A stretch of DNA of 64,000 nucleotides from Listeria innocua (GTDB lineage: Bacteria; Bacillota; Bacilli; Lactobacillales; Listeriaceae): positions 1,348,001 through 1,412,000 of the forward strand of contig NZ_CP117229.1 of the NCBI RefSeq assembly GCF_028596125.1. Reading direction: 5' to 3'. A program made the translations under genes and the position numbers. Shown here one piece after another: positions 1 through 64,000 of the stretch (position 1 is its first letter; every line of letters begins with the position of its first letter). Under the pieces are notes generated by a model. The model was not told the origin of the DNA. It ran no database searches and worked only from the letters and a program-made list of their open reading frames with translations.

Positions 1-1050
1 GATAAAATGGCTTTTGCCCCTATCACCCAAGATTCCGTAACAATGGGTGCAAATGCAGCTTTACAAATTTTAGATGAAGAAGATCTAGAAAAAATTGATT
101 TGGTTATTTTAGCAACTGAATCTGGAATTGATGAGTCAAAAGCTGGTGCGGTTTATATTCACCGTTTGCTTGGGATTCAACCTTTCTCTCGTGCTATTGA
201 GATAAAAGAAGCTTGTTACGGTGCTACTGCGGGCATTAACCTAGCGAAAGATTATGTCGCAAAACATCCTGATAGTAAAGTACTTGTGATTGGCTCTGAT
301 ATTGCGCGTTATGGCCTTGAAACTGGTGGAGAAGCAACACAAGGTGCTGGAGCAGTTGCAATGGTTATTTCAGCTAATCCGCGCTGTATTACGCTTTTAG
401 ATGATAACGTATTCTATACAGAAGATATTATGGACTTTTGGCGCCCTGTGTATTCTGAATACGCTTGTGTAGAAGGTAAATATTCAACAGAACAATATAT
501 TCACTTTTTCCAAACGATTTGGAATAAATATTCAGAGAAATTTGGTAAGAAACTAGATGATTTTGCGGCAATTTGTTTCCATTTACCATATACAAAAATG
601 GGTAAAAAGGCATTAGATACAATTATTGAAACGGCTCCAAGTGATGTACAAGAAAGATTATTAGAAAATTATCGTTTAAGTACACTTTACAGCCGCAATG
701 TTGGTAATATTTACACTGGTTCGTTATATTTAAGCTTCATTTCCCTGCTGGACAATCAAGCGAATCTACAGGCAGATGATAAAATTGGCTTCTTTAGTTA
801 TGGGTCTGGGGCTGTTGGAGAGTTTTTCCATGGAGAGCTTCAACCAGACTATAAACAATATATTCGTAAAGAGGCTCATGCTGAATTATTAGCTAACCGT
901 ACGAAGCTATCTATTCCGGACTATGAAACTAAATTTAAAGAACAATTACCAAAAGATGGTTCTACGCTTGAAATCGATCCTGCTAGCGATCCAGCGCCAA
1001 TTATTTTAACAGGAATACAAGATCATAAACGTCAATATATAAAAAAATAA
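1..1050 (+). CDS. mvaS: Hydroxymethylglutaryl-CoA synthase, 5' truncated
   Basis: HMG-CoA synthase condenses acetyl-CoA with acetoacetyl-CoA in the mevalonate route to isoprenoids. The frame is open from base 1 and the first in-frame ATG (position 7) is internal; bacterial MvaS is about 390 residues, so roughly the first 40 are outside the window. Visible active-site motifs are ATESGID (general acid Glu), EIKEACYGAT (nucleophilic Cys acylated by acetyl-CoA) and CFHLPYTKMG (catalytic His). The C-terminal GNIYTGSLYLSF and SYGSGAVGEFF motifs are typical of the family. The gene converges on the VanZ-like gene with a shared terminator hairpin. Its presence matters because the MEP-pathway genes ispG and ispH are missing elsewhere in the window. 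Confidence 0.96.
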   Translation, partial: DKMAFAPITQDSVTMGANAALQILDEEDLEKIDLVILATESGIDESKAGAVYIHRLLGIQPFSRAIEIKEACYGATAGINLAKDYVAKHPDSKVLVIGSDIARYGLETGGEATQGAGAVAMVISANPRCITLLDDNVFYTEDIMDFWRPVYSEYACVEGKYSTEQYIHFFQTIWNKYSEKFGKKLDDFAAICFHLPYTKMGKKALDTIIETAPSDVQERLLENYRLSTLYSRNVGNIYTGSLYLSFISLLDNQANLQADDKIGFFSYGSGAVGEFFHGELQPDYKQYIRKEAHAELLANRTKLSIPDYETKFKEQLPKDGSTLEIDPASDPAPIILTGIQDHKRQYIKK

Positions 1051-1056
1051 CGATCA

Positions 1057-1092
1057 AAAAAACCGACTAGGCTCATTTAGCTAGTCGGTTTT
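1057..1092. terminator. Bidirectional terminator between mvaS and the VanZ-like gene
   Basis: A 12-bp inverted repeat (AAAACCGACTAG and its complement) with a 10-base loop, carrying an A-run on one side and a T-run on the other. The right arm covers the last codons and stop of the minus-strand VanZ-like gene. Confidence 0.85.
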
Positions 1093-1676
1093 ACTTTGAA
1101 TCGTTTAAATTTTCTTGGGGACAAAAAACGGATAAGAATGTATCCTAGCATAATGCCACAAACATTTAAGAATACATCTCCAGTATCAAAGAACCCCACA
1201 TGCATTATATACTGCATCCCTTCTACTGCAAAAATCAACATTCCTGCTGAAAGTAATGCAGTAAAAAATCCTAATTTCTTTAATAAAAAACCAATTGGAA
1301 CAAAAGCGAGTACATTTCCTACAATGATAACACGCAAGTTTCCAGCCAAGAATGTATCAATAAAACCAAAAGTATCACTCGAAAATCCTTGAGTATCGGA
1401 AGCTTTTCCGAATAATAAACAAACAAGAATACTGAAATAAATTATATAGCAAAAAACGAGTAATGCTTTATTTATTTTCCAGTTTACTAATTGAACTGCG
1501 ACAAAATAGAGTAAAATCGCCGTTATGCCAACCGTAATGTAGCCCATATGACTTACTGTCGCCATTACGTGCTTTAAATAAAAATAAAGCCATCCTTGGA
1601 ACCAGGAAAAATACATAGTTACTGCAGCAATTAAAGAAATGATTGGTAAAACAAGAATTATGAAGTATTTTTTCAT
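1077..1676 (-). CDS. VanZ-like membrane protein
   Basis: A 199-residue protein with about five hydrophobic segments. It has VanZ-family features: GFIDTFLAGNLRVIIVGN, FVPIGFLLKKLG, and a polar/charged VEGMQY motif before a C-terminal hydrophobic segment. VanZ-like proteins are widespread in Firmicutes; the namesake gives low-level teicoplanin resistance, but most members have no defined role. The start is an ATG with a strong GGAGG upstream. The protein ends with a basic tail (PRKFKRFKVKPTS) whose codons lie in the terminator stem shared with mvaS. Family assignment is good; function is unknown. Confidence 0.8.
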   Translation of the reverse strand: MKKYFIILVLPIISLIAAVTMYFSWFQGWLYFYLKHVMATVSHMGYITVGITAILLYFVAVQLVNWKINKALLVFCYIIYFSILVCLLFGKASDTQGFSSDTFGFIDTFLAGNLRVIIVGNVLAFVPIGFLLKKLGFFTALLSAGMLIFAVEGMQYIMHVGFFDTGDVFLNVCGIMLGYILIRFLSPRKFKRFKVKPTS

Positions 1677-1745
1677 CCTGGTGTCCTCCTTTTCAAATCT
1701 TACATCTAGCTTAACACTTGAAAATAAGGACTTTCTTAAAAGGAT

Positions 1746-2990
1746 TTAAAGATTTTCTAAGTTTTTCTCTTTTACAAATAAAAATAAAATGCCGCCAACG
1801 AGGAAAAGAACAATTAAGCTAGCTACCCCGTACTGTGTCTTTCCGGTAATTTGCGTGATTACGCCCATCAGTGCCGGACCCATAATTGCTGAAAATTTAC
1901 CGAAAATATTATAAAAACCATAAAATTCATTAGAACGTTTCTTAGGAATGATTTTCCCGAAAAAGGATCTACTTAATGCTTGAATCCCTCCTTGTGAAGT
2001 TCCAACTAACATGGCTAAAATCCAAAAATCAACTGCTGTTTTCATAAATACAGCATAAATACAAATAATAATATAAACAAAAATTGCAGTAAAGATAAGC
2101 GGTTTGGCACTAAAACGTTTAGCTAAATAGCCATATAACAACGTAAAAGGAAAGGCCACGAGTTGCGTCATTAAGAGAATTAAAATCAATGTCGTTTGCG
2201 AAATTCCTAAGTCAATTCCATAAGAAGTCGCCATCCGGAAAATCGTATCCACCCCATCTATATAGAAAAAATACGCAATTAAGAAGATGACAATATTTTT
2301 ATGTTCACTAATGTGACTCACTGTATGAAATAACCTCTTAAAACTTGTTCTGACTGGTTTTTTCACCGCTGGAATATAATGGATTTGATGTACATTTTTC
2401 CACATCGGAATCGTAAAAAACAGCCACCATAATGCAGTCATAACAAAACCAATATTTACTAAAGCCACATCACTAATAGGTAAAATTCCTGTCGCTTGAA
2501 AAATAATGAAAATAATAAACGGAATACAACTACCCAAATAACCATAAGCATACCCTGCAGAAGACACCTTATCCATTCTGTCATTGGTAGTTACATCAAT
2601 TAAAAATGCATCATAAAAAATATTTGCCCCTGAAAAACCGATTAACGATAACACATAAAATCCAAGTAACAAAAGCCAGGCATCCGTAGGGATAAAAATA
2701 AGTAAGAAAGTAAAAGCAATCCCTATTGCTGTAAAAATGCCGAAAAATCGTTTCTTAAAAAATTGATAATCTGCTATTGTGCCGAGGATTGGTGCGAGTA
2801 ATGAAATTAACAAAGTTCCAATGGAGTTCGCATAACCCCAGTAAGCAGTTGATGTTGTATCAGCAATTCCTGCATTTGCTGCCACCCCTTTAAAATAAAT
2901 CGGTAAAATGGCAGTTGTAATCATAATAGAATAGGCAGAATTCGCCCAATCTTGAAAAATCCAGCTTTTTTCCTCTTTTGTATATGCCAA
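1746..2990 (-). CDS. MFS transporter of the UMF1/Atg22-like family
   Basis: A 414-residue polytopic protein with about 12 hydrophobic segments. The N-terminal FQDWANSAYSIMITTAILPIYF is characteristic of the Atg22/UMF1 branch of the major facilitator superfamily. A mid-protein SFFGKIIPKKRSNEFYGFY segment also fits. The start is TTG with GAGGGG about eight bases upstream. Distant relatives in yeast export amino acids from the vacuole, but bacterial substrates are unknown. It lies 18 bases after the phosphodiesterase-family gene on the same strand and is probably cotranscribed with it. Confidence 0.82.
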   Translation of the reverse strand: MAYTKEEKSWIFQDWANSAYSIMITTAILPIYFKGVAANAGIADTTSTAYWGYANSIGTLLISLLAPILGTIADYQFFKKRFFGIFTAIGIAFTFLLIFIPTDAWLLLLGFYVLSLIGFSGANIFYDAFLIDVTTNDRMDKVSSAGYAYGYLGSCIPFIIFIIFQATGILPISDVALVNIGFVMTALWWLFFTIPMWKNVHQIHYIPAVKKPVRTSFKRLFHTVSHISEHKNIVIFLIAYFFYIDGVDTIFRMATSYGIDLGISQTTLILILLMTQLVAFPFTLLYGYLAKRFSAKPLIFTAIFVYIIICIYAVFMKTAVDFWILAMLVGTSQGGIQALSRSFFGKIIPKKRSNEFYGFYNIFGKFSAIMGPALMGVITQITGKTQYGVASLIVLFLVGGILFLFVKEKNLENL

Positions 2991-3008
2991 AAGTATTTCC
3001 CCTCTTTT

Positions 3009-4277
3009 CTATTCGAATAGCGCTTCTATTACAGTACCAGCAGTATTTGGAAATTGTAAGCCTAAAATTCGGGCAAAAGTTGGAGCTTCATCAACTAAAT
3101 GTGCATTTGCAATTTTTTTGCCTTTTTTTATGCCAGGTCCGTTAAAAATAATCGTTGTTTTGTAATCCGGTTTACTTGGAGAATAGCCATGAACTGCTTT
3201 GTAATAACCTGGTTTTCCAAGCATCTCCTCAGTCACTTTTTCGTAAAGCGGACCATCTATGTCATCCATAAAGTAGTAACCACTCTTCCCTTCTACCATA
3301 AAAGTAGCCTGGCTGTCAGCACCTCGACGTGTTAATTCCTCAGTTGACAAAATTTCTTCTATTTCGTGGATGCTTTGCAGTAAAACCTCGATTTCTTGGT
3401 TATGTTTTTCATTTTTCGTATAAATATAACAAGAGCCATCACAGCTTTTGGCATATACTTCCCAGTCTGTAATCTTGCCATCTACTACTGTTAGCCAGCC
3501 TTTTTCAGCAAAGAGAACATTTAAGCGGATTGCGTGCGTTACATCTATTTGATAATGATCACCCAAAATAGCGAAAACTGTATTTTCATAAATACCAGCA
3601 TCTTTCGTGGCCTGAATAATTTCAGCTAAACGGTTGTCATGTCTTTTTAAAGCGGCTTTTGCTTCTGTTGAATGAACTCCGTGGGCATGACGCATACTAT
3701 CCATATCTACTAAGTGTGTTAAAAGTAAGGTTGGTTTTTTGGCTTTTATTGTATCTACAACACTCGCTGTCAAAAATATATCAAGCTCTGGCTGATTTAT
3801 GCCTTTTCGTAAATGTCCAAATTTTCGGTCCATATCGATTAAAAATAATGGTGAACTAGCATGAAGCGACACCATCATTTGCGTTAACCAAAAGCGATTT
3901 GGGAAAATTTCCGCAATATTATAATCAATACTACTTTTTGCTGCAACTGGCCATAAAAAAGCTGCGGTTGTCATCCCTTTTTCTTTTGCTAAATCATATA
4001 AAGTGGGAACTTGAATCGCTTTTTTATACCAAAACCAGTCTGGTGAATCTTTCTCGGGTTGAATTTTTGTGTTATTTATAATGCCGTGAGTTTTCGGATA
4101 ATGACCAGTAATAATACTCGTATGTGCTGGATATGTAAGTGATGGATAGATCGTTTCTACTTCTTGAATATGTGTCCCCGTTTGGATTAATTCTCGTAAA
4201 ACTGGTAAATCAGACGTGTCCTTTAAATCAAGTGCTCCTAGCGCATCTAATGAAATCACAAAAAGATGTTGTTTCAT
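3009..4277 (-). CDS. Type I phosphodiesterase/nucleotide pyrophosphatase family protein
   Basis: A 422-residue alkaline-phosphatase-superfamily protein. The N-terminal VISLDALGALD supplies metal ligands. SLTYPAHTSIITGHYPKTHG carries the Thr nucleophile region, LLTHLVDMDSMRHAHG and ILGDHYQID add further metal ligands, and a C-terminal HGYSPSKPDY motif holds the last conserved His. There is no signal peptide, so it is probably cytoplasmic. The family hydrolyses phosphodiesters, nucleotides or phosphoglycerol derivatives; the substrate here cannot be read from sequence. The ATG is preceded by AAGGGGGAAAGC. It probably forms a two-gene unit with the downstream MFS gene. Confidence 0.85.
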   Translation of the reverse strand: MKQHLFVISLDALGALDLKDTSDLPVLRELIQTGTHIQEVETIYPSLTYPAHTSIITGHYPKTHGIINNTKIQPEKDSPDWFWYKKAIQVPTLYDLAKEKGMTTAAFLWPVAAKSSIDYNIAEIFPNRFWLTQMMVSLHASSPLFLIDMDRKFGHLRKGINQPELDIFLTASVVDTIKAKKPTLLLTHLVDMDSMRHAHGVHSTEAKAALKRHDNRLAEIIQATKDAGIYENTVFAILGDHYQIDVTHAIRLNVLFAEKGWLTVVDGKITDWEVYAKSCDGSCYIYTKNEKHNQEIEVLLQSIHEIEEILSTEELTRRGADSQATFMVEGKSGYYFMDDIDGPLYEKVTEEMLGKPGYYKAVHGYSPSKPDYKTTIIFNGPGIKKGKKIANAHLVDEAPTFARILGLQFPNTAGTVIEALFE

Positions 4278-4293
4278 TATGCTTTCCCCCTTT

Positions 4294-4334
4294 AAAAAAC
4301 AGGGGTTTTCCAGCTAATCTGGAAGAACCCCCGT
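4294..4334 (-). terminator. Terminator of the AI-2E family gene
   Basis: On the minus strand a GC-rich inverted repeat (ACGGGGGTT..CCAG / CTGG..AACCCCTGT) is followed by six T residues. It sits just after the stop of the AI-2E family gene and before the phosphodiesterase ribosome binding site. Confidence 0.85.
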
Positions 4335-4339
4335 GTGCA

Positions 4340-5377
4340 TTACGTATGACTGATTGTATCTTTTGGTTGGTTAACTTCTTCTTGATTCGTGACGCCTAGA
4401 ACATCCAAGAAGAACATTACAACTGGAATACCAACGATTAATCCCCAAATTCCAAAGAAATGCTCCCCGAAAATAAGAATAATGAAAGTATAAAAAACTG
4501 GTAAATTTGTTTTTGCTGACATAAGTTTTGGATTAAGTACATAAGATTCAAGTGCATGGATAATGATGACAACTACTAAAATATAGAAAATGTATTCTAC
4601 GCCACCGATTGAATAACCAATGATAGTCAGCGGGATAAGAGAAATAATAACCCCGGCTACTGGAATTAATCCAAGTAAGAACACCATTATCGATAAAGTC
4701 ATCAATTGCGGGAAACCTAAAATCCAGAGCGCTATCGTCGTAAGTACAGCATTAACAAGAGCGATGATAAACTGTGCTTCGATTACTTTCCCAAAAGTAG
4801 CCACAAACTTTGAACCAAAGAATTTTACTTCTTCGTATATAAAGCCTATCTTACTAGTGGAAAATTGATTGGTAAACGAAATCAAATGATCTTTTCCTAA
4901 TGAGAAAAACAAACTTAGCATAAGTGCGATAAATACGTTCATCAACACTGTCCCAACGTTAGTCAAATAAGTTAGAATCATTGAAACGCCTTGTTCTGTG
5001 TATTTCATAATATCAAATTGATTTGCTAGACTAACAATGTAGTTAATAAACTCATTATTACTATCTGTTTTTAAGAAGCTATTACCAAATTTCACTAATT
5101 GATTTATTTGATCCGCTAAAACAGGAATATATTTAACGAAAACGAAGACAATCACGCCTGCAATTAAAACGTAAAGCAACAACACAATAATTTGTCGATA
5201 AATTGAAATTCGTCGTAAAATAAAGTTTTCTAGTCGAGTAATAAGGTAAGAAAAAATGAATGTTAATAAAATAATATTCATTTGGCTTCTAAGCAAGTAA
5301 AGTACGAAGGCAATTAGTAGAAATACCCCAACGCGTCGTACGCTTCGATTCTGTAAAAATAAACTAAACTCTTTCAA
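4340..5377 (-). CDS. AI-2E family transporter-like membrane protein
   Basis: A 345-residue protein with about eight hydrophobic segments arranged as in the AI-2E/YdbI/PerM family: two pairs at the N-terminus, a soluble region around residues 75-150, then several helices. The conserved C-terminal segment includes VEYIFYILVVVIIIHALESYVLNPKLM and a following GxxxGIPVVMF. Members have been linked to AI-2 export or Na+(Li+)/H+ antiport, but substrate cannot be assigned here. It lies 27 bases downstream of murB on the same strand and has its own terminator. Confidence 0.85.
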   Translation of the reverse strand: MKEFSLFLQNRSVRRVGVFLLIAFVLYLLRSQMNIILLTFIFSYLITRLENFILRRISIYRQIIVLLLYVLIAGVIVFVFVKYIPVLADQINQLVKFGNSFLKTDSNNEFINYIVSLANQFDIMKYTEQGVSMILTYLTNVGTVLMNVFIALMLSLFFSLGKDHLISFTNQFSTSKIGFIYEEVKFFGSKFVATFGKVIEAQFIIALVNAVLTTIALWILGFPQLMTLSIMVFLLGLIPVAGVIISLIPLTIIGYSIGGVEYIFYILVVVIIIHALESYVLNPKLMSAKTNLPVFYTFIILIFGEHFFGIWGLIVGIPVVMFFLDVLGVTNQEEVNQPKDTISHT

Positions 5378-5404
5378 AAATAAATAACCTCCTACTTAAT
5401 TTGG

Positions 5405-6301
5405 CTATTTGTCCTCGCCAATAATTTTAACTTCTGTTTCTAATTCAACATCAAATTTTTCACGCACCGTTTGTTGTACATGAGCAATTAAATTCATATA
5501 ATCAGTAGCAGTCGCGCCGCCAATATTAACAATAAAACCAGCATGTTTTAGTGAAACTTGAGCGCCGCCAATAATATGGCCTTGTAAGCCGCTATCTTGA
5601 ATTAATTTACCAGCAAAATGGCCTGGTGGACGTTTAAATACACTCCCACAAGATGGATATTCTAAAGGTTGTTTTGCTTCTCTTAGAGCGGTAAGTTCAT
5701 CCATTTTCGCTTGGATAATGTTCTTGTCTTCTAATTCCAGTGAAAAAGTTGCGTCTAAAACAATATATTTTTTTTCAGCAATCGTACTAAAACGATAAGC
5801 TGCTTTTAGCTCAGAACGCTTTAATTTCTTTAATTCGCCGGACTGTGTCAAAACAGTAGCTGCTTCAAGGACATCGCTAATTTCGCCTCCATAAGCGCCT
5901 GCATTCATATGTAACGCACCGCCAATCGAACCTGGAATGCCGCACGCAAATTCCAGTCCGCTTAAACTTTCATCTAATGCAAATTTTGCTGTATCAATTA
6001 ACTTAGCTCCACTCATTGCGATGATTTGTGTGTTTTTTCTTTCAATGGATTGAAGTAAGTCTAAGTGTACGATTACTCCGCGAATACCACCATCTTTAAT
6101 AATTAAGTTAGAGCCATTTCCAAGAATTGTAAGTGGTAATTTGTTTTGATGACAATAAGTAACGATTTCCTTCGTTTCTTCTATTGTTTTCGGCATAACG
6201 AAAACATCTGCATTTCCACCTGTTTTCGTATACGTATATTTAGATAAGGGTTCATTTAATTTAATAGCTATATGAGGAAATTGTGCTTGCAAGTTGTTCA
6301 T
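5405..6301 (-). CDS. murB: UDP-N-acetylenolpyruvoylglucosamine reductase
   Basis: MurB reduces UDP-GlcNAc-enolpyruvate to UDP-MurNAc with NADPH and FAD, the second committed step of peptidoglycan precursor synthesis, in the cytoplasm. The 298-residue protein has an FAD-binding N-terminal domain (TKTGGNADVFVMP, LGNGSNLIIKDGG, LEFACGIPGSIGGALHMNAGAYG) and a MurB C-terminal domain. YRFS, YPSCGSVFKRP (catalytic Ser proton donor) and ELETEVKIIGE (catalytic Glu) are all present. The layout is the shorter type II form typical of Firmicutes. It is transcribed divergently from bilEA. Confidence 0.97.
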   Translation of the reverse strand: MNNLQAQFPHIAIKLNEPLSKYTYTKTGGNADVFVMPKTIEETKEIVTYCHQNKLPLTILGNGSNLIIKDGGIRGVIVHLDLLQSIERKNTQIIAMSGAKLIDTAKFALDESLSGLEFACGIPGSIGGALHMNAGAYGGEISDVLEAATVLTQSGELKKLKRSELKAAYRFSTIAEKKYIVLDATFSLELEDKNIIQAKMDELTALREAKQPLEYPSCGSVFKRPPGHFAGKLIQDSGLQGHIIGGAQVSLKHAGFIVNIGGATATDYMNLIAHVQQTVREKFDVELETEVKIIGEDK

Positions 6302-6449
6302 TATTTATTTCAAACCTTTCATTGATGTAATTTTGAAAAATCACTTCCTTTATTTTATCATGGAACCTCACTTTTACAAAGAATTCCATAGTTTTTTTAT
6401 CAAAATAGGAATAGATAGTAATAATTTAGGGTAATTGGATGATATGTTC

Positions 6450-6478
6450 TTGAGAATTAAAATCAGAAATGATATGAT
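6450..6478 (+). promoter_or_regulatory. Sigma-A type promoter for bilE
   Basis: TTGAGA, a 17-base spacer, then TATGAT, 42 bases before the bilEA start. The hexamer fit and spacing are good. The gene has been reported as sigma-B- and PrfA-influenced in L. monocytogenes, but I see no canonical PrfA box in this intergenic region. Confidence 0.7.
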
Positions 6479-6519
6479 ATAGAACATACATTCGATTAAA
6501 TTAAGAAAGGGATGAAAAA

Positions 6520-7503
6520 ATGATTCGTTTTGATAATGTATCCAAAAAGTACAGCGATGATAAGACAGCAGTGAATAATGTTACTTTGGACATAAAAGAC
6601 GGCGAGTTCTTTGTTTTCATCGGACCTAGTGGTTGCGGGAAAACGACAACGTTAAAAATGATTAATCGCTTGATTCCACTTACAACTGGAACCATTTATA
6701 TTAATGAAAAGCGTATTAGTGATTATGATATTCATGAACTCCGCTGGGATATTGGCTATGTCTTACAGCAAATAGCACTTTTTCCTCACATGACAATTGA
6801 AGAAAATATCGCTATTGTTCCAGAGTTAAAGAAATGGAGTAAAGAAAAAATCCATGATCGAATTACCGAATTGCTTGATAGCGTTGGTTTAGATGCGGAA
6901 AGTTATCGCCATCGTAAGCCAGCTGAATTATCTGGCGGAGAGCAGCAGCGTGTTGGTGTTGTTCGCGCACTTGCGGCCGATCCAGGAATAATTTTAATGG
7001 ATGAGCCTTTTAGCGCGCTTGATCCTATTTCACGCCAACGTTTACAACAAGACATTTCCACACTTCAAAAGAAAATCAAGAAAACAATCGTATTTGTTAC
7101 CCATGATATGCAAGAAGCTCTAGCACTGGGAGACCGTATTTGTGTCATGCAAGATGGCGAAATTGTCCAAGTCGCTACTCCACAAGAAATTGTAAAAAAT
7201 CCTGAAAATGATTTTGTTAAAGATTTCTTAGCTTCTGGTCACGCGTTCAATACACCGATTTTAGAATCGAGTTTTACAGTAAATGATTTAATAGAGGCTG
7301 ATTTGTTTTACGCCTATCAAGCTAGTGACGGGACGATGGGAATTTCCTCGAACGAACGAGTTGAAAATCTAGTTCGCCGCATTGCCGAAGAACAATCGGT
7401 TCCAGTTAAAGATGAAACCGGTCAGTTTATCGGTACGATTACTAATAAACATGTGATGCAATTTTTAGCGCGTCATCTTGAAAGTTCGGGTGAGCTTGTA
7501 TGA
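6520..7503 (+). CDS. bilEA: Bile exclusion / glycine-betaine type ABC transporter ATPase BilEA
   Basis: A 327-residue ATPase of the OpuA/ProV family. Walker [10 protein letters not shown] is near residue 37, the Q-loop [13 protein letters not shown] follows, the signature [10 protein letters not shown] is near 144 and Walker [13 protein letters not shown] follows that; the switch His is in VTHDM. The C-terminal region (about 235-327) looks like a shortened CBS-type regulatory segment. It overlaps bilEB by four bases (ATGA), so the two are translationally coupled. In Listeria this pair resembles an osmolyte importer but is reported to exclude bile and contribute to bile tolerance. Confidence 0.93.
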
Positions 7504-9014
7504 ATACATTACTAGATACATTTGCTGTCCGTAAAGATGAGCTATTCACGGCCTTAGTACAACACATTCAGATTTCGTTCGTATCCCTTTTTATTGCTGT
7601 ACTCATTGCTTTGCCTCTAGGTATCTACTTAACTAGACATAAACGACTTGCTGAACCAATTATTCAAGTAGCTGCTATTTTTCAAACAATCCCCTCCCTT
7701 GCTTTACTTGGGTTATTAATTCCACTTGTCGGTATTGGGATAGTTCCAGCAATTATTGCGCTTGTAATCTACGCCCTGTTGCCTATTTTACGGAATACAT
7801 ATACTGGGATAAAAGAAGTTGACCCAGCTCTTGTCGAAGCTTCACGCGCAATGGGAATGAACAAATGGAAAAGATTATACAAAGTACAACTACCTCTTGC
7901 AATGCCTGTAATTATGGCTGGTATCCGTACGGCTATGGTATTAATTATCGGTACGGCGACACTTGCTGCATTAATTGGCGCTGGTGGTCTTGGGGACTTG
8001 ATTTTACTTGGTATTGATCGCAATGATAATAGTTTAATCCTGCTTGGTGCAATTCCAGCAGCATTACTCGCAATCTTGTTTGACTTTCTACTGCGATTTC
8101 TTGAAAAAGCATCCTTTAAAAGTACGATTATTACGATTTCAGCAGGAATTTTACTCACTGCCGCAATCATTGTCGTTCCTTATTTTGCTTCTGATAAAAA
8201 AGAAATTACAATTGCCGGTAAATTAGGCGCAGAACCAGAAATTTTGATTAATATGTACAAATTAGTTATTGAAGATGAGACGGATTTAAAAGTTAATGTG
8301 AAACCTAATATGGGTAAAACAAGCTTTGTCTTTAATGCTTTAAAATCAGGTGATATAGATATTTATCCTGAATTTACAGGTACCGTATTAGAAACTTTCT
8401 TAAAAGAAAACGCAAAAACGCATGATCCAGAAAAAGTTTACACGCAAGCACGTGATGGTTTAGCAAAAGATTTTGATATGACATACTTAAAACCAATGGA
8501 ATACAATAACACTTATGCGCTTGCTGTTTCACCTGAATTTGCTAAAGAAAACAAATTAGAGAAAATATCTGATTTAAATCCAGTAGCTGATCAGGTTAAA
8601 GCAGGATTTACACTAGAGTTTAAAGATCGTTCGGACGGATATAAAGGCATTCAGGATAAATATGGGCTTACCTTCCAGAACTTGAAAACAATGGAACCAA
8701 AACTTCGCTACAATGCAATTAAATCTGGTGACATTAACCTGTTGGACGCTTATTCGACTGATAGTGAACTCGCTCAGTACAAACTAAAAGTGCTAGAAGA
8801 TGATGAACAACTCTTCCCTCCTTATCAAGGTGCACCTCTTATGCTGACGAAAACATTAGATAAATATCCAGAACTAAAAAAACCATTAAACAAACTTGCA
8901 GGGAAAATTACAGACGATGAAATGCGTAAAATGAACTATGAAGTGAATGTAAATGGTAAATCAGCTTATACAGTAGCTAAAGATTATCTACAAGATCAAG
9001 GAATTATTAAATAG
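7500..9014 (+). CDS. bilEB: BilEB permease fused to substrate-binding domain
   Basis: A 504-residue fusion. Residues about 1-225 form an OpuCB-type permease with the EAA-loop motif [21 protein letters not shown]. Residues about 235-504 form an OpuAC/ProX-type substrate-binding domain ([41 protein letters not shown]). One chain thus replaces the separate permease and lipoprotein genes of the opuC operon in this window. The binding domain follows a last membrane segment and should face outward. It ends at a bidirectional terminator shared with the convergent coiled-coil gene. Confidence 0.92.
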
Positions 9015-9052
9015 AAAAAAGCTAGGTGGTTTTTACGCCACTTAGCTTTTTT
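9015..9052. terminator. Bidirectional terminator between bilEB and the coiled-coil gene
   Basis: AAAAAAGCTAGGTGG and its near-complement flank a short loop. The stem has one G-T wobble, with an A-run on the left and a T-run on the right, so it can serve both convergent genes. Confidence 0.85.
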
Positions 9053-9053
9053 G

Positions 9054-9884
9054 TTATTGTCTGATTAAATTTTTCACTTTATTAATATTAGGTTTATAGA
9101 AACGACAATGTGTTTCGAACTCTTTATTAAATTCAGCAGCACGTTGGGTTAAGGACTGCTCATGATCAAGCATTAAGCCTTCTTCAAGAAGAGGTCTAAG
9201 CGAAATAATTTGATCAAATACAAGTCCAGCATTCGTGTCACTTAGAACAGATACGATTTTTCCTAATGCTTTTTGTTTTTCAGTTGGTAATTCTTTTTGA
9301 TGGAGATGGAACCATTTTGCTAATTGTTTCCGATTCTTTCGTGTTGCTTCTAAATAGATACTTTGCGCATATGCAGCTTTGGTAAACGCAATGGAAAGAT
9401 TTTCAGCTGATTCCCAGTCTTCTTCTAAAATTTCACCTTGCATTTTAATTTTTTGGTTGAGCAAAGTAATATCTTCTTGATAAACGTCTAATTTGCGTTG
9501 TTGTTGTTTATAAACTTCCATCGCTAAATTAAGTTCATCAATCGTTGGCTGCATTTGTTCACCAAAAATAGTATTATCATTTAGAATTAATTGTGTTTGT
9601 TCTATCTTTTCAGCAATAATACTATCGCGTTCCTTAATTACATGAGCACGTTTACCCAAGTATTCAAAATAGAAATTATACTTTTGAATGCGATTAACTA
9701 CTGCTTCTGCTTCTTTCATTGTTGCTGGTTCGTCTTTTGAGTTTACTACAGTGACTCCAGCTACTTTGTTTAATTTTGTATAAATAATGATTGTGAAAAC
9801 TTCGCCGTCCAGTTTGATTGTGTACGGTAGTTTATGTTGCTGTTCTAAAAGCCTTTTATGTTGTTTTAATAGTTTATCCGTCAT
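9054..9884 (-). CDS. Unrecognised 276-residue coiled-coil-rich protein
   Basis: I do not recognise a family. There is no signal peptide and no membrane segment. The first 60 residues contain a beta-rich stretch (YTIKLDGEVFTIIIYTKLNKVAGVTVV). From about residue 75 onward the protein is strongly helical, charged and Gln/Glu/Lys-rich, consistent with long coiled coils. The ATG follows AAAGGTG. It stands alone between bilEB and mntH, converges on bilEB, and its upstream region carries an AT palindrome. Likely cytoplasmic and structural or binding rather than enzymatic, but that is inference. Confidence 0.75.
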   Translation of the reverse strand: MTDKLLKQHKRLLEQQHKLPYTIKLDGEVFTIIIYTKLNKVAGVTVVNSKDEPATMKEAEAVVNRIQKYNFYFEYLGKRAHVIKERDSIIAEKIEQTQLILNDNTIFGEQMQPTIDELNLAMEVYKQQQRKLDVYQEDITLLNQKIKMQGEILEEDWESAENLSIAFTKAAYAQSIYLEATRKNRKQLAKWFHLHQKELPTEKQKALGKIVSVLSDTNAGLVFDQIISLRPLLEEGLMLDHEQSLTQRAAEFNKEFETHCRFYKPNINKVKNLIRQ

Positions 9885-9917
9885 CGTTAATCAACACCTT
9901 TACTACGCCATTAGTAT

Positions 9918-9936
9918 TATATAATTCAATTATATA
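9918..9936. repeat. 19-base AT palindrome upstream of the coiled-coil gene
   Basis: TATATAATT, a central C, and its exact complement. It creates TATAAT on both strands about 40 bases before the minus-strand coiled-coil gene, so it may be the -10 region, an operator or both. No good -35 hexamer accompanies it. Confidence 0.5.
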
Positions 9937-10021
9937 GCATAAAGATGAAAATTTCGAGGGAAAGAAATGAGAAAATTATTTTTAATTGTTTACATAATAT
10001 AATTATCGTAATCTTCTCTTT

Positions 10022-11368
10022 TTATAATGAAGTTAAAGTGTAAAATAATAAGTAGATATTTAAGAATGCGATAAAAATTGCAACAGACCAAGACACTATT
10101 TTTAACCATGGTGAGTTAACGAATTCGCCCATCTTCTGTTTATCACTTGTGAACATAACTAAGGGAATAACAGCGAAAGATAGTTGCATGGAGAGTATTA
10201 CTTGGCTGAAAATAAGCAACTCATTTATTCCATTTGCTCCATAAAGTGCTGTAATAATAACTGCTGGAACAATTGCTAGTACACGGGTTAATAAGCGGCG
10301 TACTACTGGTTTTAGACGGATATTTAAGAAACCTTCCATAACGATTTGACCAGCTAATGTGCCTGTTAATGTCGAATTTTGACCAGAAGCAAGTAAAGCT
10401 ACCGCAAACACCGTACTGGCGATGCTACTTCCAAGTGTTGGGTTAAGTAATTTATAGGCATCTTCAATTCCAGCTACGTTATGTTGTCCAGTAGTATAAA
10501 AGGCAGCAGCAGCTAAAATTAAAATAGATGCATTAATTAATAACGCAATAGTTAAAGAGAACGTTGAATCGATAAATGAAAAACGAATCGCTTCTCTCTT
10601 CCCTTCTTTTGTTCGCGCGTATTGTCTTGTTTGCACGATCGATGAGTGTAAATATAAATTATGCGGCATAACTGTTGCACCAAGAATCCCGAGTGCGATA
10701 TAAAGCATTGCCGGGTTCGTAACGATTTCTGATTGCGGGATAAAACCTTTCGCAATAGCTTGCATATCTGGGTGTGACATGACCATTTCAGCTCCAAAAC
10801 ATACAAGAATCGTCACCATTAAGGTAATAACAATAACTTCTATATAGCGGAAACCTTTATGTTGTAAAAATAATACAAGAAAAATATCTAATGCTGTTAT
10901 ACAAACGCCCCAAATCAAAGGAATGCCAAAGAGTAAATTAAGTGCAATCGCACTACCGATAACTTCAGCAATATCAGTTGCAATAATGGCTAATTCAGCT
11001 AAAATCCATAGGACAAAGCCAAACGGTTTGGAAAAATGATCGCTTGATGCTTGAGCTAAATCGCGCCCAGTCACGATACCTAATTTTGATGCAAGTGATT
11101 GTAGTAAAACGGCTAAAATATTAGAAATTAAAATAACAGATAATAAGGTGTAACCAAACTCCGAACCCCCGGCAATGGATGTCGCCCAGTTTCCAGGATC
11201 AACATAGCCAACTGCAATAAGAGCACCTGGTCCCATAAATGCAAATAATTTCCGGAAGAACTTTGCGTTTTTTGGAATTGCTACTGAATTATTTACTTCG
11301 CTTAAGCTGGGAGCATTCTGTGCTTTTCTCCAGCTTTGTTTTGTGCGTTCTGTTTTTTCCTTTTTCAT
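10022..11368 (-). CDS. mntH: Manganese transporter, NRAMP family
   Basis: MntH imports Mn2+ (and related divalent ions) with protons across the cell membrane. The 448-residue protein has about 11 transmembrane helices. The NRAMP helix-1 motif DPGNWATSIAGG and helix-6 motif GATVMPHNLYLHSS supply metal ligands. An in-frame ATG 20 codons further upstream is rejected because AGGTCAGGGAG precedes the ATG at 11368 and the sigma-A promoter overlaps the longer version. The gene stands alone, with a promoter containing a candidate MntR box, consistent with Mn-dependent repression. Confidence 0.93.
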   Translation of the reverse strand: MKKEKTERTKQSWRKAQNAPSLSEVNNSVAIPKNAKFFRKLFAFMGPGALIAVGYVDPGNWATSIAGGSEFGYTLLSVILISNILAVLLQSLASKLGIVTGRDLAQASSDHFSKPFGFVLWILAELAIIATDIAEVIGSAIALNLLFGIPLIWGVCITALDIFLVLFLQHKGFRYIEVIVITLMVTILVCFGAEMVMSHPDMQAIAKGFIPQSEIVTNPAMLYIALGILGATVMPHNLYLHSSIVQTRQYARTKEGKREAIRFSFIDSTFSLTIALLINASILILAAAAFYTTGQHNVAGIEDAYKLLNPTLGSSIASTVFAVALLASGQNSTLTGTLAGQIVMEGFLNIRLKPVVRRLLTRVLAIVPAVIITALYGANGINELLIFSQVILSMQLSFAVIPLVMFTSDKQKMGEFVNSPWLKIVSWSVAIFIAFLNIYLLFYTLTSL

Positions 11369-11399
11369 GCTCCCTGACCTTCTTTCGTTTATGATAAAA

Positions 11400-11428
11400 A
11401 GTTTACTACGGGAAACATTCTTTGTCAA
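11400..11428 (-). promoter_or_regulatory. mntH promoter with candidate MntR box
   Basis: On the minus strand TTGACA, a 17-base spacer and TAAACT form a near-consensus sigma-A promoter. The spacer and -10 include a partial dyad (GTTT..AAAC, positions 11401-11416) resembling the Bacillus MntR box, placed where a repressor would block RNA polymerase. The promoter is read directly; the operator is inference. Confidence 0.7.
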
Positions 11429-11430
11429 AC

Positions 11431-11473
11431 GAAAAACACAACCTTTTTATGAAGCTGGTAGGTTGTGTTTTCG
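11431..11473 (-). terminator. Terminator of the opuC operon
   Basis: CGAAAACACAACCT pairs with AGGTTGTGTTTTTCG across a 15-base loop on the minus strand, with a T-run in the second arm. It lies eight bases after opuCD and directly abuts the -35 of mntH. Confidence 0.8.
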
Positions 11474-11480
11474 ATTGTTT

Positions 11481-12152
11481 TTATAAGACTTCGGTTAATG
11501 TTTTTCTTTTGTTTTTAACTGGATTTAAAGTACGTTCGACCCATCCAAGAAGTACATCGGCTAATATTGCCATGACTGCTGTTGGGATGGCTCCAGCTAA
11601 AATAATTGCGGTTCCGTTAGTTGCGTTGGTTCCGCGGACTATAATATCACCGAGGCCGCCTGCTCCAACGAATGTCCCGATAGCTGCAACACCAATTGCA
11701 ATAACTAGCGCATTTCGAATACCTGCCATAATGACCGATAAAGCAAGTGGCATTTCGATTAGACGAAGCACTTGCCATTTCGTCATGCCCATCGCTTTAC
11801 CCGATTCAAGAAGTGCCCCATCAACGTTTCTAATGCCCGTATAGGTATTTTTTAGAATTGGGAGTAAAGAATATAGGAACAAGGATAAAACGACTGTATT
11901 CGTCCCTAAGCCCATAATTAGCATAAGTACAGCTAACATTGCGAGCGCTGGGATAGTTTGAATGATATTGGCAATTTGGATAACCCATCCAGCTAAGCGT
12001 TTCTTCCTAGCAATATATACTCCAAGTGGTATCGCTATGATTGCGGCGAAGATAACTCCGTACGCACTCATTAAGAAATGCCGCCAGAACTCTTCCATGA
12101 CATAACTTCCATTTGTTTGGTAATAATCAATTAATTGTTTTAATGTGTCCAT
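11481..12152 (-). CDS. opuCD: Carnitine/choline-type ABC transporter permease OpuCD
   Basis: A 223-residue membrane permease with about six helices and the EAA-loop motif LLESGKAMGMTKWQVLRLIEMP that contacts the ATPase. It is the last gene of opuCA-CB-CC-CD, the carnitine uptake system of Listeria used for osmo- and cryoprotection. It pairs with OpuCB as a heterodimeric channel. It follows opuCC by 14 bases with an AGGAGG-type site, and a terminator hairpin follows the stop. Confidence 0.94.
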   Translation of the reverse strand: MDTLKQLIDYYQTNGSYVMEEFWRHFLMSAYGVIFAAIIAIPLGVYIARKKRLAGWVIQIANIIQTIPALAMLAVLMLIMGLGTNTVVLSLFLYSLLPILKNTYTGIRNVDGALLESGKAMGMTKWQVLRLIEMPLALSVIMAGIRNALVIAIGVAAIGTFVGAGGLGDIIVRGTNATNGTAIILAGAIPTAVMAILADVLLGWVERTLNPVKNKRKTLTEVL

Positions 12153-12166
12153 CTTTTGGCACCTCC

Positions 12167-13093
12167 TTAGTTTTTACCTTCAAAGTAATTATTTTTTTGC
12201 AAGAATTCTTGCGCTACGATGGATGGTTCTTTTAATTTGCCATCTGCTTCATAATTAAGCTTTTGCATTTCTTCTGTTGAGATTTTACCTTTTAACTTAT
12301 TGATAGTAGTTTTTAATTCTGGATGTTTCTTTAAAATTTCATCTGTTGCTAGAGCTGAAGCATCGTATGGTGGGAAGAATTTTTTATCATCTTTTAGTAA
12401 TTTCAAGTTATATGTTGGGATACGGCCGTCTGTTGAATAACCAAGTGCCACATCCATTTGATTGTTTTTAAGTGCGGTATAAATTAAGCCGATTTGCATT
12501 GGGAAAATTTTCTTGAACTCGATGTCATAAGCTTTTGAAAATGCTTTATAACCATCTCCTTCACGTTCCATCCAAGAATTATCGACCCCAGCAGTAAGCT
12601 CATTTTCTACTTTACGCATGTCGCTAACTGTAGTTAAGTTGTATTTTTTAGCAGTATCTTGGCGTACCATAAACACATACGTATTAGCAAAGCCATAAGA
12701 ATCAAACCATGTTTGGTGGAAACGCTCTTCAAATCCTTTTTTTACTGCTGCTAAAGCTTTTTCAGGATCTTTAATAGCATCTTCTCCAAGAGGCCCAACT
12801 AAGTCTGTTCCGGTATATCTTGTCGCTGTAATATCCACATCACCATTTAACATGGCTTGGTGCTGAACGATAGTTGATCCGAGGTTATTTACAATTTCTA
12901 CTTTTAGGCCAGTGTCATGTTCGATTAATTCTTTTAAAATATTGGAAACGATTTGTGATTCTGTCGTGGCCATTGCTCCAATGCGTATTGTATCTTTAGA
13001 ACTGCCTCCAAGTCCTGGTAAAGAGCAACTAGATAAGAAAAGAGAACTAGTTAGTAGTAATACGCTGAATAGCGCGATAAATTTTTTCTTCAT
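12167..13093 (-). CDS. opuCC: Osmolyte-binding lipoprotein OpuCC
   Basis: A 308-residue extracytoplasmic solute-binding protein. The signal peptide MKKKFIALFSVLLLTSSLFL ends in a lipobox (LSSC), so the mature protein is a membrane-anchored lipoprotein. The OpuAC domain contains GDVDITATRYTGTD and FFPPYDASAL. An ORF extension of nine codons upstream is rejected because the SD GGGGGAG lies inside it and the signal peptide begins at this ATG. It binds carnitine (or related betaines) and delivers it to OpuCB/OpuCD. Confidence 0.94.
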   Translation of the reverse strand: MKKKFIALFSVLLLTSSLFLSSCSLPGLGGSSKDTIRIGAMATTESQIVSNILKELIEHDTGLKVEIVNNLGSTIVQHQAMLNGDVDITATRYTGTDLVGPLGEDAIKDPEKALAAVKKGFEERFHQTWFDSYGFANTYVFMVRQDTAKKYNLTTVSDMRKVENELTAGVDNSWMEREGDGYKAFSKAYDIEFKKIFPMQIGLIYTALKNNQMDVALGYSTDGRIPTYNLKLLKDDKKFFPPYDASALATDEILKKHPELKTTINKLKGKISTEEMQKLNYEADGKLKEPSIVAQEFLQKNNYFEGKN

Positions 13094-13094
13094 G

Positions 13095-13751
13095 TTATTC
13101 TCCCCCTTCCTGAGCTTCACGGATGGCTTTTGGAGTTAAACGATACTCTAATTTTCCAAGCGCGAATTCTACTACAAGGGCTAAAATAGTTACTGGGATT
13201 GCTCCGCCAAGAATTAAATCTGGACGATATAAGTTTAAGCCATTAAAAATAAAGTCTCCAAGTCCACCAGCTCCAATATATGAAGCAAGCGTTGCCCAAG
13301 CGATAACGTACACAGCTGATAAACGGATACCAGCCATAATTACTGATATAGAGTTAGGGATTTCGACATTAATGATTAATTGCCAATTCGTCATGCCCAT
13401 ACCACGACCAGATTCGATTAAATTTTTATCGACTCCTCGAACTCCAATAAAAGTATTACGCAGGATTGGTAAAAGTGCGTAAATAAACAGTGCAATAATC
13501 GCTGGTAATGTACCGACCCCAAGAAACGGGATAATAAATGCTAAAATAGCGAGTGAAGGAACCGTTTGAAGAACACTAACCACGCCAATAACAAAATTTG
13601 CTACTTTTGGTGAACGCGTCAGTAAAATTCCAACAGGAACGGCAACTGCAATCCCTAAAATTACAGCAGATAAGGAGATGAAAAGATGTTGCCATGTTTG
13701 AACAAGCAAGTTATGGCCGTTTTCTTGAAAAAAAGTAACAATTGCGTCCAT
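13095..13751 (-). CDS. opuCB: Carnitine/choline-type ABC transporter permease OpuCB
   Basis: A 218-residue permease with about six transmembrane segments and the EAA-loop motif [22 protein letters not shown]. It is close in layout to OpuCD and to the N-terminal half of BilEB. It lies three bases after opuCA and one base before opuCC, so the operon is tightly packed. Confidence 0.94.
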
Positions 13752-13754
13752 AGC

Positions 13755-14948
13755 TTATCCCTCCTGCTTCATTTCTGGTTCTGTCGTTTCGGAATCCGCT
13801 TGTTCCTCCTGATTTTCTGCCACATTATCTATCGTTCCCCAAATGGAATCATAAACAATATCTACTAAACTGGCACGAGTTACAATCCCAACAAGGCGTT
13901 TGTCCTTGTCAACTACAGGAATATATTTATAACCACGTTTTAGAATCCGTTGTACAGTATCACGGAGTAAGGTATCTTCATACACGTAAAATACATTTTT
14001 CTCGATAATATCCATCACAGAAGTTGCTGTGCGGCGATTTAAATCGATTTGCTCTACGTCGATAAATCCTTTTAACACATTACCTTCATCCACTACAAGT
14101 AACGTATCTACTCGTTTTTCTTTCATGACTGTAATGGCAGCTTGTAGAGATTTATCTGCTGTAATAGACACTGGATTCGTGTTCATAATTTGTGCTACTT
14201 GTGTAACATCAGGTTTTGCCTCAATTAGACGGTCTTTACCAATGAAATCTTCTACAAATGAATTTGCCGGGTTACGTAGAATTTCATCTGGTGTATCAAA
14301 CTGAACGATTTCGCCAGCTTTCATAATAACGATACGGTCTGCGAGTTTAATCGCTTCATCCATATCGTGGGTAACGAAAATAATTGTTTTTCCAAGTTCT
14401 TTTTGTAAATTCTTGAATTCTTCTTGTAGAGAATCCCGAGTAATTGGATCCAGTGCTCCGAATGGTTCATCCATTAGAATTAAATTTTGTTCTGCTGCAA
14501 GCGCTCGCAAAACACCGATACGTTGTTGTTGTCCACCACTTAATTCATAAGGATAGCGGTCTAAAAACTCTTCTGGCAAATCAACTAATTTAATTAATTC
14601 TTTCGCCCGTTCTTGTTTTTTCTCTTCGGACCATTTAAGTAATTTTGGTACAAGGACGATATTCTCTCTAATCGTCATATGTGGCATCAAGCCAATTTGC
14701 TGAATAACATAACCAATAGAACGTCTTAGTTTGACGGGATCTTCCGCCATGATGTCTTTATCATTAATAAATATTTTTCCTTCTGTAGGTTCAATAAGCC
14801 GGTTAATCATCTTCATTGTCGTCGTTTTCCCACAACCACTTGGACCGATAAAACAAACAAATTCTCCTTTATCGATGTTAAGTGTTAGATCATTAACAGC
14901 TTTTTTGCCCCCTTTATAAGTCTTCGTTACGTGTTCGAATTTTAACAC
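13755..14948 (-). CDS. opuCA: Carnitine/choline-type ABC transporter ATPase OpuCA
   Basis: A 397-residue ATPase: Walker [10 protein letters not shown] near residue 36, signature LSGGQQQRIG, Walker B NLILMDEPFGALD, then two CBS domains (about 255-310 and 315-375), which in OpuA-type transporters sense ionic strength. The start is GTG at 14948 with GGAGGTG eight bases upstream. A longer open frame reaching 15161 is rejected: it has no start signal and crosses the promoter. It is the first gene of the opuC operon, transcribed from sigma-B and probably sigma-A promoters. Confidence 0.95.
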   Translation of the reverse strand: MLKFEHVTKTYKGGKKAVNDLTLNIDKGEFVCFIGPSGCGKTTTMKMINRLIEPTEGKIFINDKDIMAEDPVKLRRSIGYVIQQIGLMPHMTIRENIVLVPKLLKWSEEKKQERAKELIKLVDLPEEFLDRYPYELSGGQQQRIGVLRALAAEQNLILMDEPFGALDPITRDSLQEEFKNLQKELGKTIIFVTHDMDEAIKLADRIVIMKAGEIVQFDTPDEILRNPANSFVEDFIGKDRLIEAKPDVTQVAQIMNTNPVSITADKSLQAAITVMKEKRVDTLLVVDEGNVLKGFIDVEQIDLNRRTATSVMDIIEKNVFYVYEDTLLRDTVQRILKRGYKYIPVVDKDKRLVGIVTRASLVDIVYDSIWGTIDNVAENQEEQADSETTEPEMKQEG

Positions 14949-15007
14949 GCTTATACACCTCCATTTTTTCTTTACCACTACCAAAAAAATTGGCAATCGA
15001 TAAATCT

Positions 15008-15033
15008 TTTCCCTAACTAGTAATGATTTAAAC
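15008..15033 (-). promoter_or_regulatory. Sigma-B promoter of opuC
   Basis: On the minus strand GTTTAA, a 14-base spacer, then GGGAAA, about 60 bases before the opuCA start. This matches the general-stress consensus, and sigma-B control of opuC is established in L. monocytogenes. Confidence 0.85.
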
Positions 15034-15140
15034 TTTTTAAATACAAAAAAACAGCTTAAAGACAGTGTGGCATTCAAACGGAAGTTACTAAACAAGATGA
15101 TTTCGTACTTGTGGCACGTAAAGAACATCGCTGCTAAACT

Positions 15141-15169
15141 TATAATCGTAAAAATGGACATTGTGACAA
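15141..15169 (-). promoter_or_regulatory. Possible sigma-A promoter of opuC
   Basis: On the minus strand TTGTCA, a 17-base spacer, then ATTATA. It lies about 110 bases upstream of the sigma-B promoter. It is a candidate housekeeping promoter; the -10 match is imperfect. Confidence 0.5.
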
Positions 15170-15204
15170 GCTGTAATACAGTATTTATTCTATTATAACA
15201 TACT

Positions 15205-15240
15205 AAAAAGCCCTATTAGCATTTACTAACAGGGCTTTCC
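15205..15240 (-). terminator. thiT terminator
   Basis: AAAGCCCT and AGGGCTTT arms with an additional inner TTAG/CTAA pairing, followed on the minus strand by a T-rich tail. It begins two bases after the thiT stop. Confidence 0.8.
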
Positions 15241-15241
15241 T

Positions 15242-15802
15242 TTATTTAGGTAAGAATAATTTAGGCGTTGTTTTGAGTAGTATCGAGATAACTATTCCAC
15301 AAACAACGACGGTTCCGAGGCAGCTAGCTCCGTTCATCACTGCTGAAAATAGTTGTGCTCCCCAACCTTGAAAAGCATAAGCGCCCCAAAATAAAACGCC
15401 AGCTACATAATGCCAGAAATATCTAGCCACACCACCAATAATCATGGTTCCCCACGCCCACTCGATGGCTTTTTTTAGTTGGTTAGCAGCTAAATTACTT
15501 CGAACTTGTTTACTAAATACTCCGCTGAAAGCAATAAAACTGAAGGCCAGGATATATTCAATAATTGCCTGAGATGGCATTAAAATATAAGCTTTCCCTG
15601 TTAAAAAATGTAGTAACCCCCATAAAAGCCCAGCAAATCCAGCCGCCCAAAAACCGCGACGAATTGCAATAACGTACATTGGAATCATTCCTAGTGAAAT
15701 CGAAAAACTGGAACCAATGTCCAGCGGGATAAAGCTTAGTACCATCGCAACTGCAGCAAAGATAGCACATTCAAGTAAAATAATTAATCGTTTGTTTTGC
15801 AT
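15242..15802 (-). CDS. thiT: Thiamine ECF transporter S component
   Basis: A 186-residue membrane protein with about six helices and the ThiT/YuaJ pattern: SFSISLGMIPMYVIAIRRG, GLLWGLLHFLTG and FWHYVAGVLFWGAYAFQGW. It is the high-affinity thiamine-binding subunit that works with the shared EcfAA'T energising module, encoded elsewhere. The TPP riboswitch in the leader supports a thiamine role independently of homology. Monocistronic, with its own terminator. Confidence 0.95.
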   Translation of the reverse strand: MQNKRLIILLECAIFAAVAMVLSFIPLDIGSSFSISLGMIPMYVIAIRRGFWAAGFAGLLWGLLHFLTGKAYILMPSQAIIEYILAFSFIAFSGVFSKQVRSNLAANQLKKAIEWAWGTMIIGGVARYFWHYVAGVLFWGAYAFQGWGAQLFSAVMNGASCLGTVVVCGIVISILLKTTPKLFLPK

Positions 15803-15877
15803 AAAAAATAAACTCCCCTCTTCTTTTTGGTCAAAAACGTACCCCAGAAGAAAGCAGTTTCTATTGTTAGAAATGCA

Positions 15878-15978
15878 ATCGCCACAATCCCTACGCTCGT
15901 ATTAACGAACAGGTTCAAAGGGTCAGAATCCAAAAACACGCGGATTCAATCTCAGCTAAGAAGCCCCCCCTGTGGTAA
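15878..15978 (-). promoter_or_regulatory. TPP riboswitch (thi-box)
   Basis: On the minus strand ACAGGGGGGGC, then CTGAGATTGAATCC, then ACCCTTTGAACCTG, GTTAATAC and GCGTAGGGA appear in the canonical order of the thiamine pyrophosphate aptamer. It sits in the leader of thiT, which it should repress when TPP is abundant. The region between the aptamer and thiT (15803-15877) is the expression platform; I did not resolve a clear terminator there. Confidence 0.93.
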
Positions 15979-16049
15979 CGTCTATGAAATTATCGTACAA
16001 CAATCATTATAGCATGAGATGTTTTTTTGTAAAGAATTATTTGTTTTCT

Positions 16050-16433
16050 TTAATCATTTGCAGAAAATCTTACAGTGTTTTGAGCTTTTTTTGGTAGTTT
16101 ATCAAAAATTAGCTGATAACTATTTTTAATTAAAGCAAATTCTGTTTCCGCTTCGACATCATATTCTTCATTAATCACAAGTGTAATCCAATGTTTTTTA
16201 TTTAAGTGATAGCCGGGTTTTATACTCATATATTCATCGCGCAATAAATCAATTCTCTCAGGCTGGCATTTAACACTGACATATAAATCCCCGTGATACA
16301 TATGGATGAGCGCAAATATTTTCGCGCCAATTGTTAAAGCATGTGTTTTAGAATCAAATGGAAATGTTTCCTTAGCACCTTGCAAACTAAGGCAAAGCGC
16401 GACTTTTTCTTGTAAAGTTTGCTGATAATCCAT
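16050..16433 (-). CDS. MmcQ/YjbR family protein
   Basis: A 127-residue protein of the MmcQ/YjbR (CyaY-like fold) family. Family hallmarks are KETFPFDSKTHALTIGAKIFAL near the N-terminus, VSVKCQPERIDLLRD in the middle, and GYHLNKKHWITLVIN. These small DNA-binding-like proteins have no established function. RBS AGGAGGG precedes the ATG. It is divergent from the ABC-F gene. Confidence 0.85.
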   Translation of the reverse strand: MDYQQTLQEKVALCLSLQGAKETFPFDSKTHALTIGAKIFALIHMYHGDLYVSVKCQPERIDLLRDEYMSIKPGYHLNKKHWITLVINEEYDVEAETEFALIKNSYQLIFDKLPKKAQNTVRFSAND

Positions 16434-16456
16434 TTAGCTTCCCTCCTTATTTTTCA

Positions 16457-16465
16457 ATTATAACA
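16457..16465 (-). promoter_or_regulatory. Extended -10 promoter for the MmcQ/YjbR gene
   Basis: TGTTATAAT on the minus strand, 24 bases upstream of the ATG. The -35 hexamer is weak, so recognition would rest on the extended -10. Confidence 0.5.
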
Positions 16466-16572
16466 TTTATTTATGCGTGTAAGCTTTCTTTGCTGAACTA
16501 ACCATGTTAAAATAGAAGCAATTGTGCTTTTTCTGATTTCAAGAAGAAGTAACTTAGTATTGGAGGAAGAAA

Positions 16573-18174
16573 ATGTTAACTGTAAATAATGTTGGCTTAC
16601 GCTACGGCGATAAAAAGCTATTTGAAGATGTTTCAATTAAATTTTTACCAGGTAACTGTTATGGTCTTATTGGAGCAAACGGTGCTGGTAAATCAACGTT
16701 CCTAAAAGTGCTTTCTGGCGAGCTTGATTCTCAAAGTGGTAATGTTCATATTGGTTCAGGTGAGCGTCTCGCTGTCCTTCGCCAAGATCATTTCCAGTAT
16801 GATGATGAACTTGTTCTTAACACTGTAATAATGGGACATGAACGTCTATACAAAATTATGGACGAAAAAAATGCCATTTACATGAAAGAAGATTTCAGTG
16901 ATGAAGATGGTATTCGCGCTGCTGAACTTGAAGGCGAATTTGCTGAATTAGATGGTTGGGAAGCAGAATCTGACGCCGCTGTTTTATTAAATGGCTTAGG
17001 TATCCCTACTGACTTACACGGCAAACTAATGAAAGATTTAACTGGTGGAGAAAAAGTGAAAGTGCTTCTTGCACAAGCTTTATTCGGTAAACCAGATATC
17101 TTACTTCTGGATGAGCCTACCAACCACCTTGACATCCGTGCGATTCACTGGTTGGAAGAATTTTTAATCAACTTTGATAATACTGTTATCGTAGTATCCC
17201 ATGACCGTCACTTCTTAAATAAAGTATGTACGCACATTGCGGATCTTGATTTCAGCAAAATTAAATTATATGTCGGAAACTATGATTTCTGGTATGAATC
17301 AAGCCAATTAGCACAAACAATGATGGGCGATCGTAATAAGAAAAAAGAAGAAAAAATGAAAGAATTACAAGACTTTATTGCTCGTTTCAGTGCGAACGCA
17401 TCGAAATCAAAACAAGCAACAAGTCGTAAAAAAATGCTCGAAAAAATCACGCTGGAAGATATTCAACCTTCTAGTCGTCGTTACCCTTTCATTCAGTTCA
17501 AACCGGACCGTGAAGTTGGGAATGACCTACTAACTGTAACAAACTTGTCTAAAACAATTGATGGCGTGAAGATTCTTGATAATCTTTCCTTCTCGATTAA
17601 CCGTAATGACAAAGTTGCTTTAGTTGGCGATGATGAAGTTGCTAAAACCGTTCTTTTCCAAATCCTTGCTGGTGAAATGGAACCTGATGAAGGTAGCTAT
17701 AAATGGGGCATCACAACAAGCCAAAGCTATTTCCCGAAAGATAACTCAGAGTTCTTTGAGGAAAACGACATGAGTCTTGTGGAATGGTTACGTCAGTTCT
17801 CTCCTGAAGATGATAGTGAAGCATTCTTACGCGGCTTCCTTGGACGTATGCTATTCAGTGGTGATGAAGTACTGAAAAAAGTACGCGTTTTATCTGGTGG
17901 AGAAAAAGTTCGTTGTATGTTATCCAAAATGATGCTTTCAGGTTCAAATGTTCTTTTACTTGATGAACCTACTAACCACTTGGACTTAGAATCGATCACT
18001 GCATTAAATAATGGTCTTGAAGCGTTCAAAGGCGCTATGATCTTTGCATCGCATGACCATCAGTTACTACAAACTATCGCAACTCGTATTATTAACTTAT
18101 CAAAAGATCAATTTTATAATAAAGAAATTTCTTATGATGAATATTTAAAAGAAGTTATGAATGTAGCTGAATAA
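16573..18174 (+). CDS. ABC-F family ATPase, YkpA/YbiT type
   Basis: A 533-residue soluble protein with two ABC domains and no membrane segment. NBD1 has Walker A GANGAGKST (about 34-42), signature LTGGEKVK and Walker B ILLLDEPTNHLDI. A linker with a basic RNKKKEEKMKELQDF helix follows. NBD2 has signature LSGGEKVR and LLLDEPTNHLDLE, but its P-loop reads GDDEVAKT, lacking the usual Gly before Lys. ABC-F proteins act on ribosomes; the YkpA/YbiT subgroup is not the antibiotic-resistance type. The ATG follows TTGGAGGAAGAAA. Confidence 0.9.
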   Translation: MLTVNNVGLRYGDKKLFEDVSIKFLPGNCYGLIGANGAGKSTFLKVLSGELDSQSGNVHIGSGERLAVLRQDHFQYDDELVLNTVIMGHERLYKIMDEKNAIYMKEDFSDEDGIRAAELEGEFAELDGWEAESDAAVLLNGLGIPTDLHGKLMKDLTGGEKVKVLLAQALFGKPDILLLDEPTNHLDIRAIHWLEEFLINFDNTVIVVSHDRHFLNKVCTHIADLDFSKIKLYVGNYDFWYESSQLAQTMMGDRNKKKEEKMKELQDFIARFSANASKSKQATSRKKMLEKITLEDIQPSSRRYPFIQFKPDREVGNDLLTVTNLSKTIDGVKILDNLSFSINRNDKVALVGDDEVAKTVLFQILAGEMEPDEGSYKWGITTSQSYFPKDNSEFFEENDMSLVEWLRQFSPEDDSEAFLRGFLGRMLFSGDEVLKKVRVLSGGEKVRCMLSKMMLSGSNVLLLDEPTNHLDLESITALNNGLEAFKGAMIFASHDHQLLQTIATRIINLSKDQFYNKEISYDEYLKEVMNVAE

Positions 18175-18180
18175 ATAAAA

Positions 18181-18214
18181 AAACAATATCCCATTTCCGG
18201 GATATTGTTTTTTT
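18181..18214. terminator. Bidirectional terminator
   Basis: AAACAATATCCC, a six-base loop and the perfect complement followed by a T-run. It serves the ABC-F gene and the convergent membrane-protein gene. Confidence 0.9.
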
Positions 18215-18863
18215 ATTTAAGTTCGATTTTACCTGTTTCTGTTGTAATTGGTGTCGAAGAATCTTTTAAATAGCTTAGGAAACTATAAGAAATCCAAGTA
18301 ATATCAGAAACTTTATCTAATTTTTCTACTGGAAAAACGATTGTTCCTTTTACTGTTTTACCAGGTTCGATTTCTGTGGTTTCAAAATCAGATAGAACAG
18401 CGTCTCCTCCATTTATATCCATTTTATTAGCTTCAAGTTGACCTTGGTTTGGATAGGTTTCGAGAGTTTTAGCTGCATTGTTTGTTATTTCTAATTGTAA
18501 TGTGATACTGCCAGGAACTGACTTGCCTTCTACTGTTGAATAGGTTTCTTTCTTTTCGACCGTGACAGAGGTGATTTTTTTCTTAATATTATCTGCGGAA
18601 TCTTCATAGTTTATTTGATAGGTTTTTGTTTCTTCTGCAGTAGCTTGGCTTGTACCTTTAGAAGAATAATTGAATACATCATTTTGAACTTGTTGGTAAT
18701 GTGAAAAACTAACAATGATGCCAATAATAGAACCAACCAATAATAACATTCCAGCGCTTGTTAAAATTGCACCGATTTTTCGCTTGGCTGGGAAAAATAA
18801 AACAACAATACCGCTGATAAAAATTAAGAATGCACATATTCCGGCAATAATCCAAATTTCCAT
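18213..18863 (-). CDS. Membrane-anchored protein with a DUF4352-like domain
   Basis: A 216-residue protein with two N-terminal hydrophobic segments (about 4-24 and 32-54) joined by a basic turn (FPAKRK), then an extracytoplasmic beta-rich domain from about 75. The domain has the pattern of DUF4352-type immunoglobulin-like folds: ITLQLEITNNAAKTLETYP, then FETTEIEPGKTVKGTIVFPV. Function unknown. The gene at 47889-48506 has the same architecture. RBS AAAAGGAGCAAATTAG precedes the ATG. Confidence 0.75.
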   Translation of the reverse strand: MEIWIIAGICAFLIFISGIVVLFFPAKRKIGAILTSAGMLLLVGSIIGIIVSFSHYQQVQNDVFNYSSKGTSQATAEETKTYQINYEDSADNIKKKITSVTVEKKETYSTVEGKSVPGSITLQLEITNNAAKTLETYPNQGQLEANKMDINGGDAVLSDFETTEIEPGKTVKGTIVFPVEKLDKVSDITWISYSFLSYLKDSSTPITTETGKIELK

Positions 18864-18915
18864 CTAATTTGCTCCTTTTATGCGAATTTCTCCCTCACTA
18901 TAACATATTTAAGCT

Positions 18916-20256
18916 CTAGTTCAAAGCAGTTAAATCACTTGCAGGTGATGGATATGCAAATATGACAGACTGTAAATCAGCCAAAGTTAAGTTAGCTTTC
19001 ATTAGGATAGCGATATAATTTATCATATAATCAGCCTCTTCACTTAGGAAGTGAGCGCCTTTAATTTGACCAGTTTCGCGGTCTTCTATGATTTTTGCGA
19101 GGGCGATTTTTTCGTTCGTTCTTCTGTACGTATACCAGTTCGTTGTATCATGGTTTTTAATTTGATATTTTTCTGGATTGGCGTTTGCTTCTTCCATGCT
19201 TATGCCAATGCTTGCAAGTTTTGGACTAGTAAAAACAACGCTTGGTATGGCAGGATAATCGATTTTTTCATTGCCGCCTAAAATATTTTTTGCTACTAAT
19301 GCTGCTTCCATACTGACAACTGGTGTTAACGGAGCGCCTTTTGTAGCGGCTACATCACCACATGCATAAATATGTGGGTGGTTAGGTGTTTGTAGTTTCT
19401 CGTTTACTGTAATGCCTTTTTTGGTATAGTCTATGTTTGCTTTATCTAGAGCTAAATGAGCAATATTGGTCGTCCTTCCGGTTGCTCCGATAATTAAGTC
19501 GGTTTCAAGTGAAAAGCCATTTTTACCTTCGATATGAAGTTTTTCACCATTTTTATTAATTTTAGTAATATCAGTATCAAAATGGAAATGAATGCCTTCT
19601 TCTTTTAGTGTAGCAACTAAGGCAGCTACAAAATCGGGATCGAATTTCTTTAATGGTTCGCTATTATGATGAATTATATGCACATCTCGCCCTGCAGCTA
19701 GCGCAATTGATGCAAATTCAAAAGAAATATAACCACCGCCGATAAAAACAACCGAATCTGGAAGTTTTTCAAGTGATAAGAAATCATCACTCGTTTGAAT
19801 ATGTTCTTGACCTTCTACTTTAAGTGTATTTGGTGTTGCGCCGGTTGCAATCACTATTTTTTTAGCACTTAGTATGTCGTTACCAACTTGCAAAGTATTT
19901 TCGTTTTGAAAACTTGCTGGTCCGAAAAACGTTTCAATCCCAGCTTCTTGAAAACTTTCCAAGCGACTTTCAGGCACATCTTCTACAAATGTTTCTTTGA
20001 ATGCCATTAAATCTGTCCAGCTAATTGTTGCTGCTTCTTTAATACCTTTACCACGTAATCTTGTGGAAAGATTTCTTGCTTCTGCTGCTCCGACTAACAC
20101 TTTTTTAGGGTCACAGCCTCTAAGGACACATGTGCCGCCCCAACTACGCTCTTCCACAATCGCTACTTTTAGACCGGCTGCCTGCGCTTCAAAAGCCACG
20201 GTTGTTCCACTAGCACCACTTCCGATTATAACTACATCATATGTAAATTCTGTCAA
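18916..20256 (-). CDS. FAD-dependent pyridine nucleotide-disulfide oxidoreductase (glutathione reductase-like)
   Basis: A 446-residue flavoprotein. It has an FAD-binding GSGASG motif, the redox pair in GGTCVLRGCDPKK, an NAD(P)-binding GGGYISFE, a second FAD motif IYACGDVA, and a dimerisation domain. Homologues are annotated glutathione reductase. However, the C-terminal catalytic motif, normally HPTxxE, reads YPSPASD here, so the His that activates the thiol is Tyr. Start: the first in-frame GTG (20265) lies inside the SD AAGGAG; TTG at 20256 has an eight-base spacing and is preferred. It appears monocistronic. Confidence 0.85.
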   Translation of the reverse strand: MTEFTYDVVIIGSGASGTTVAFEAQAAGLKVAIVEERSWGGTCVLRGCDPKKVLVGAAEARNLSTRLRGKGIKEAATISWTDLMAFKETFVEDVPESRLESFQEAGIETFFGPASFQNENTLQVGNDILSAKKIVIATGATPNTLKVEGQEHIQTSDDFLSLEKLPDSVVFIGGGYISFEFASIALAAGRDVHIIHHNSEPLKKFDPDFVAALVATLKEEGIHFHFDTDITKINKNGEKLHIEGKNGFSLETDLIIGATGRTTNIAHLALDKANIDYTKKGITVNEKLQTPNHPHIYACGDVAATKGAPLTPVVSMEAALVAKNILGGNEKIDYPAIPSVVFTSPKLASIGISMEEANANPEKYQIKNHDTTNWYTYRRTNEKIALAKIIEDRETGQIKGAHFLSEEADYMINYIAILMKANLTLADLQSVIFAYPSPASDLTALN

Positions 20257-20305
20257 TTGAATCACTCCTTCCTAGCTTGTTTTCCCCTCTATTTTACTTT
20301 TAAAC

Positions 20306-20339
20306 GAAAAAAACTGCTGCACATCGAGGTGCAGCAGTT
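20306..20339 (-). terminator. Terminator of the asd-dapG-dapA-rnjB operon
   Basis: AACTGCTGC-rich perfect stem (AACTGCTGCACCTCG / GTGCAGCAGTT) followed by seven T residues on the minus strand, directly after the rnjB stop. Confidence 0.9.
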
Positions 20340-20343
20340 CATA

Positions 20344-22011
20344 CTAGACTTCCATAATGATTGGTAAGATCATTGGACGTCGTTTTGTTTGCTCAAATAG
20401 GTAGCGATTTAATTGATCGCGAATATCTTGTTTTAATTTAGCCCATTCAAAGCCAGTTTCTTGGAGGTTTTTTTCGACGATTTTTGTTACGACTTTGGAT
20501 GATTCTTCAATTAAATGCTCAGATTCACGCACATAGATAAAGCCACGTGAAATGATTTCTGGTCCGGAAGTAATTGTTTTAGTTTTACGATTAAGCGTAA
20601 CAACTACGATGAAAATACCGTCTTCAGAAAGTAACTTACGGTCTCTCAGTACGATGTTTCCAACGTCTCCTACACCTAACCCATCAATTAGTGTATTTCC
20701 AGAATAGACACGGTTTCCAGCAGTCATTTTATCATTTTTATATTCTAAAATTTCACCTTTACCGACAATAAATACTTCTGATTTTGCCATGCCAACTTCA
20801 TGAGCTAATTTCGCATGACTAATTAACATCCGGTATTCACCGTGAACAGGAACGAAATATCTAGGTTTTAACAAGTTAAGCATTAATTTCAAATCTTCTT
20901 GGCTTGCATGGCCAGAGATAAAAAGATTATTACTCATCGTTAATACTTTTGCTCCAGCTTTATAGAGCATATCCATCGTTTTCGCCATCATCGTTTCAAG
21001 TGATGGTGACGGTGTTGTTGTAATATAAACCGTATCTCCTGGTTTAATATTAAATTGAGGGTGATTACCTTTAGTCATTAGTTGTAATGATTGAATTGGT
21101 TCACCTAAGTTTCCTGTTTCAATAATAGTGATTTCTTCATCATTATATTTTTTAAGTTCTTTTAGAGGAATAATCAAGTCTTCCTCAATAACGATTTTAC
21201 CTAAGCTACCTGCTATTTCAAATACACGCTCTAATTCTTTACCAACAATAGCGACTTTACGCTTAGTAGCAACGGATGCGTCAAGTACTTGCTGCAAACG
21301 AATCAAATTAGAAGCCACACAAGCAACAATAATTCTACCATCTGCCATTCTAAAAGCATGTCTAATTTCTTCTTCAATTAAACTGTCGCTTGATGTGGTA
21401 CCAGGATGCTCTGCTTCTGAACTATCTGAAAGTAAAGCAAGTACTCCTTTTTCACCAAATTCGGCAATATGACTTAAATCAGAAGCATATCCATCTTTGG
21501 CTGATTGATCAAATTTAAAGTCACCAGTATAAATGATGGAACCTTCACTTGTTTCAAGTACAATCCCAACCGAATCAGGAATTGTATGCGTCGTACGGAA
21601 GAAAGATACATCAATTTTAGAAAAAGATAAGGTTGTTTCTGCATCAACAACATGGAAATTTTTAAAGCGTAGTTTGCGGTGTTCTTTAAGCGCTGACTTT
21701 GCAAGTGCAATTGTTAGCTCAGTACCGTAAACAGGTGCTTTAATTTTTTGAAGTAAGTATGGCAGTGCACCAATCGCATCTTCATGACCATGAGTTAAGA
21801 AAATGGCTTTCACTCTGTCTTTGTTTTCTTCTAAATATTTGAAATCAGGGATAACAATATCAATTCCTAGTAATTCGTTTTCTGGGAACATTAAGCCTGC
21901 ATCTAATATAAAGATATCTTCGTCTATTTCTACTACATATAAATTTTTGCCACTTTCATCGACACCGCCGAGTGGAATGATTTTTATGTTTTTCGCTTTT
22001 TTTATTGTCAA
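20344..22011 (-). CDS. rnjB: Ribonuclease J2
   Basis: A 555-residue metallo-beta-lactamase/beta-CASP RNase. The metal motif reads THGHEDAIGALPYLL: His74, His76 and Asp78 are present, but the last His of HxHxDH is Ala79, as in RNase J2 rather than the catalytically strong J1. The beta-CASP part includes SDSSEAEHPG and VHGEYRMLISHAKLA. J2 forms a complex with J1 in mRNA decay and rRNA maturation. It is the last gene of asd-dapG-dapA-rnjB, the same order as in Bacillus subtilis. Confidence 0.92.
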   Translation of the reverse strand: MTIKKAKNIKIIPLGGVDESGKNLYVVEIDEDIFILDAGLMFPENELLGIDIVIPDFKYLEENKDRVKAIFLTHGHEDAIGALPYLLQKIKAPVYGTELTIALAKSALKEHRKLRFKNFHVVDAETTLSFSKIDVSFFRTTHTIPDSVGIVLETSEGSIIYTGDFKFDQSAKDGYASDLSHIAEFGEKGVLALLSDSSEAEHPGTTSSDSLIEEEIRHAFRMADGRIIVACVASNLIRLQQVLDASVATKRKVAIVGKELERVFEIAGSLGKIVIEEDLIIPLKELKKYNDEEITIIETGNLGEPIQSLQLMTKGNHPQFNIKPGDTVYITTTPSPSLETMMAKTMDMLYKAGAKVLTMSNNLFISGHASQEDLKLMLNLLKPRYFVPVHGEYRMLISHAKLAHEVGMAKSEVFIVGKGEILEYKNDKMTAGNRVYSGNTLIDGLGVGDVGNIVLRDRKLLSEDGIFIVVVTLNRKTKTITSGPEIISRGFIYVRESEHLIEESSKVVTKIVEKNLQETGFEWAKLKQDIRDQLNRYLFEQTKRRPMILPIIMEV

Positions 22012-22030
22012 AGCGTAGACCTCCTTTGAA

Positions 22031-22912
22031 CTATTTAGAAAGTCCTTCTAATATAGCTTGTAATTTCGTTCCTTGTTCAGCATTCAAATCTACAAGTGGT
22101 AATCTTACAGGTCCAACGCTAATACCTTGTTGATTTAATAAGTATTTAGTTGGCGCTGGGTTTGGAACAGAGAAAAGACCGTTCATTAATGGTAATAACG
22201 AGCGATGTATACTTGCTGCTTTTTTTACGTCCCCACTTTCATACGCTTGCATCATTTCTTGCATTTCATTTCCTACCACATGACTTGCAACGGAAATTAC
22301 GCCATTCCCTCCAACTGCTAAAATTGGCAAGGTTAAGCTGTCATCTCCACTGTATACGAGGAAATCATCGGAAGTTTCAGCAATGATTTTACTTATATTG
22401 TCTAAGTTGCCGCTTGATTCTTTAACACCAATAATATTTGGTAATTTTGCTAAACGAATAATTGTTTCTGGTTCGATATTAACAACACTACGTCCTGGAA
22501 TATTATAAATAACTACTGGTAAATCAGAAGCTTCCGCAACAGCAACAAAATGAGCGTATAAACCATCTTGATTTGGCTTGTTATAATACGGCGCAACGAC
22601 TAAGACAGCATCAATTCCGCCCAATTCTGCTACTTCTTTTGTAAAAGCAATCGTTTCTGCTGTATTATTAGAACCTGTGCCAGCGATTAATTTCGCGCGT
22701 CCTGCATTTGTTTCCACCACTTGGCGGAATAATTTCATTTTTTCATCATGTGACAAAGTTGGAGATTCACCAGTTGTTCCAGCGATTACTAAACCATCTG
22801 AGCCGTTATCTATTAAGTGATTCACGAGATGATGAATTCTTTTTTTGCATACTTTATTTTTTTCTGGGTGAATTGGCGTGACCATTGCTGTAATTACTTT
22901 CCCTAAATCCAT
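22031..22912 (-). CDS. dapA: 4-hydroxy-tetrahydrodipicolinate synthase
   Basis: DapA condenses pyruvate with aspartate semialdehyde, entering the diaminopimelate/lysine branch needed for peptidoglycan. The 293-residue TIM barrel has GTTGESPTL near residue 44, the catalytic Tyr in VVIYNIPGRSV and the Schiff-base Lys in IIGVKESSG. It sits 14 bases after dapG and 19 before rnjB, with a clear AGGAGG site. Confidence 0.97.
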   Translation of the reverse strand: MDLGKVITAMVTPIHPEKNKVCKKRIHHLVNHLIDNGSDGLVIAGTTGESPTLSHDEKMKLFRQVVETNAGRAKLIAGTGSNNTAETIAFTKEVAELGGIDAVLVVAPYYNKPNQDGLYAHFVAVAEASDLPVVIYNIPGRSVVNIEPETIIRLAKLPNIIGVKESSGNLDNISKIIAETSDDFLVYSGDDSLTLPILAVGGNGVISVASHVVGNEMQEMMQAYESGDVKKAASIHRSLLPLMNGLFSVPNPAPTKYLLNQQGISVGPVRLPLVDLNAEQGTKLQAILEGLSK

Positions 22913-22926
22913 CTTTCATTTCCTCC

Positions 22927-24138
22927 TTACTTAATTTCCAAACAAAATACGTCATGAAGGGCATTGACTGCCGAAATTAAGTCTTCTTCTCTTACTAATA
23001 CCCAAATAGTTGTATGACTATCCGCTGATTGTAAAATTGGGATGTTTTTTTCGGATAATGCTCCTACGATTTTTGCTGTAACACCAGGAACTCCGGTTAT
23101 TCCAGCACCAACGATAGAAACTTTTGCACAGTCTTCACGAACCGTTGTTTGTAAGTTTGCTTCTTCTAAAAGTTGTTTGACGACGCGACGTTTTTCTTCT
23201 GGGACTGTAAAAATGACCGAATCAGTTGATATATTAATAAAATCTAGGCTAATTCCTGCATCTGCTAATATTTTAAAAGTCTGTTGTTGCGCCTTTACAG
23301 TATCGGTTTTCACAAAAATTTGCGTTAAATTTGTAACGTGTGCAACTCCTGTTACCATTCGTTCTTTTACATCGAAATGACCGGAATCATCCGCTAAAGA
23401 TGTGACAAGTGTTCCTGTGCTTTCTAAGTAAGTCGAACGGATACGCATTGGTACTTTAGCAGTCATCGCTATTTCTACTGCGCGCGGATGAATGACTTTT
23501 GCTCCTTGGTAAGCCATATTACTAACTTCATTATAACTTACTCGTGGAAGTGAACGCGCATGTTCGACAATGCGTGGATCTGCCGTCATCATACCGTCTA
23601 CGTCAGTGAAAATATCAATATAGTCTGCTTGTAAAGATACACCAAGAGCTGCAGCAGAAGTATCACTGCCACCGCGACCAAGTGTTGTTATATCCCCGTT
23701 TTCAGTGATTCCTTGAAAACCAGCAACAACAGCTACATCAAGTGTTTCAAGCGCTTTTTTTAGGCGCTTTGTATCGACTTCGGTGATTTTTGCATTTAAG
23801 TGATTATTAGATGTAATAATACCTGCTTGACCACCTGAAAATGCTTCTGCTTTAATGTCTGCCTCTCTTAACATATTAGTAAAGACAGAAGCAGATATAG
23901 TTTCTCCAACAGACAGCAATGTATCTTGCTCTCTAGCAGTTAGTTTAGTATCTTTTGCTCCTATAAGTTCTAAAAGTGTGTCGGTTGCATATGGATCCCC
24001 GTAACGACCAATTGCGGACACAACAACTACAACTTTATAGCCGTCTTTAAGGGCATTTTTTATATGGTTAAAAGCCATTAGACGAATTTTTTCATTTTGG
24101 ACGGATGTGCCGCCGAATTTTTGTACTATGATTTTCAT
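22927..24138 (-). CDS. dapG: Aspartate kinase, DapG type
   Basis: A 403-residue monofunctional aspartokinase, the first step of the aspartate family pathway. KFGGTSV at the N-terminus and TTLGRGGSDTSAAALG form the kinase site. Two ACT domains at about 265-400 should bind the feedback effector. Operon position next to asd and dapA matches Bacillus DapG (aspartokinase I, inhibited by diaminopimelate) rather than LysC or ThrD; the effector is inferred. Confidence 0.94.
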   Translation of the reverse strand: MKIIVQKFGGTSVQNEKIRLMAFNHIKNALKDGYKVVVVVSAIGRYGDPYATDTLLELIGAKDTKLTAREQDTLLSVGETISASVFTNMLREADIKAEAFSGGQAGIITSNNHLNAKITEVDTKRLKKALETLDVAVVAGFQGITENGDITTLGRGGSDTSAAALGVSLQADYIDIFTDVDGMMTADPRIVEHARSLPRVSYNEVSNMAYQGAKVIHPRAVEIAMTAKVPMRIRSTYLESTGTLVTSLADDSGHFDVKERMVTGVAHVTNLTQIFVKTDTVKAQQQTFKILADAGISLDFINISTDSVIFTVPEEKRRVVKQLLEEANLQTTVREDCAKVSIVGAGITGVPGVTAKIVGALSEKNIPILQSADSHTTIWVLVREEDLISAVNALHDVFCLEIK

Positions 24139-24149
24139 TACTTACACCT

Positions 24150-25193
24150 CTAAATAATCGCTAGTTTGACTAAGCTTTCAGCAATTTGAATCGAATTCCA
24201 TGCAGCGCCTTTAAGTAGGTTGTCGGATACAATCCACATATGGAAGCCTTTAGAATCATCAATGTCAGCGCGAACGCGACCAACAAACACTTCTTTTTTA
24301 CCAGCAGCTTGAATGGCTTGCGGATAAATTTGATTTGCCGGATCATCTTCAAGAACGACACCAGGAGCTGTTTTTAATGCATTTTGAATATCTTTTGCAC
24401 TTACTCCCTCTTGTTCTATTTCAACGTAAACACTTTCTGAATGTCCACTAACAACTGGAATTCGAACGCATGTAGCAGAAACTTTAATAGTATCGTCTTC
24501 CATGATTTTTTTCGTTTCATTGATCATTTTCATTTCTTCGTATGTATAATCATTGTCCGTGAAAACGTCAATTTGTGGTAAGGCATTGAATGCAATTGGA
24601 TAGTGCTTTTTATCGCCTTTTACTGGCATGATTTCTGGCGTGAATTCTTTGTTATCTAAAAGAGCTCTGCTGCCGTCTTTAAGTTCTTGAATAGCACTTA
24701 CTCCGGAGCCAGACACAGCTTGATAAGTAGAAACAATAATTCGATTTAAACCATAAGCTTCTCGAATCGGTTCGAGTGCTGCTACCATTTGAATTGTAGA
24801 GCAGTTAGGGTTAGCAATAATACCTTTATGTGAGAATAGCGCTTTTTCGTTTACTTCTGGAACAACAAGCGGCACTTCAGGATCCATGCGATATGCGCTC
24901 GTATTATCAATTACAATGGCTCCACGTTTTACAGCTTCTTTTGCAAGTGCTTTAGAAACGGAACCTCCAGCACTAAATAAGGCAATATCTACGCCTTCAA
25001 AGCTCTCAGGTGTAGCTTCTTGAATAGTTACCTCTTCCCCACGGAAGGATAATTTTTTTCCAGCAGAACGAATAGAAGACAAGAACGAAACTTGCTTTAT
25101 CTTGAAAGTCGCCGCCTCTTCTAGTAATTCAATCATTTGGGTACCAACTGCACCAGTAGCACCTACAACTGCGACATGATAGCTTTTTGTCAT
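24150..25193 (-). CDS. asd: Aspartate-semialdehyde dehydrogenase
   Basis: Reduces aspartyl phosphate to aspartate semialdehyde with NADPH. The 347-residue protein has the NADP-binding [12 protein letters not shown], the catalytic Cys in [10 protein letters not shown] and the C-terminal catalytic His in [12 protein letters not shown]. It heads the asd-dapG-dapA-rnjB unit, with 11 to 19 bases between genes. RBS AAGGAGGAATTGTAAAC precedes the ATG. Confidence 0.97.
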
Positions 25194-25271
25194 AGTTTAC
25201 AATTCCTCCTTCAATTTAATCCTCGTATCTCTGCTTTAAAACAGAAATCTGGTTAATTTTACACTTACTTT

Positions 25272-25280
25272 ATCATACCA
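25272..25280 (-). promoter_or_regulatory. Extended -10 promoter of the asd operon
   Basis: TGGTATGAT on the minus strand, about 80 bases upstream of asd. The leader contains a seven-base-pair hairpin (ATTTCTG / CAGAGAT) but is too short for a lysine riboswitch. Confidence 0.55.
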
Positions 25281-25353
25281 TAAACAAAGCCATTTCGCAG
25301 TTTTTTATCTATATTAGTCACCATTTTTTTAATTGTTTGTCAGTTTGAAATGT

Positions 25354-25389
25354 AAAAAACCACTTTCACAAGAATGAAAGTGGTTTTTT
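25354..25389 (-). terminator. Terminator of the class B PBP gene
   Basis: AAAAACCACTTTC and its complement around an eight-base loop, with T-run on the minus strand, ending at the PBP stop. Confidence 0.9.
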
Positions 25390-25391
25390 GA

Positions 25392-27557
25392 TTAATTTTC
25401 GGTTTGTTCAGATTGTGCTTTTGCAGCTGCTTCTTTATTGTTAATTGGTTGTTCAACTTTAGAAGCATCTTTATTGGATTCAGCACGTTCTTTTTTCAGT
25501 TCGAAATATTTATCGAAAACTTCTTTAGAAATCTTCATATTTGTTTTTTGGTCTGTACCATATGGACGATAAATCCAAGGTACTACTACAGAAATCGCTA
25601 TTTCTGGTTTTTTAACTGGTGCATAACCGACAAATGTTGTATTCCAAACACTGGCCATTTTGTTACCTTCTTTTGGTCCATCATAGAAGGCATCAGCTGT
25701 TCCTGTTTTACCTGCAACGTCATAATCACTCGATGTAAAGACTGTTCTAGCTGTACCAGTTGAGCCATGAGTTACTTCATAAAAACCTTTTTGGACTGTT
25801 TTGATGTCATTATCTGAAACGCCGATTTTGTTTAAAACTTTTGGTTCATTAGCGGTTGCAAGAGTTCCAACAGAATCACCATTTGTACTAGGATTGCGGA
25901 TTTCTTTTACCATACTTGGTGCAATTCTAGATCCTCCATTTGCGATTGTTGAAACGTATTGCGCCATTTGAAGCGGTGTATAAGAATCATACTGACCGAT
26001 GGCGAAATCGAGAATTTTACCAATTGTTTGGTCGTCCCCTTTGTAGCCAACTTGTTCTCCAGGAAGATCAATACCTGTTTTAACGCCTAAACCAAATTGA
26101 TTGTAATAATAACGCATATCATCAAATGTACTTAGTGGAGCTCTTAGTGGACCATTTGGAACATACTTAGCGCCACCCATCTTCATTGCCACTTGATACA
26201 TATATGAGTTAGATGAGATTTCTAGTGCGCCAACTGGATCCAGTGGTCGGTTACCTGCTCCGGTTCTATTAAACCAAGAACTTTTCGGTTTGGTTCCTTT
26301 TAATGCAATTGGTTGGTCGGTGAAGACCGTTTTGTTTGAAATTGCGCCGTCCATGATGCCCCCAAGAATTGTGGAACCTTTGACAGCGGAACCCATCGCA
26401 TAAGCAGTGGTGAATGTTCCTAAGGAGTAGTCATCAAACTCGCCTTTGTCATTTAGTTTTTGACCAGCAAGTGCTAGAACTTCTCCAGAATATGGGTCCA
26501 TTGCGACTACAAATGCACGATCAAATAAGTCAGAACCAGCATATTGTTTACCTTGTTTAATATTTTTACGTAAAATATCTTCCACGGCTTTCTGGAATTC
26601 TACATCTACGGAAAGAACTAAGTCTTTTCCTTTTGATCCTTCATACTTACTTACTGTTTCGATTATATTTCCTTTAGAGTCAAGTACGCTCTCAGATTGG
26701 GATTTTGAACCAGCTAGAACGCTTTCGTATTGGGCTTCTAAATAACTTTTACCAACACGGTCATTTCGGCTATATCCTTGAGACAAGTAGTACTCAGCTT
26801 TATCTTTTGGTAGACCTTCTTTTGCTGTCGAAACAGAACCTAAAATAGAACGTAATGTTTCGTCATAAGTGTAATAGCGATTCCAGTCTGTCGTTGTATC
26901 AACTCCTGGTAAGCTATCCATGTTTTCACTAACACGGGCAATTTCTTCATCTGTTACATCTTTATTCTTAATAACGGACTCAGTCATTGCGTATCCTGTT
27001 GTCATTTTTTTATAAATTGTTGCTACTTTTAAATCTTCTGTAGTTAGTTTAGCTATATCATCGTTCGTTACTTTTTCAACTTGGATTTTATAAGCTTTAG
27101 AAGATTCTAGCGCTTGTTCTTTTGCAGATAGACGATTTAAAGACTCGGTTTGATGTGTCAAAATCCAATAATCTTTCAAATCGCGATCGGTTAGTTTCTC
27201 TGGTTCAATTGTAATTAATTTTTGTAAAGTTTGAGCTACGTGAAGTGTTTCTGAAGTTTCTGTTTGTTGGCTTCTTGTGTAGGTAATCGATTTGACTGCT
27301 GAATTACCAACTAATAAGTTGTAGTTTCGGTCATAAATACTGCCACGTGGAACATTCTTAGAAACGGTCACATTATCTGTTTCTTCTAATTGACGTTTGT
27401 ACGTATCCCCTTGCACGATTTGAACAATACCAAGTCGTAAAATTAATACGGAGAATAATATAAAAATTATAAAGAATAGAATATTTAAACGTAGTGGAAT
27501 GATGGCGCGTTTCTTCTTAGTGGAATCTTTTTTCTTTTTTCTAAAATTTAGTTTCAC
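25392..27557 (-). CDS. pbpB1: Class B penicillin-binding protein (transpeptidase)
   Basis: A 721-residue monofunctional transpeptidase. A basic N-terminus precedes a single membrane anchor (about 22-45); a PBP dimerisation domain (about 60-320) follows, then the transpeptidase domain with SAVK (active-site Ser), SSN and KTGT motifs. It corresponds to PBPB1 of L. monocytogenes and resembles Bacillus elongation-type PBPs. The last 35 residues are a charged Lys/Glu/Gln-rich tail. The start is GTG with GAGGT upstream. It appears monocistronic with its own terminator. Confidence 0.93.
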   Translation of the reverse strand: MKLNFRKKKKDSTKKKRAIIPLRLNILFFIIFILFSVLILRLGIVQIVQGDTYKRQLEETDNVTVSKNVPRGSIYDRNYNLLVGNSAVKSITYTRSQQTETSETLHVAQTLQKLITIEPEKLTDRDLKDYWILTHQTESLNRLSAKEQALESSKAYKIQVEKVTNDDIAKLTTEDLKVATIYKKMTTGYAMTESVIKNKDVTDEEIARVSENMDSLPGVDTTTDWNRYYTYDETLRSILGSVSTAKEGLPKDKAEYYLSQGYSRNDRVGKSYLEAQYESVLAGSKSQSESVLDSKGNIIETVSKYEGSKGKDLVLSVDVEFQKAVEDILRKNIKQGKQYAGSDLFDRAFVVAMDPYSGEVLALAGQKLNDKGEFDDYSLGTFTTAYAMGSAVKGSTILGGIMDGAISNKTVFTDQPIALKGTKPKSSWFNRTGAGNRPLDPVGALEISSNSYMYQVAMKMGGAKYVPNGPLRAPLSTFDDMRYYYNQFGLGVKTGIDLPGEQVGYKGDDQTIGKILDFAIGQYDSYTPLQMAQYVSTIANGGSRIAPSMVKEIRNPSTNGDSVGTLATANEPKVLNKIGVSDNDIKTVQKGFYEVTHGSTGTARTVFTSSDYDVAGKTGTADAFYDGPKEGNKMASVWNTTFVGYAPVKKPEIAISVVVPWIYRPYGTDQKTNMKISKEVFDKYFELKKERAESNKDASKVEQPINNKEAAAKAQSEQTEN

Positions 27558-27651
27558 GCAAAGTTACCTCACTTTTCAATAATACCTTTCCCTATTGTAG
27601 CTGAAAAAACATCATTTTTCCACTGTAAGTTCATTAGAAATTCATTAGAAA

Positions 27652-27678
27652 TAAAAAAAGACCCACCGAAGTGAGCCT
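27652..27678 (-). terminator. sodA terminator
   Basis: GGCTCAC, a TTCG tetraloop and GTGGGTC, followed by seven T residues on the minus strand. Confidence 0.85.
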
Positions 27679-27686
27679 TTCTATTA

Positions 27687-28295
27687 TTATTTAGCTGCGT
27701 CAAAGCGTTTGTTAGCTTCATCCCAGTTAACAACATTCCAAAATGTGTCGATATATTCAGGACGACGGTTTTGGAATTTAAGGTAATAAGCATGTTCCCA
27801 AACATCTAGGCCTAGAACAGGAGTTTTTCCATCGCTTAATGGAGAATCTTGGTTTGCAGTAGAAACGATTTCCAGTTTACCGTTATTAACTACTAACCAA
27901 GCCCAGCCAGAACCAAAACGTGCTGCAGCTGCTGCATTGAATTTTTCTTTGAAATCATCAAATGTACCGAATTCGCTTTCGATAGCAGATTTTAAGTCAC
28001 CAGTTGGAGCGCCGCCACCATTTGGGCTAAGGATAGACCAAAATAATGTATGGTTAGCATGACCGCCACCGTGGTTACGTACAGCGCCGCGAATATCTTC
28101 AGGAACGCTATCTAAGTTAGCAACCAATTCTTCAACAGGTTTCTCAGCAAGTTCAGGATGACCTGAAACCGCTTCGTTTAGTTTTGTTACATAAGTATTG
28201 TGGTGCTTTGTATAATGAAGTTCCATTGTTTCTTTATCAAAATTTGGCTCCAAAGCATCATAAGTATAAGGTAATTTAGGTAATTCGTAAGTCAT
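27687..28295 (-). CDS. sodA: Superoxide dismutase, Mn type
   Basis: A 202-residue Fe/Mn-family superoxide dismutase. The metal ligands are in [13 protein letters not shown] (His), [11 protein letters not shown] (His), and the C-terminal [13 protein letters not shown] (Asp and His). The GGGHANH/LFW pattern and the DVWEHAYY context fit Mn-preferring enzymes. A strong AAGGAGGAATTTTTA site precedes the ATG. The gene is monocistronic, with its own terminator. Confidence 0.97.
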
Positions 28296-28601
28296 TAAAA
28301 ATTCCTCCTTGTATTGTTTTTATTTTACGTGAAAAGAAATTACTTATAAGGCGAAAGATATACATCCTATTCCTATAGAACTAGTTAACGCCATAAATAA
28401 CGTTTCTCTTTACACCATTTAGCCTACCACGACCTAGAAACGCTTGCAATTTTTCTGCTCAGTGATGTTTCAATATTGATTTTGCATTCATTTCAAGCTA
28501 TGATTAAGTTTAGGTGGAAAAATTACGTTCTTTTGCACATACATGTATCTTTTTCCCTGAAAATGAAAAGTTAAACCATTAGGTGAGGTGTTGAAAAAAG
28601 A
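28296..28601. other. 306-base intergenic region, sodA / DUF1189
   Basis: It holds the divergent leaders of sodA (minus) and the DUF1189 gene (plus). The plus-strand promoter at 28476-28504 is clear. I see no ORF, riboswitch or strong hairpin in the rest. Confidence 0.6.
28476..28504 (+). promoter_or_regulatory. Sigma-A promoter for the DUF1189 gene
   Basis: TTGATT, a 17-base spacer, TATGAT; about 97 bases before the start codon. Confidence 0.65.
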
Positions 28602-29402
28602 ATGAATATTTTTAAACGCTTCTGGAAGAGTTTGTATTCCCCTGCGGATATTGCTTCGTTTCGAAATGATAAGATCAGAAAAAGTATCGTTTACATTATT
28701 GTTTTATCATTTGTTACTTTCCTTCCATTAGCATATTTTACTAACGTTACGACAAAAAATGCGCTGAAAGTCGGCGAAGAAACTATTACAAATGAAATTC
28801 CTGATTTTAAAGTCACAGATGGAAAATTAGTCTTAACGGACAATTCTGTCAAAAATATACCCATCTCTATTGACCAAGATGAATTACATATTTATTTTGA
28901 TGCCTCTGGAACTTTAGATAAAGATGATGTTGATAATAAAATTGCTTCTTATGATAGCGCAGTTGCTTTTTTATCAGATAGTATCTATATAACTGCTGCT
29001 GGTGTTTCTCAATCTGTAAGTTATGATACGGCTGGAATTAGTAATAAAGCTGATTTAGTGAATTTATATACGTCCATTGAATCTCTAGCGAAATACTTTA
29101 TTCCTATTGCCTTGCTTGTTCTGTTCATCTTTACGCTTGGATCGATTTTCTTCCGATTAGCTCTTTATGCGTTATTTGGATTTATTCTTTCTGGTTTCGG
29201 TCGGACGGGTATTGCTTTCCGTCAAAACTGGATGATAGCTTCTTATAGTATTACATTAGCTGCTGTTTTCACGATGGTTATGGAGGCTTTACAAGTAATT
29301 GTTCCTTTTGGAATGGAAATCAATATGGTTGTAAGTATGATCTTTGTATTCCTTGCAATTCGCTCGATTCCACCAAGCGAACCAACTATTTTAGAAAAAT
29401 AA
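28602..29402 (+). CDS. DUF1189 family membrane protein
   Basis: A 266-residue protein with one hydrophobic segment near residues 30-48, an extracytoplasmic region (about 50-160), then three to four C-terminal membrane segments. The opening FKRFWKSLYSPADIASFR and the four-helix C-terminal half match the DUF1189 family of Firmicutes. Function is unknown. The SD is GAGGTG. A terminator follows at once. In L. monocytogenes the next gene is ispG; here only a scar remains before azlC. Confidence 0.8.
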   Translation: MNIFKRFWKSLYSPADIASFRNDKIRKSIVYIIVLSFVTFLPLAYFTNVTTKNALKVGEETITNEIPDFKVTDGKLVLTDNSVKNIPISIDQDELHIYFDASGTLDKDDVDNKIASYDSAVAFLSDSIYITAAGVSQSVSYDTAGISNKADLVNLYTSIESLAKYFIPIALLVLFIFTLGSIFFRLALYALFGFILSGFGRTGIAFRQNWMIASYSITLAAVFTMVMEALQVIVPFGMEINMVVSMIFVFLAIRSIPPSEPTILEK

Positions 29403-29409
29403 TAAATTA

Positions 29410-29440
29410 ACCACTTGCGCTTTATGCAGGTGGTTTTTTT
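29410..29440 (+). terminator. Terminator of the DUF1189 gene
   Basis: ACCACTTGC / GCAGGTGGT stem with one wobble and a seven-T tail. Confidence 0.85.
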
Positions 29441-29473
29441 GTGCAAAATGCAGGTGATTTCCTATTAGAAAAG

Positions 29474-29531
29474 TGGTATGATTAGAAAATTAAAACTAAA
29501 AGGAGCGATTGCTTTGAACGAGCGCACATGA
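29474..29531 (+). pseudogene. Probable ispG (gcpE) 5' remnant
   Basis: TGGTATGAT (extended -10), then an AAAAGGAG ribosome binding site at 29497-29504, then TTG followed by codons for NERT and an immediate TGA. Bacillus IspG begins MSEITHRTK, so M-x-E-x-T fits the first five residues of ispG cut at residue six. The rest of the roughly 370-codon gene is gone: only about 85 bases separate this stop from azlC. The interpretation is inference from the start pattern and the known position of ispG in L. monocytogenes. Confidence 0.55.
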
Positions 29532-29569
29532 AGATTTGACCTTTTAGTAAAAAAGAATATATAACTTTT

Positions 29570-29601
29570 AGCCTAACATTAAGGCTCCTAGTTTTTTATT
29601 T
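29570..29601 (+). terminator. Weak terminator-like hairpin after the ispG scar
   Basis: AGCCT, seven-base loop, AGGCT, then a T-rich tract. The five-base-pair stem is short; it may be what is left of the lost gene's terminator. Confidence 0.4.
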
Positions 29602-29616
29602 TAAGGGGGAGTTTTT

Positions 29617-30318
29617 TTGGAAAAAGAAATCGAACTTAGTTTTTATGAAGGTGTGAAGGCTTGTTTGCCAACTGTACTAGGTTATGCTGGCATTGGAATA
29701 GCTGCTGGTGTTGTTGGAAGGGCTTCTCACTTAAGCGTCTTAGAAGTAACGTTGCTCGCTATTATCGTCTATGCTGGAGCTGCTCAGTTTATTATTTCGG
29801 GATTATTATTATTACAAAGCCCTATTTCAGCTATTATTTTTACTACTTTTTTAATTAATTCACGGCATTTTTTGATGAGTATGGCCGAAGCTCCTCATTT
29901 TAAAAAGTATTCCCTTTTGAATAACATTGGGATTGGAGCGCTTCTCACGGATGAAACATTTGGCGTTTCAATGAATCAAATTGGCAATAAAAAACCAGTT
30001 AGCGCAAAATGGATGCACGGAATTAACGTAACAGCCTACATAGCTTGGATTGCCGCTTGTATCTTAGGTTCTTTCATTGGGAATTGGTTGCCAAATCCAG
30101 AACAATTTGGTCTTGATTTTGCGTTATCAGCAATGTTTATCGGCTTGCTCTATTTACAAGTCGTTAGCGATAAAAGTAAAAAAATCGTGACAAGTATAGT
30201 TATTATGTTAATGGTGGCGATTTTATTAATCGTGTTTATGCGTTTTATGACACCAGAATTAGCCATTTTAGCGGCTACCTTACTTGGTTGTTTGATTGGA
30301 GTGATAGTTGAAAAATGA
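29617..30318 (+). CDS. azlC: AzlC family branched-chain amino acid exporter subunit
   Basis: A 233-residue membrane protein with about seven to eight hydrophobic segments. The N-terminal FYEGVKACLPTVLGYAGIGIAAG, YAGAAQFI and NSRHFLMSMA motifs are AzlC hallmarks. It partners with the small AzlD subunit; the pair exports branched-chain amino acids in studied relatives. The start is TTG with GGGGGAG six bases upstream. It overlaps azlD by four bases (ATGA). Confidence 0.92.
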   Translation: MEKEIELSFYEGVKACLPTVLGYAGIGIAAGVVGRASHLSVLEVTLLAIIVYAGAAQFIISGLLLLQSPISAIIFTTFLINSRHFLMSMAEAPHFKKYSLLNNIGIGALLTDETFGVSMNQIGNKKPVSAKWMHGINVTAYIAWIAACILGSFIGNWLPNPEQFGLDFALSAMFIGLLYLQVVSDKSKKIVTSIVIMLMVAILLIVFMRFMTPELAILAATLLGCLIGVIVEK

Positions 30319-30641
30319 CAATAAGTAATTATACGTTACTCGTTATTTTAGGCTGTGGTTTAGTGACATTTATTCCACGTGTCTTACCTTTTATCTTCGT
30401 TCGAAAGCTGCAACTACCCAGTGTTGTAATTCGCTATTTATCTTATGTACCTTTATGCATACTTACTGCTCTTTTCGTTCAAAGTCTTCTCATTACAAAT
30501 GAAAATAGTTTTCCTAGCATTAATATTGAAAACCTACTTGCAACCTTACCAACTATCATTACAGCTATTTTAACGAAAAATTTAATGTGGATTGTTGTTG
30601 TAGGAATTATATCAATGGCTGTTATTCGTTTGGTCATATAG
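30315..30641 (+). CDS. azlD: AzlD family transport subunit
   Basis: A 108-residue membrane protein with four hydrophobic segments and the family motif LVTFIPRVLPFIF near the N-terminus. It is translationally coupled to azlC by an ATGA overlap and is the small subunit of the AzlCD exporter. A long bidirectional hairpin follows the stop. Confidence 0.9.
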   Translation: MTISNYTLLVILGCGLVTFIPRVLPFIFVRKLQLPSVVIRYLSYVPLCILTALFVQSLLITNENSFPSINIENLLATLPTIITAILTKNLMWIVVVGIISMAVIRLVI

Positions 30642-30702
30642 AAAAGCCCTTTACTGGAGTGTGTTTTTGACGGGAATCAAAACCAGTAAAGGGCTTTTTT
30701 TT
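30642..30702. terminator. Bidirectional terminator between azlD and prsA
   Basis: A 16-bp stem (AAAAGCCCTTTACTGG and complement) capped by a further inner pairing (GTTTT..AAAAC), with T-runs in both directions. Confidence 0.9.
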
Positions 30703-30723
30703 ATTGGTGGATCCGAAGTAACT

Positions 30724-31608
30724 TTAATTAGATGTAGATGTTGAACTAGAAGATGAAGTGCTTGTATAGTCAGCAAATGCATCTTTTAAATCACTATCTT
30801 TAATATCGATATTAGCTGCTTTTAATTCTTTTTTAAGGGCAGCTGTCATATTTTCAGAAGTTAATTGAGATTTTATATAAGCAGCTTTTACGTTTGCTTT
30901 TTCTTTTGCGTAGGTACCTTTTTCTGTTTTCTTCACTAATTGAATCAAGTGGTACCCGTAAGTTGATTTAACAATTCCACTTACATCATCTTTATTTTTA
31001 AGTGCATAAGCAGCTTTTTCAAAAGTTTCGTCCATTTCACCAGGACCAAATGGATCTAGTAGTCCGCCATTTGTGCTAGTTGCAGTATCTGTTGAGTACT
31101 CTTTTGCCAAGTCAGTGAATTTCTCACCATTTTTCAATTTAGTTTGAATTTCTTTGGCTGTCGCTTCATCATCTACTAAAATATGACGCACAGTAATGTC
31201 TGGCTCCCAAGTTTTGTAGTATGTTTTTAGTTTACTTTCACTTACATTCATATTTGCTTCTGTTGCTTTTTGAACTAGAAGGTTATACTCTAAATTTTCT
31301 TTGAAAGAAGTTTTTGTTAAATTATTGGACGATAAGGTTGATTCAAATGAGTCACCGTACTGTTCTTCGTATTTTTTGTATTCTGCATTTACTTCTTTTT
31401 CAGTAACAGTGTATTTATCTTCTAAGATTTTTTTGAAAGTAAGTTGTTGCACGACCTCATTACCGTAAGTCGTTTTCATCGCTTCATATAGCTCGTCTTG
31501 TGTGACATTTCCTGCATCTGTTTTTACTACTGCACTACTTCCGCACCCAGCGAGTAAAAGTAGTGTCGCTGCTACTAGGGAAATCATCACTTTTTTTAAT
31601 TTTGTCAA
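30724..31608 (-). CDS. prsA: PrsA-type foldase lipoprotein (parvulin)
   Basis: A 294-residue secreted lipoprotein. The signal sequence ends in the lipobox LLAGC (Cys22). A central parvulin domain (about 135-225) contains ITVRHILVDDE, GGLLDPFGPGEM and STYGYHLIQLVKK. The C-terminus is a Ser/Thr-rich tail. It folds secreted proteins at the membrane-wall interface. It corresponds to PrsA1 of L. monocytogenes by position; the virulence-linked PrsA2 is elsewhere. Confidence 0.93.
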   Translation of the reverse strand: MTKLKKVMISLVAATLLLLAGCGSSAVVKTDAGNVTQDELYEAMKTTYGNEVVQQLTFKKILEDKYTVTEKEVNAEYKKYEEQYGDSFESTLSSNNLTKTSFKENLEYNLLVQKATEANMNVSESKLKTYYKTWEPDITVRHILVDDEATAKEIQTKLKNGEKFTDLAKEYSTDTATSTNGGLLDPFGPGEMDETFEKAAYALKNKDDVSGIVKSTYGYHLIQLVKKTEKGTYAKEKANVKAAYIKSQLTSENMTAALKKELKAANIDIKDSDLKDAFADYTSTSSSSSTSTSN

Positions 31609-31711
31609 ACTGTTCCTCTCCTTCTTCTTTCGGCTACTTATTACTTTAACGATAAAAAGTGTCGAGAATAAGAAACAAATATGAAATAACTATGAACATT
31701 ATCTGCAAAAT

Positions 31712-31741
31712 AAAAAAAGGTCCTGAATGCGGACCTTTTTT
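31712..31741 (-). terminator. Terminator of the zurAMR operon
   Basis: AAAAAAGGTCC, an eight-base loop, GGACCTTTTTT; T-run on the minus strand after the zurR stop. Confidence 0.9.
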
Positions 31742-31745
31742 ACTA

Positions 31746-33039
<1,294 letters not shown>

Positions 33040-33819
33040 CCTCCCTTCTACGTTGTTCTGCTAATATTTCAAGTTCGCGGTCGGCCAAATAATGTTGGTA
33101 TTCATGGGCTGAACCGTCAAAAATAATTCGTTTATTAATACTAATAACATGATTAACATACGTATTCACTGCAACTAAATCATGCGTTACGAGTAAAAGC
33201 GTCATTTCTTCTGTCCGGTTTAATTCTGCTAAAAGTTCATAAAATGCTTTTACATTTTCTACATCGACTCCAACAGTCGGCTCGTCTAAAATTAAAAGCT
33301 CTGGTCTACTAACTAGTGCACGCGCGATAAAAACACGTTGTTGTTGACCACCGGAAAGTTCACCAATATTGCGATGTAGATAATCAGTCATTTCAACTCG
33401 TTTCAAAGCATAATCAATAGCTTCTTTATCTTGATTATTCAATGTTTTAAATAAGCCTTTTTTCTTTGTTAAACCACTTGCAACGACTTCTTTCACAGTA
33501 GCAGGAAAAGCGGAATTAAAAGCATTCGATTTTTGAGAAACAAAGCCAATTTTGACCCAATCTTTGAAATCTGCTTGTTTTTCTCCAAATAAAGCTATAC
33601 TTCCTTGTTGTTTTTTGAGTACGCCAAGGATTAATTTTAACATAGTTGATTTACCTGAGCCGTTAGGGCCGATTAGACCAGTAAAACTGCCTTTTTCCAC
33701 TTGAAAATGAATGTTTTCTAAGGCATGTTCTTTGTCATAATGGTAACTTACATTATTTACTTCTATGATTTTGTTCATTCATGTTTCTCCTTTGACAGCA
33801 TTTGCTAGCCGCTTTTACT

Positions 33820-33848
33820 AGTATATAAAAGATTGGTTAAAATGTAAA
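33820..33848 (-). promoter_or_regulatory. Sigma-A promoter of zurAMR
   Basis: On the minus strand TTTACA, a 17-base spacer, TATACT. The -35 overlaps the adjacent Zur box by three bases. Confidence 0.75.
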
Positions 33849-33866
33849 TCGTAATTACTTCGAATT
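33846..33866. promoter_or_regulatory. Zur box
   Basis: AAATCGTAAT, one base, then a half-site matching 7 of 10 positions of the complementary ATTACGATTT of the Bacillus Zur consensus. It overlaps the -35 of zurA, the right place for repression. Consensus match is read from sequence; binding is inferred. Confidence 0.75.
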
Positions 33867-33875
33867 AAAAAATAG

Positions 33876-33912
33876 CCAAAAAAACCTGGAAAGCTTGGAG
33901 CATTTCCAGGTT
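33876..33912 (-). terminator. ppaC terminator
   Basis: AACCTGGAAA and TTTCCAGGTT arms (10 bp) with a T-run on the minus strand, eight bases after the ppaC stop. Confidence 0.9.
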
Positions 33913-33919
33913 CGGATAA

Positions 33920-34846
33920 TTATTTAGCAAAAGTATCCGTTAAGATTGGAACAACTTGTTTTTTGCGAGATACGACACCTTTAAGTGGTGCTTGATTTTC
34001 CACAAATTTAACGCCATATGCTTCTTCTACAACGGCTGTCTTGGAACCAATAGCAATTCCAACCGAGTCATTAGTAAGAATATTAGTGATGACAAATAAG
34101 TACAAATCAAGTCCTTTATCCACAATATTTTGTGTCATAAGTGCTTCAACTTCTGCGCGACGGCTAAGTACATCGTTTACATCGACAACATTGATTTGAG
34201 CGATTTCTACTTTGCTACCGTTCATGTTGAATTCTTTCGCATCAAGTAATAGTTCAGCAACTGTTTTTTTGCTAACATCAGCTCCAGCTTTTAGCATTTC
34301 CATGCCGTATGCTTGAATATCAACGTCTGCAATGAGTGCTAATTTTTCAGCAGCCACTTTATCTTCTTCTGTGCACGTTGGTGATTGGAAAAGAAGTGTG
34401 TCAGAAATAATTGCGGAAAGCATTAAGCCTGCGACTGTTTTACTTACTTCTACTTCATTTTCACGGAACATTTTTAGTAGGATTGTAGTAGTACATCCAA
34501 CTGGCTCAGCTCGGTAGTATAGTGGATCAGATGTCTCGAAATTAGCGATGCGGTGATGATCAACGACTGCAACTACTGTCACATCGTCAATATCATCCAC
34601 ACTTTGTTGGCGTTCATTATGGTCAACAAGTGCGACTTCAGAAACTTCATTTGCAACAGTTTCAACTAAGCGAGGAGCTGTTACTTGGAAATAATCAAGT
34701 ACAAAAGCTGTTTCACTATTAAGCTCTCCTAAACGAACCGCTTCAATATCTGCTCCTTGTGCTTTTTTTAATTCTGCGTAACTAATGGCAGAACAAATCG
34801 TATCTGTATCTGGATTTTTATGACCGAATACAAGTGTTTTTGTCAT
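33920..34846 (-). CDS. ppaC: Manganese-dependent inorganic pyrophosphatase
   Basis: A 308-residue family II pyrophosphatase (DHH/DHHA2). Metal-site motifs are [10 protein letters not shown] at the N-terminus, LVDHNE, and VAVVDHHRI around residue 95. The C-terminal SRKKQVVP is the substrate-binding signature. It hydrolyses pyrophosphate from biosynthesis and needs Mn2+. It follows nfo by 16 bases and probably shares its transcript. Confidence 0.96.
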
Positions 34847-34862
34847 TATTTTCGTCTCCTTT

Positions 34863-35756
34863 TTAACTGTTTTGAATTTTATTTAATAAATCTGGGTCAA
34901 ATTCGCCATTTCTTAACATGGCGATTTCCCATTTGTATGGTGCTTTTTTCGATGCTTTATCTTCGCCGACATAAGGCGTTTCAAGGATTTTTGGAATGTT
35001 CGATAATTGTGGATGATGAACAATATAGTGAAGTGCATCAAAGCCGATATGACCAAAACCAATATTAGCATGACGGTCTTTATGTGCGCCTCGCTCATTT
35101 TTACTATCATTGATATGTAACACTTTTAAGCGGTCAATACCGATAATTTTATCAAATTCATTTAACACTCCGTCAAAATCATTGACAATATCGTAACCAG
35201 CATCGTGTGTATGACATGTATCGAAAGTAACGGATAATAATTCATTATGAGTCACACCGTCAATAATTTGTGCTAGTTCTTCAAAAGTGCGACCACATTC
35301 AGAACCTTTTCCAGCCATTGTTTCTAAAGCGATTTGTACATCTTGATCGTGTATTAATGCTTCGTTAAGCCCTTGGATAATTTGTTTAATTCCTTTGTCC
35401 GCACCTTCACCGACATGCGCACCGGGATGAAGTACGATTTGTTTTGCACCAAGCGCACGCGTACGTTCGATTTCAGATTGTAAGAAATTAACGCCTAATT
35501 CAAATGTTTCTGGCTTAACTGAGTTACCAATATTGATAATATAAGGCGCATGAACCACGATGTCAGCCATGTCGTGAGCTTTCATGTGTTCTAAGCCTGC
35601 TTCAATATTTAACTCTTCAATTGGCTTTCTACGCGTATTTTGCGGAGCGCCAGTATAAATCATAAACGTATTTGAGCCGTAAGAAGCTGCCTCTTCACTT
35701 GCGCCAAGAAGCATTTTCTTTCCACTCATTGATACATGAGAACCTAGTCTTAACAT
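34863..35756 (-). CDS. nfo: Deoxyribonuclease IV (AP endonuclease)
   Basis: Endonuclease IV cuts 5' of abasic sites in base excision repair, using a trinuclear zinc centre. The 297-residue TIM barrel begins [15 protein letters not shown]. Metal-ligand motifs include [59 protein letters not shown] and [10 protein letters not shown]. The start at 35756 is preferred because the upstream GTGAGG is its SD; a five-codon longer ORF exists. It lies 15 bases after cshB. Confidence 0.95.
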
Positions 35757-35771
35757 AAATTCATTCCTCAC

Positions 35772-37079
35772 TTATCGTTTTTTCCGTCTTTCACGACGTT
35801 TGATTTCGTTCATTTTATAATTAATTTTCTTTTTATAATTTGGCTTACCTTTTTGTTTTGCTTTTTTACGCATACCGATTTCGCGCGGATCAGCTGTTTC
35901 GCGTTTAGCTTCACGTTTTGCACGGCGATTGCGGTCTTCTAGTGTAACGAATTCTTTATTTTTCCAATCAACATGTTTAAACTCGATACCCATTTTTTCA
36001 AGTTGATTTAGGCGATCTTCATCTGACGGTTCAAATAAAGTAAGTGCAATACCTGAATGTCCTGCACGTCCAGTCCGACCAGTACGGTGAATATAAAAAT
36101 CGAGATCATCTGGTAATTCATAGTTTACAACATGACTAATTCCTTGAATATCAATACCACGAGCAGCTAAATCTGTCGCAACAACATATTGATAATCTAA
36201 GTTTTCGATTTGTTTCATCGTCCGTTTACGTTCACGAGGATTTACATCGCCGTGGATTTTCGCTACTTTTAGCCCACGTTCGATTAAACCGTTCGCTACT
36301 TCATCAGCAGTTGTTTTTGTATTAGTAAAAACAATCGCTAAATAAGGCTGTGAACCAACTAAAACATTTTTAAGTAAATCAAGTTTATTACGGCTACGAG
36401 TTGCCATAATACGATGTTCCACTGTTTTTGAAGCAGCAACTTTTGGTTGAATGTGCTCATAACGTGGATTTTCCATATATTTGCTTAAAAATGGTTTTAA
36501 TTTTTGCGGAATTGTCGCGGAAAAAACAAGCATTTGTAAATTAGCAGGCATTTTTCCAGCAATATGGTCGACATCGTTTAAGAAGCCCATATCAAGTGTC
36601 ATATCTGCTTCGTCAATAACTAATGTTTTAGCAGTATGAACAAATAAGGCTTGTTCGCGAATTAAGTCATTAATACGACCTGGTGTTCCAACAATAATTT
36701 GTGGTTGTTTTTTCAGTTTATCAATTGCACGTTGTTTATCCGTACCACCAATAACGAGTTGAACAGCGATTTCTTTTTCACTAAATTTCGTTACTTTGCG
36801 AATTTCATTATAAATTTGAGTAGCAAGCTCGCGACTTGGTGCCGTAATAACCGCTTGTACTGCATCTTTTTCAGGATTCACATTGTTAATAATTGGCAAA
36901 ATAAAAGTATGGGTTTTCCCTGTACCAGTTTGAGATTGGCCAATGATACTTTCACCTTTTAAAATGCCTGGGATTAGCTTTTGTTGTACTTCTGTTGGCT
37001 CATAGAATCCTAATTTATCTATTGCAAGTCCAATAAAAGGTTGAAAGCCAAATTGGTCAAACCTTGATTTCTTCGTCAT
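35772..37079 (-). CDS. cshB: DEAD-box RNA helicase CshB
   Basis: A 435-residue helicase. The Q motif is FYEPTEVQQKLIPGIL, motif I is SQTGTGKTH, motif II is VIDEADM, motif III is SAT, and motif VI is HRTGRTGRAG. After about residue 370 comes a very basic tail typical of YqfR/CshB. These helicases act in ribosome assembly and cold adaptation. The start at 37079 follows GGAGTGG; an upstream extension of 12 codons has no start signal and covers the promoter region. First gene of cshB-nfo-ppaC. Confidence 0.93.
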   Translation of the reverse strand: MTKKSRFDQFGFQPFIGLAIDKLGFYEPTEVQQKLIPGILKGESIIGQSQTGTGKTHTFILPIINNVNPEKDAVQAVITAPSRELATQIYNEIRKVTKFSEKEIAVQLVIGGTDKQRAIDKLKKQPQIIVGTPGRINDLIREQALFVHTAKTLVIDEADMTLDMGFLNDVDHIAGKMPANLQMLVFSATIPQKLKPFLSKYMENPRYEHIQPKVAASKTVEHRIMATRSRNKLDLLKNVLVGSQPYLAIVFTNTKTTADEVANGLIERGLKVAKIHGDVNPRERKRTMKQIENLDYQYVVATDLAARGIDIQGISHVVNYELPDDLDFYIHRTGRTGRAGHSGIALTLFEPSDEDRLNQLEKMGIEFKHVDWKNKEFVTLEDRNRRAKREAKRETADPREIGMRKKAKQKGKPNYKKKINYKMNEIKRRERRKKR

Positions 37080-37113
37080 AAAATATTTCCACTCCGTTCT
37101 ATACCTAGTAGCC

Positions 37114-37122
37114 ATTATAGCA
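37114..37122 (-). promoter_or_regulatory. Extended -10 promoter of cshB
   Basis: TGCTATAAT on the minus strand, about 35 bases upstream of the cshB ATG, with a poor -35. Confidence 0.6.
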
Positions 37123-37215
37123 CATATTAGGTCATTCGTGCGCGCGATAAGACAACTTTGTCAAAACAATCAAATCGATTATGCTAATTACAGAATTTTT
37201 TAAAGAAATAACGCA

Positions 37216-37256
37216 AAAAAACGACTAATTTCCATAAAAGAAATTAGTCGTTTTTA
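37216..37256 (-). terminator. Terminator of the rpoD-trmK-nif3 side
   Basis: AAAACGACTAATTTC with its complement around a seven-base loop, with T-run on the minus strand, ending two bases before the Nif3-family stop. Confidence 0.9.
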
Positions 37257-37257
37257 A

Positions 37258-38379
37258 TTAACAAAATTGGAAAGGATCCGTATTGACCTCTGAAACAATA
37301 AATTCTGCTTCATAATCTAAAATTTTAGCTTGCTCTTCCATTTTGTTTTTCAAGTAGCCTTTCATTACTTTTTCAATATTATGTCCGGCATCAATAGTCG
37401 GTAAATTAATAGCTAGTAAATCATGAGCTGTATGATAATAAACATCTCCTGTAATGAAAACATCGGCGCCTGTAGCTTTTGCTTGGTGAATAAATTTATT
37501 TCCATCCCCACCAATAATGGCTACCTTTTGGACGTTAGCTTTTAAATCTCCGACAAAACGAACATTATCAATTGCGAAAGCTGTTTTCAACTTATCAATA
37601 AAAGAAACCATACTAATTTTTTTAGGTAAAGTTCCGACTCGACCAAGTCCTTCTTTGTAAGTCTGTGTTTCGAGTGTATATACATCGATTGCTGGTTCCT
37701 CATATGGATGAGCAATTTTCACAGCTTTTGTGATGGTTTCAGTTAAATATTGAGGGAAAATCGCTTCTATTTTAACTTCAGGAATAGAAGTTAAAGTTTC
37801 TTTTTCGCCGATAGTTGGATTTGCGTCTGTACCTGGTTTAAATGAACCAATTCCAGTTGTATGGAAAGTACATTCTGTATAATTTGTGCCTATTTGTCCT
37901 GCTCCATTATTTACAAGTGCTAAACGGACAGATTCTAGTTCATTTTCCGGGACATAAACAGCAATTTTGCAATAAGGTTCTGTATAAGTTTCCTCAATCA
38001 TCGTAGTATCTTGTAAATGCAGTAAATCAGCTAAAATATCATTCACTCCGCCTTGAGCAATATCTAAATTCGTATGCGCAGCAAAAACGGTAATATCGTG
38101 CTTAATAAGTTTTTTGATCATTTTACCTTGTTTCGTTGTTGTATCAATGTGTTGTGTTGGACGGTATAAGAACGGATGGTGCGCGATTATTAAATCCACT
38201 CTTTTTTCAATCGCTTCATCCACTACTTCTTCTAATACATCTAATGTAAACATAACTTTTCTTACTTTTTTGGATAAATCTCCTACTTGAAGGCCGATTG
38301 GATCGCCTTCCATTGCTAATTTTTTAGGAGCAATTTTTTCCATTATTGCGGTATATTCATAACCATTTGCGACTTTCAT
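37258..38379 (-). CDS. Nif3/DUF34 family metal-binding protein (YqfO-like)
   Basis: A 373-residue Nif3-like protein. The two outer segments form the Nif3 core with a dinuclear metal site: IIAHHPFLYRP and VFAAHTNLD at the N-terminal side, ADVFITGDVYYH and TIDAGHNIEK at the C-terminal side. The middle insertion (about 130-235) is the PII/CutA-like domain of the long YqfO form. Function is unsettled, despite the old label GTP cyclohydrolase I type 2. It overlaps trmK by four bases. Confidence 0.9.
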   Translation of the reverse strand: MKVANGYEYTAIMEKIAPKKLAMEGDPIGLQVGDLSKKVRKVMFTLDVLEEVVDEAIEKRVDLIIAHHPFLYRPTQHIDTTTKQGKMIKKLIKHDITVFAAHTNLDIAQGGVNDILADLLHLQDTTMIEETYTEPYCKIAVYVPENELESVRLALVNNGAGQIGTNYTECTFHTTGIGSFKPGTDANPTIGEKETLTSIPEVKIEAIFPQYLTETITKAVKIAHPYEEPAIDVYTLETQTYKEGLGRVGTLPKKISMVSFIDKLKTAFAIDNVRFVGDLKANVQKVAIIGGDGNKFIHQAKATGADVFITGDVYYHTAHDLLAINLPTIDAGHNIEKVMKGYLKNKMEEQAKILDYEAEFIVSEVNTDPFQFC

Positions 38380-39080
38380 TTTAGCACATCCTCTACTAAT
38401 GAGATTTTATGTTCTAATTCGCGAATTTTCGCTTGATTTTCATCTGATATTGGTTGATTACTGGAGATAGTTTGGATAATATTTTGCCATGTATTAGCTT
38501 CATGACGCCATTTGCTTTTAAATATAGCTGATTGTTCTTTTAACAGGCAAGGACCGAAAAAGATTTCTTGTTTTGTCCAAGTAATTTCTTTTTCAGAAGG
38601 CTCAAGAACGATGATTTCATATATTTTATTATCTTCCCGCAAAATAGCTTCTGAAGAAATTAACCAATTATTTTTTTCGGACCATTCTCTAAGTTGCCAC
38701 GCTGCAATATTTGGCTGCAATATCAGTTTGCTTACTCCAGCAAGTTTTTCAGCGCCTTCCTCTAAAATTGTACGAATTAATGTACCACCCATCCCAGCGA
38801 TAACAATAGTATCAATTTTGTCATCTTTTTCAATAACCTCTAAACCATTTCCTTTTCTTACATCGATTTGATCAGTTAAGCCAGAAGTCCGTACTTGTTT
38901 TTGCGCAGACTTAAAAGGTCCATCGACAACTTCACCTGCGACTGCGAAAGAAGCTGTTTTATTTTTGATTGCAAAGCATGGTAAATACGCGTGATCGCTA
39001 CCGATGTCAGCAATTCGTTCGTTTGTTTTTATGTAAGAAGCTACTTTTTCGAGTCGCTTCGATAGTTGTTCCTCGTTCAT
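38376..39080 (-). CDS. trmK: tRNA (adenine22-N1)-methyltransferase
   Basis: A 234-residue SAM-dependent methyltransferase of the TrmK (YqfN) family. RIADIGSDHAYLPC is the SAM-binding motif; DTIVIAGMGGTLI and KLILQPNIAAWQLREW follow. A C-terminal helical hairpin (about 175-234) is characteristic. It methylates N1 of A22 in tRNAs. The ATG at 39080 is preferred; the longer ORF start lies in the rpoD terminator. It overlaps the Nif3-family gene by four bases. Confidence 0.92.
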   Translation of the reverse strand: MNEEQLSKRLEKVASYIKTNERIADIGSDHAYLPCFAIKNKTASFAVAGEVVDGPFKSAQKQVRTSGLTDQIDVRKGNGLEVIEKDDKIDTIVIAGMGGTLIRTILEEGAEKLAGVSKLILQPNIAAWQLREWSEKNNWLISSEAILREDNKIYEIIVLEPSEKEITWTKQEIFFGPCLLKEQSAIFKSKWRHEANTWQNIIQTISSNQPISDENQAKIRELEHKISLVEDVLK

Positions 39081-39105
39081 TTGATTCCCTGCTTTCCTTT
39101 TCATT

Positions 39106-39137
39106 AAAAAGGCAGGAGAACATTTTGTCCTCCTGCC
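39106..39137 (-). terminator. rpoD terminator
   Basis: GGCAGGAG and CTCCTGCC arms with a T-run on the minus strand, 10 bases after the rpoD stop. Read-through would give trmK and the Nif3 gene. Confidence 0.85.
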
Positions 39138-39147
39138 CGGTTGTGCA

Positions 39148-40272
39148 TTATTCCAGGAAGTCTTTTAATTGTTTGCTGCGGCTTGGATGACGTAATTTAC
39201 GTAAAGCTTTTGCTTCGATTTGACGAATCCGTTCACGAGTTACGCCAAACACACGGCCAACTTCTTCTAAAGTGCGCGTACGACCATCATCTAGACCAAA
39301 ACGTAAGCGAAGAACATTTTCTTCCCGGTCTGTTAATGTATCAAGCACATCTTCAAGTTGTTCTTTTAGTAATTCATAAGCTGCATGATCGGACGGTGAA
39401 GTCGCATCTTGGTCTTCAATAAAATCACCAAGGTGTGAATCGTCTTCTTCGCCGATTGGTGTTTCAAGTGAAACTGGTTCTTGAGCGATTTTTAGAATTT
39501 CCCGAACTTTTTCAGTTGGTAGGTCCATTTCTTCCCCAATTTCTTCTGGTGAAGGATCGCGCCCTAAATCTTGTAGCAATGAACGTTGCACACGAATTAA
39601 TTTGTTAATTGTTTCTACCATATGCACCGGAATACGGATTGTTCTAGCTTGGTCCGCAATCGCACGGGTTATCGCTTGACGAATCCACCATGTTGCATAG
39701 GTACTGAATTTAAATCCTTTGTTAAAGTCGAATTTTTCAACGGCTTTCATTAGTCCCATGTTACCTTCTTGAATCAAATCTAGGAATAACATACCTCGAC
39801 CGACATAACGTTTTGCAATACTTACTACAAGGCGTAGGTTGGCTTCTGCAAGACGACCTTTTGCTTCAATGTCACCAGCTTCAATGCGTTTCGCTAAAGC
39901 TATTTCTTCATCGGCAGTAAGTAAGTCTACTCGACCAATTTCTTTTAGATACATGCGCACTGGGTCATTAATTTTAACACCTGGTGGCACACTCATATCT
40001 GTTAAATCAAATGATTCGGTTTCTTCTTTTACAAGTTCTGTTTCATCTGGATCCTCGTCGTCTGCATCGTCAGAAACTTCAATGCCTGCTTCACCGACAT
40101 GTTCTAAATACTCATCCATTTGATCGGAATCTAAAGTGAATGGAGCTAATCTGGCAGCGATTTTTGCATAAGTTAAAATCCCCTTTTTCTTACCTTCTTC
40201 TATCAGGGCTTCTTTTACTTGCTCAACATTAAGTTCAGCAACTGGTTTTGTGTTTTGTGTTTTATCACTCAT
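39148..40272 (-). CDS. rpoD: Primary sigma factor SigA
   Basis: A 374-residue housekeeping sigma factor. Region 1.2 starts near residue 100 ([17 protein letters not shown]), and region 2 contains [27 protein letters not shown]. Region 4.2 contains [25 protein letters not shown] for -35 recognition. A short acidic region 1.1 precedes. The ATG at 40272 lies 13 bases from the GGAGG, a long spacing; an in-frame TTG eight codons upstream overlaps the SD and is rejected. The gene is downstream of dnaG as in Bacillus. Confidence 0.97.
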
Positions 40273-40333
40273 AACTGCCTGTATTCCTCCTTCCAAAATG
40301 CCGCTAACCTTATTAAAAGGCTTCTCTTAGGTA

Positions 40334-40342
40334 ATAATACCA
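40334..40342 (-). promoter_or_regulatory. Possible internal rpoD promoter
   Basis: Extended -10 TGGTATTAT in the 94-base dnaG-rpoD gap, without a good -35. A 7-bp inverted repeat (CCGCTAA at 40301-40307 and TTAGCGG at 40347-40353) brackets it. Internal rpoD promoters are known in Bacillus; here it is inference. Confidence 0.4.
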
Positions 40343-40366
40343 TCATTTAGCGGTTTTAAAACGTTA

Positions 40367-42247
40367 TTAATCCAATTGACCGCTATTTAACTTACGGTTG
40401 AGTTGGACGATTTCAAGCATCACGCGAATTTCATTTTCTTTGTCGTTTTCACGATTAAAAGCCGCTAGTTGTTGCTCGAGTTCTTTCTTTGCTTGTTCTA
40501 ATTTAAAACGTTTGAGACTTTTAATGTAGTCTTCAAACTGTGTTTTACCTTGTTCATCTGGACTAATAACCATTTCTAGACTGCTTATAAGTCCTTTCAT
40601 TCCTGCATCTGGTACGCTATCCATAAACTTATGTGGATCTGCATCGTTACCTTCAGCAAAATAGCCAATTAAATAGGTATAGAGTGCTTGATAGTTATCA
40701 TGATAAAATTCTGTATCACCTAGAAGTTGTTTAATCAAAAGAAAACTATCCCGATTTTCCATCATTGCTTTCATGAGTTGCTGTTCTGCAGTAGTGTGTG
40801 CAGATAATTTCTTAGTTGGTTGCTCAAAGGAAAAGAGCATCTCTGAGTCTTCTTGCGGAATCATCCCCATAAAAGAATCATCTATTGGTGGTTCATTATA
40901 GCTATGGTTTTGTCGTTCTTTGTGTGTGTTCTTTAGCGATTGTTGCAGTTGTTGTTTTAAAGTTTCAATAGTTAATTCAAATTCATCTGCTAGTTGCTTT
41001 AAGTATAATTCTCGTTCAACAGCTTGATCAAGCTTAGCAATTTCGCGTAAACAGTCATCAATATAAGCGATTTTATCTGTTTCGTTTTGCAAATTACGTT
41101 CTTTGCGTAAATAGTTGATTTTAAAAGCTGTCCAAGTCATTCGTTGTTGTTTGTAGATTTCTTTGAATTTATCTGCACCACTTGCTCTAATGAAGTCATC
41201 TGGATCTTTTCCTGCTGGGAGTTGCAAAACGAAAACATCTAAACGATTACGCTCAACTAAAAGCGTTCCTGCTTTATACGCTGCTTCAATTCCAGCTCGG
41301 TCCCCGTCGTAACAAATAATTGCACGATTTGTAAGGCGCTTAATTAAATCAGCATGTTCTTCCGTTAAGCTTGTTCCCATCGAAGCAACCGCATTTTGAA
41401 CGCCAGCTTCTTCTGCGGAAATGACATCCATAAAGCCTTCCATAAGCGTGATTTCTTCTTGTTTTCTAATAGCCTGTCTTGCCTCTGAAAAATGAAATAA
41501 AGTTCGTCTTTTATTAAAAATAGGTGTTTCAGGACTATTTAAATATTTTGGTCCATCGTCACGGTCAAACAAACGACCAGAAAAAGCATTAATTTGACCA
41601 CGATCATTCGTAATTGGAAACATAATTCTATTACGAAAACGGTCAACCATTTGCCCATCATCACGTTCAGATAAAAGCCCAGCCGTGCCAGCCAGTTGCA
41701 AATCCATCCCTCTTTTTTCAAGAAAAGAAGTGATTGTGGCATGATGGTTTGGCGCAAATCCAATTTGGAAGGATGCCATCATTTGTTCCGACATACCTCG
41801 TTCCTTCAAATACGTTAAAGCAGCTGCCCCTTCTTCTGTTTCCATCAAAATATAATGATAGAGTTTGGCTGTAAGTTGGTGCATTTCAACCATTTTGGCT
41901 GTTTCAGAAGTTTCTTTTGGTAAATTGCTTGTATCACGTTCTTCTGGAAGTTCAATATCGACGTCTAAATGACTCATATCCGCGACTTTTTTGACAGATT
42001 CTACAAACGTTAGCCCATCATGTTCCATTAGAAATGAAAAGACATTTCCTCCTTTACCACAACCAAAACAATGAAAAATTTGTTTTTCTGGTGATACAGA
42101 GAAGGAAGGCGTTTTTTCGCCGTGGAATGGACATAAGCCAGAATAGTTACGACCTTGTTTTTTTAATTGGACATAATTACCAATAATATCGACTATATCC
42201 GCTTGATTCCGGACTTGATCTATTACTTCTTCAGGAATCCGCGCCAT
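40367..42247 (-). CDS. dnaG: DNA primase
   Basis: Synthesises RNA primers at the replication fork. The 626-residue protein has an N-terminal CHC2 zinc finger (CPFHGEKTPSF..HCFGCGKGG, about 40-65), a TOPRIM core with EGFMDVI and CYDGDRAG, and a C-terminal helicase-binding domain (about 450-626). An in-frame TTG four codons upstream abuts the SD AGGAG, so the ATG at 42247 (12-base spacing) is used. It lies 19 bases after the yqxD gene. Confidence 0.97.
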   Translation of the reverse strand: MARIPEEVIDQVRNQADIVDIIGNYVQLKKQGRNYSGLCPFHGEKTPSFSVSPEKQIFHCFGCGKGGNVFSFLMEHDGLTFVESVKKVADMSHLDVDIELPEERDTSNLPKETSETAKMVEMHQLTAKLYHYILMETEEGAAALTYLKERGMSEQMMASFQIGFAPNHHATITSFLEKRGMDLQLAGTAGLLSERDDGQMVDRFRNRIMFPITNDRGQINAFSGRLFDRDDGPKYLNSPETPIFNKRRTLFHFSEARQAIRKQEEITLMEGFMDVISAEEAGVQNAVASMGTSLTEEHADLIKRLTNRAIICYDGDRAGIEAAYKAGTLLVERNRLDVFVLQLPAGKDPDDFIRASGADKFKEIYKQQRMTWTAFKINYLRKERNLQNETDKIAYIDDCLREIAKLDQAVERELYLKQLADEFELTIETLKQQLQQSLKNTHKERQNHSYNEPPIDDSFMGMIPQEDSEMLFSFEQPTKKLSAHTTAEQQLMKAMMENRDSFLLIKQLLGDTEFYHDNYQALYTYLIGYFAEGNDADPHKFMDSVPDAGMKGLISSLEMVISPDEQGKTQFEDYIKSLKRFKLEQAKKELEQQLAAFNRENDKENEIRVMLEIVQLNRKLNSGQLD

Positions 42248-42266
42248 CTTGACAGTCAACTCCTAT

Positions 42267-42716
42267 TTACTTATTTTTGAAAAATGTAGTCATCCGGTCT
42301 TTGAAAAGCACACGATCTTGATCGCTCATTGCTTTAGGACCTTTGCTATATTTGCCTTGTTGCCTTTCTTTGGCATGTCTATAGCGAATATCTAACATTA
42401 ATGACATTTCTTCTTCTCGGTAAAGTTCGCCCCGATTTGAAAAGACATACGTACCTTTTGCAAGTAGAATGCTAGCAAGGCCAATATCTTGCGTTACGAT
42501 AATATCACCTTTGTTTGCTAAATTCATCATTCGCATATCCGCTGATTCTTTGCCAGTATCTACAAAAATCCAATTTTCTCCGTTTGTATTTACAGAGTAA
42601 TGGTTAAAAGAAGCCACAAAAATAACGTCTAACTGAAATTGTTCGGCGACTTGTTTTATTTCTGCTTTTACCGGGCAAGCATCGGCATCAACTAAAATTT
42701 TTGGCACATATTCCAT
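42267..42716 (-). CDS. YqxD/YaiI family protein (DUF188)
   Basis: A 149-residue protein of the PIN-like DUF188 family. ILVDADACPVK at the N-terminus, VDTGKESADMRMMNLA and IVTQDIGLASILLAKG are its conserved acidic motifs. The C-terminus is basic (KERQQGKYSKGPKAM). It is a predicted nuclease of unknown target. It is the first gene of yqxD-dnaG-rpoD. RBS AGAGAGGATGG precedes the ATG. Confidence 0.9.
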   Translation of the reverse strand: MEYVPKILVDADACPVKAEIKQVAEQFQLDVIFVASFNHYSVNTNGENWIFVDTGKESADMRMMNLANKGDIIVTQDIGLASILLAKGTYVFSNRGELYREEEMSLMLDIRYRHAKERQQGKYSKGPKAMSDQDRVLFKDRMTTFFKNK

Positions 42717-42744
42717 CCTCTCTTAAAATCTATGAAGGCAAGTT

Positions 42745-42772
42745 AAAAAACGAGTTTTTAACCCGTTTTTTT
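42745..42772. terminator. Terminator-like hairpin in the leader of yqxD-dnaG-rpoD
   Basis: AAAAAACGAGTT, a three-base loop, AACCCGTTTTTT (12 bp, one G-T wobble), with T-runs on both strands. It lies between the sigma-A promoter at 42814-42842 and the first codon at 42716, inside the expected leader. It could act as an attenuator; there is no convergent gene for it to terminate. Confidence 0.6.
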
Positions 42773-42813
42773 AATATTATTCGTAGATTTGGCTTTTTCA
42801 CACGCGAATTTAG

Positions 42814-42842
42814 ATTATACGGGAAGTAACTAATTTTTACAA
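42814..42842 (-). promoter_or_regulatory. Sigma-A promoter of yqxD-dnaG-rpoD
   Basis: TTGTAA, a 17-base spacer, TATAAT on the minus strand. The -10 lies in one arm of a 12-bp inverted repeat. Confidence 0.75.
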
Positions 42843-42861
42843 GCAGTTTTTCCCGTATAAT
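42814..42861. repeat. 12-bp inverted repeat around the yqxD-dnaG-rpoD promoter
   Basis: ATTATACGGGAA (42814-42825) and its perfect complement (42850-42861), separated by 24 bases that contain the -35. It may be a regulator binding site or an RNA hairpin at the end of the upstream transcript. Confidence 0.7.
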
Positions 42862-42894
42862 ATATATATTCGCCATAAAAAGCAAAAGTCCTTC

Positions 42895-43719
42895 TTATAA
42901 TTCTAAATTTTCATCAACAATTTCACCAATGTGGATTAAAATCTCGTTTGCAGTCTCTTCAATGGCTTTATTAGTCACATCTAACACGAAACAATTTAAT
43001 TTACTGGCTAGTTTATTAAAAATCGCTAATTCTTCATCAATTCGTTGATTACTTGCATAAGTACCAGCACCAGGTAAACCAATCGAAATTAAACGCTCTT
43101 GTCTAATTTTTGTTAATTTTTGTTTACTAATTTTTAGACCAATTATTTTTTTAGGGTCAATTTCAAAAAGTTCATCTGGGATTTGTGCTTCTGGAACGAT
43201 TGGAATATTGACGATTTTTAAACCTTTAAGCGCCAAATATTGCGATAAAGGAGTTTTTGAGGTTCTTGAAATACCAATTAATACATAATCCGCTTGCAAA
43301 ATGCCTCTTGGATTACGACCATCGTCATTCTCTACGGCAAATTCGATTGCGGCTACTTTATTGAAATAAGCTTCATCCATCGAACGAACGCGGCCAGGTT
43401 CAGAAAGTGGTTTAATCTTGTAGGTCTCTTCTAACTGATTTAAAAGCGGCCCAAATAAGTCAATAATCGGTACGCCGAAAGCTTGAGCAGTTTTATTAAG
43501 CTCTTCACGGACGCTTTCGAGTACAATGGTGTGCACGATTATGCCATTGTTCACTGCCACTAGGTCAACAATTTCTTCAATCATGTGAGAAGAATCGACG
43601 TGGTGAAAACGATGGATAAACTTCGGTGTTTGACCAAATTGACTAAGTGCTGCTCTTGTCACGAGTTCGGCCGTTTCTCCTGTTGAATCGGAAACCACGT
43701 ATACGGCTGGTTGAGTCAT
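42895..43719 (-). CDS. yqfL: Pyruvate, phosphate dikinase regulatory protein (PDRP family)
   Basis: A 274-residue bifunctional ADP-dependent kinase / Pi-dependent pyrophosphorylase of the DUF299 family (Bacillus YqfL), which switches PPDK or PEP synthase on and off. Family motifs are [49 protein letters not shown] and the P-loop-like [13 protein letters not shown]. The start at 43719 follows GGAGG by eight bases; a longer ORF start lies upstream of the SD. It follows glyS by 34 bases. Confidence 0.9.
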
Positions 43720-43753
43720 ACATACTTCCTCCTCTTTGCTCAAAATCTTACTT

Positions 43754-45820
43754 TTATTTTACATTAATTTCATCCATTTGAGCAAATTCTTTAATAAAGC
43801 TTGCTAGTTCGAATAAAAGCGCAAGACGATTGTTTTTTAGTTCATCGTTATCAGTCATCACTAGCGTATTATCGAAATAGCCATCAATTGTTGTACGTAA
43901 ATCAGCAAATGCTTTAAGTCTATCAACAATTGTTAAACCAGCATAATCATATTTTAGTTTTTCTAATTTATCGAATAGCTCTTGTTCGTATTCATTTTCA
44001 AATAGGTTCGGATCCACTTCTACGCCATCTTCGTATTTTTTAGAAATTTTAACTACTCGTGTTAAAGCTTCGATAGTTGGACGGAACCACTCTGCATCCG
44101 CATGTTTATTTAAGATTTGAGCACGATCTATCAGTTGCGGAATCACATTTGGATCTCCGCCGATAACAGCGTCAATAATATCATGACGAATATGATGCCC
44201 TTGTAAAATAACACGTAGACGATTTTTCAAGAAGGTCTGCACTTCTTTTTTCACATCTGCACTTGGTAATTCAGTAGCACCTTCTGCACGTTCCATGTCC
44301 ACAATACGAGAAATAACTTCAAGCATTGGAATGTCCCAACCATTTGCTTGGATAATGCGCATCGCCCCAAAGGCACTACGACGTAAACCAAACGGATCAG
44401 CAGAACCAGTTGGTACAATATTTACACAGAAGAAGCCAATTAATGTTTCTAATTTATCCGCAATCGCGATAAGGGAACCTAGGTCTGTTTGCGGTAAAAC
44501 GCCTTCTGCTGAACTTGGTAAATAATGTTCGCGAATGGCTGTTGCGATTGCTGGTTTTTCACCTTGTAATAAGGCGTATTTTTCGCCCATTAAACCTTGT
44601 AATTCTGGGAATTCACCAACGATATTGGTTACTAAATCAAATTTATAAATATTAGTTAAGCGGATAATGTCTTGTTTATCTTCTTCTTGCCAATTTAAGT
44701 AATCAGCAAGCATCAATGCCACTTTTTGCACACGTTCCATTTTTTCTGTCAAAGTACCTAATTTTTCATGGAAAACGATATTTTGTAATTTAGCAACTGC
44801 TTCGTCAATGGTTATTTTTAAATCTTCTTGATAGAAGAAATCAGCATCTGACAAACGAGCGCGTAGTACTTTTTCGTTTCCTCGTGCCACTGTATCTAGA
44901 TTTTCATGGTTACCATTACGAACGGTTACAAAATGAGGCAATAATTCTCCTTCTTGGCTGAAAACTGGGAAGTAACGTTGGTGTTCTTTCATCGTCGTAA
45001 TTAGAACTTCTTCAGGTAGTTCCAAATATTCTTTTTCAAAATTACCCGCTAATACAGTTGGATATTCGACAAGATTAGTTACTTCTTCTAATAAATCGTC
45101 ATCTTCTCTGATTTGCCAATTTTCCATTGTTTCTAGTTCACGTAATTGTTCTACAATAGCCTGTTTGCGTTCACTAGCATTAACAACGACAAATTGTTCT
45201 AATAATGCATGTGGATAGTCGCTCGGTTGATTGATTGTAGCTGTTTTTCCTAAGAAACGATGACCACGGGAAGTATTACTAGTTGAGACACCAGTGATTT
45301 CAAATGGGATAATTTCTTCGCCAAACATTGCGATAAGCCATTTGATTGGGCGAATATAACGTAAATCATTACTACCCCAGTGCATACTTACTGGGAAAGT
45401 CATACTTGTTACTACTTTTTCTAGACTTGGAAGTAACGCGGTTGTTTTTTCGCCGATTACTTCTTTTTTAATGTAAATATATTCCACACCTTTAATTTCG
45501 CGGAAAGTTAAATCTTCTGGTGCTACTTTTTGACTTTTTGCGAATCCTAATGCAGCTTTCGACCAGTTACCTTCGTCGTCTAGAGCGATTTTTTTGGCAG
45601 GGCCTTTTGCTTCTTCCACACGATTAGCTTGTTCTTCAGCCATTTCTTCTACTAGGACAGTTAAACGTCTTGGTGTAGAATAAGTTTTAATTTCTTTAAA
45701 TTCGATTTGGTTGTCTTTTAACCAATCTGTTACTCGTTTTTCCAGTTGTAATACAGAACTAGTCACATACTTCGCTGGCATTTCTTCTAAACCAATTTCT
45801 AATAAAAAGTCTTTACTCAT
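43754..45820 (-). CDS. glyS: Glycyl-tRNA synthetase beta subunit
   Basis: The 688-residue beta chain of the heterotetrameric bacterial glycyl-tRNA synthetase. Conserved motifs include [12 protein letters not shown] at the N-terminus, [23 protein letters not shown] and [15 protein letters not shown]. The C-terminal DALR-type anticodon-binding region starts near 580. It overlaps glyQ by eight bases and is controlled by the T-box upstream of glyQ. Confidence 0.97.
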
Positions 45821-46703
45821 GACGTTTTCCTCCCTCTTCTTTGACTAATGGGAAGCCAAGTTTTTCTCGTGATTCATAAAATGTTTTGGCGATACGTCTT
45901 GCTAAGTTTCTGATACGACCGATATACTGAGCGCGTTCAGTTACTGAAACAACGCCGCGAGCATCTAGTAAGTTAAAGGTATGCGAACATTTTAATACAT
46001 AGTCATACGCTGGGAAAACTAGTCCTTCTTGCATTTGACGAGCTGCTTCTCTTTCATATGTGTCAAAAAGAGTTAATAGCATATCTGTATTAGAAGTTTC
46101 AAAGGCATATTTGGAGTTTTCGAATTCTGCTTGGAAGAAAATATCGCGATAGCTAATACCTTCTGTCCATTCTAAATCAAATACATTTTCTTTATCTTGA
46201 ATATAGCTTGCTAAACGTTCCACACCATAAGTAATTTCAGATGTAACTGGGAAACATTCTAAGCCGCCTACTTGTTGGAAATAAGTAAATTGAGTGATTT
46301 CCATCCCATCTAACCATACTTCCCATCCAAGTCCTGCGCATCCTAACGAAGGGTTTTCCCAGTTATCTTCCACAAAACGAATATCATGTTCTAACGGGTT
46401 AATTCCTAATTTTTCTAATGAGCCAAGGTAAAGCTCTTGAATGTTGTCAGGAGAAGGTTTCATCACTACTTGAAATTGATGATGTTGGAATAATCTGTTT
46501 GGGTTTTCTCCGTAACGGCCATCTGCTGGACGACGAGAAGGCTCCACATAACCTGCTTTCCAAGGTTCTGGACCAATTGCTTTTAAGAAAGTATAAGGGC
46601 TCATTGTACCAGCACCTTTTTCCACATCATACGATTGCAACATAATACAACCTTGTTCGGACCAATAATCTTGTAACGTTCTAATCATTGTTTGTAAATT
46701 CAT
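45813..46703 (-). CDS. glyQ: Glycyl-tRNA synthetase alpha subunit
   Basis: The 296-residue class II catalytic alpha chain. Motifs include [35 protein letters not shown] and [11 protein letters not shown]. The start at 46703 follows GGAGGTGG; an in-frame TTG five codons earlier overlaps the SD. Transcribed with glyS under a glycine T-box. Confidence 0.97.
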
Positions 46704-46730
46704 TGCTTCCACCTCCAAAATAATTCAGCC

Positions 46731-46978
46731 AATATAAAAACTCTCGTCCCTATATGCTGATTTAAAGCATATAGGGACGAGAGTTATCTCGCGGTTCCAC
46801 CCTATTTGGAATTTAAACAATTCCCACCTTGATTTCGCTGTACTCCAGAACGCCTTCACAAAAAGTTAAATATCCGGCTCACACCAAACCCGAACTCGCT
46901 AAAAACAGAGCTTTTTGTTACTATTTTCCTTCAATGTACCTATTAGTTGATATATTAAAAGATACTGTATTTTTGCGA
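46731..46978 (-). promoter_or_regulatory. Glycine T-box riboswitch of glyQS
   Basis: On the minus strand the T-box AGGGTGGAACCGCG (46790-46803) is perfect. Next is a terminator with an 18-bp stem (46740-46757 / 46767-46784) and a T-run. Upstream, stem I elements AGTAAC, GCGAGT and GGTGTGAGCC are visible. A GGC at 46852-46854 in the 3' side of stem I fits a glycine specifier. Uncharged tRNA-Gly should favour read-through into glyQS. Confidence 0.95.
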
Positions 46979-46983
46979 AAAAG

Positions 46984-47751
46984 TCAATCATCGCTATCTT
47001 TTTTTAACATATTTTCCCATTTATCCATATCACGTAAAAATTTCCTGCTTTTTAAATATAAACCAGAATATTCGTCGTAATAAGTATCAATAGCTTTTTG
47101 GAGCCATTCTTTTGTTTCTTGTTTCACATCAATATTGCCTAATCGGTCTAATTGAAATATAAAAAATAGCCTTAAAAGTTTTACTACGTTTTCCGGTAAA
47201 TGCATCCGGTAGCGGTCTTTATCAAAGCAGCGATGGCAAATAATTCCGTTACTTCTTGTTGAAAAATCAAAATGTCCTGTCGTCTCCCCGCAAATAGCGC
47301 ATTTATCCATAGTTGGGTAAAGTCCTAACACAGGTAACATTTTCATTTCATAAATTTGGGTTAGAATTTGCGGATCATATCCTTCATCAATGTCACGTAA
47401 AATTTGAAAAGTTAGCTCATATAAATATGGATTTGGCTGGCGTTCTTCGGTTGCTTTATCCAATAACTCGCATACATAAGTGGCATAAGCCGTCATAAAA
47501 ATATCTTGTTGAATGGAAGAAAAATTTTCGATAACTTCTCCTTGTTGAAGCGTACCAAGCCCGTTTCCTCCAAAAAAAGTGAAGTATCCATTTGTAAATA
47601 ATTGTGTTACAGCAGCTAATCTACTTTTGGTTTTTTTTGCGCCACGAGCAACCACACCAATTTTTCCAAATTCACGTGTATACATGCGGACTATTTTATC
47701 TGATTCACGATAACTCGTCTGTCGTATCACGATTCCTTCGCATTTTTCCAT
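46984..47751 (-). CDS. recO: DNA repair protein RecO
   Basis: A 255-residue recombination mediator that loads RecA with RecR and anneals DNA. The N-terminal OB fold (GIVIRQTSYRESDKIVRMYTREFG) is followed by a helical domain with a zinc site (CAICG..CHRC). The start at 47751 follows GGAGGG by eight bases; the longer ORF start contains the SD. A TGTTATAAT extended -10 lies about 30 bases upstream (47780-47788). Confidence 0.95.
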   Translation of the reverse strand: MEKCEGIVIRQTSYRESDKIVRMYTREFGKIGVVARGAKKTKSRLAAVTQLFTNGYFTFFGGNGLGTLQQGEVIENFSSIQQDIFMTAYATYVCELLDKATEERQPNPYLYELTFQILRDIDEGYDPQILTQIYEMKMLPVLGLYPTMDKCAICGETTGHFDFSTRSNGIICHRCFDKDRYRMHLPENVVKLLRLFFIFQLDRLGNIDVKQETKEWLQKAIDTYYDEYSGLYLKSRKFLRDMDKWENMLKKDSDD

Positions 47752-47888
47752 GTGGCAACCCTCCTTTTTCATTCTTTTTATTATAACATTTTCTAAACGA
47801 TTGTGTCTTTTTATATTTTTTGCTATCTTTCCGCGACTTGCTATTGTAAAATAGAGAAAAAGGCAAGAAAGAAAGGATTTTTTATTCT

Positions 47889-48506
47889 ATGGATATGTTA
47901 CTTATATTATTGATCAGCTTGTTTATACTCACATTCATAGGTGTAGTTGTGGGAATTATTTTGCTTATTGTTAGAAAGGAAAGATGGGCCGGCATTATTG
48001 TCGCTGGATTATCATTTGGTATTGGTTTTTATGTATTGTTAGCTGGGTTAAACTTAGCAACAGTTAGTTTACTTCAAGGCTTTAATAATCCATTTTCTTT
48101 TTACGGTGGTAGTGGTACCGATGTTTATACTAATGATTATGCAGAAAGCTATGACGAAGATTATTATAATGATTATACGGATGTAGATTATGGTGAGCCT
48201 GTTGTTTTAGAAAATGACAGCACTATAACTGTTTATAAACCTGAAGTGTCTCAAAAGAATGATGGTTATGATATTTATAAAGTCAAAGTGAAATTTGAAA
48301 ATACGGGCACTGACCCTCTTCCGTTTTATTCAGAGGATATCTCGTTGTACGATGATGCAGCGGAAGATTATGGACAACAAATTACCGAAGATAGTTTCAC
48401 TGGGGATGTTCAGCCAGGTGAAACGAAAGAATTAACACTTTATTATGAAGTATATAATTTTGGTCCTTATAGTATAGAGTATGACAATTATAGCTGGACT
48501 GAATAA
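47889..48506 (+). CDS. Membrane-anchored protein with DUF4352/DUF5067-like domain
   Basis: A 205-residue protein with two N-terminal membrane segments (about 4-27 and 33-58). An acidic, Tyr/Asp-rich linker (YAESYDEDYYNDYTDVDYG) follows, then a beta-rich domain with KVKVKFENTGTDPLPF and FTGDVQPGETKELTLYYEV. Layout matches the gene at 18213-18863. It is the only plus-strand gene in a long minus-strand block, placed between recO and era. The SD is AGAAAGG. Function unknown. Confidence 0.75.
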   Translation: MDMLLILLISLFILTFIGVVVGIILLIVRKERWAGIIVAGLSFGIGFYVLLAGLNLATVSLLQGFNNPFSFYGGSGTDVYTNDYAESYDEDYYNDYTDVDYGEPVVLENDSTITVYKPEVSQKNDGYDIYKVKVKFENTGTDPLPFYSEDISLYDDAAEDYGQQITEDSFTGDVQPGETKELTLYYEVYNFGPYSIEYDNYSWTE

Positions 48507-48509
48507 ATA

Positions 48510-48549
48510 AAAAGCATCTGGTACACAAATTTGTGTACCAGATGCTTTT
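48510..48549. terminator. Perfect 40-bp palindromic bidirectional terminator
   Basis: A 20-base arm (AAAAGCATCTGGTACACAAA) is followed immediately by its exact complement, ending in T-runs on both strands. It serves the plus-strand gene above and era on the minus strand. Confidence 0.9.
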
Positions 48550-48552
48550 TTA

Positions 48553-49850
<1,298 letters not shown>

Positions 49851-49874
49851 TTACCAAGTCACAATCCCTTCTTT

Positions 49875-50264
49875 TTATAAAAACATCTGACAAAAGTATG
49901 GTATGAATATAATTAGTCCGATAAAACTTGCCACAATTGCCGCAAGTAAGACTGCACCAGCAGCAACATCTTTTGCTTTTTTCGCTTCATCAATGTATTG
50001 CTCTGTCGCAACATCCACGGCTCTTTCAATCGCTGTATTGACCATTTCTAACGTTAATACACCAAAAATAGATAGAATTAATAAAATCCATTCAGATCTA
50101 GTCACATGAAAGAAAAAGCCACAAATAACTACCGCAAGTGCCGCAAATGTATGAAACCTCATATTTCGTTCTTCTAAAAAAGCAGTTTTCAGTCCGGTAA
50201 AAGCGTGCTGAAAGGACTCTGCATAGTTTTTACTACGTTTATACTTTCTATCTTTCGAGTCCAT
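49875..50264 (-). CDS. dgkA: Diacylglycerol kinase family protein (undecaprenol kinase type)
   Basis: A 129-residue membrane protein with about three helices and the catalytic motif [13 protein letters not shown]. In Gram-positives DgkA homologues mostly phosphorylate undecaprenol. The start is uncertain: the gene begins inside the end of ybeY and no strong SD is visible; ATG at 50264 and an ATG two codons earlier are both possible. Overlap suggests translational coupling with ybeY. Confidence 0.9.
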
Positions 50265-50733
50265 AAGCATCCAACACTTCTTTTTGTAAGCCAAACATTA
50301 CTTTTTCCTCGTCAGGCTCCATATGATCATAACCAAGCAAATGCAGTAATCCGTGAACTGCTAGAAAACCTAATTCTCTTGCTTTCGTATGTCCGTAATC
50401 TTTCGCTTGTTCTTCTGCTTTTTCAGTTGAAATGATAATATCACCGAGCATTCGTGGAGTCTCGAGGTCAAAATCTCCCCAATCAATTTCTGTTTCGCCG
50501 TCGCCCATTTCTTCTAGCGCAAACGAAATAACATCTGTTGCTTGGTCTTTATTGCGATACTCTCGATTTATCTCTTGAATGCCTTCGTTTGTCGTAAATG
50601 TAAGAGAGAGTTCAGTGCCTTCCTCGATTTTTAAATAACCGGCTGCAAATTGCAGAATGTTTTCAACTAGCTGTTTATCTTCATCTGGTAAATTATTTGT
50701 TTCATCCAGTAAGTCTATTTCTAAGACCGTCAT
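50248..50733 (-). CDS. ybeY: Endoribonuclease YbeY
   Basis: A 161-residue zinc-dependent RNase in rRNA maturation. The signature [11 protein letters not shown] supplies the zinc ligands; [16 protein letters not shown] and LGDIIIS are also conserved. The start at 50733 follows GGAGGACAAAAG; a longer frame overlaps pgpH and contains the SD. Confidence 0.95.
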
Positions 50734-50749
50734 CTTTTGTCCTCCTATT

Positions 50750-52906
50750 TCAATCTTTGTCATCAGGATATTGAATTCGTTGATGATATATTCCGTTCAA
50801 TGTGGCAATTAGAGTGTCACGAATAATTTTAATTTCTTTGATGGTAATATCGCATTCAGTAAATTGCCCATCTAGGAAACGATCTTTAATAATTCCATCG
50901 ATAATTTCTGTTATTTTGGCCATTGTAGGTTCTGAGGAAGAACGAACAGCCGCTTCCACACTATCAGAAATATTGATTATCGCAATTTCTTTTGTTTGAG
51001 GTTTTGGCCCACTATAACGGAAATCTGCTTCTTTTACATCTGGGTTTGTTTCTTTAGCTTTATAATAAAAGTATTTAAGTAACGTTGTCCCGTGATGTTG
51101 TAAAGCAATGTCAATAATCGGTTGAGGCATATGATTTTCTTTTAATATTTCCGCCCCGTCTTTAGTATGCGAAAGAATTATATCACGACTTTGCTCTGGT
51201 GTCAGCCTATCATGCGGGTTAATCCCTTGCAATTGGTTCTCCACAAAATACGGCGGACGTAATGTTTTACCAATATCATGATAAAAACAACCAACGCGGA
51301 CAAGTAAACTATTTGCTCCAATTTTATCCGCACATGCTTCAGCTAAATTCGCAACCATCATGCTGTGGTGATAAGTTCCTGGAGCTTTCATCAATATTTT
51401 TTTGAGCAGTGGATGATTCGGATTCGCTAGTTCTACTAATCGGCTCGTAGTTAATAAACCAAAAATAGTTTCAAAGAGTGGAATAACTCCGACACCGAGA
51501 ATAAATGCACCAAATCCTCCTAAAAAGGCATAACCAATTGCCATTAAAGTAGACACTTGAAGTAGCGTACTATTATTAACTAACAATAAAATCAAGACAT
51601 ATACCATATTGATTAAACCTACCATAAAGCCTGAAAACATGATGGCAGAACGTCGACTATAATCCCGTAAAGCTACTACACTCGTAATTCCACTTAATAA
51701 AATGAAAATCGCAATTCCACTAGTTGAATCATTTTGAAATGCAAACAAACTAGTTACAGCAATATATAGCACACTTAAAAAGGCATACTTCTCATTCAGT
51801 AAGATTTTAAGTATCATCGGTGCAAATGCTGCTGGGAATAAAAAGGCGATATTAAATATATTCTGATTTTCTAAAAACAAAATAATCATTAACATGAATA
51901 AAGAAACGACATATACAGAAGAAAAAATCAGCATCGTTTGTATTTTTTTTGCTTTTGAAATGGTTTGTTTTTTTGTATATAAGAATAGAAGTGCTGCAAG
52001 TACAATAATAAAAACGGCAAAGCCAGCATATTGTTTGACTGGCATTTTTTGATCTAATAGATGTAGCATGTTTAACTGACGATAGGTTTCTCGGTCTACA
52101 ATCTGGCCTTCTTGCACGATTACTTGACCTTGTAAAATTTTCACTGGAACAACAGATTGGGCAGCTTCTTTGCGCCGTTCATCAGTTTGTTCTTCATTAT
52201 AAATTTCATTTGGGACAATTGCGTATGAGACAAGCACTTTGGATACGTTTTTGTAATAAGAAGATATAGCAGACAATTCGATGTCATCTCGTGCTCTTAT
52301 CTTTGCGGCATTGAGATTTTCATCACGGATTTTATTTTCCATTGTTTTCGCTACTTCGGTTGTAATAACGTCTTCCATTACATTAAAATCTTTGCTATCA
52401 GCCTCAATTAAAGTAGTAAAAACTTCATCTGATATATTCGAAGTGATTTTTTCAGATACATTGCTTGATAATTTGCTTTTTAAGTTTTTTAATTTAGTTT
52501 CTGTTGTAGTTGGTGCTGGGGCTGGTTCTTTATCTTTTGCTGCTTTTTCTTTATTTTTCTTATCATTTTCTTCTGCTTCAGAATTCACTTCAATTACATA
52601 AGCGAATAGACTTTGAATTAATGCTACTCGATTTTGTCCTGTTTCACGGTTGTAAACATACACATCTTCTACAGCATTACTTGCCTTAGTCCGTTCTTCT
52701 TTTGTTTTCTCCGTATCTTCAACAGTCTGTGGTGATCGAATCGTTTTTTCAGCTACTTGAAATAGCTTTACATTATACGATTCCGGTTTTGTCATTTGGC
52801 AGACAAGGAAATACGCTACGACAGCAAAACAAATAAGGAGAAGTGGGAAAAGGTATTTTTTTCCACTTTCGATGTACCAATCTTTCCATTTCTTGGCTAG
52901 CTTCAC
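50750..52906 (-). CDS. pgpH: Cyclic di-AMP phosphodiesterase PgpH (7TM-HD)
   Basis: A 718-residue membrane protein: an N-terminal helix, an extracytoplasmic 7TMR-HDED domain (about 45-290, with an Ala/Pro-rich insert), seven helices (about 295-475) and a cytoplasmic HD domain. The HD site includes [22 protein letters not shown], HPxxHT-type ILSHTKDG and ALQHHG. PgpH of L. monocytogenes degrades c-di-AMP. The start is GTG after AGGAG. Confidence 0.95.
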
Positions 52907-52921
52907 ATCTTTGTCTCCTTT

Positions 52922-53881
52922 CTAATTTTGTTTCCCTTCGTACGCTTTAATAATTTCAGCTACTAAAGGATGTCTTACTACATCATGGTGTTCAAAGTAA
53001 ACAAAACCAATGTCTTTAACATCTTTTAAAACTTGTTCCGCGTTAACAAGACCACTAGTTGCACCTTTTGGTAAATCAATTTGTGTCATATCACCGTTGA
53101 CAATCATTTTAGAGTCATAACCAAGACGTGTTAAAAACATTTTCATTTGAGCAATGGTAGTGTTTTGCGCCTCATCTAGGATAACAAAAGCATGATCCAG
53201 TGTACGTCCCCTCATATAAGCCAGAGGAGCTATCTCAATAACGCCACGATCCATTAATCTTGTTGTATGCTCTGTACCAAAAATATCGTATAGCGCGTCG
53301 TATACAGGTCGTAAATAAGGATCTACTTTTTCTTTTAAGTCACCTGGTAGAAAACCTAAGCTTTCACCTGCTTCAACGGCCGGTCTAGTCAAAATGATTT
53401 TGCTAACTTTTCCTTTTTTCCATGCGTCTACTGCCATTACAACGGCAAGATAGGTTTTTCCTGTTCCTGCTGGTCCAACACCAAAAACGATATCATGTTT
53501 TTTTATCATTTGAATGTAAGTTCTTTGGCCAAATGTTTTAGGTCTAATAGGTGTTCCTTTGGCATTTTTAGTGATTTCTTCTTCAAAAAGAGTATGGAAA
53601 TATATGAGTGTGCCATTTCTTTGCATTTTTACTGCTTGAGCTATATCACGGCCATCAATATGAATGCCGCGTTTTACAGTTAAGATAAGTTCGTTTAAAA
53701 CAGCAATAGTGTGCTGGACAGCTTCTTCTTCTCCAGTGATAGAAAGTGCTTCTCCCCGTGTAATAATTTTTACTTGAAGCAATTCTTCTAAAAGATCGAT
53801 ATTTTTATTATTATTGCCGAATAAATCTTGGATGTTTGTGTCATCAGATAATTCGACTACTTCATTAAATTCATTTAGCAT
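52922..53881 (-). CDS. phoH: PhoH-like ATPase
   Basis: A 319-residue P-loop NTPase. Walker A FGVGPAGTGKTYLAVVMAV is near residue 130 and Walker B FVILDEAQNT near 225, with MFLTRLGYDSKMIVNGD. A small N-terminal KH-like region precedes. The family is linked to RNA metabolism. First gene of the phoH-pgpH-ybeY-dgkA-cdd-era unit. SD GAAGGGG. Confidence 0.92.
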   Translation of the reverse strand: MLNEFNEVVELSDDTNIQDLFGNNNKNIDLLEELLQVKIITRGEALSITGEEEAVQHTIAVLNELILTVKRGIHIDGRDIAQAVKMQRNGTLIYFHTLFEEEITKNAKGTPIRPKTFGQRTYIQMIKKHDIVFGVGPAGTGKTYLAVVMAVDAWKKGKVSKIILTRPAVEAGESLGFLPGDLKEKVDPYLRPVYDALYDIFGTEHTTRLMDRGVIEIAPLAYMRGRTLDHAFVILDEAQNTTIAQMKMFLTRLGYDSKMIVNGDMTQIDLPKGATSGLVNAEQVLKDVKDIGFVYFEHHDVVRHPLVAEIIKAYEGKQN

Positions 53882-53923
53882 TGGCTAACCCCTTCACCTG
53901 TTATAAGTGCCTTGATTAGTTAT

Positions 53924-53952
53924 ATTATACACGAAATTGCCTTGCTTGAAAA
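53924..53952 (-). promoter_or_regulatory. Sigma-A type promoter of the phoH-era operon
   Basis: TTTTCA, a 17-base spacer, TATAAT on the minus strand, about 45 bases before phoH. Confidence 0.6.
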
Positions 53953-53994
53953 ACGAAGCGATGAATAGCTTTAATTTCTGCCAAATGTATGTAT

Positions 53995-54042
53995 AAAAAA
54001 AACAGGATTTCCTTCATAAAATATGAAGAAACCCTGTTTTTT
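53995..54042 (-). terminator. yqeY terminator
   Basis: AAACAGG..TTC..CATA with matching TATG..GAA..CCTGTTT arms and a T-run on the minus strand. Confidence 0.85.
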
Positions 54043-54070
54043 AATGTTTTCAAAACTAGTTTGAATTAGT

Positions 54071-54517
54071 TTATGAAAGATATTTTTTTACGAATTGGTT
54101 AACAGCACCGCCGTCAGCTTTGCCTTTTACTTTAGGCATAATTGCGGACATTACTTTGCCGAAATCAGCTTTACTAGATGCGCCAACTTCTTCGATAGTT
54201 GCTTTCACAATGTTCTCAAGCTCTTCAGGAGTCAATTGTTTCGGCGCATAGTCCTCAACAATGACAATCTCGGAACGGACTTTATCAGAAAGGTCGCTAC
54301 GTCCTGCTTTGTCAAACTCGGCTAGAGAATCTCTGCGTTGTTTGAGTTCGCGGGAAATCACGGTTACTTCATCATCCGGAGTAAGATCTTTCACACCTTG
54401 GTGAATTGCTTCGTTTTGTAAAGCTGCTTTTAACATGCGAATAACGGAAAGTTTTTCTTTTTCTTTATCGCGCATCGCTTGCTTCATATCTTCATTTAAC
54501 TTGTCAAGCAGTGTCAA
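54071..54517 (-). CDS. GatB/YqeY domain protein
   Basis: A roughly 148-residue YqeY family protein, helical, with [37 protein letters not shown], and a C-terminal [11 protein letters not shown]. It resembles the tRNA-binding tail of GatB; the role is undefined, though linked to tRNA metabolism. Start ambiguity: ATG at 54526 is only two bases from AAAGG; TTG at 54517 has better spacing and gives the usual MTLLDKL opening. It lies directly after rpsU. Confidence 0.85.
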
Positions 54518-54536
54518 CGAAATCATCGCCTTTTAA

Positions 54537-54710
54537 TTAGAATTTGCGTTTTCTTGCTGCTTCGGATTTTTTCTTACGTTTTACGCTTGGTTTTTCATAA
54601 AATTCGCGCTTTCTGGATTCTTGCAAAGTTCCACTTTTGGAAACAGTACGTTTAAAGCGACGAAGAGCATCTTCAAGCGATTCGTTTTTACGAACTACTG
54701 TTTTTGACAT
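54537..54710 (-). CDS. rpsU: Ribosomal protein S21
   Basis: A 57-residue, very basic small-subunit protein: [17 protein letters not shown] and a Lys/Arg-rich C-terminus. The start at 54710 follows GGAGGG; an 11-codon longer ORF contains the SD. First gene of rpsU-yqeY, with a strong promoter and a hairpin leader. Confidence 0.97.
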
Positions 54711-54743
54711 CTCTCTTTCCCTCCCTCCGGCACTTACATGCAC

Positions 54744-54764
54744 TCACTTAAATCCTTCATTTAA
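54744..54764. repeat. Hairpin in the rpsU leader
   Basis: ACTTAAAT, a five-base loop and its complement, about 15 bases upstream of the rpsU SD. There is no T-run, so it is not a terminator. It could influence rpsU translation or mRNA stability. Confidence 0.5.
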
Positions 54765-54841
54765 GTTCCAGAATAGGACATAACGGAAAATAAATTATGA
54801 ATTATTCTGAAGTAATGCAGATAAGCATTCACTCATTAAAA

Positions 54842-54870
54842 ATTATATACGAAACATCGGGCATCGTCAA
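54842..54870 (-). promoter_or_regulatory. Sigma-A promoter of rpsU-yqeY
   Basis: TTGACG, a 17-base spacer, TATAAT on the minus strand; near-consensus, about 130 bases before rpsU. Confidence 0.85.
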
Positions 54871-54874
54871 CATG

Positions 54875-54917
54875 AAATCGTTAACTTTCGCATAAAACTT
54901 TGAAATGTTAACGATTT
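54875..54917 (-). terminator. Inverted repeat at the rsmE stop
   Basis: AAATCGTTAAC and its exact complement, separated by 21 bases; one arm covers the rsmE stop. It lacks a T-run, so termination would be weak. Confidence 0.4.
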
Positions 54918-55675
54918 TTATTTTCGTAAAGGTCAAAATAGAAAGAAGCAGCTGATAATACATAGAGCGGAGCAGTTTCTGTTCTTAAAATTCTTGGGCC
55001 GAGTCCGGCAAGTTTGGCATTTACTTCTTGAAGAAGCAACAGCTCTTTTTCACTAATGCCGCCTTCTGGTCCAAAAATACACAAAACAGACTGTCCAGGC
55101 TTCATTGTTTGAAATAAGCTAGCAAGCGCACTATCCTCGCCTTCTCGGGCACTCTCTTCATATGCGGCGATAACATAGTCATAGTGAACATGGTCAAACA
55201 TTAATTCTTTGAAACTAGCAGCATAATGAACTTCTGGAATGACAGTCCGGTGCGATTGTTCAGCCGCTTCTTGCGCAATTTTTTGAAGGCGCTCGATTTT
55301 TTTGATGACTTTTTTATCATCCCATTTCACTACAGAACGTTCGGCTTTATAAGGGATGAATTTATGTGCACCGAGTTCTGTACTTTTTTGAATGATGAGT
55401 TCTAGTTTGTCGCCTTTCGGTAGGCCGCTCGCAATAGTGATTTCAATGGGCAATTCGGTATCTTCTTCCAGCCATTTCACTAGATTTAATAATACCTCTT
55501 CCTCATTTATTGCCGTAATAGCCGCGATACATGTTTTTTTGCTCGGAAAAACAATGAAAACTTGGTCGGATTCTTTCATCCGCATAACACGTGCAATATG
55601 ATGAAAATTTTCTCCTGTAATGCTTAGTGTATCGTTATCGTTTTCTAGCTCATAATTTACAAAATAACGTTGCAT
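54908..55675 (-). CDS. rsmE: 16S rRNA (uracil1498-N3)-methyltransferase
   Basis: A 255-residue SPOUT-fold methyltransferase. An N-terminal PUA-like domain (YFVNYELENDN..FHHIARVMRM) is followed by the knot domain with ASGLPKGDKLELIIQKSTELGA, IFGPEGGISEKE and LGPRILRTETAPLY. It methylates U1498 of 16S rRNA. Its start abuts the prmA stop, so the two genes are cotranscribed. Confidence 0.95.
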   Translation of the reverse strand: MQRYFVNYELENDNDTLSITGENFHHIARVMRMKESDQVFIVFPSKKTCIAAITAINEEEVLLNLVKWLEEDTELPIEITIASGLPKGDKLELIIQKSTELGAHKFIPYKAERSVVKWDDKKVIKKIERLQKIAQEAAEQSHRTVIPEVHYAASFKELMFDHVHYDYVIAAYEESAREGEDSALASLFQTMKPGQSVLCIFGPEGGISEKELLLLQEVNAKLAGLGPRILRTETAPLYVLSAASFYFDLYENKNR

Positions 55676-56620
55676 TTATTCCACTCCTCGTTTGGAAATG
55701 ATTGCAACCCAGTCCCCTTGTTGCTCGATTTTTTCGATGATAAGCCCAGCGTTTTTCAGCGCTTCTTCTACTACTTTGGCTTTGTCTTCAATAATTCCTG
55801 AAGCAATGAAAATTCCGCCTGGTTTAAGTGCTTTATAAACATCTTCCGGGAAAAGTAAAATAACTTCTGCTAAAATGTTGGCTACGACAATATCTACATC
55901 GGATTTATTAATATCTTGAAGGAGATTATTTTGCTTTACGGTAATGATATTTTCTGTTTTATTTAAACGAATATTTTCTTCTGCAGCGCGAGTAGCAATT
56001 TCGTCGAGGTCTGTTGCTAAAATGGATTTTGCTCCAAGTTTGGCGCTAGCAATACTTAACACACCGGAACCCGTGCCAACGTCAATGAGTTCATCACCTG
56101 GTTGTAAATAATCACTTAGCGCACGGATACAAAGTTGTGTTGTCGGATGTGTCCCAGTACCGAAAGCCATTCCTGGATCTAGCTCAATGATTATTTCGTT
56201 AGCAGATGGTGTATAAGATTCCCAACTTGGTACAATCGTGATACGGTCTGTGATTTGAACAGGATGATAGTATTTTTTCCAAGCAGTTGCCCATTCTTCA
56301 TCGTCTACATCATTCACAACAAATTGAAATTTACCAAGAGGAATATCAAAGGTTGTAAGGTTCTTCAAAGTTTGTTCGATTTCTGGGATTTGCTCGACAA
56401 ATTCCGTGGTTTTTAAGAAGTAAGCTTTGATGATAACGCCATCTTCTGGATAATCTTCTCGTTTTAATGCATAAATTTCACCGAATTTATCTTCTCGTTC
56501 GCGTAAAAAGTCTGCTACATCTTCAATAGAAACTCCCGCTGCCCCGAACTCCGTTAAAACATTTGCAACTGGCTCCACTGCTTCGTTTGTTGTATGGACT
56601 TCTACTTCTGACCATTCCAT
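55676..56620 (-). CDS. prmA: Ribosomal protein L11 methyltransferase
   Basis: A 314-residue SAM-dependent methyltransferase. [15 protein letters not shown] and [19 protein letters not shown] form the SAM site; VANILAEVI is the catalytic-loop motif. The N-terminal 100 residues recognise L11. SD AGGAG. It is directly after dnaJ and directly before rsmE, an order shared with Bacillus. Confidence 0.95.
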
Positions 56621-56645
56621 TTTTCAACACTCCTTTAGTATGTAG

Positions 56646-56682
56646 AAAAGGTCGATGGTTGCTTCTCGCACAACTATCGACC
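56646..56682 (-). terminator. dnaJ terminator
   Basis: AGGTCGATAGTTG pairs with CAACCATCGACCT (one mismatch) around an eight- to nine-base loop, then four T residues on the minus strand. Partial read-through into prmA is likely. Confidence 0.65.
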
Positions 56683-56692
56683 TCTACGTTCA

Positions 56693-57823
56693 TCAATCGC
56701 CTTTAAAAGCTCGTTTCATTTTGTCAAAAAATCCAGATGTTTGTTCGTCTACTTTGTCTCCAGTAGTGGAAGCAAATTCTCGTAAGATTTCTTTTTGTTT
56801 ATCATCTAGTTTTTTCGGAACAATTACTTTGACGATTACGTGTTGATCGCCTGTTCCGTTTCCACGAAGATGCGGAACACCTTTACCTCGTAAGCGGAAG
56901 GTTGTCCCTGTTTGTGTACCACTAGGGATTTTCAGGCGAACTTTACCGTGCACAGTTGGTACATCGATTTCGTCACCTAGAGTGGCTTGTACGAAAGTGA
57001 TTGGCACTTCTACATAAATGTCGTCAGCTTCTCGTTCGAAAAATTCATCTGGAATCACAACGAATACTACATATAAATCGCCGTTAGGTCCGCCATTAAT
57101 ACCAGCTTCCCCTTCGCCAGATACGCGCATTTGTTGTCCATCATTCACACCAGCTGGAACTTTCACTTTGATTTTTTTCGTTTTAGTTACGCGGCCTTTA
57201 CCGTGACAAGTTGGACATTTTTCTTTGATTTCTTTACCAGTACCATTACAGTATTGACATGTGCGTTTATTGACTACGCGACCAAATGGGGTATTTTGTT
57301 CCACGTTAATAGATCCTTTACCACCACAATGGCTACATTTTTCAGGTGTAGTTCCTGGTTTTGCGCCGGATCCATGACATGTGTCACAGTTTTCTTCGCG
57401 AGGAATTTCGATTTCCGCATCTTTACCAAAAATCGCTTCTTTAAATTTAAGACGCATTGTATATTGTAAATCGCTACCTTGTCTTGGTGCGTTAGGGTCT
57501 TGTTGACGTCCTCCTCCACCGAAGAATGTGTCAAAGATGTCTTCAAATCCGGAGAATCCGCCTCCGCCAAAGCCACCACCTGCACCGCCGCCGAAGCCTT
57601 GGTTTGGATCTACGTGTCCATATTGATCATATTGCGCACGTTTTTGTGGGTCACTTAATGCTTCATAAGCCTCTGATATTTCTTTAAATTTTTCATCAGC
57701 GCCTGCTTCTTTATTTATGTCCGGATGATACTGTTTGGACAGTTTCCGGTAAGCTTTTTTTATTTCGTCCGCTGAGGCGCTTTTGGAAACACCAAGCACT
57801 TCATAGTAATCTCGTTTTGCCAT
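56693..57823 (-). CDS. dnaJ: Chaperone DnaJ
   Basis: A 376-residue type I DnaJ. The J domain with HPD (YHPDIN) is at residues 1-70, then a Gly/Phe-rich linker (about 75-105). Four CxxCxGxG zinc repeats ([32 protein letters not shown]; about 145-215) and a C-terminal substrate domain follow. It stimulates DnaK ATPase. Last gene of hrcA-grpE-dnaK-dnaJ. Confidence 0.98.
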
Positions 57824-57911
57824 CCGCCATCACTCCTGTCCATGATAGATTTTTATAGTCCTAACGTATTGTAACATTTGAAAGAGATGTTGTAAAAACT
57901 TTATTTCAGAT

Positions 57912-57941
57912 AAAAAGCCAAAGCCACAGTAGACTTTGACT
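57912..57941 (-). terminator. Hairpin between dnaK and dnaJ
   Basis: AGTCAAAGTC pairs with GGCTTTGGCT through 10 pairs including two G-T wobbles, followed by a T-run on the minus strand. It is likely a partial terminator that lowers dnaJ expression relative to dnaK. Confidence 0.6.
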
Positions 57942-57965
57942 CATTATCCTTACCTTTAAAAAAGA

Positions 57966-59807
57966 TTATTTGTTTTCTTTGTCGTCGTCATTTACTTCTT
58001 CAAATTCAGCATCTACTACATCGTCATTTTGAGGAGCTTCTTGACCTTCTGCGCCACCTGCTGCTTGTTGTTCTGCTGCAGCTTGTTCGTATAATTTAAC
58101 AGATAGGTTTTGAACGATTTCGTTTAAGCTGTCTGTTTTTTCTTTGATAGCTTCGAAATCTTCACCTTTAAGAGCTTCTTGTAGTTCATCACGAGCTGCT
58201 TCTGCTTTTTTCACTTCTTCTTCTTCAACTTTGCCTTCTAGTTCTTTCAAAGTTTTATCGACAGTGAATACTAATTGGTCTGCATTGTTACGAAGTTCAG
58301 CGTTTTCTTTGTTCTTTTTATCTTCTTCAGCATTAGCTTCTGCGTCTTGAACCATTTTTTCAATTTCTTCATCAGTTAGGCCAGAAGAAGATTTAATAAC
58401 GATGTTTTGTTCTTTACCAGTTCCAAGATCTTTTGCACGAACTGTTACGATACCATTTTTATCGATGTCAAAAGATACTTCGATTTGTGGAATTCCGCGT
58501 GGTGCTGGTGGAATATCCGCTAATTGGAAACGACCTAATGTTTTGTTGTCTTTTGCCATTGGACGTTCACCTTGAAGTACATGAATATCTACTGCTGGTT
58601 GGTTATCAGCTGCTGTAGAGAAAGTTTGTGATTTAGATGTTGGGATAGTTGTATTACGTTCGATAAGTGTAGTCATAACGCCACCCATTGTTTCAATACC
58701 AAGGGATAATGGAGTTACGTCAAGTAGTACAACGTCTTTTACATCACCAGTGATTACGCCACCTTGAATTGCAGCACCCATTGCTACAACTTCATCCGGG
58801 TTTACACCTTTATGAGGTTCTTTGCCTAATTCTTTTTTGATTGTTTCTTGAACTGCAGGGATACGAGTAGATCCACCAACTAAGATTACTTGGTCAATAT
58901 CGCTTGCAGATAGGTTTGCATCTTTTAATGCTTGACGAGTTGGCGCAATAGTACGTTCAACTAAGTCATGTGTTAATTCATCAAATTTAGCACGAGTAAG
59001 GGTTACTTCTAAGTGAAGTGGACCAGCTTCTCCAGCTGTGATAAATGGTAAGGAGATTTGTGTGCTTGTTACGCCAGAAAGATCTTTTTTCGCTTTTTCA
59101 GCTGCATCTTTTAAACGTTGAAGTGCCATTTTATCTTGGCTTAAGTCAATACCATTGTCTTTTTTGAATTCTGCTACTAGATAGTCGATGATTTTTTTAT
59201 CAAAGTCATCTCCACCTAATTCGTTATCACCAGCAGTTGAGTGTACTTCAAATACGCCGTCACCTAATTCAAGGATAGATACGTCAAAAGTACCACCACC
59301 AAGGTCAAATACTAGGATTGTTTGGTCTGTTTCTGTTTTATCCATACCGTAAGCAAGAGCTGCTGCTGTTGGTTCGTTGATAATACGTTCTACTTCAAGA
59401 CCAGCGATTTTACCAGCATCTTTTGTTGCTTGACGTTGTGCATCGTTGAAGTAAGCTGGAACTGTAATAACAGCTTTATCTACAGTTTCACCAAGGTAGT
59501 CTTCTGCATAGCTTTTTAGATATTGTAAAATGATTGCACTGATTTCTTGTGGTGAGTAATCTTTTCCTTCGATTGTTTCTTTATAGTTAGTACCCATGTG
59601 ACGTTTAATAGAACTAATTGTATTTGGGTTTGTGATTGCAGCACGTTTCGCTACTTCACCAACTTGGCGTTCGCCGTTTTTGAAACCAACGACAGAAGGT
59701 GTTGTACGTGCGCCTTCTGGGTTAGGGATAATTTTAGCTTCTCCGCCTTCTAATACTGCTACTGCAGAGTTTGTTGTTCCTAAGTCAATTCCGATAATTT
59801 TACTCAT
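57966..59807 (-). CDS. dnaK: Chaperone DnaK (Hsp70)
   Basis: A 613-residue Hsp70. N-terminal ATPase motifs [23 protein letters not shown] and [11 protein letters not shown]; substrate domain begins near 385 ([16 protein letters not shown]); the C-terminal lid ends with an acidic [19 protein letters not shown] tail. It is the shorter Gram-positive form, lacking the 24-residue insert of Gram-negative DnaK. Confidence 0.98.
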
Positions 59808-59840
59808 TGTTATTTCCTCCTGTTATTCAGTAATTATTTT

Positions 59841-60416
59841 TTATTGATTCACTTTTACCATCGATGGGCGAATAACCCGGTCTTTTAATTTATAACCTTT
59901 TTGAAGTTCAGCAGTGATTTCATTACTACCTGCATTTTCATCACTATCTTGCATCACGGCTTGATGGAAGTTCGGGTCAAATTGTTCGCCGACAGCCGGA
60001 ATTACCTCAATACCTTCTTTTTCAAAAGCAACAAGAATTTGGTTGTAAACCATTTCCATTCCTTTTAGAATTTGTTTCACTTCTTCTTGATCAGAAGTCG
60101 TTGCAAGAGCTTTTTCAAAACTATCTAGTGCAGGAAGTAAATCTTGCGCTAGGCTTTGCGAACGGTATTTTTGGCTAGCATCGCGGTCAGCAATATGTCT
60201 TTTTTTGACATTTTCAAAATCCGCTTGCATGCGAAGATAACGATTTTCAACTTCATCTAGTTTGTTTTCAAGCTCTAAAATTTTGGCTTGTTCTTCTGTT
60301 AAAGTTTCTTCTGTCGCTTCTTCTTCCACTGTTTCTTCTGATTCATCTAAACTATTTAATTCTTCTTGTTCGATTTCCTCAGCTAGTTTTTCTTTTTTGT
60401 TCTTTTTCTCAGACAC
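59841..60416 (-). CDS. grpE: Nucleotide exchange factor GrpE
   Basis: A 191-residue cochaperone that releases ADP from DnaK. A Glu-rich N-terminus is followed by a long coiled coil (about 50-95) and a C-terminal beta-domain ([16 protein letters not shown]). The start is GTG at 60416 with GGAGG eight bases upstream; an in-frame GTG three codons earlier is part of the SD. Confidence 0.95.
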
Positions 60417-60457
60417 TGTAGCCACCTCCTGAAAAAACTTATGCTTTTTCAGCCTTC

Positions 60458-61495
60458 CTAATTTTGGTTATCACGATAAAGTTTGGTTAACACATCGGTT
60501 AAATCTCGACTCATTACATCAACTAAGCCCATCATTCTGCTATATTCCATTCTTGTTGGACCTAGGAGCACAATACCGCCAACACGTTCGCCAGCAATAT
60601 TGTATGTTGCTGTAATGATACTACAATCTTCCATTAGACTATTATTGTTTTCACGGCCAATTTTAACTTGTAGACCGTCGGGAATATCCCTAAACAATTC
60701 ATATACATCTTGTTCTTCTTCCATCAAATGGAGCATCTCACGGACTTTATTAATATCATGAAATTCTGGTTGATTTAAGATGTTCGTTTTTCCGCCAAAA
60801 TACACTTTTTGCTGGCTGGCCTGGGCAAAAGAATCAGAAAAGACATGCATAAAGCTTTCATAGTTTCTAACATGCTTTCCAAGTAGTTCTTTTACTTCCA
60901 TTGGTATTTGTACTTTTAAATCATCCAGTGAAAGCCCAACTAACCGTTCGTTTAAAATGTTGACCATTCGTTCAATATCAGAAAGCGTTGTGCCCTCAGG
61001 TATTGTCACAAGATGGTTATCAACATGCCCTTGATCGGTAATTAAAATGAGCATTGCCTGAAAATTATTTATTGGTACAAATCTAAAGCCACTTAAATGA
61101 TTTTTCGTTGCTTCTGGACCAAGCAAGATGGACGTGTAATTGGTTAAATCGGATAACATTAATGCTGAATTTTGGATGAGTCCTTCCATTTCGTAATAAT
61201 TCTCTGAAAAGAAAGAACGAATCATTTGTCTGTCGGATTTGTCTAGCTTCTTGGGCTGGAGCAAATAATCGACATAGAAGCGGTACCCTTTCTCAGAAGG
61301 AACTCGTCCGGACGAAGAATGTGTTTTTTCAATAAAACCGTATTCTTCAAGGACACCCATCTCATTACGGATAGTCGCTGAACTATAAGGCAAACTTTTT
61401 TCTTTCAGCAAATTTTTCGATCCAACCGGCTGAATAGTCCAAGTGAAATGATCGATGATGGCACGGAAAATCAGAAGTTGTCTTTCTGTTAACAT
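60458..61495 (-). CDS. hrcA: Heat-inducible transcription repressor HrcA
   Basis: A 345-residue repressor of class I heat-shock genes. The N-terminal winged helix ([58 protein letters not shown] in segments) binds CIRCE; a GAF-like domain follows. The start at 61495 follows AGAGGTG. First gene of the operon and autoregulated through the CIRCE in its leader. Confidence 0.96.
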
Positions 61496-61509
61496 ATCTA
61501 TCACCTCTT

Positions 61510-61536
61510 TTAGCACTCAATAACGTCAAGTGCTAA
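61510..61536. promoter_or_regulatory. CIRCE operator
   Basis: TTAGCACTC, nine bases, AAGTGCTAA. This is the HrcA-binding inverted repeat, with one change from GAGTGCTAA in the second arm. It sits between the promoter and hrcA. Confidence 0.95.
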
Positions 61537-61547
61537 ATACAAGTATA

Positions 61548-61576
61548 AATTTACCAAACAATTCTAGCTTAGTCAA
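61548..61576 (-). promoter_or_regulatory. Sigma-A promoter of hrcA-grpE-dnaK-dnaJ
   Basis: TTGACT, a 17-base spacer, TAAATT on the minus strand, immediately upstream of CIRCE. Confidence 0.8.
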
Positions 61577-61641
61577 CCGAAAACACTCGATTTCAGACTA
61601 AAGTAGGATTGTTTGGTCAAAAAAGGTCAAATGATGCGGTT

Positions 61642-62799
61642 TTAGAGAAATTCTTGAAAAACATTATTTCCTAAAAATCTTCCGCTTCTTGTAAGTGCCA
61701 CATTTTCTTCGTTATTTTCAAGCCAGCCTTTTGCAGTAGTTTTTTGAATAGCATGCGCAAAAGTCGTATCTAAATCTTGACCGAATTTTTGCTTGAAGTG
61801 AATTTTATTAACTCCGTCTATTTTTCTAAGGCCTAAAAACATTTCTTCTTCCATTTTTTCTTTTAAAGTAAGTTCTTTTTGTTGGAATGTAGGAAGTTTA
61901 TTTTCTTGTAATGGTTCCATGTATTTTTTTATAGGACCAAAATTGCTATAACGGGTGTTGCCGACATATCCATGTGCTCCGGCGCCAAACCCGTAATAAT
62001 GCTCATTGCTCCAGTAAGTAATATTGTGTTTGCTTTGAAAGCCTTCTTTGGCGAAATTACTAATCTCATATTGTTTCCGACCGTGTTTTTCCATTTCTGT
62101 TAGTAATAAATCATACATGTTTGCTTCGGCATCTTGGCCAGGTAGGAATAGTTTTCCTTTTTGCATAAGGTTGTAAAAAATCGTTTTTGGTTCAATAATT
62201 AGTGAGTATGCTGAATAGTGAGGTAAGTCTAAATCAAGTGCTTGTTTTAAAGTGTCTTTAAAGTCAGCCTCTGTTTGACCTGGCAAGCTAAAAATCAAAT
62301 CAATACTTACATTTTCAAAACCAACTTTGCGCATGTTTTCAACAGATTGGTATACATCTTTCACGGTATGAATGCGACCAATTTTTTTAAGAAGCTCGTT
62401 ATTGAAACTTTGAACGCCTATACTAATGCGATTGACACCATGATCTTGCATTGCTTGTAATTTGGATATAGAAAGATCTCCTGGATTTGCTTCAAAGGAA
62501 AACTCAATTTCATTTTTGAGTGGTAATATTTCTTGGATAGCTGTGCAAAGTCTTGCAATTTGCGCTTCATTTAAGGTCGTAGGTGTTCCGCCGCCCACAA
62601 AAACCGTGTCAACCGGAGCGATGGGACCTTTTGCAGCAGTCATTTCCATTTCTTTTATTAGTAAATCTACGTATTCATCGACTGGTTGTCCTTCTAAGAA
62701 TACTTTATTAAAATCGCAGTAATAGCAAATGTGTTCGCAAAACGGAATATGGATATATACCGCTGAACTTTCATTACTCGATAGATTCGTATTTATCAT
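61642..62799 (-). CDS. hemW: Heme chaperone HemW (HemN-like radical SAM)
   Basis: A 385-residue radical SAM protein. CEHICYYCDF provides the CxxxCxxC cluster but lacks the fourth Cys of true oxygen-independent coproporphyrinogen oxidase HemN (CxxxCxxCxC), so HemW is the better call. VFVGGGTPTTL and RISIGVQSFN are conserved. The start at 62799 follows AAGGAATTG; a 14-codon longer ORF from GTG is less likely. Located between lepA and hrcA, as in Bacillus. Confidence 0.9.
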   Translation of the reverse strand: MINTNLSSNESSAVYIHIPFCEHICYYCDFNKVFLEGQPVDEYVDLLIKEMEMTAAKGPIAPVDTVFVGGGTPTTLNEAQIARLCTAIQEILPLKNEIEFSFEANPGDLSISKLQAMQDHGVNRISIGVQSFNNELLKKIGRIHTVKDVYQSVENMRKVGFENVSIDLIFSLPGQTEADFKDTLKQALDLDLPHYSAYSLIIEPKTIFYNLMQKGKLFLPGQDAEANMYDLLLTEMEKHGRKQYEISNFAKEGFQSKHNITYWSNEHYYGFGAGAHGYVGNTRYSNFGPIKKYMEPLQENKLPTFQQKELTLKEKMEEEMFLGLRKIDGVNKIHFKQKFGQDLDTTFAHAIQKTTAKGWLENNEENVALTRSGRFLGNNVFQEFL

Positions 62800-62894
62800 T
62801 TTTATCAATTCCTTGCACTTAAAATTTGCTTCGTTGTCCACTAGTCAGTTTAACATATTTTCTAGTGCATATGTGGAGGTTTCGCTTTTAACAT

Positions 62895-62938
62895 AAAAAG
62901 ATTGTGCTATGAACATATTCGCTCTTAGCACAATCTTT
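62895..62938 (-). terminator. lepA terminator
   Basis: AAAGATTGTGCTA pairs with TAGCACAATCTTTTT across a 17-base loop, with T-run on the minus strand, just after the lepA stop. Confidence 0.85.
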
Positions 62939-62942
62939 GTTA

Positions 62943-64000
62943 TTATTTCGATTCGTCCATTTTCAAGATTGCCATGAAAGCTTCTTGCGGCACTTCCACA
63001 GAACCGATTTGTTTCATTCGTTTTTTACCTTCTTTTTGTTTCTCTAAGAGTTTTCGTTTACGCGATACGTCCCCACCATAACATTTAGCAAGTACGTTTT
63101 TACGTAGAGCTTTAATAGTGGAACGAGAAACAATTTTTGTTGCAATTGCTGCTTGAATAGGTACTTCAAATTGTTGTCTTGGAATAAGTTCTTTTAATTT
63201 CTCGACAATGATTTTTCCACGCTCGTAGGCAAAATCACGGTGAACGATAAAGCTAAGTGCATCCACTTTTTCTGCATTTAAAAGAATATCCATTTTCACA
63301 AGTTTAGAAGCTTTATAGCCAATTAATTCATAATCAAAGGACGCATAGCCTTTTGTAGAAGATTTTAATTGGTCGAAGAAGTCGTAAACTATTTCAGATA
63401 GTGGAATTTCGTACACAATACTAACGCGAATATCATCCAAGTACTCCATTGTAATGAAGTTCCCCCGTTTGTTTTGTGCAAGTTCCATTACCGCACCAAC
63501 ATAATCATTTGGAACCATGACAGTTGCTTTAACGTATGGTTCTTCCACGCTTTCAATTACGCCAGGTTCAGGCATATCAGCTGGGTTATCGACCACAATA
63601 TTAGATCCATCTGTTAAATTCACGTGGTAAATAACACTTGGGGCCGTAGTAATTAAATCGATATTAAATTCGCGCTCAATTCTTTCTTGAATAATTTCCA
63701 TGTGTAGTAGACCTAAAAATCCACAACGGAATCCAAAACCTAATGCTTGAGAAGTCTCTGCTTCAAATTGTAAAGCTGAATCATTGAGTTCTAATTTTTC
63801 AAGTGCATCACGTAAATCGTTATATTTGGAAGAGTCAATTGGATAAAGTCCGCAATAAACCATTGGATTTAATTTGCGGTATCCGTCAAGAGCTTCTTCA
63901 GCAGGATTGTTCGCAAGTGTGATTGTATCACCCACTCGAGTATCTCCAACATTTTTGATTGCAGCTGTTAAGTAACCAACGTCACCAACAAGAAGCTCAT
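62943..64000 (-). CDS. lepA: Elongation factor 4 (LepA), C-terminal part
   Basis: The 3' 351 codons of lepA; the frame remains open to the window end, so the N-terminal GTPase domain is outside. Visible are [67 protein letters not shown] and the LepA-specific C-terminal domain ending [19 protein letters not shown]. LepA back-translocates or remodels stalled ribosomes. Confidence 0.97.

Follow-up and report, generated by a model that had tools for sequence, protein, structure and literature searches.

The gap between the DUF1189 gene and azlC in Listeria innocua very probably holds the remains of ispG, namely its promoter, ribosome binding site and first five codons, in a genome where ispH has been lost as well, the MEP pathway would stop at MEcPP, isoprenoids would come from the mevalonate route and the old ispG -10 element would now serve azlCD. 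The locus lies in a stretch of 64,000 nucleotides (the window) of a 2.89 Mb genome, designated G000, which was analyzed within a set of 36 Listeriaceae genomes that includes it. The loss of ispG and ispH in L. innocua is already known: the available part of one paper lists the species as lacking both genes (PMC13001223), and that of another describes its MEP pathway as reaching only MEcDP (PMC11192765). The genes missing (ispG, or gcpE, and ispH, or lytB), the genes kept and the presence of the mevalonate route are the same in those texts as in G000. As far as their available parts go, they report presence and absence; the anatomy of the scars, junctions included, is what the present analysis adds.

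The stretch 29441-29616 that the earlier note treated as the gap is real and comprises the 176 bases beginning after the DUF1189 terminator, but the full interval from the DUF1189 stop (29402) to the azlC start (29617) measures 214 bases (Table 1). The DUF1189 family (PF06691) is matched in all 36 Listeriaceae genomes, and a hairpin comparable to that following the gene in G000 is visible by eye 3' of DUF1189 in each of 14 further genomes whose sequences were inspected. DUF1189 and azlC flank ispG in each of the seven ispG-bearing sensu stricto genomes, including G018, G019 and G020, which most likely belong to the L. monocytogenes group; this agrees with the statement of the earlier note that L. 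monocytogenes carries ispG at this locus.

Table 1. Features of the two scar sites, their flanking genes and mvaS, in window coordinates.
Feature	Position	Strand	Remark	Evidence
mvaS (HMG-CoA synthase)	7..1050	+	5' end beyond the window	PF08540; PF01154 from profile position 63 on
DUF1189 gene	28602..29402	+	left neighbour of ispG in relatives	PF06691, E 8e-68
Terminator-like hairpin of the DUF1189 gene, ACCACTTGC...GCAGGTGGT and T run	29410..29441	+		sequence inspection
Extended -10 TGGTATGAT	29474..29482	+	former ispG promoter	TGRTATGAT in 15/15 sensu stricto genomes
Ribosome binding site AAAAGGAG	29498..29505	+	formerly of ispG	aligns with ispG-bearing relatives
ispG 5' remnant	29514..29531	+	TTG start, N-E-R-T, stop	alignment; homology to G005 and G024 ends at 29529
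18-base piece	29573..29590	+	possibly part of the ispG 3' region	17/18 identical to G024 ispG; weak
azlC	29617..30318	+	right neighbour of ispG in relatives	PF03591, E 1e-36
azlD	30315..30641	+		PF05437, E 1e-27
DEAD-box helicase gene	35772..37115	-	flank of the ispH site	PF00270/PF00271
Site of lost ispH (lytB)	37116..37257	+	between the DEAD-box helicase gene and the nif3-type gene	gap lengths; promoter-side alignment
Eroded ispH promoter, TTGTCA-16 bases-TATGCT	37158..37185	+	TTGTCA-17-TATACT in relatives	by eye
nif3/DUF34 gene	37258..38379	-	flank of the ispH site	PF01784

The extended -10, the AAAAGGAG site and the short frame were all located where the earlier note had placed them, with TTG at 29514-29516 followed by AAC GAG CGC ACA TGA, the stop occupying 29529-29531. 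The 79-base piece running from the promoter to these start codons was aligned locally with the ispG loci of G005, G024, G019 and G020, each comparison being accompanied by 300 dinucleotide shuffles. It scores 66, 71, 51 and 66, respectively, against shuffle maxima of 25, 30, 30 and 39, and none of the 300 shuffles attains the observed score with any of the four relatives, which establishes the expected similarity to the 5' end of listerial ispG. The alignment extends from 29454 to 29529 (ACAT) with G005 and G024 and ends at 29521 with G019 and G020. The residues N-E-R-T-S follow the ispG start in G004, G005, G017 and G024, and those codons differ in G018, G019 and G020. The proposed match to the opening of IspG thus stands through the N-E-R-T-S of Listeria itself, and the comparison with Bacillus is unnecessary. 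A copy of ispG elsewhere in the genome was sought with PF04551, which gives no match in G000 and matches 9 of the 14 control genomes. With 5' homology to listerial ispG and no ispG elsewhere in the genome, the site can be regarded as a deletion scar at the ispG locus.

The 74 bases 3' of the start codons were compared with the same four ispG loci. Two of the relatives score no higher than the average shuffle, and for a third, 62 of 300 shuffles do at least as well. The only match above all shuffles (0/300) is that of the 18-base piece to G024; its best match in G019 falls at the same place and is no better than shuffles, and it has no counterpart in the ispG loci of G005 or G020. Because the tail lacks clear ispG homology, the right-hand junction of the deletion is not fixed. 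The same tail is present in an independent genome, G007 (L. farberi), whose scar contains an extra 36-base piece that none of the four ispG relatives matched above shuffles. The short hairpin and T-rich tract that had been read as a possible terminator do occur in the tail, but the terminator role could not be upheld, as 29540-29616 fold no better than shuffled sequences (z -0.37; 67 of 200 at least as good).

According to the proposed course of events, nearly the whole ispG coding region would have been deleted together with its terminator, leaving the promoter up to the fifth codon, so that no enzyme would be made, and the surviving extended -10 would now start transcription of azlCD. The motif TGRTATGAT is found 68-80 bases past the DUF1189 alignment end throughout the sensu stricto genomes, G000 included. 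Its distance to azlC is 62-219 bases in the eight genomes without ispG (134 bases in G000) and 1176-1467 bases in the seven with ispG. Judged from this arrangement, the old ispG promoter probably drives azlCD, although the -10 may also have survived neutrally after the gene was lost. The ispG extended -10 has been kept, in contrast to the ispH promoter, which appears by eye to have decayed.

The same start region could be read as a leader peptide or attenuator of azlCD, with the TTG-NERT-stop frame and the hairpin newly arisen from the ispG start. The frame has a ribosome site and a start, its stop lies 85 bases upstream of azlC, AzlCD belongs by its family names to branched-chain amino acid transport, and genes for such transport are often under leader control. 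However, the hairpin is no better than shuffles, as described above, and the NERT peptide contains no branched-chain residues. The sister genome G007, which like G000 retains about 16 ispG coding bases, lacks the ribosome site (by eye) and has another frame after the start, while the ispG-less genomes G026, G013, G014, G016 and G022 retain the ispG promoter only, no ispG start being visible by eye. With neither the ribosome site nor the frame conserved in G007 and no stable terminator hairpin, this reading was rejected as highly improbable, and since the TTG-NERT frame is absent in the sister genome, it is not thought to be translated for a purpose.

Within the Listeriaceae set, ispG is present in 25 of the 36 genomes and ispH in the same 25; both are missing from the other 11 (G000, G001, G002, G007, G011, G013, G014, G016, G021, G022, and G026). 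In G000, the profile search for ispH returned no match. Among other genomes, the ispH match of G003 contains three stop codons, and those of G028 and G033 fall into separate pieces, one of which, in G033, has a stop; these defects could be sequencing errors or real decay. The available part of PMC13001223 terms the IspG of L. monocytogenes defective, whereas ispG is free of stop codons in G018, G019 and G020, which has no bearing on its activity.

The second scar, that of ispH, lies 7.6 kb from the first, within the same window, and ispH would have been lost separately at this site. The gap between the alignment ends of the helicase and nif3 genes is 1153-1154 bases in all seven ispH-bearing sensu stricto genomes, 118-146 bases in all eight that lack ispH, and 130 bases in the more distant ispH-less G011. 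The promoter-side half of the site in G000 aligns with each of four ispH-bearing relatives at scores of 91-111, which none of 300 shuffles reached with any of them. The middle 34 bases were matched above shuffles by none of the four, and the terminator piece was matched by G005 only. As judged by eye, the -10 has changed from TATACT to TATGCT and the spacer is one base shorter.

A ten-gene tree pairs G000 with G007. The available part of PMC10865800 lists ten species of sensu stricto and how some of them are related. Genomes G018-G021 are most likely members of the L. monocytogenes group. G026 is placed in the ten-gene tree with a support of 0.524 and stands beside G000 and G007 with a support of 0.874 in a tree of the helicase and nif3 genes. 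If loss is irreversible, the ten-gene tree means three or four separate losses of ispG in sensu stricto, in addition to those in G011 and genus g2. In G021, visual inspection of the locus shows the 3' end of ispG and, from its 5' end, about 120 bases interrupted by an in-frame stop; by its sequence this broken gene is an apparent intermediate state of loss. In a tree built from the ispG genes of 24 of the 25 genomes that have one (all but G017), those of sensu stricto form one clade with a support of 1.000, which fits vertical descent.

These observations also bear on the opposite polarity, in which ispG was never at this locus and was gained by insertion in the relatives, or was lost early and then regained, as may have happened in the monocytogenes-marthii line. 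A single gain would also fit, since the lines without ispG branch off more deeply in the tree of sensu stricto genomes. It is nevertheless contradicted by the ispG start codons surviving in the window, by the presence of ispG beside DUF1189 in distant Listeriaceae and by the G021 remnant and the single sensu stricto clade of the ispG tree, so that we give gain instead of loss very little credence. Chance resemblance or an assembly error, in favour of which no evidence was found, has a negligible probability given the shuffle tests at both scars (0/300 for the ispG piece) and the same tail found independently in G007.

With loss by deletion as the preferred reading, the ispH site of G021 points to a further event. 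Its junction resembles by eye those of G000 and G007, and the last stretch before the junction is 99 and 98% identical to G000 and G007 compared with 90-92% to G018, G019 and G020. The nif3 gene of G021 is 93-99% identical to that of G020 and 78-89% to those of G000 and G007. The helicase side is less uniform: most windows of the alignment are closest to G019, but in several, such as positions 1650-1800, identity to G000 and G007 is higher than that to G020 and G018. In the simplest reading of these identities, recombination may have brought an empty ispH site into G021 (L078); the evidence is moderate, given the shortness of the tract. The available part of PMC3556495 states that genes of non-mevalonate isoprenoid synthesis are missing from both L. 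monocytogenes lineage III strains studied. G021, which lacks ispG and ispH inside a monocytogenes-like group, fits this description and may represent lineage III; the longer ispG remnant and the imported-looking ispH junction are features of G021 that set it apart from what that part of the report describes.

The genes dxs, dxr, ispD, ispE and ispF are all present in G000. The assertion that the MEP pathway is broken therefore holds for the last two steps, for which ispG and ispH are absent, and does not hold upstream, where these five genes remain. The MEP route would thus end at MEcPP, without HMBPP being produced by it, and isoprenoids would be drawn from mevalonate. As noted earlier, mvaS is in the window, cut by its edge, and G000 also encodes mevalonate decarboxylase. 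The latter is over the cut-off in all 11 genomes lacking ispG and ispH, G000 included, and not over it in 11 others (G023, nine genomes of genus g3, and G017, where only fragments are found in an assembly with runs of N), all of which have ispG and ispH. The two pathways have thus been lost in separate lines. G023 and the nine genus g3 genomes, with all seven MEP genes and no mevalonate decarboxylase over the cut-off, display the reverse loss.

Upstream MEP genes are retained nearly throughout the family. Each of dxs, dxr and ispE is found in 35 of 36 Listeriaceae genomes, as is a strong ispD match, distinguished by its scores from weaker tarI-like ones; the sole genome without dxs, dxr, ispD and ispE is G001, of 85% completeness. 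Ten of the 11 genomes without ispG and ispH keep these four genes free of stop codons. The ispF gene is present in 30 genomes and missing in G001 and in five of these ten: G013 (L. immobilis), G022 (L. seeligeri, which we take to be strain SLCC3954), G026 (L. welshimeri, presumably SLCC5334) and the ivanovii-like G014 and G016, the species names being inferred. In all five, ispD runs directly to the next, gltX-like gene (L251-L255), and the junction in G026 is unlike the others. The four proteins of G022 exceed the cut-offs of TIGR00204 (dxs), TIGR00243 (Dxr), TIGR00453 (ispD) and TIGR00154 (ispE); Dxr, IspD and IspE of this genome also match structurally solved enzymes that carry these names.

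Of 148 genomes from across the order, 102 have an ispE match over the cut-off; retention of this one gene therefore does not set Listeria apart. Many of these ispE-bearing genomes presumably belong to mevalonate users. The partial MEP pathways of Enterococcus and Streptococcus, described in the available part of PMC13001223, are likewise those of mevalonate users with leftover MEP genes; our order-wide comparison covers ispE only.

A SAF-domain gene (L258-L268), possibly encoding DXR-II, an enzyme reported for Listeria (PMC3847144), occurs patchily, in 11 of 36 genomes. We rejected the idea that the kept genes are explained by DXR-II supplying MEP as well, since this stand-in gene is not found in G022. 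For dxs, the gene tree and the core tree disagree. A stretch of about 30 residues around profile positions 204-229 of Dxs is absent in G018, G019, G005, G004, G017 and G024; it is present in G000, G007, G020, G021, G026, G022, G014 and G016, and G013 is in between.

Selection on the retained MEP genes was assessed by pairwise dN/dS (Nei-Gojobori) and compared with that on ten neighbouring core genes, in pairs that include eight of the ten upstream-keeping genomes (G011 and G002 are outside the pairs); the MEP values are low for all eight. Within the ispF-less clade G013/G014/G016/G022 (six pairs), MEP genes give 0.066-0.090 and core genes 0.040-0.052; between this clade and G026 (four pairs), the values are 0.059-0.073 and 0.044-0.047. 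The pair G000-G007 gives 0.063 for MEP and 0.030 for core genes, G021-G020 gives 0.068 and 0.017, and full-pathway genomes (six pairs) give 0.048-0.070 and 0.015-0.030. MEP genes thus evolve somewhat faster than core genes in all groups. Compared with full-pathway pairs, the ispF-less clade shows slightly raised MEP values, but core genes shift likewise, and the ratio of MEP to core dN/dS is not raised after the loss. The largest single value, 0.225, belongs to ispD in the pair G014-G016, at a dS of 0.08. Only the pairs within the ispF-less clade and G000-G007 can be wholly post-loss, and this only if the loss was shared; the other pairs include earlier time. These values come from a simple counting method and are further limited by high dS in some pairs and by recombination at dxs, which could import genes from full-pathway lines. 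No stop codons were found in the best alignments of the five MEP genes in 17 genomes (ispE of G017 from residue 64 only). Neutral simulation at the dS of G014-G022 yields a mean of 57 stops over 1526 codons (30 runs, lowest 45), compared with 0 and 0 observed.

It has been proposed that the half-pathway is retained in Listeria to make MEcPP as a stress signal. In L. innocua, the half-pathway could serve this purpose. The kept genes of the ispF-less species cannot produce MEcPP unless an unknown enzyme substitutes for IspF, and because ispF is missing in five of the ten genomes, MEcPP production cannot be the whole story. Use of DXP alone would account for dxs but not for dxr, ispD and ispE. 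We see an even chance that in the ispF-less species the four-step upper MEP route leads to an activated polyol, CDP-methylerythritol or its 2-phosphate, and would serve neither isoprenoid synthesis nor MEcPP signalling, the same function possibly standing behind the half-pathway of L. innocua. A literature search for ispF-less Listeria with a kept upper MEP route found nothing among the papers listed, although the species table of PMC13001223, available in part, may list such species; for CDP-methylerythritol in Listeria, nothing relevant was present among the matches listed.

The scar alone documents a known loss; its weight comes from the joint absence of ispG and ispH from the same 11 of 36 genomes, with the upstream steps intact in ten. 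What deserves following up is, most of all, the set of ispF-less species that retain the first four steps, and besides them the structure of the ispG scar, the additional ispH scar and the seeming transfer of a vacant ispH site into G021. The ispF-less species offer a direct test of the MEcPP stress-signal proposal, and Listeria as a whole presents a natural series (full pathway; minus ispG and ispH; minus ispF, ispG and ispH) for asking about non-isoprenoid roles of MEP intermediates.
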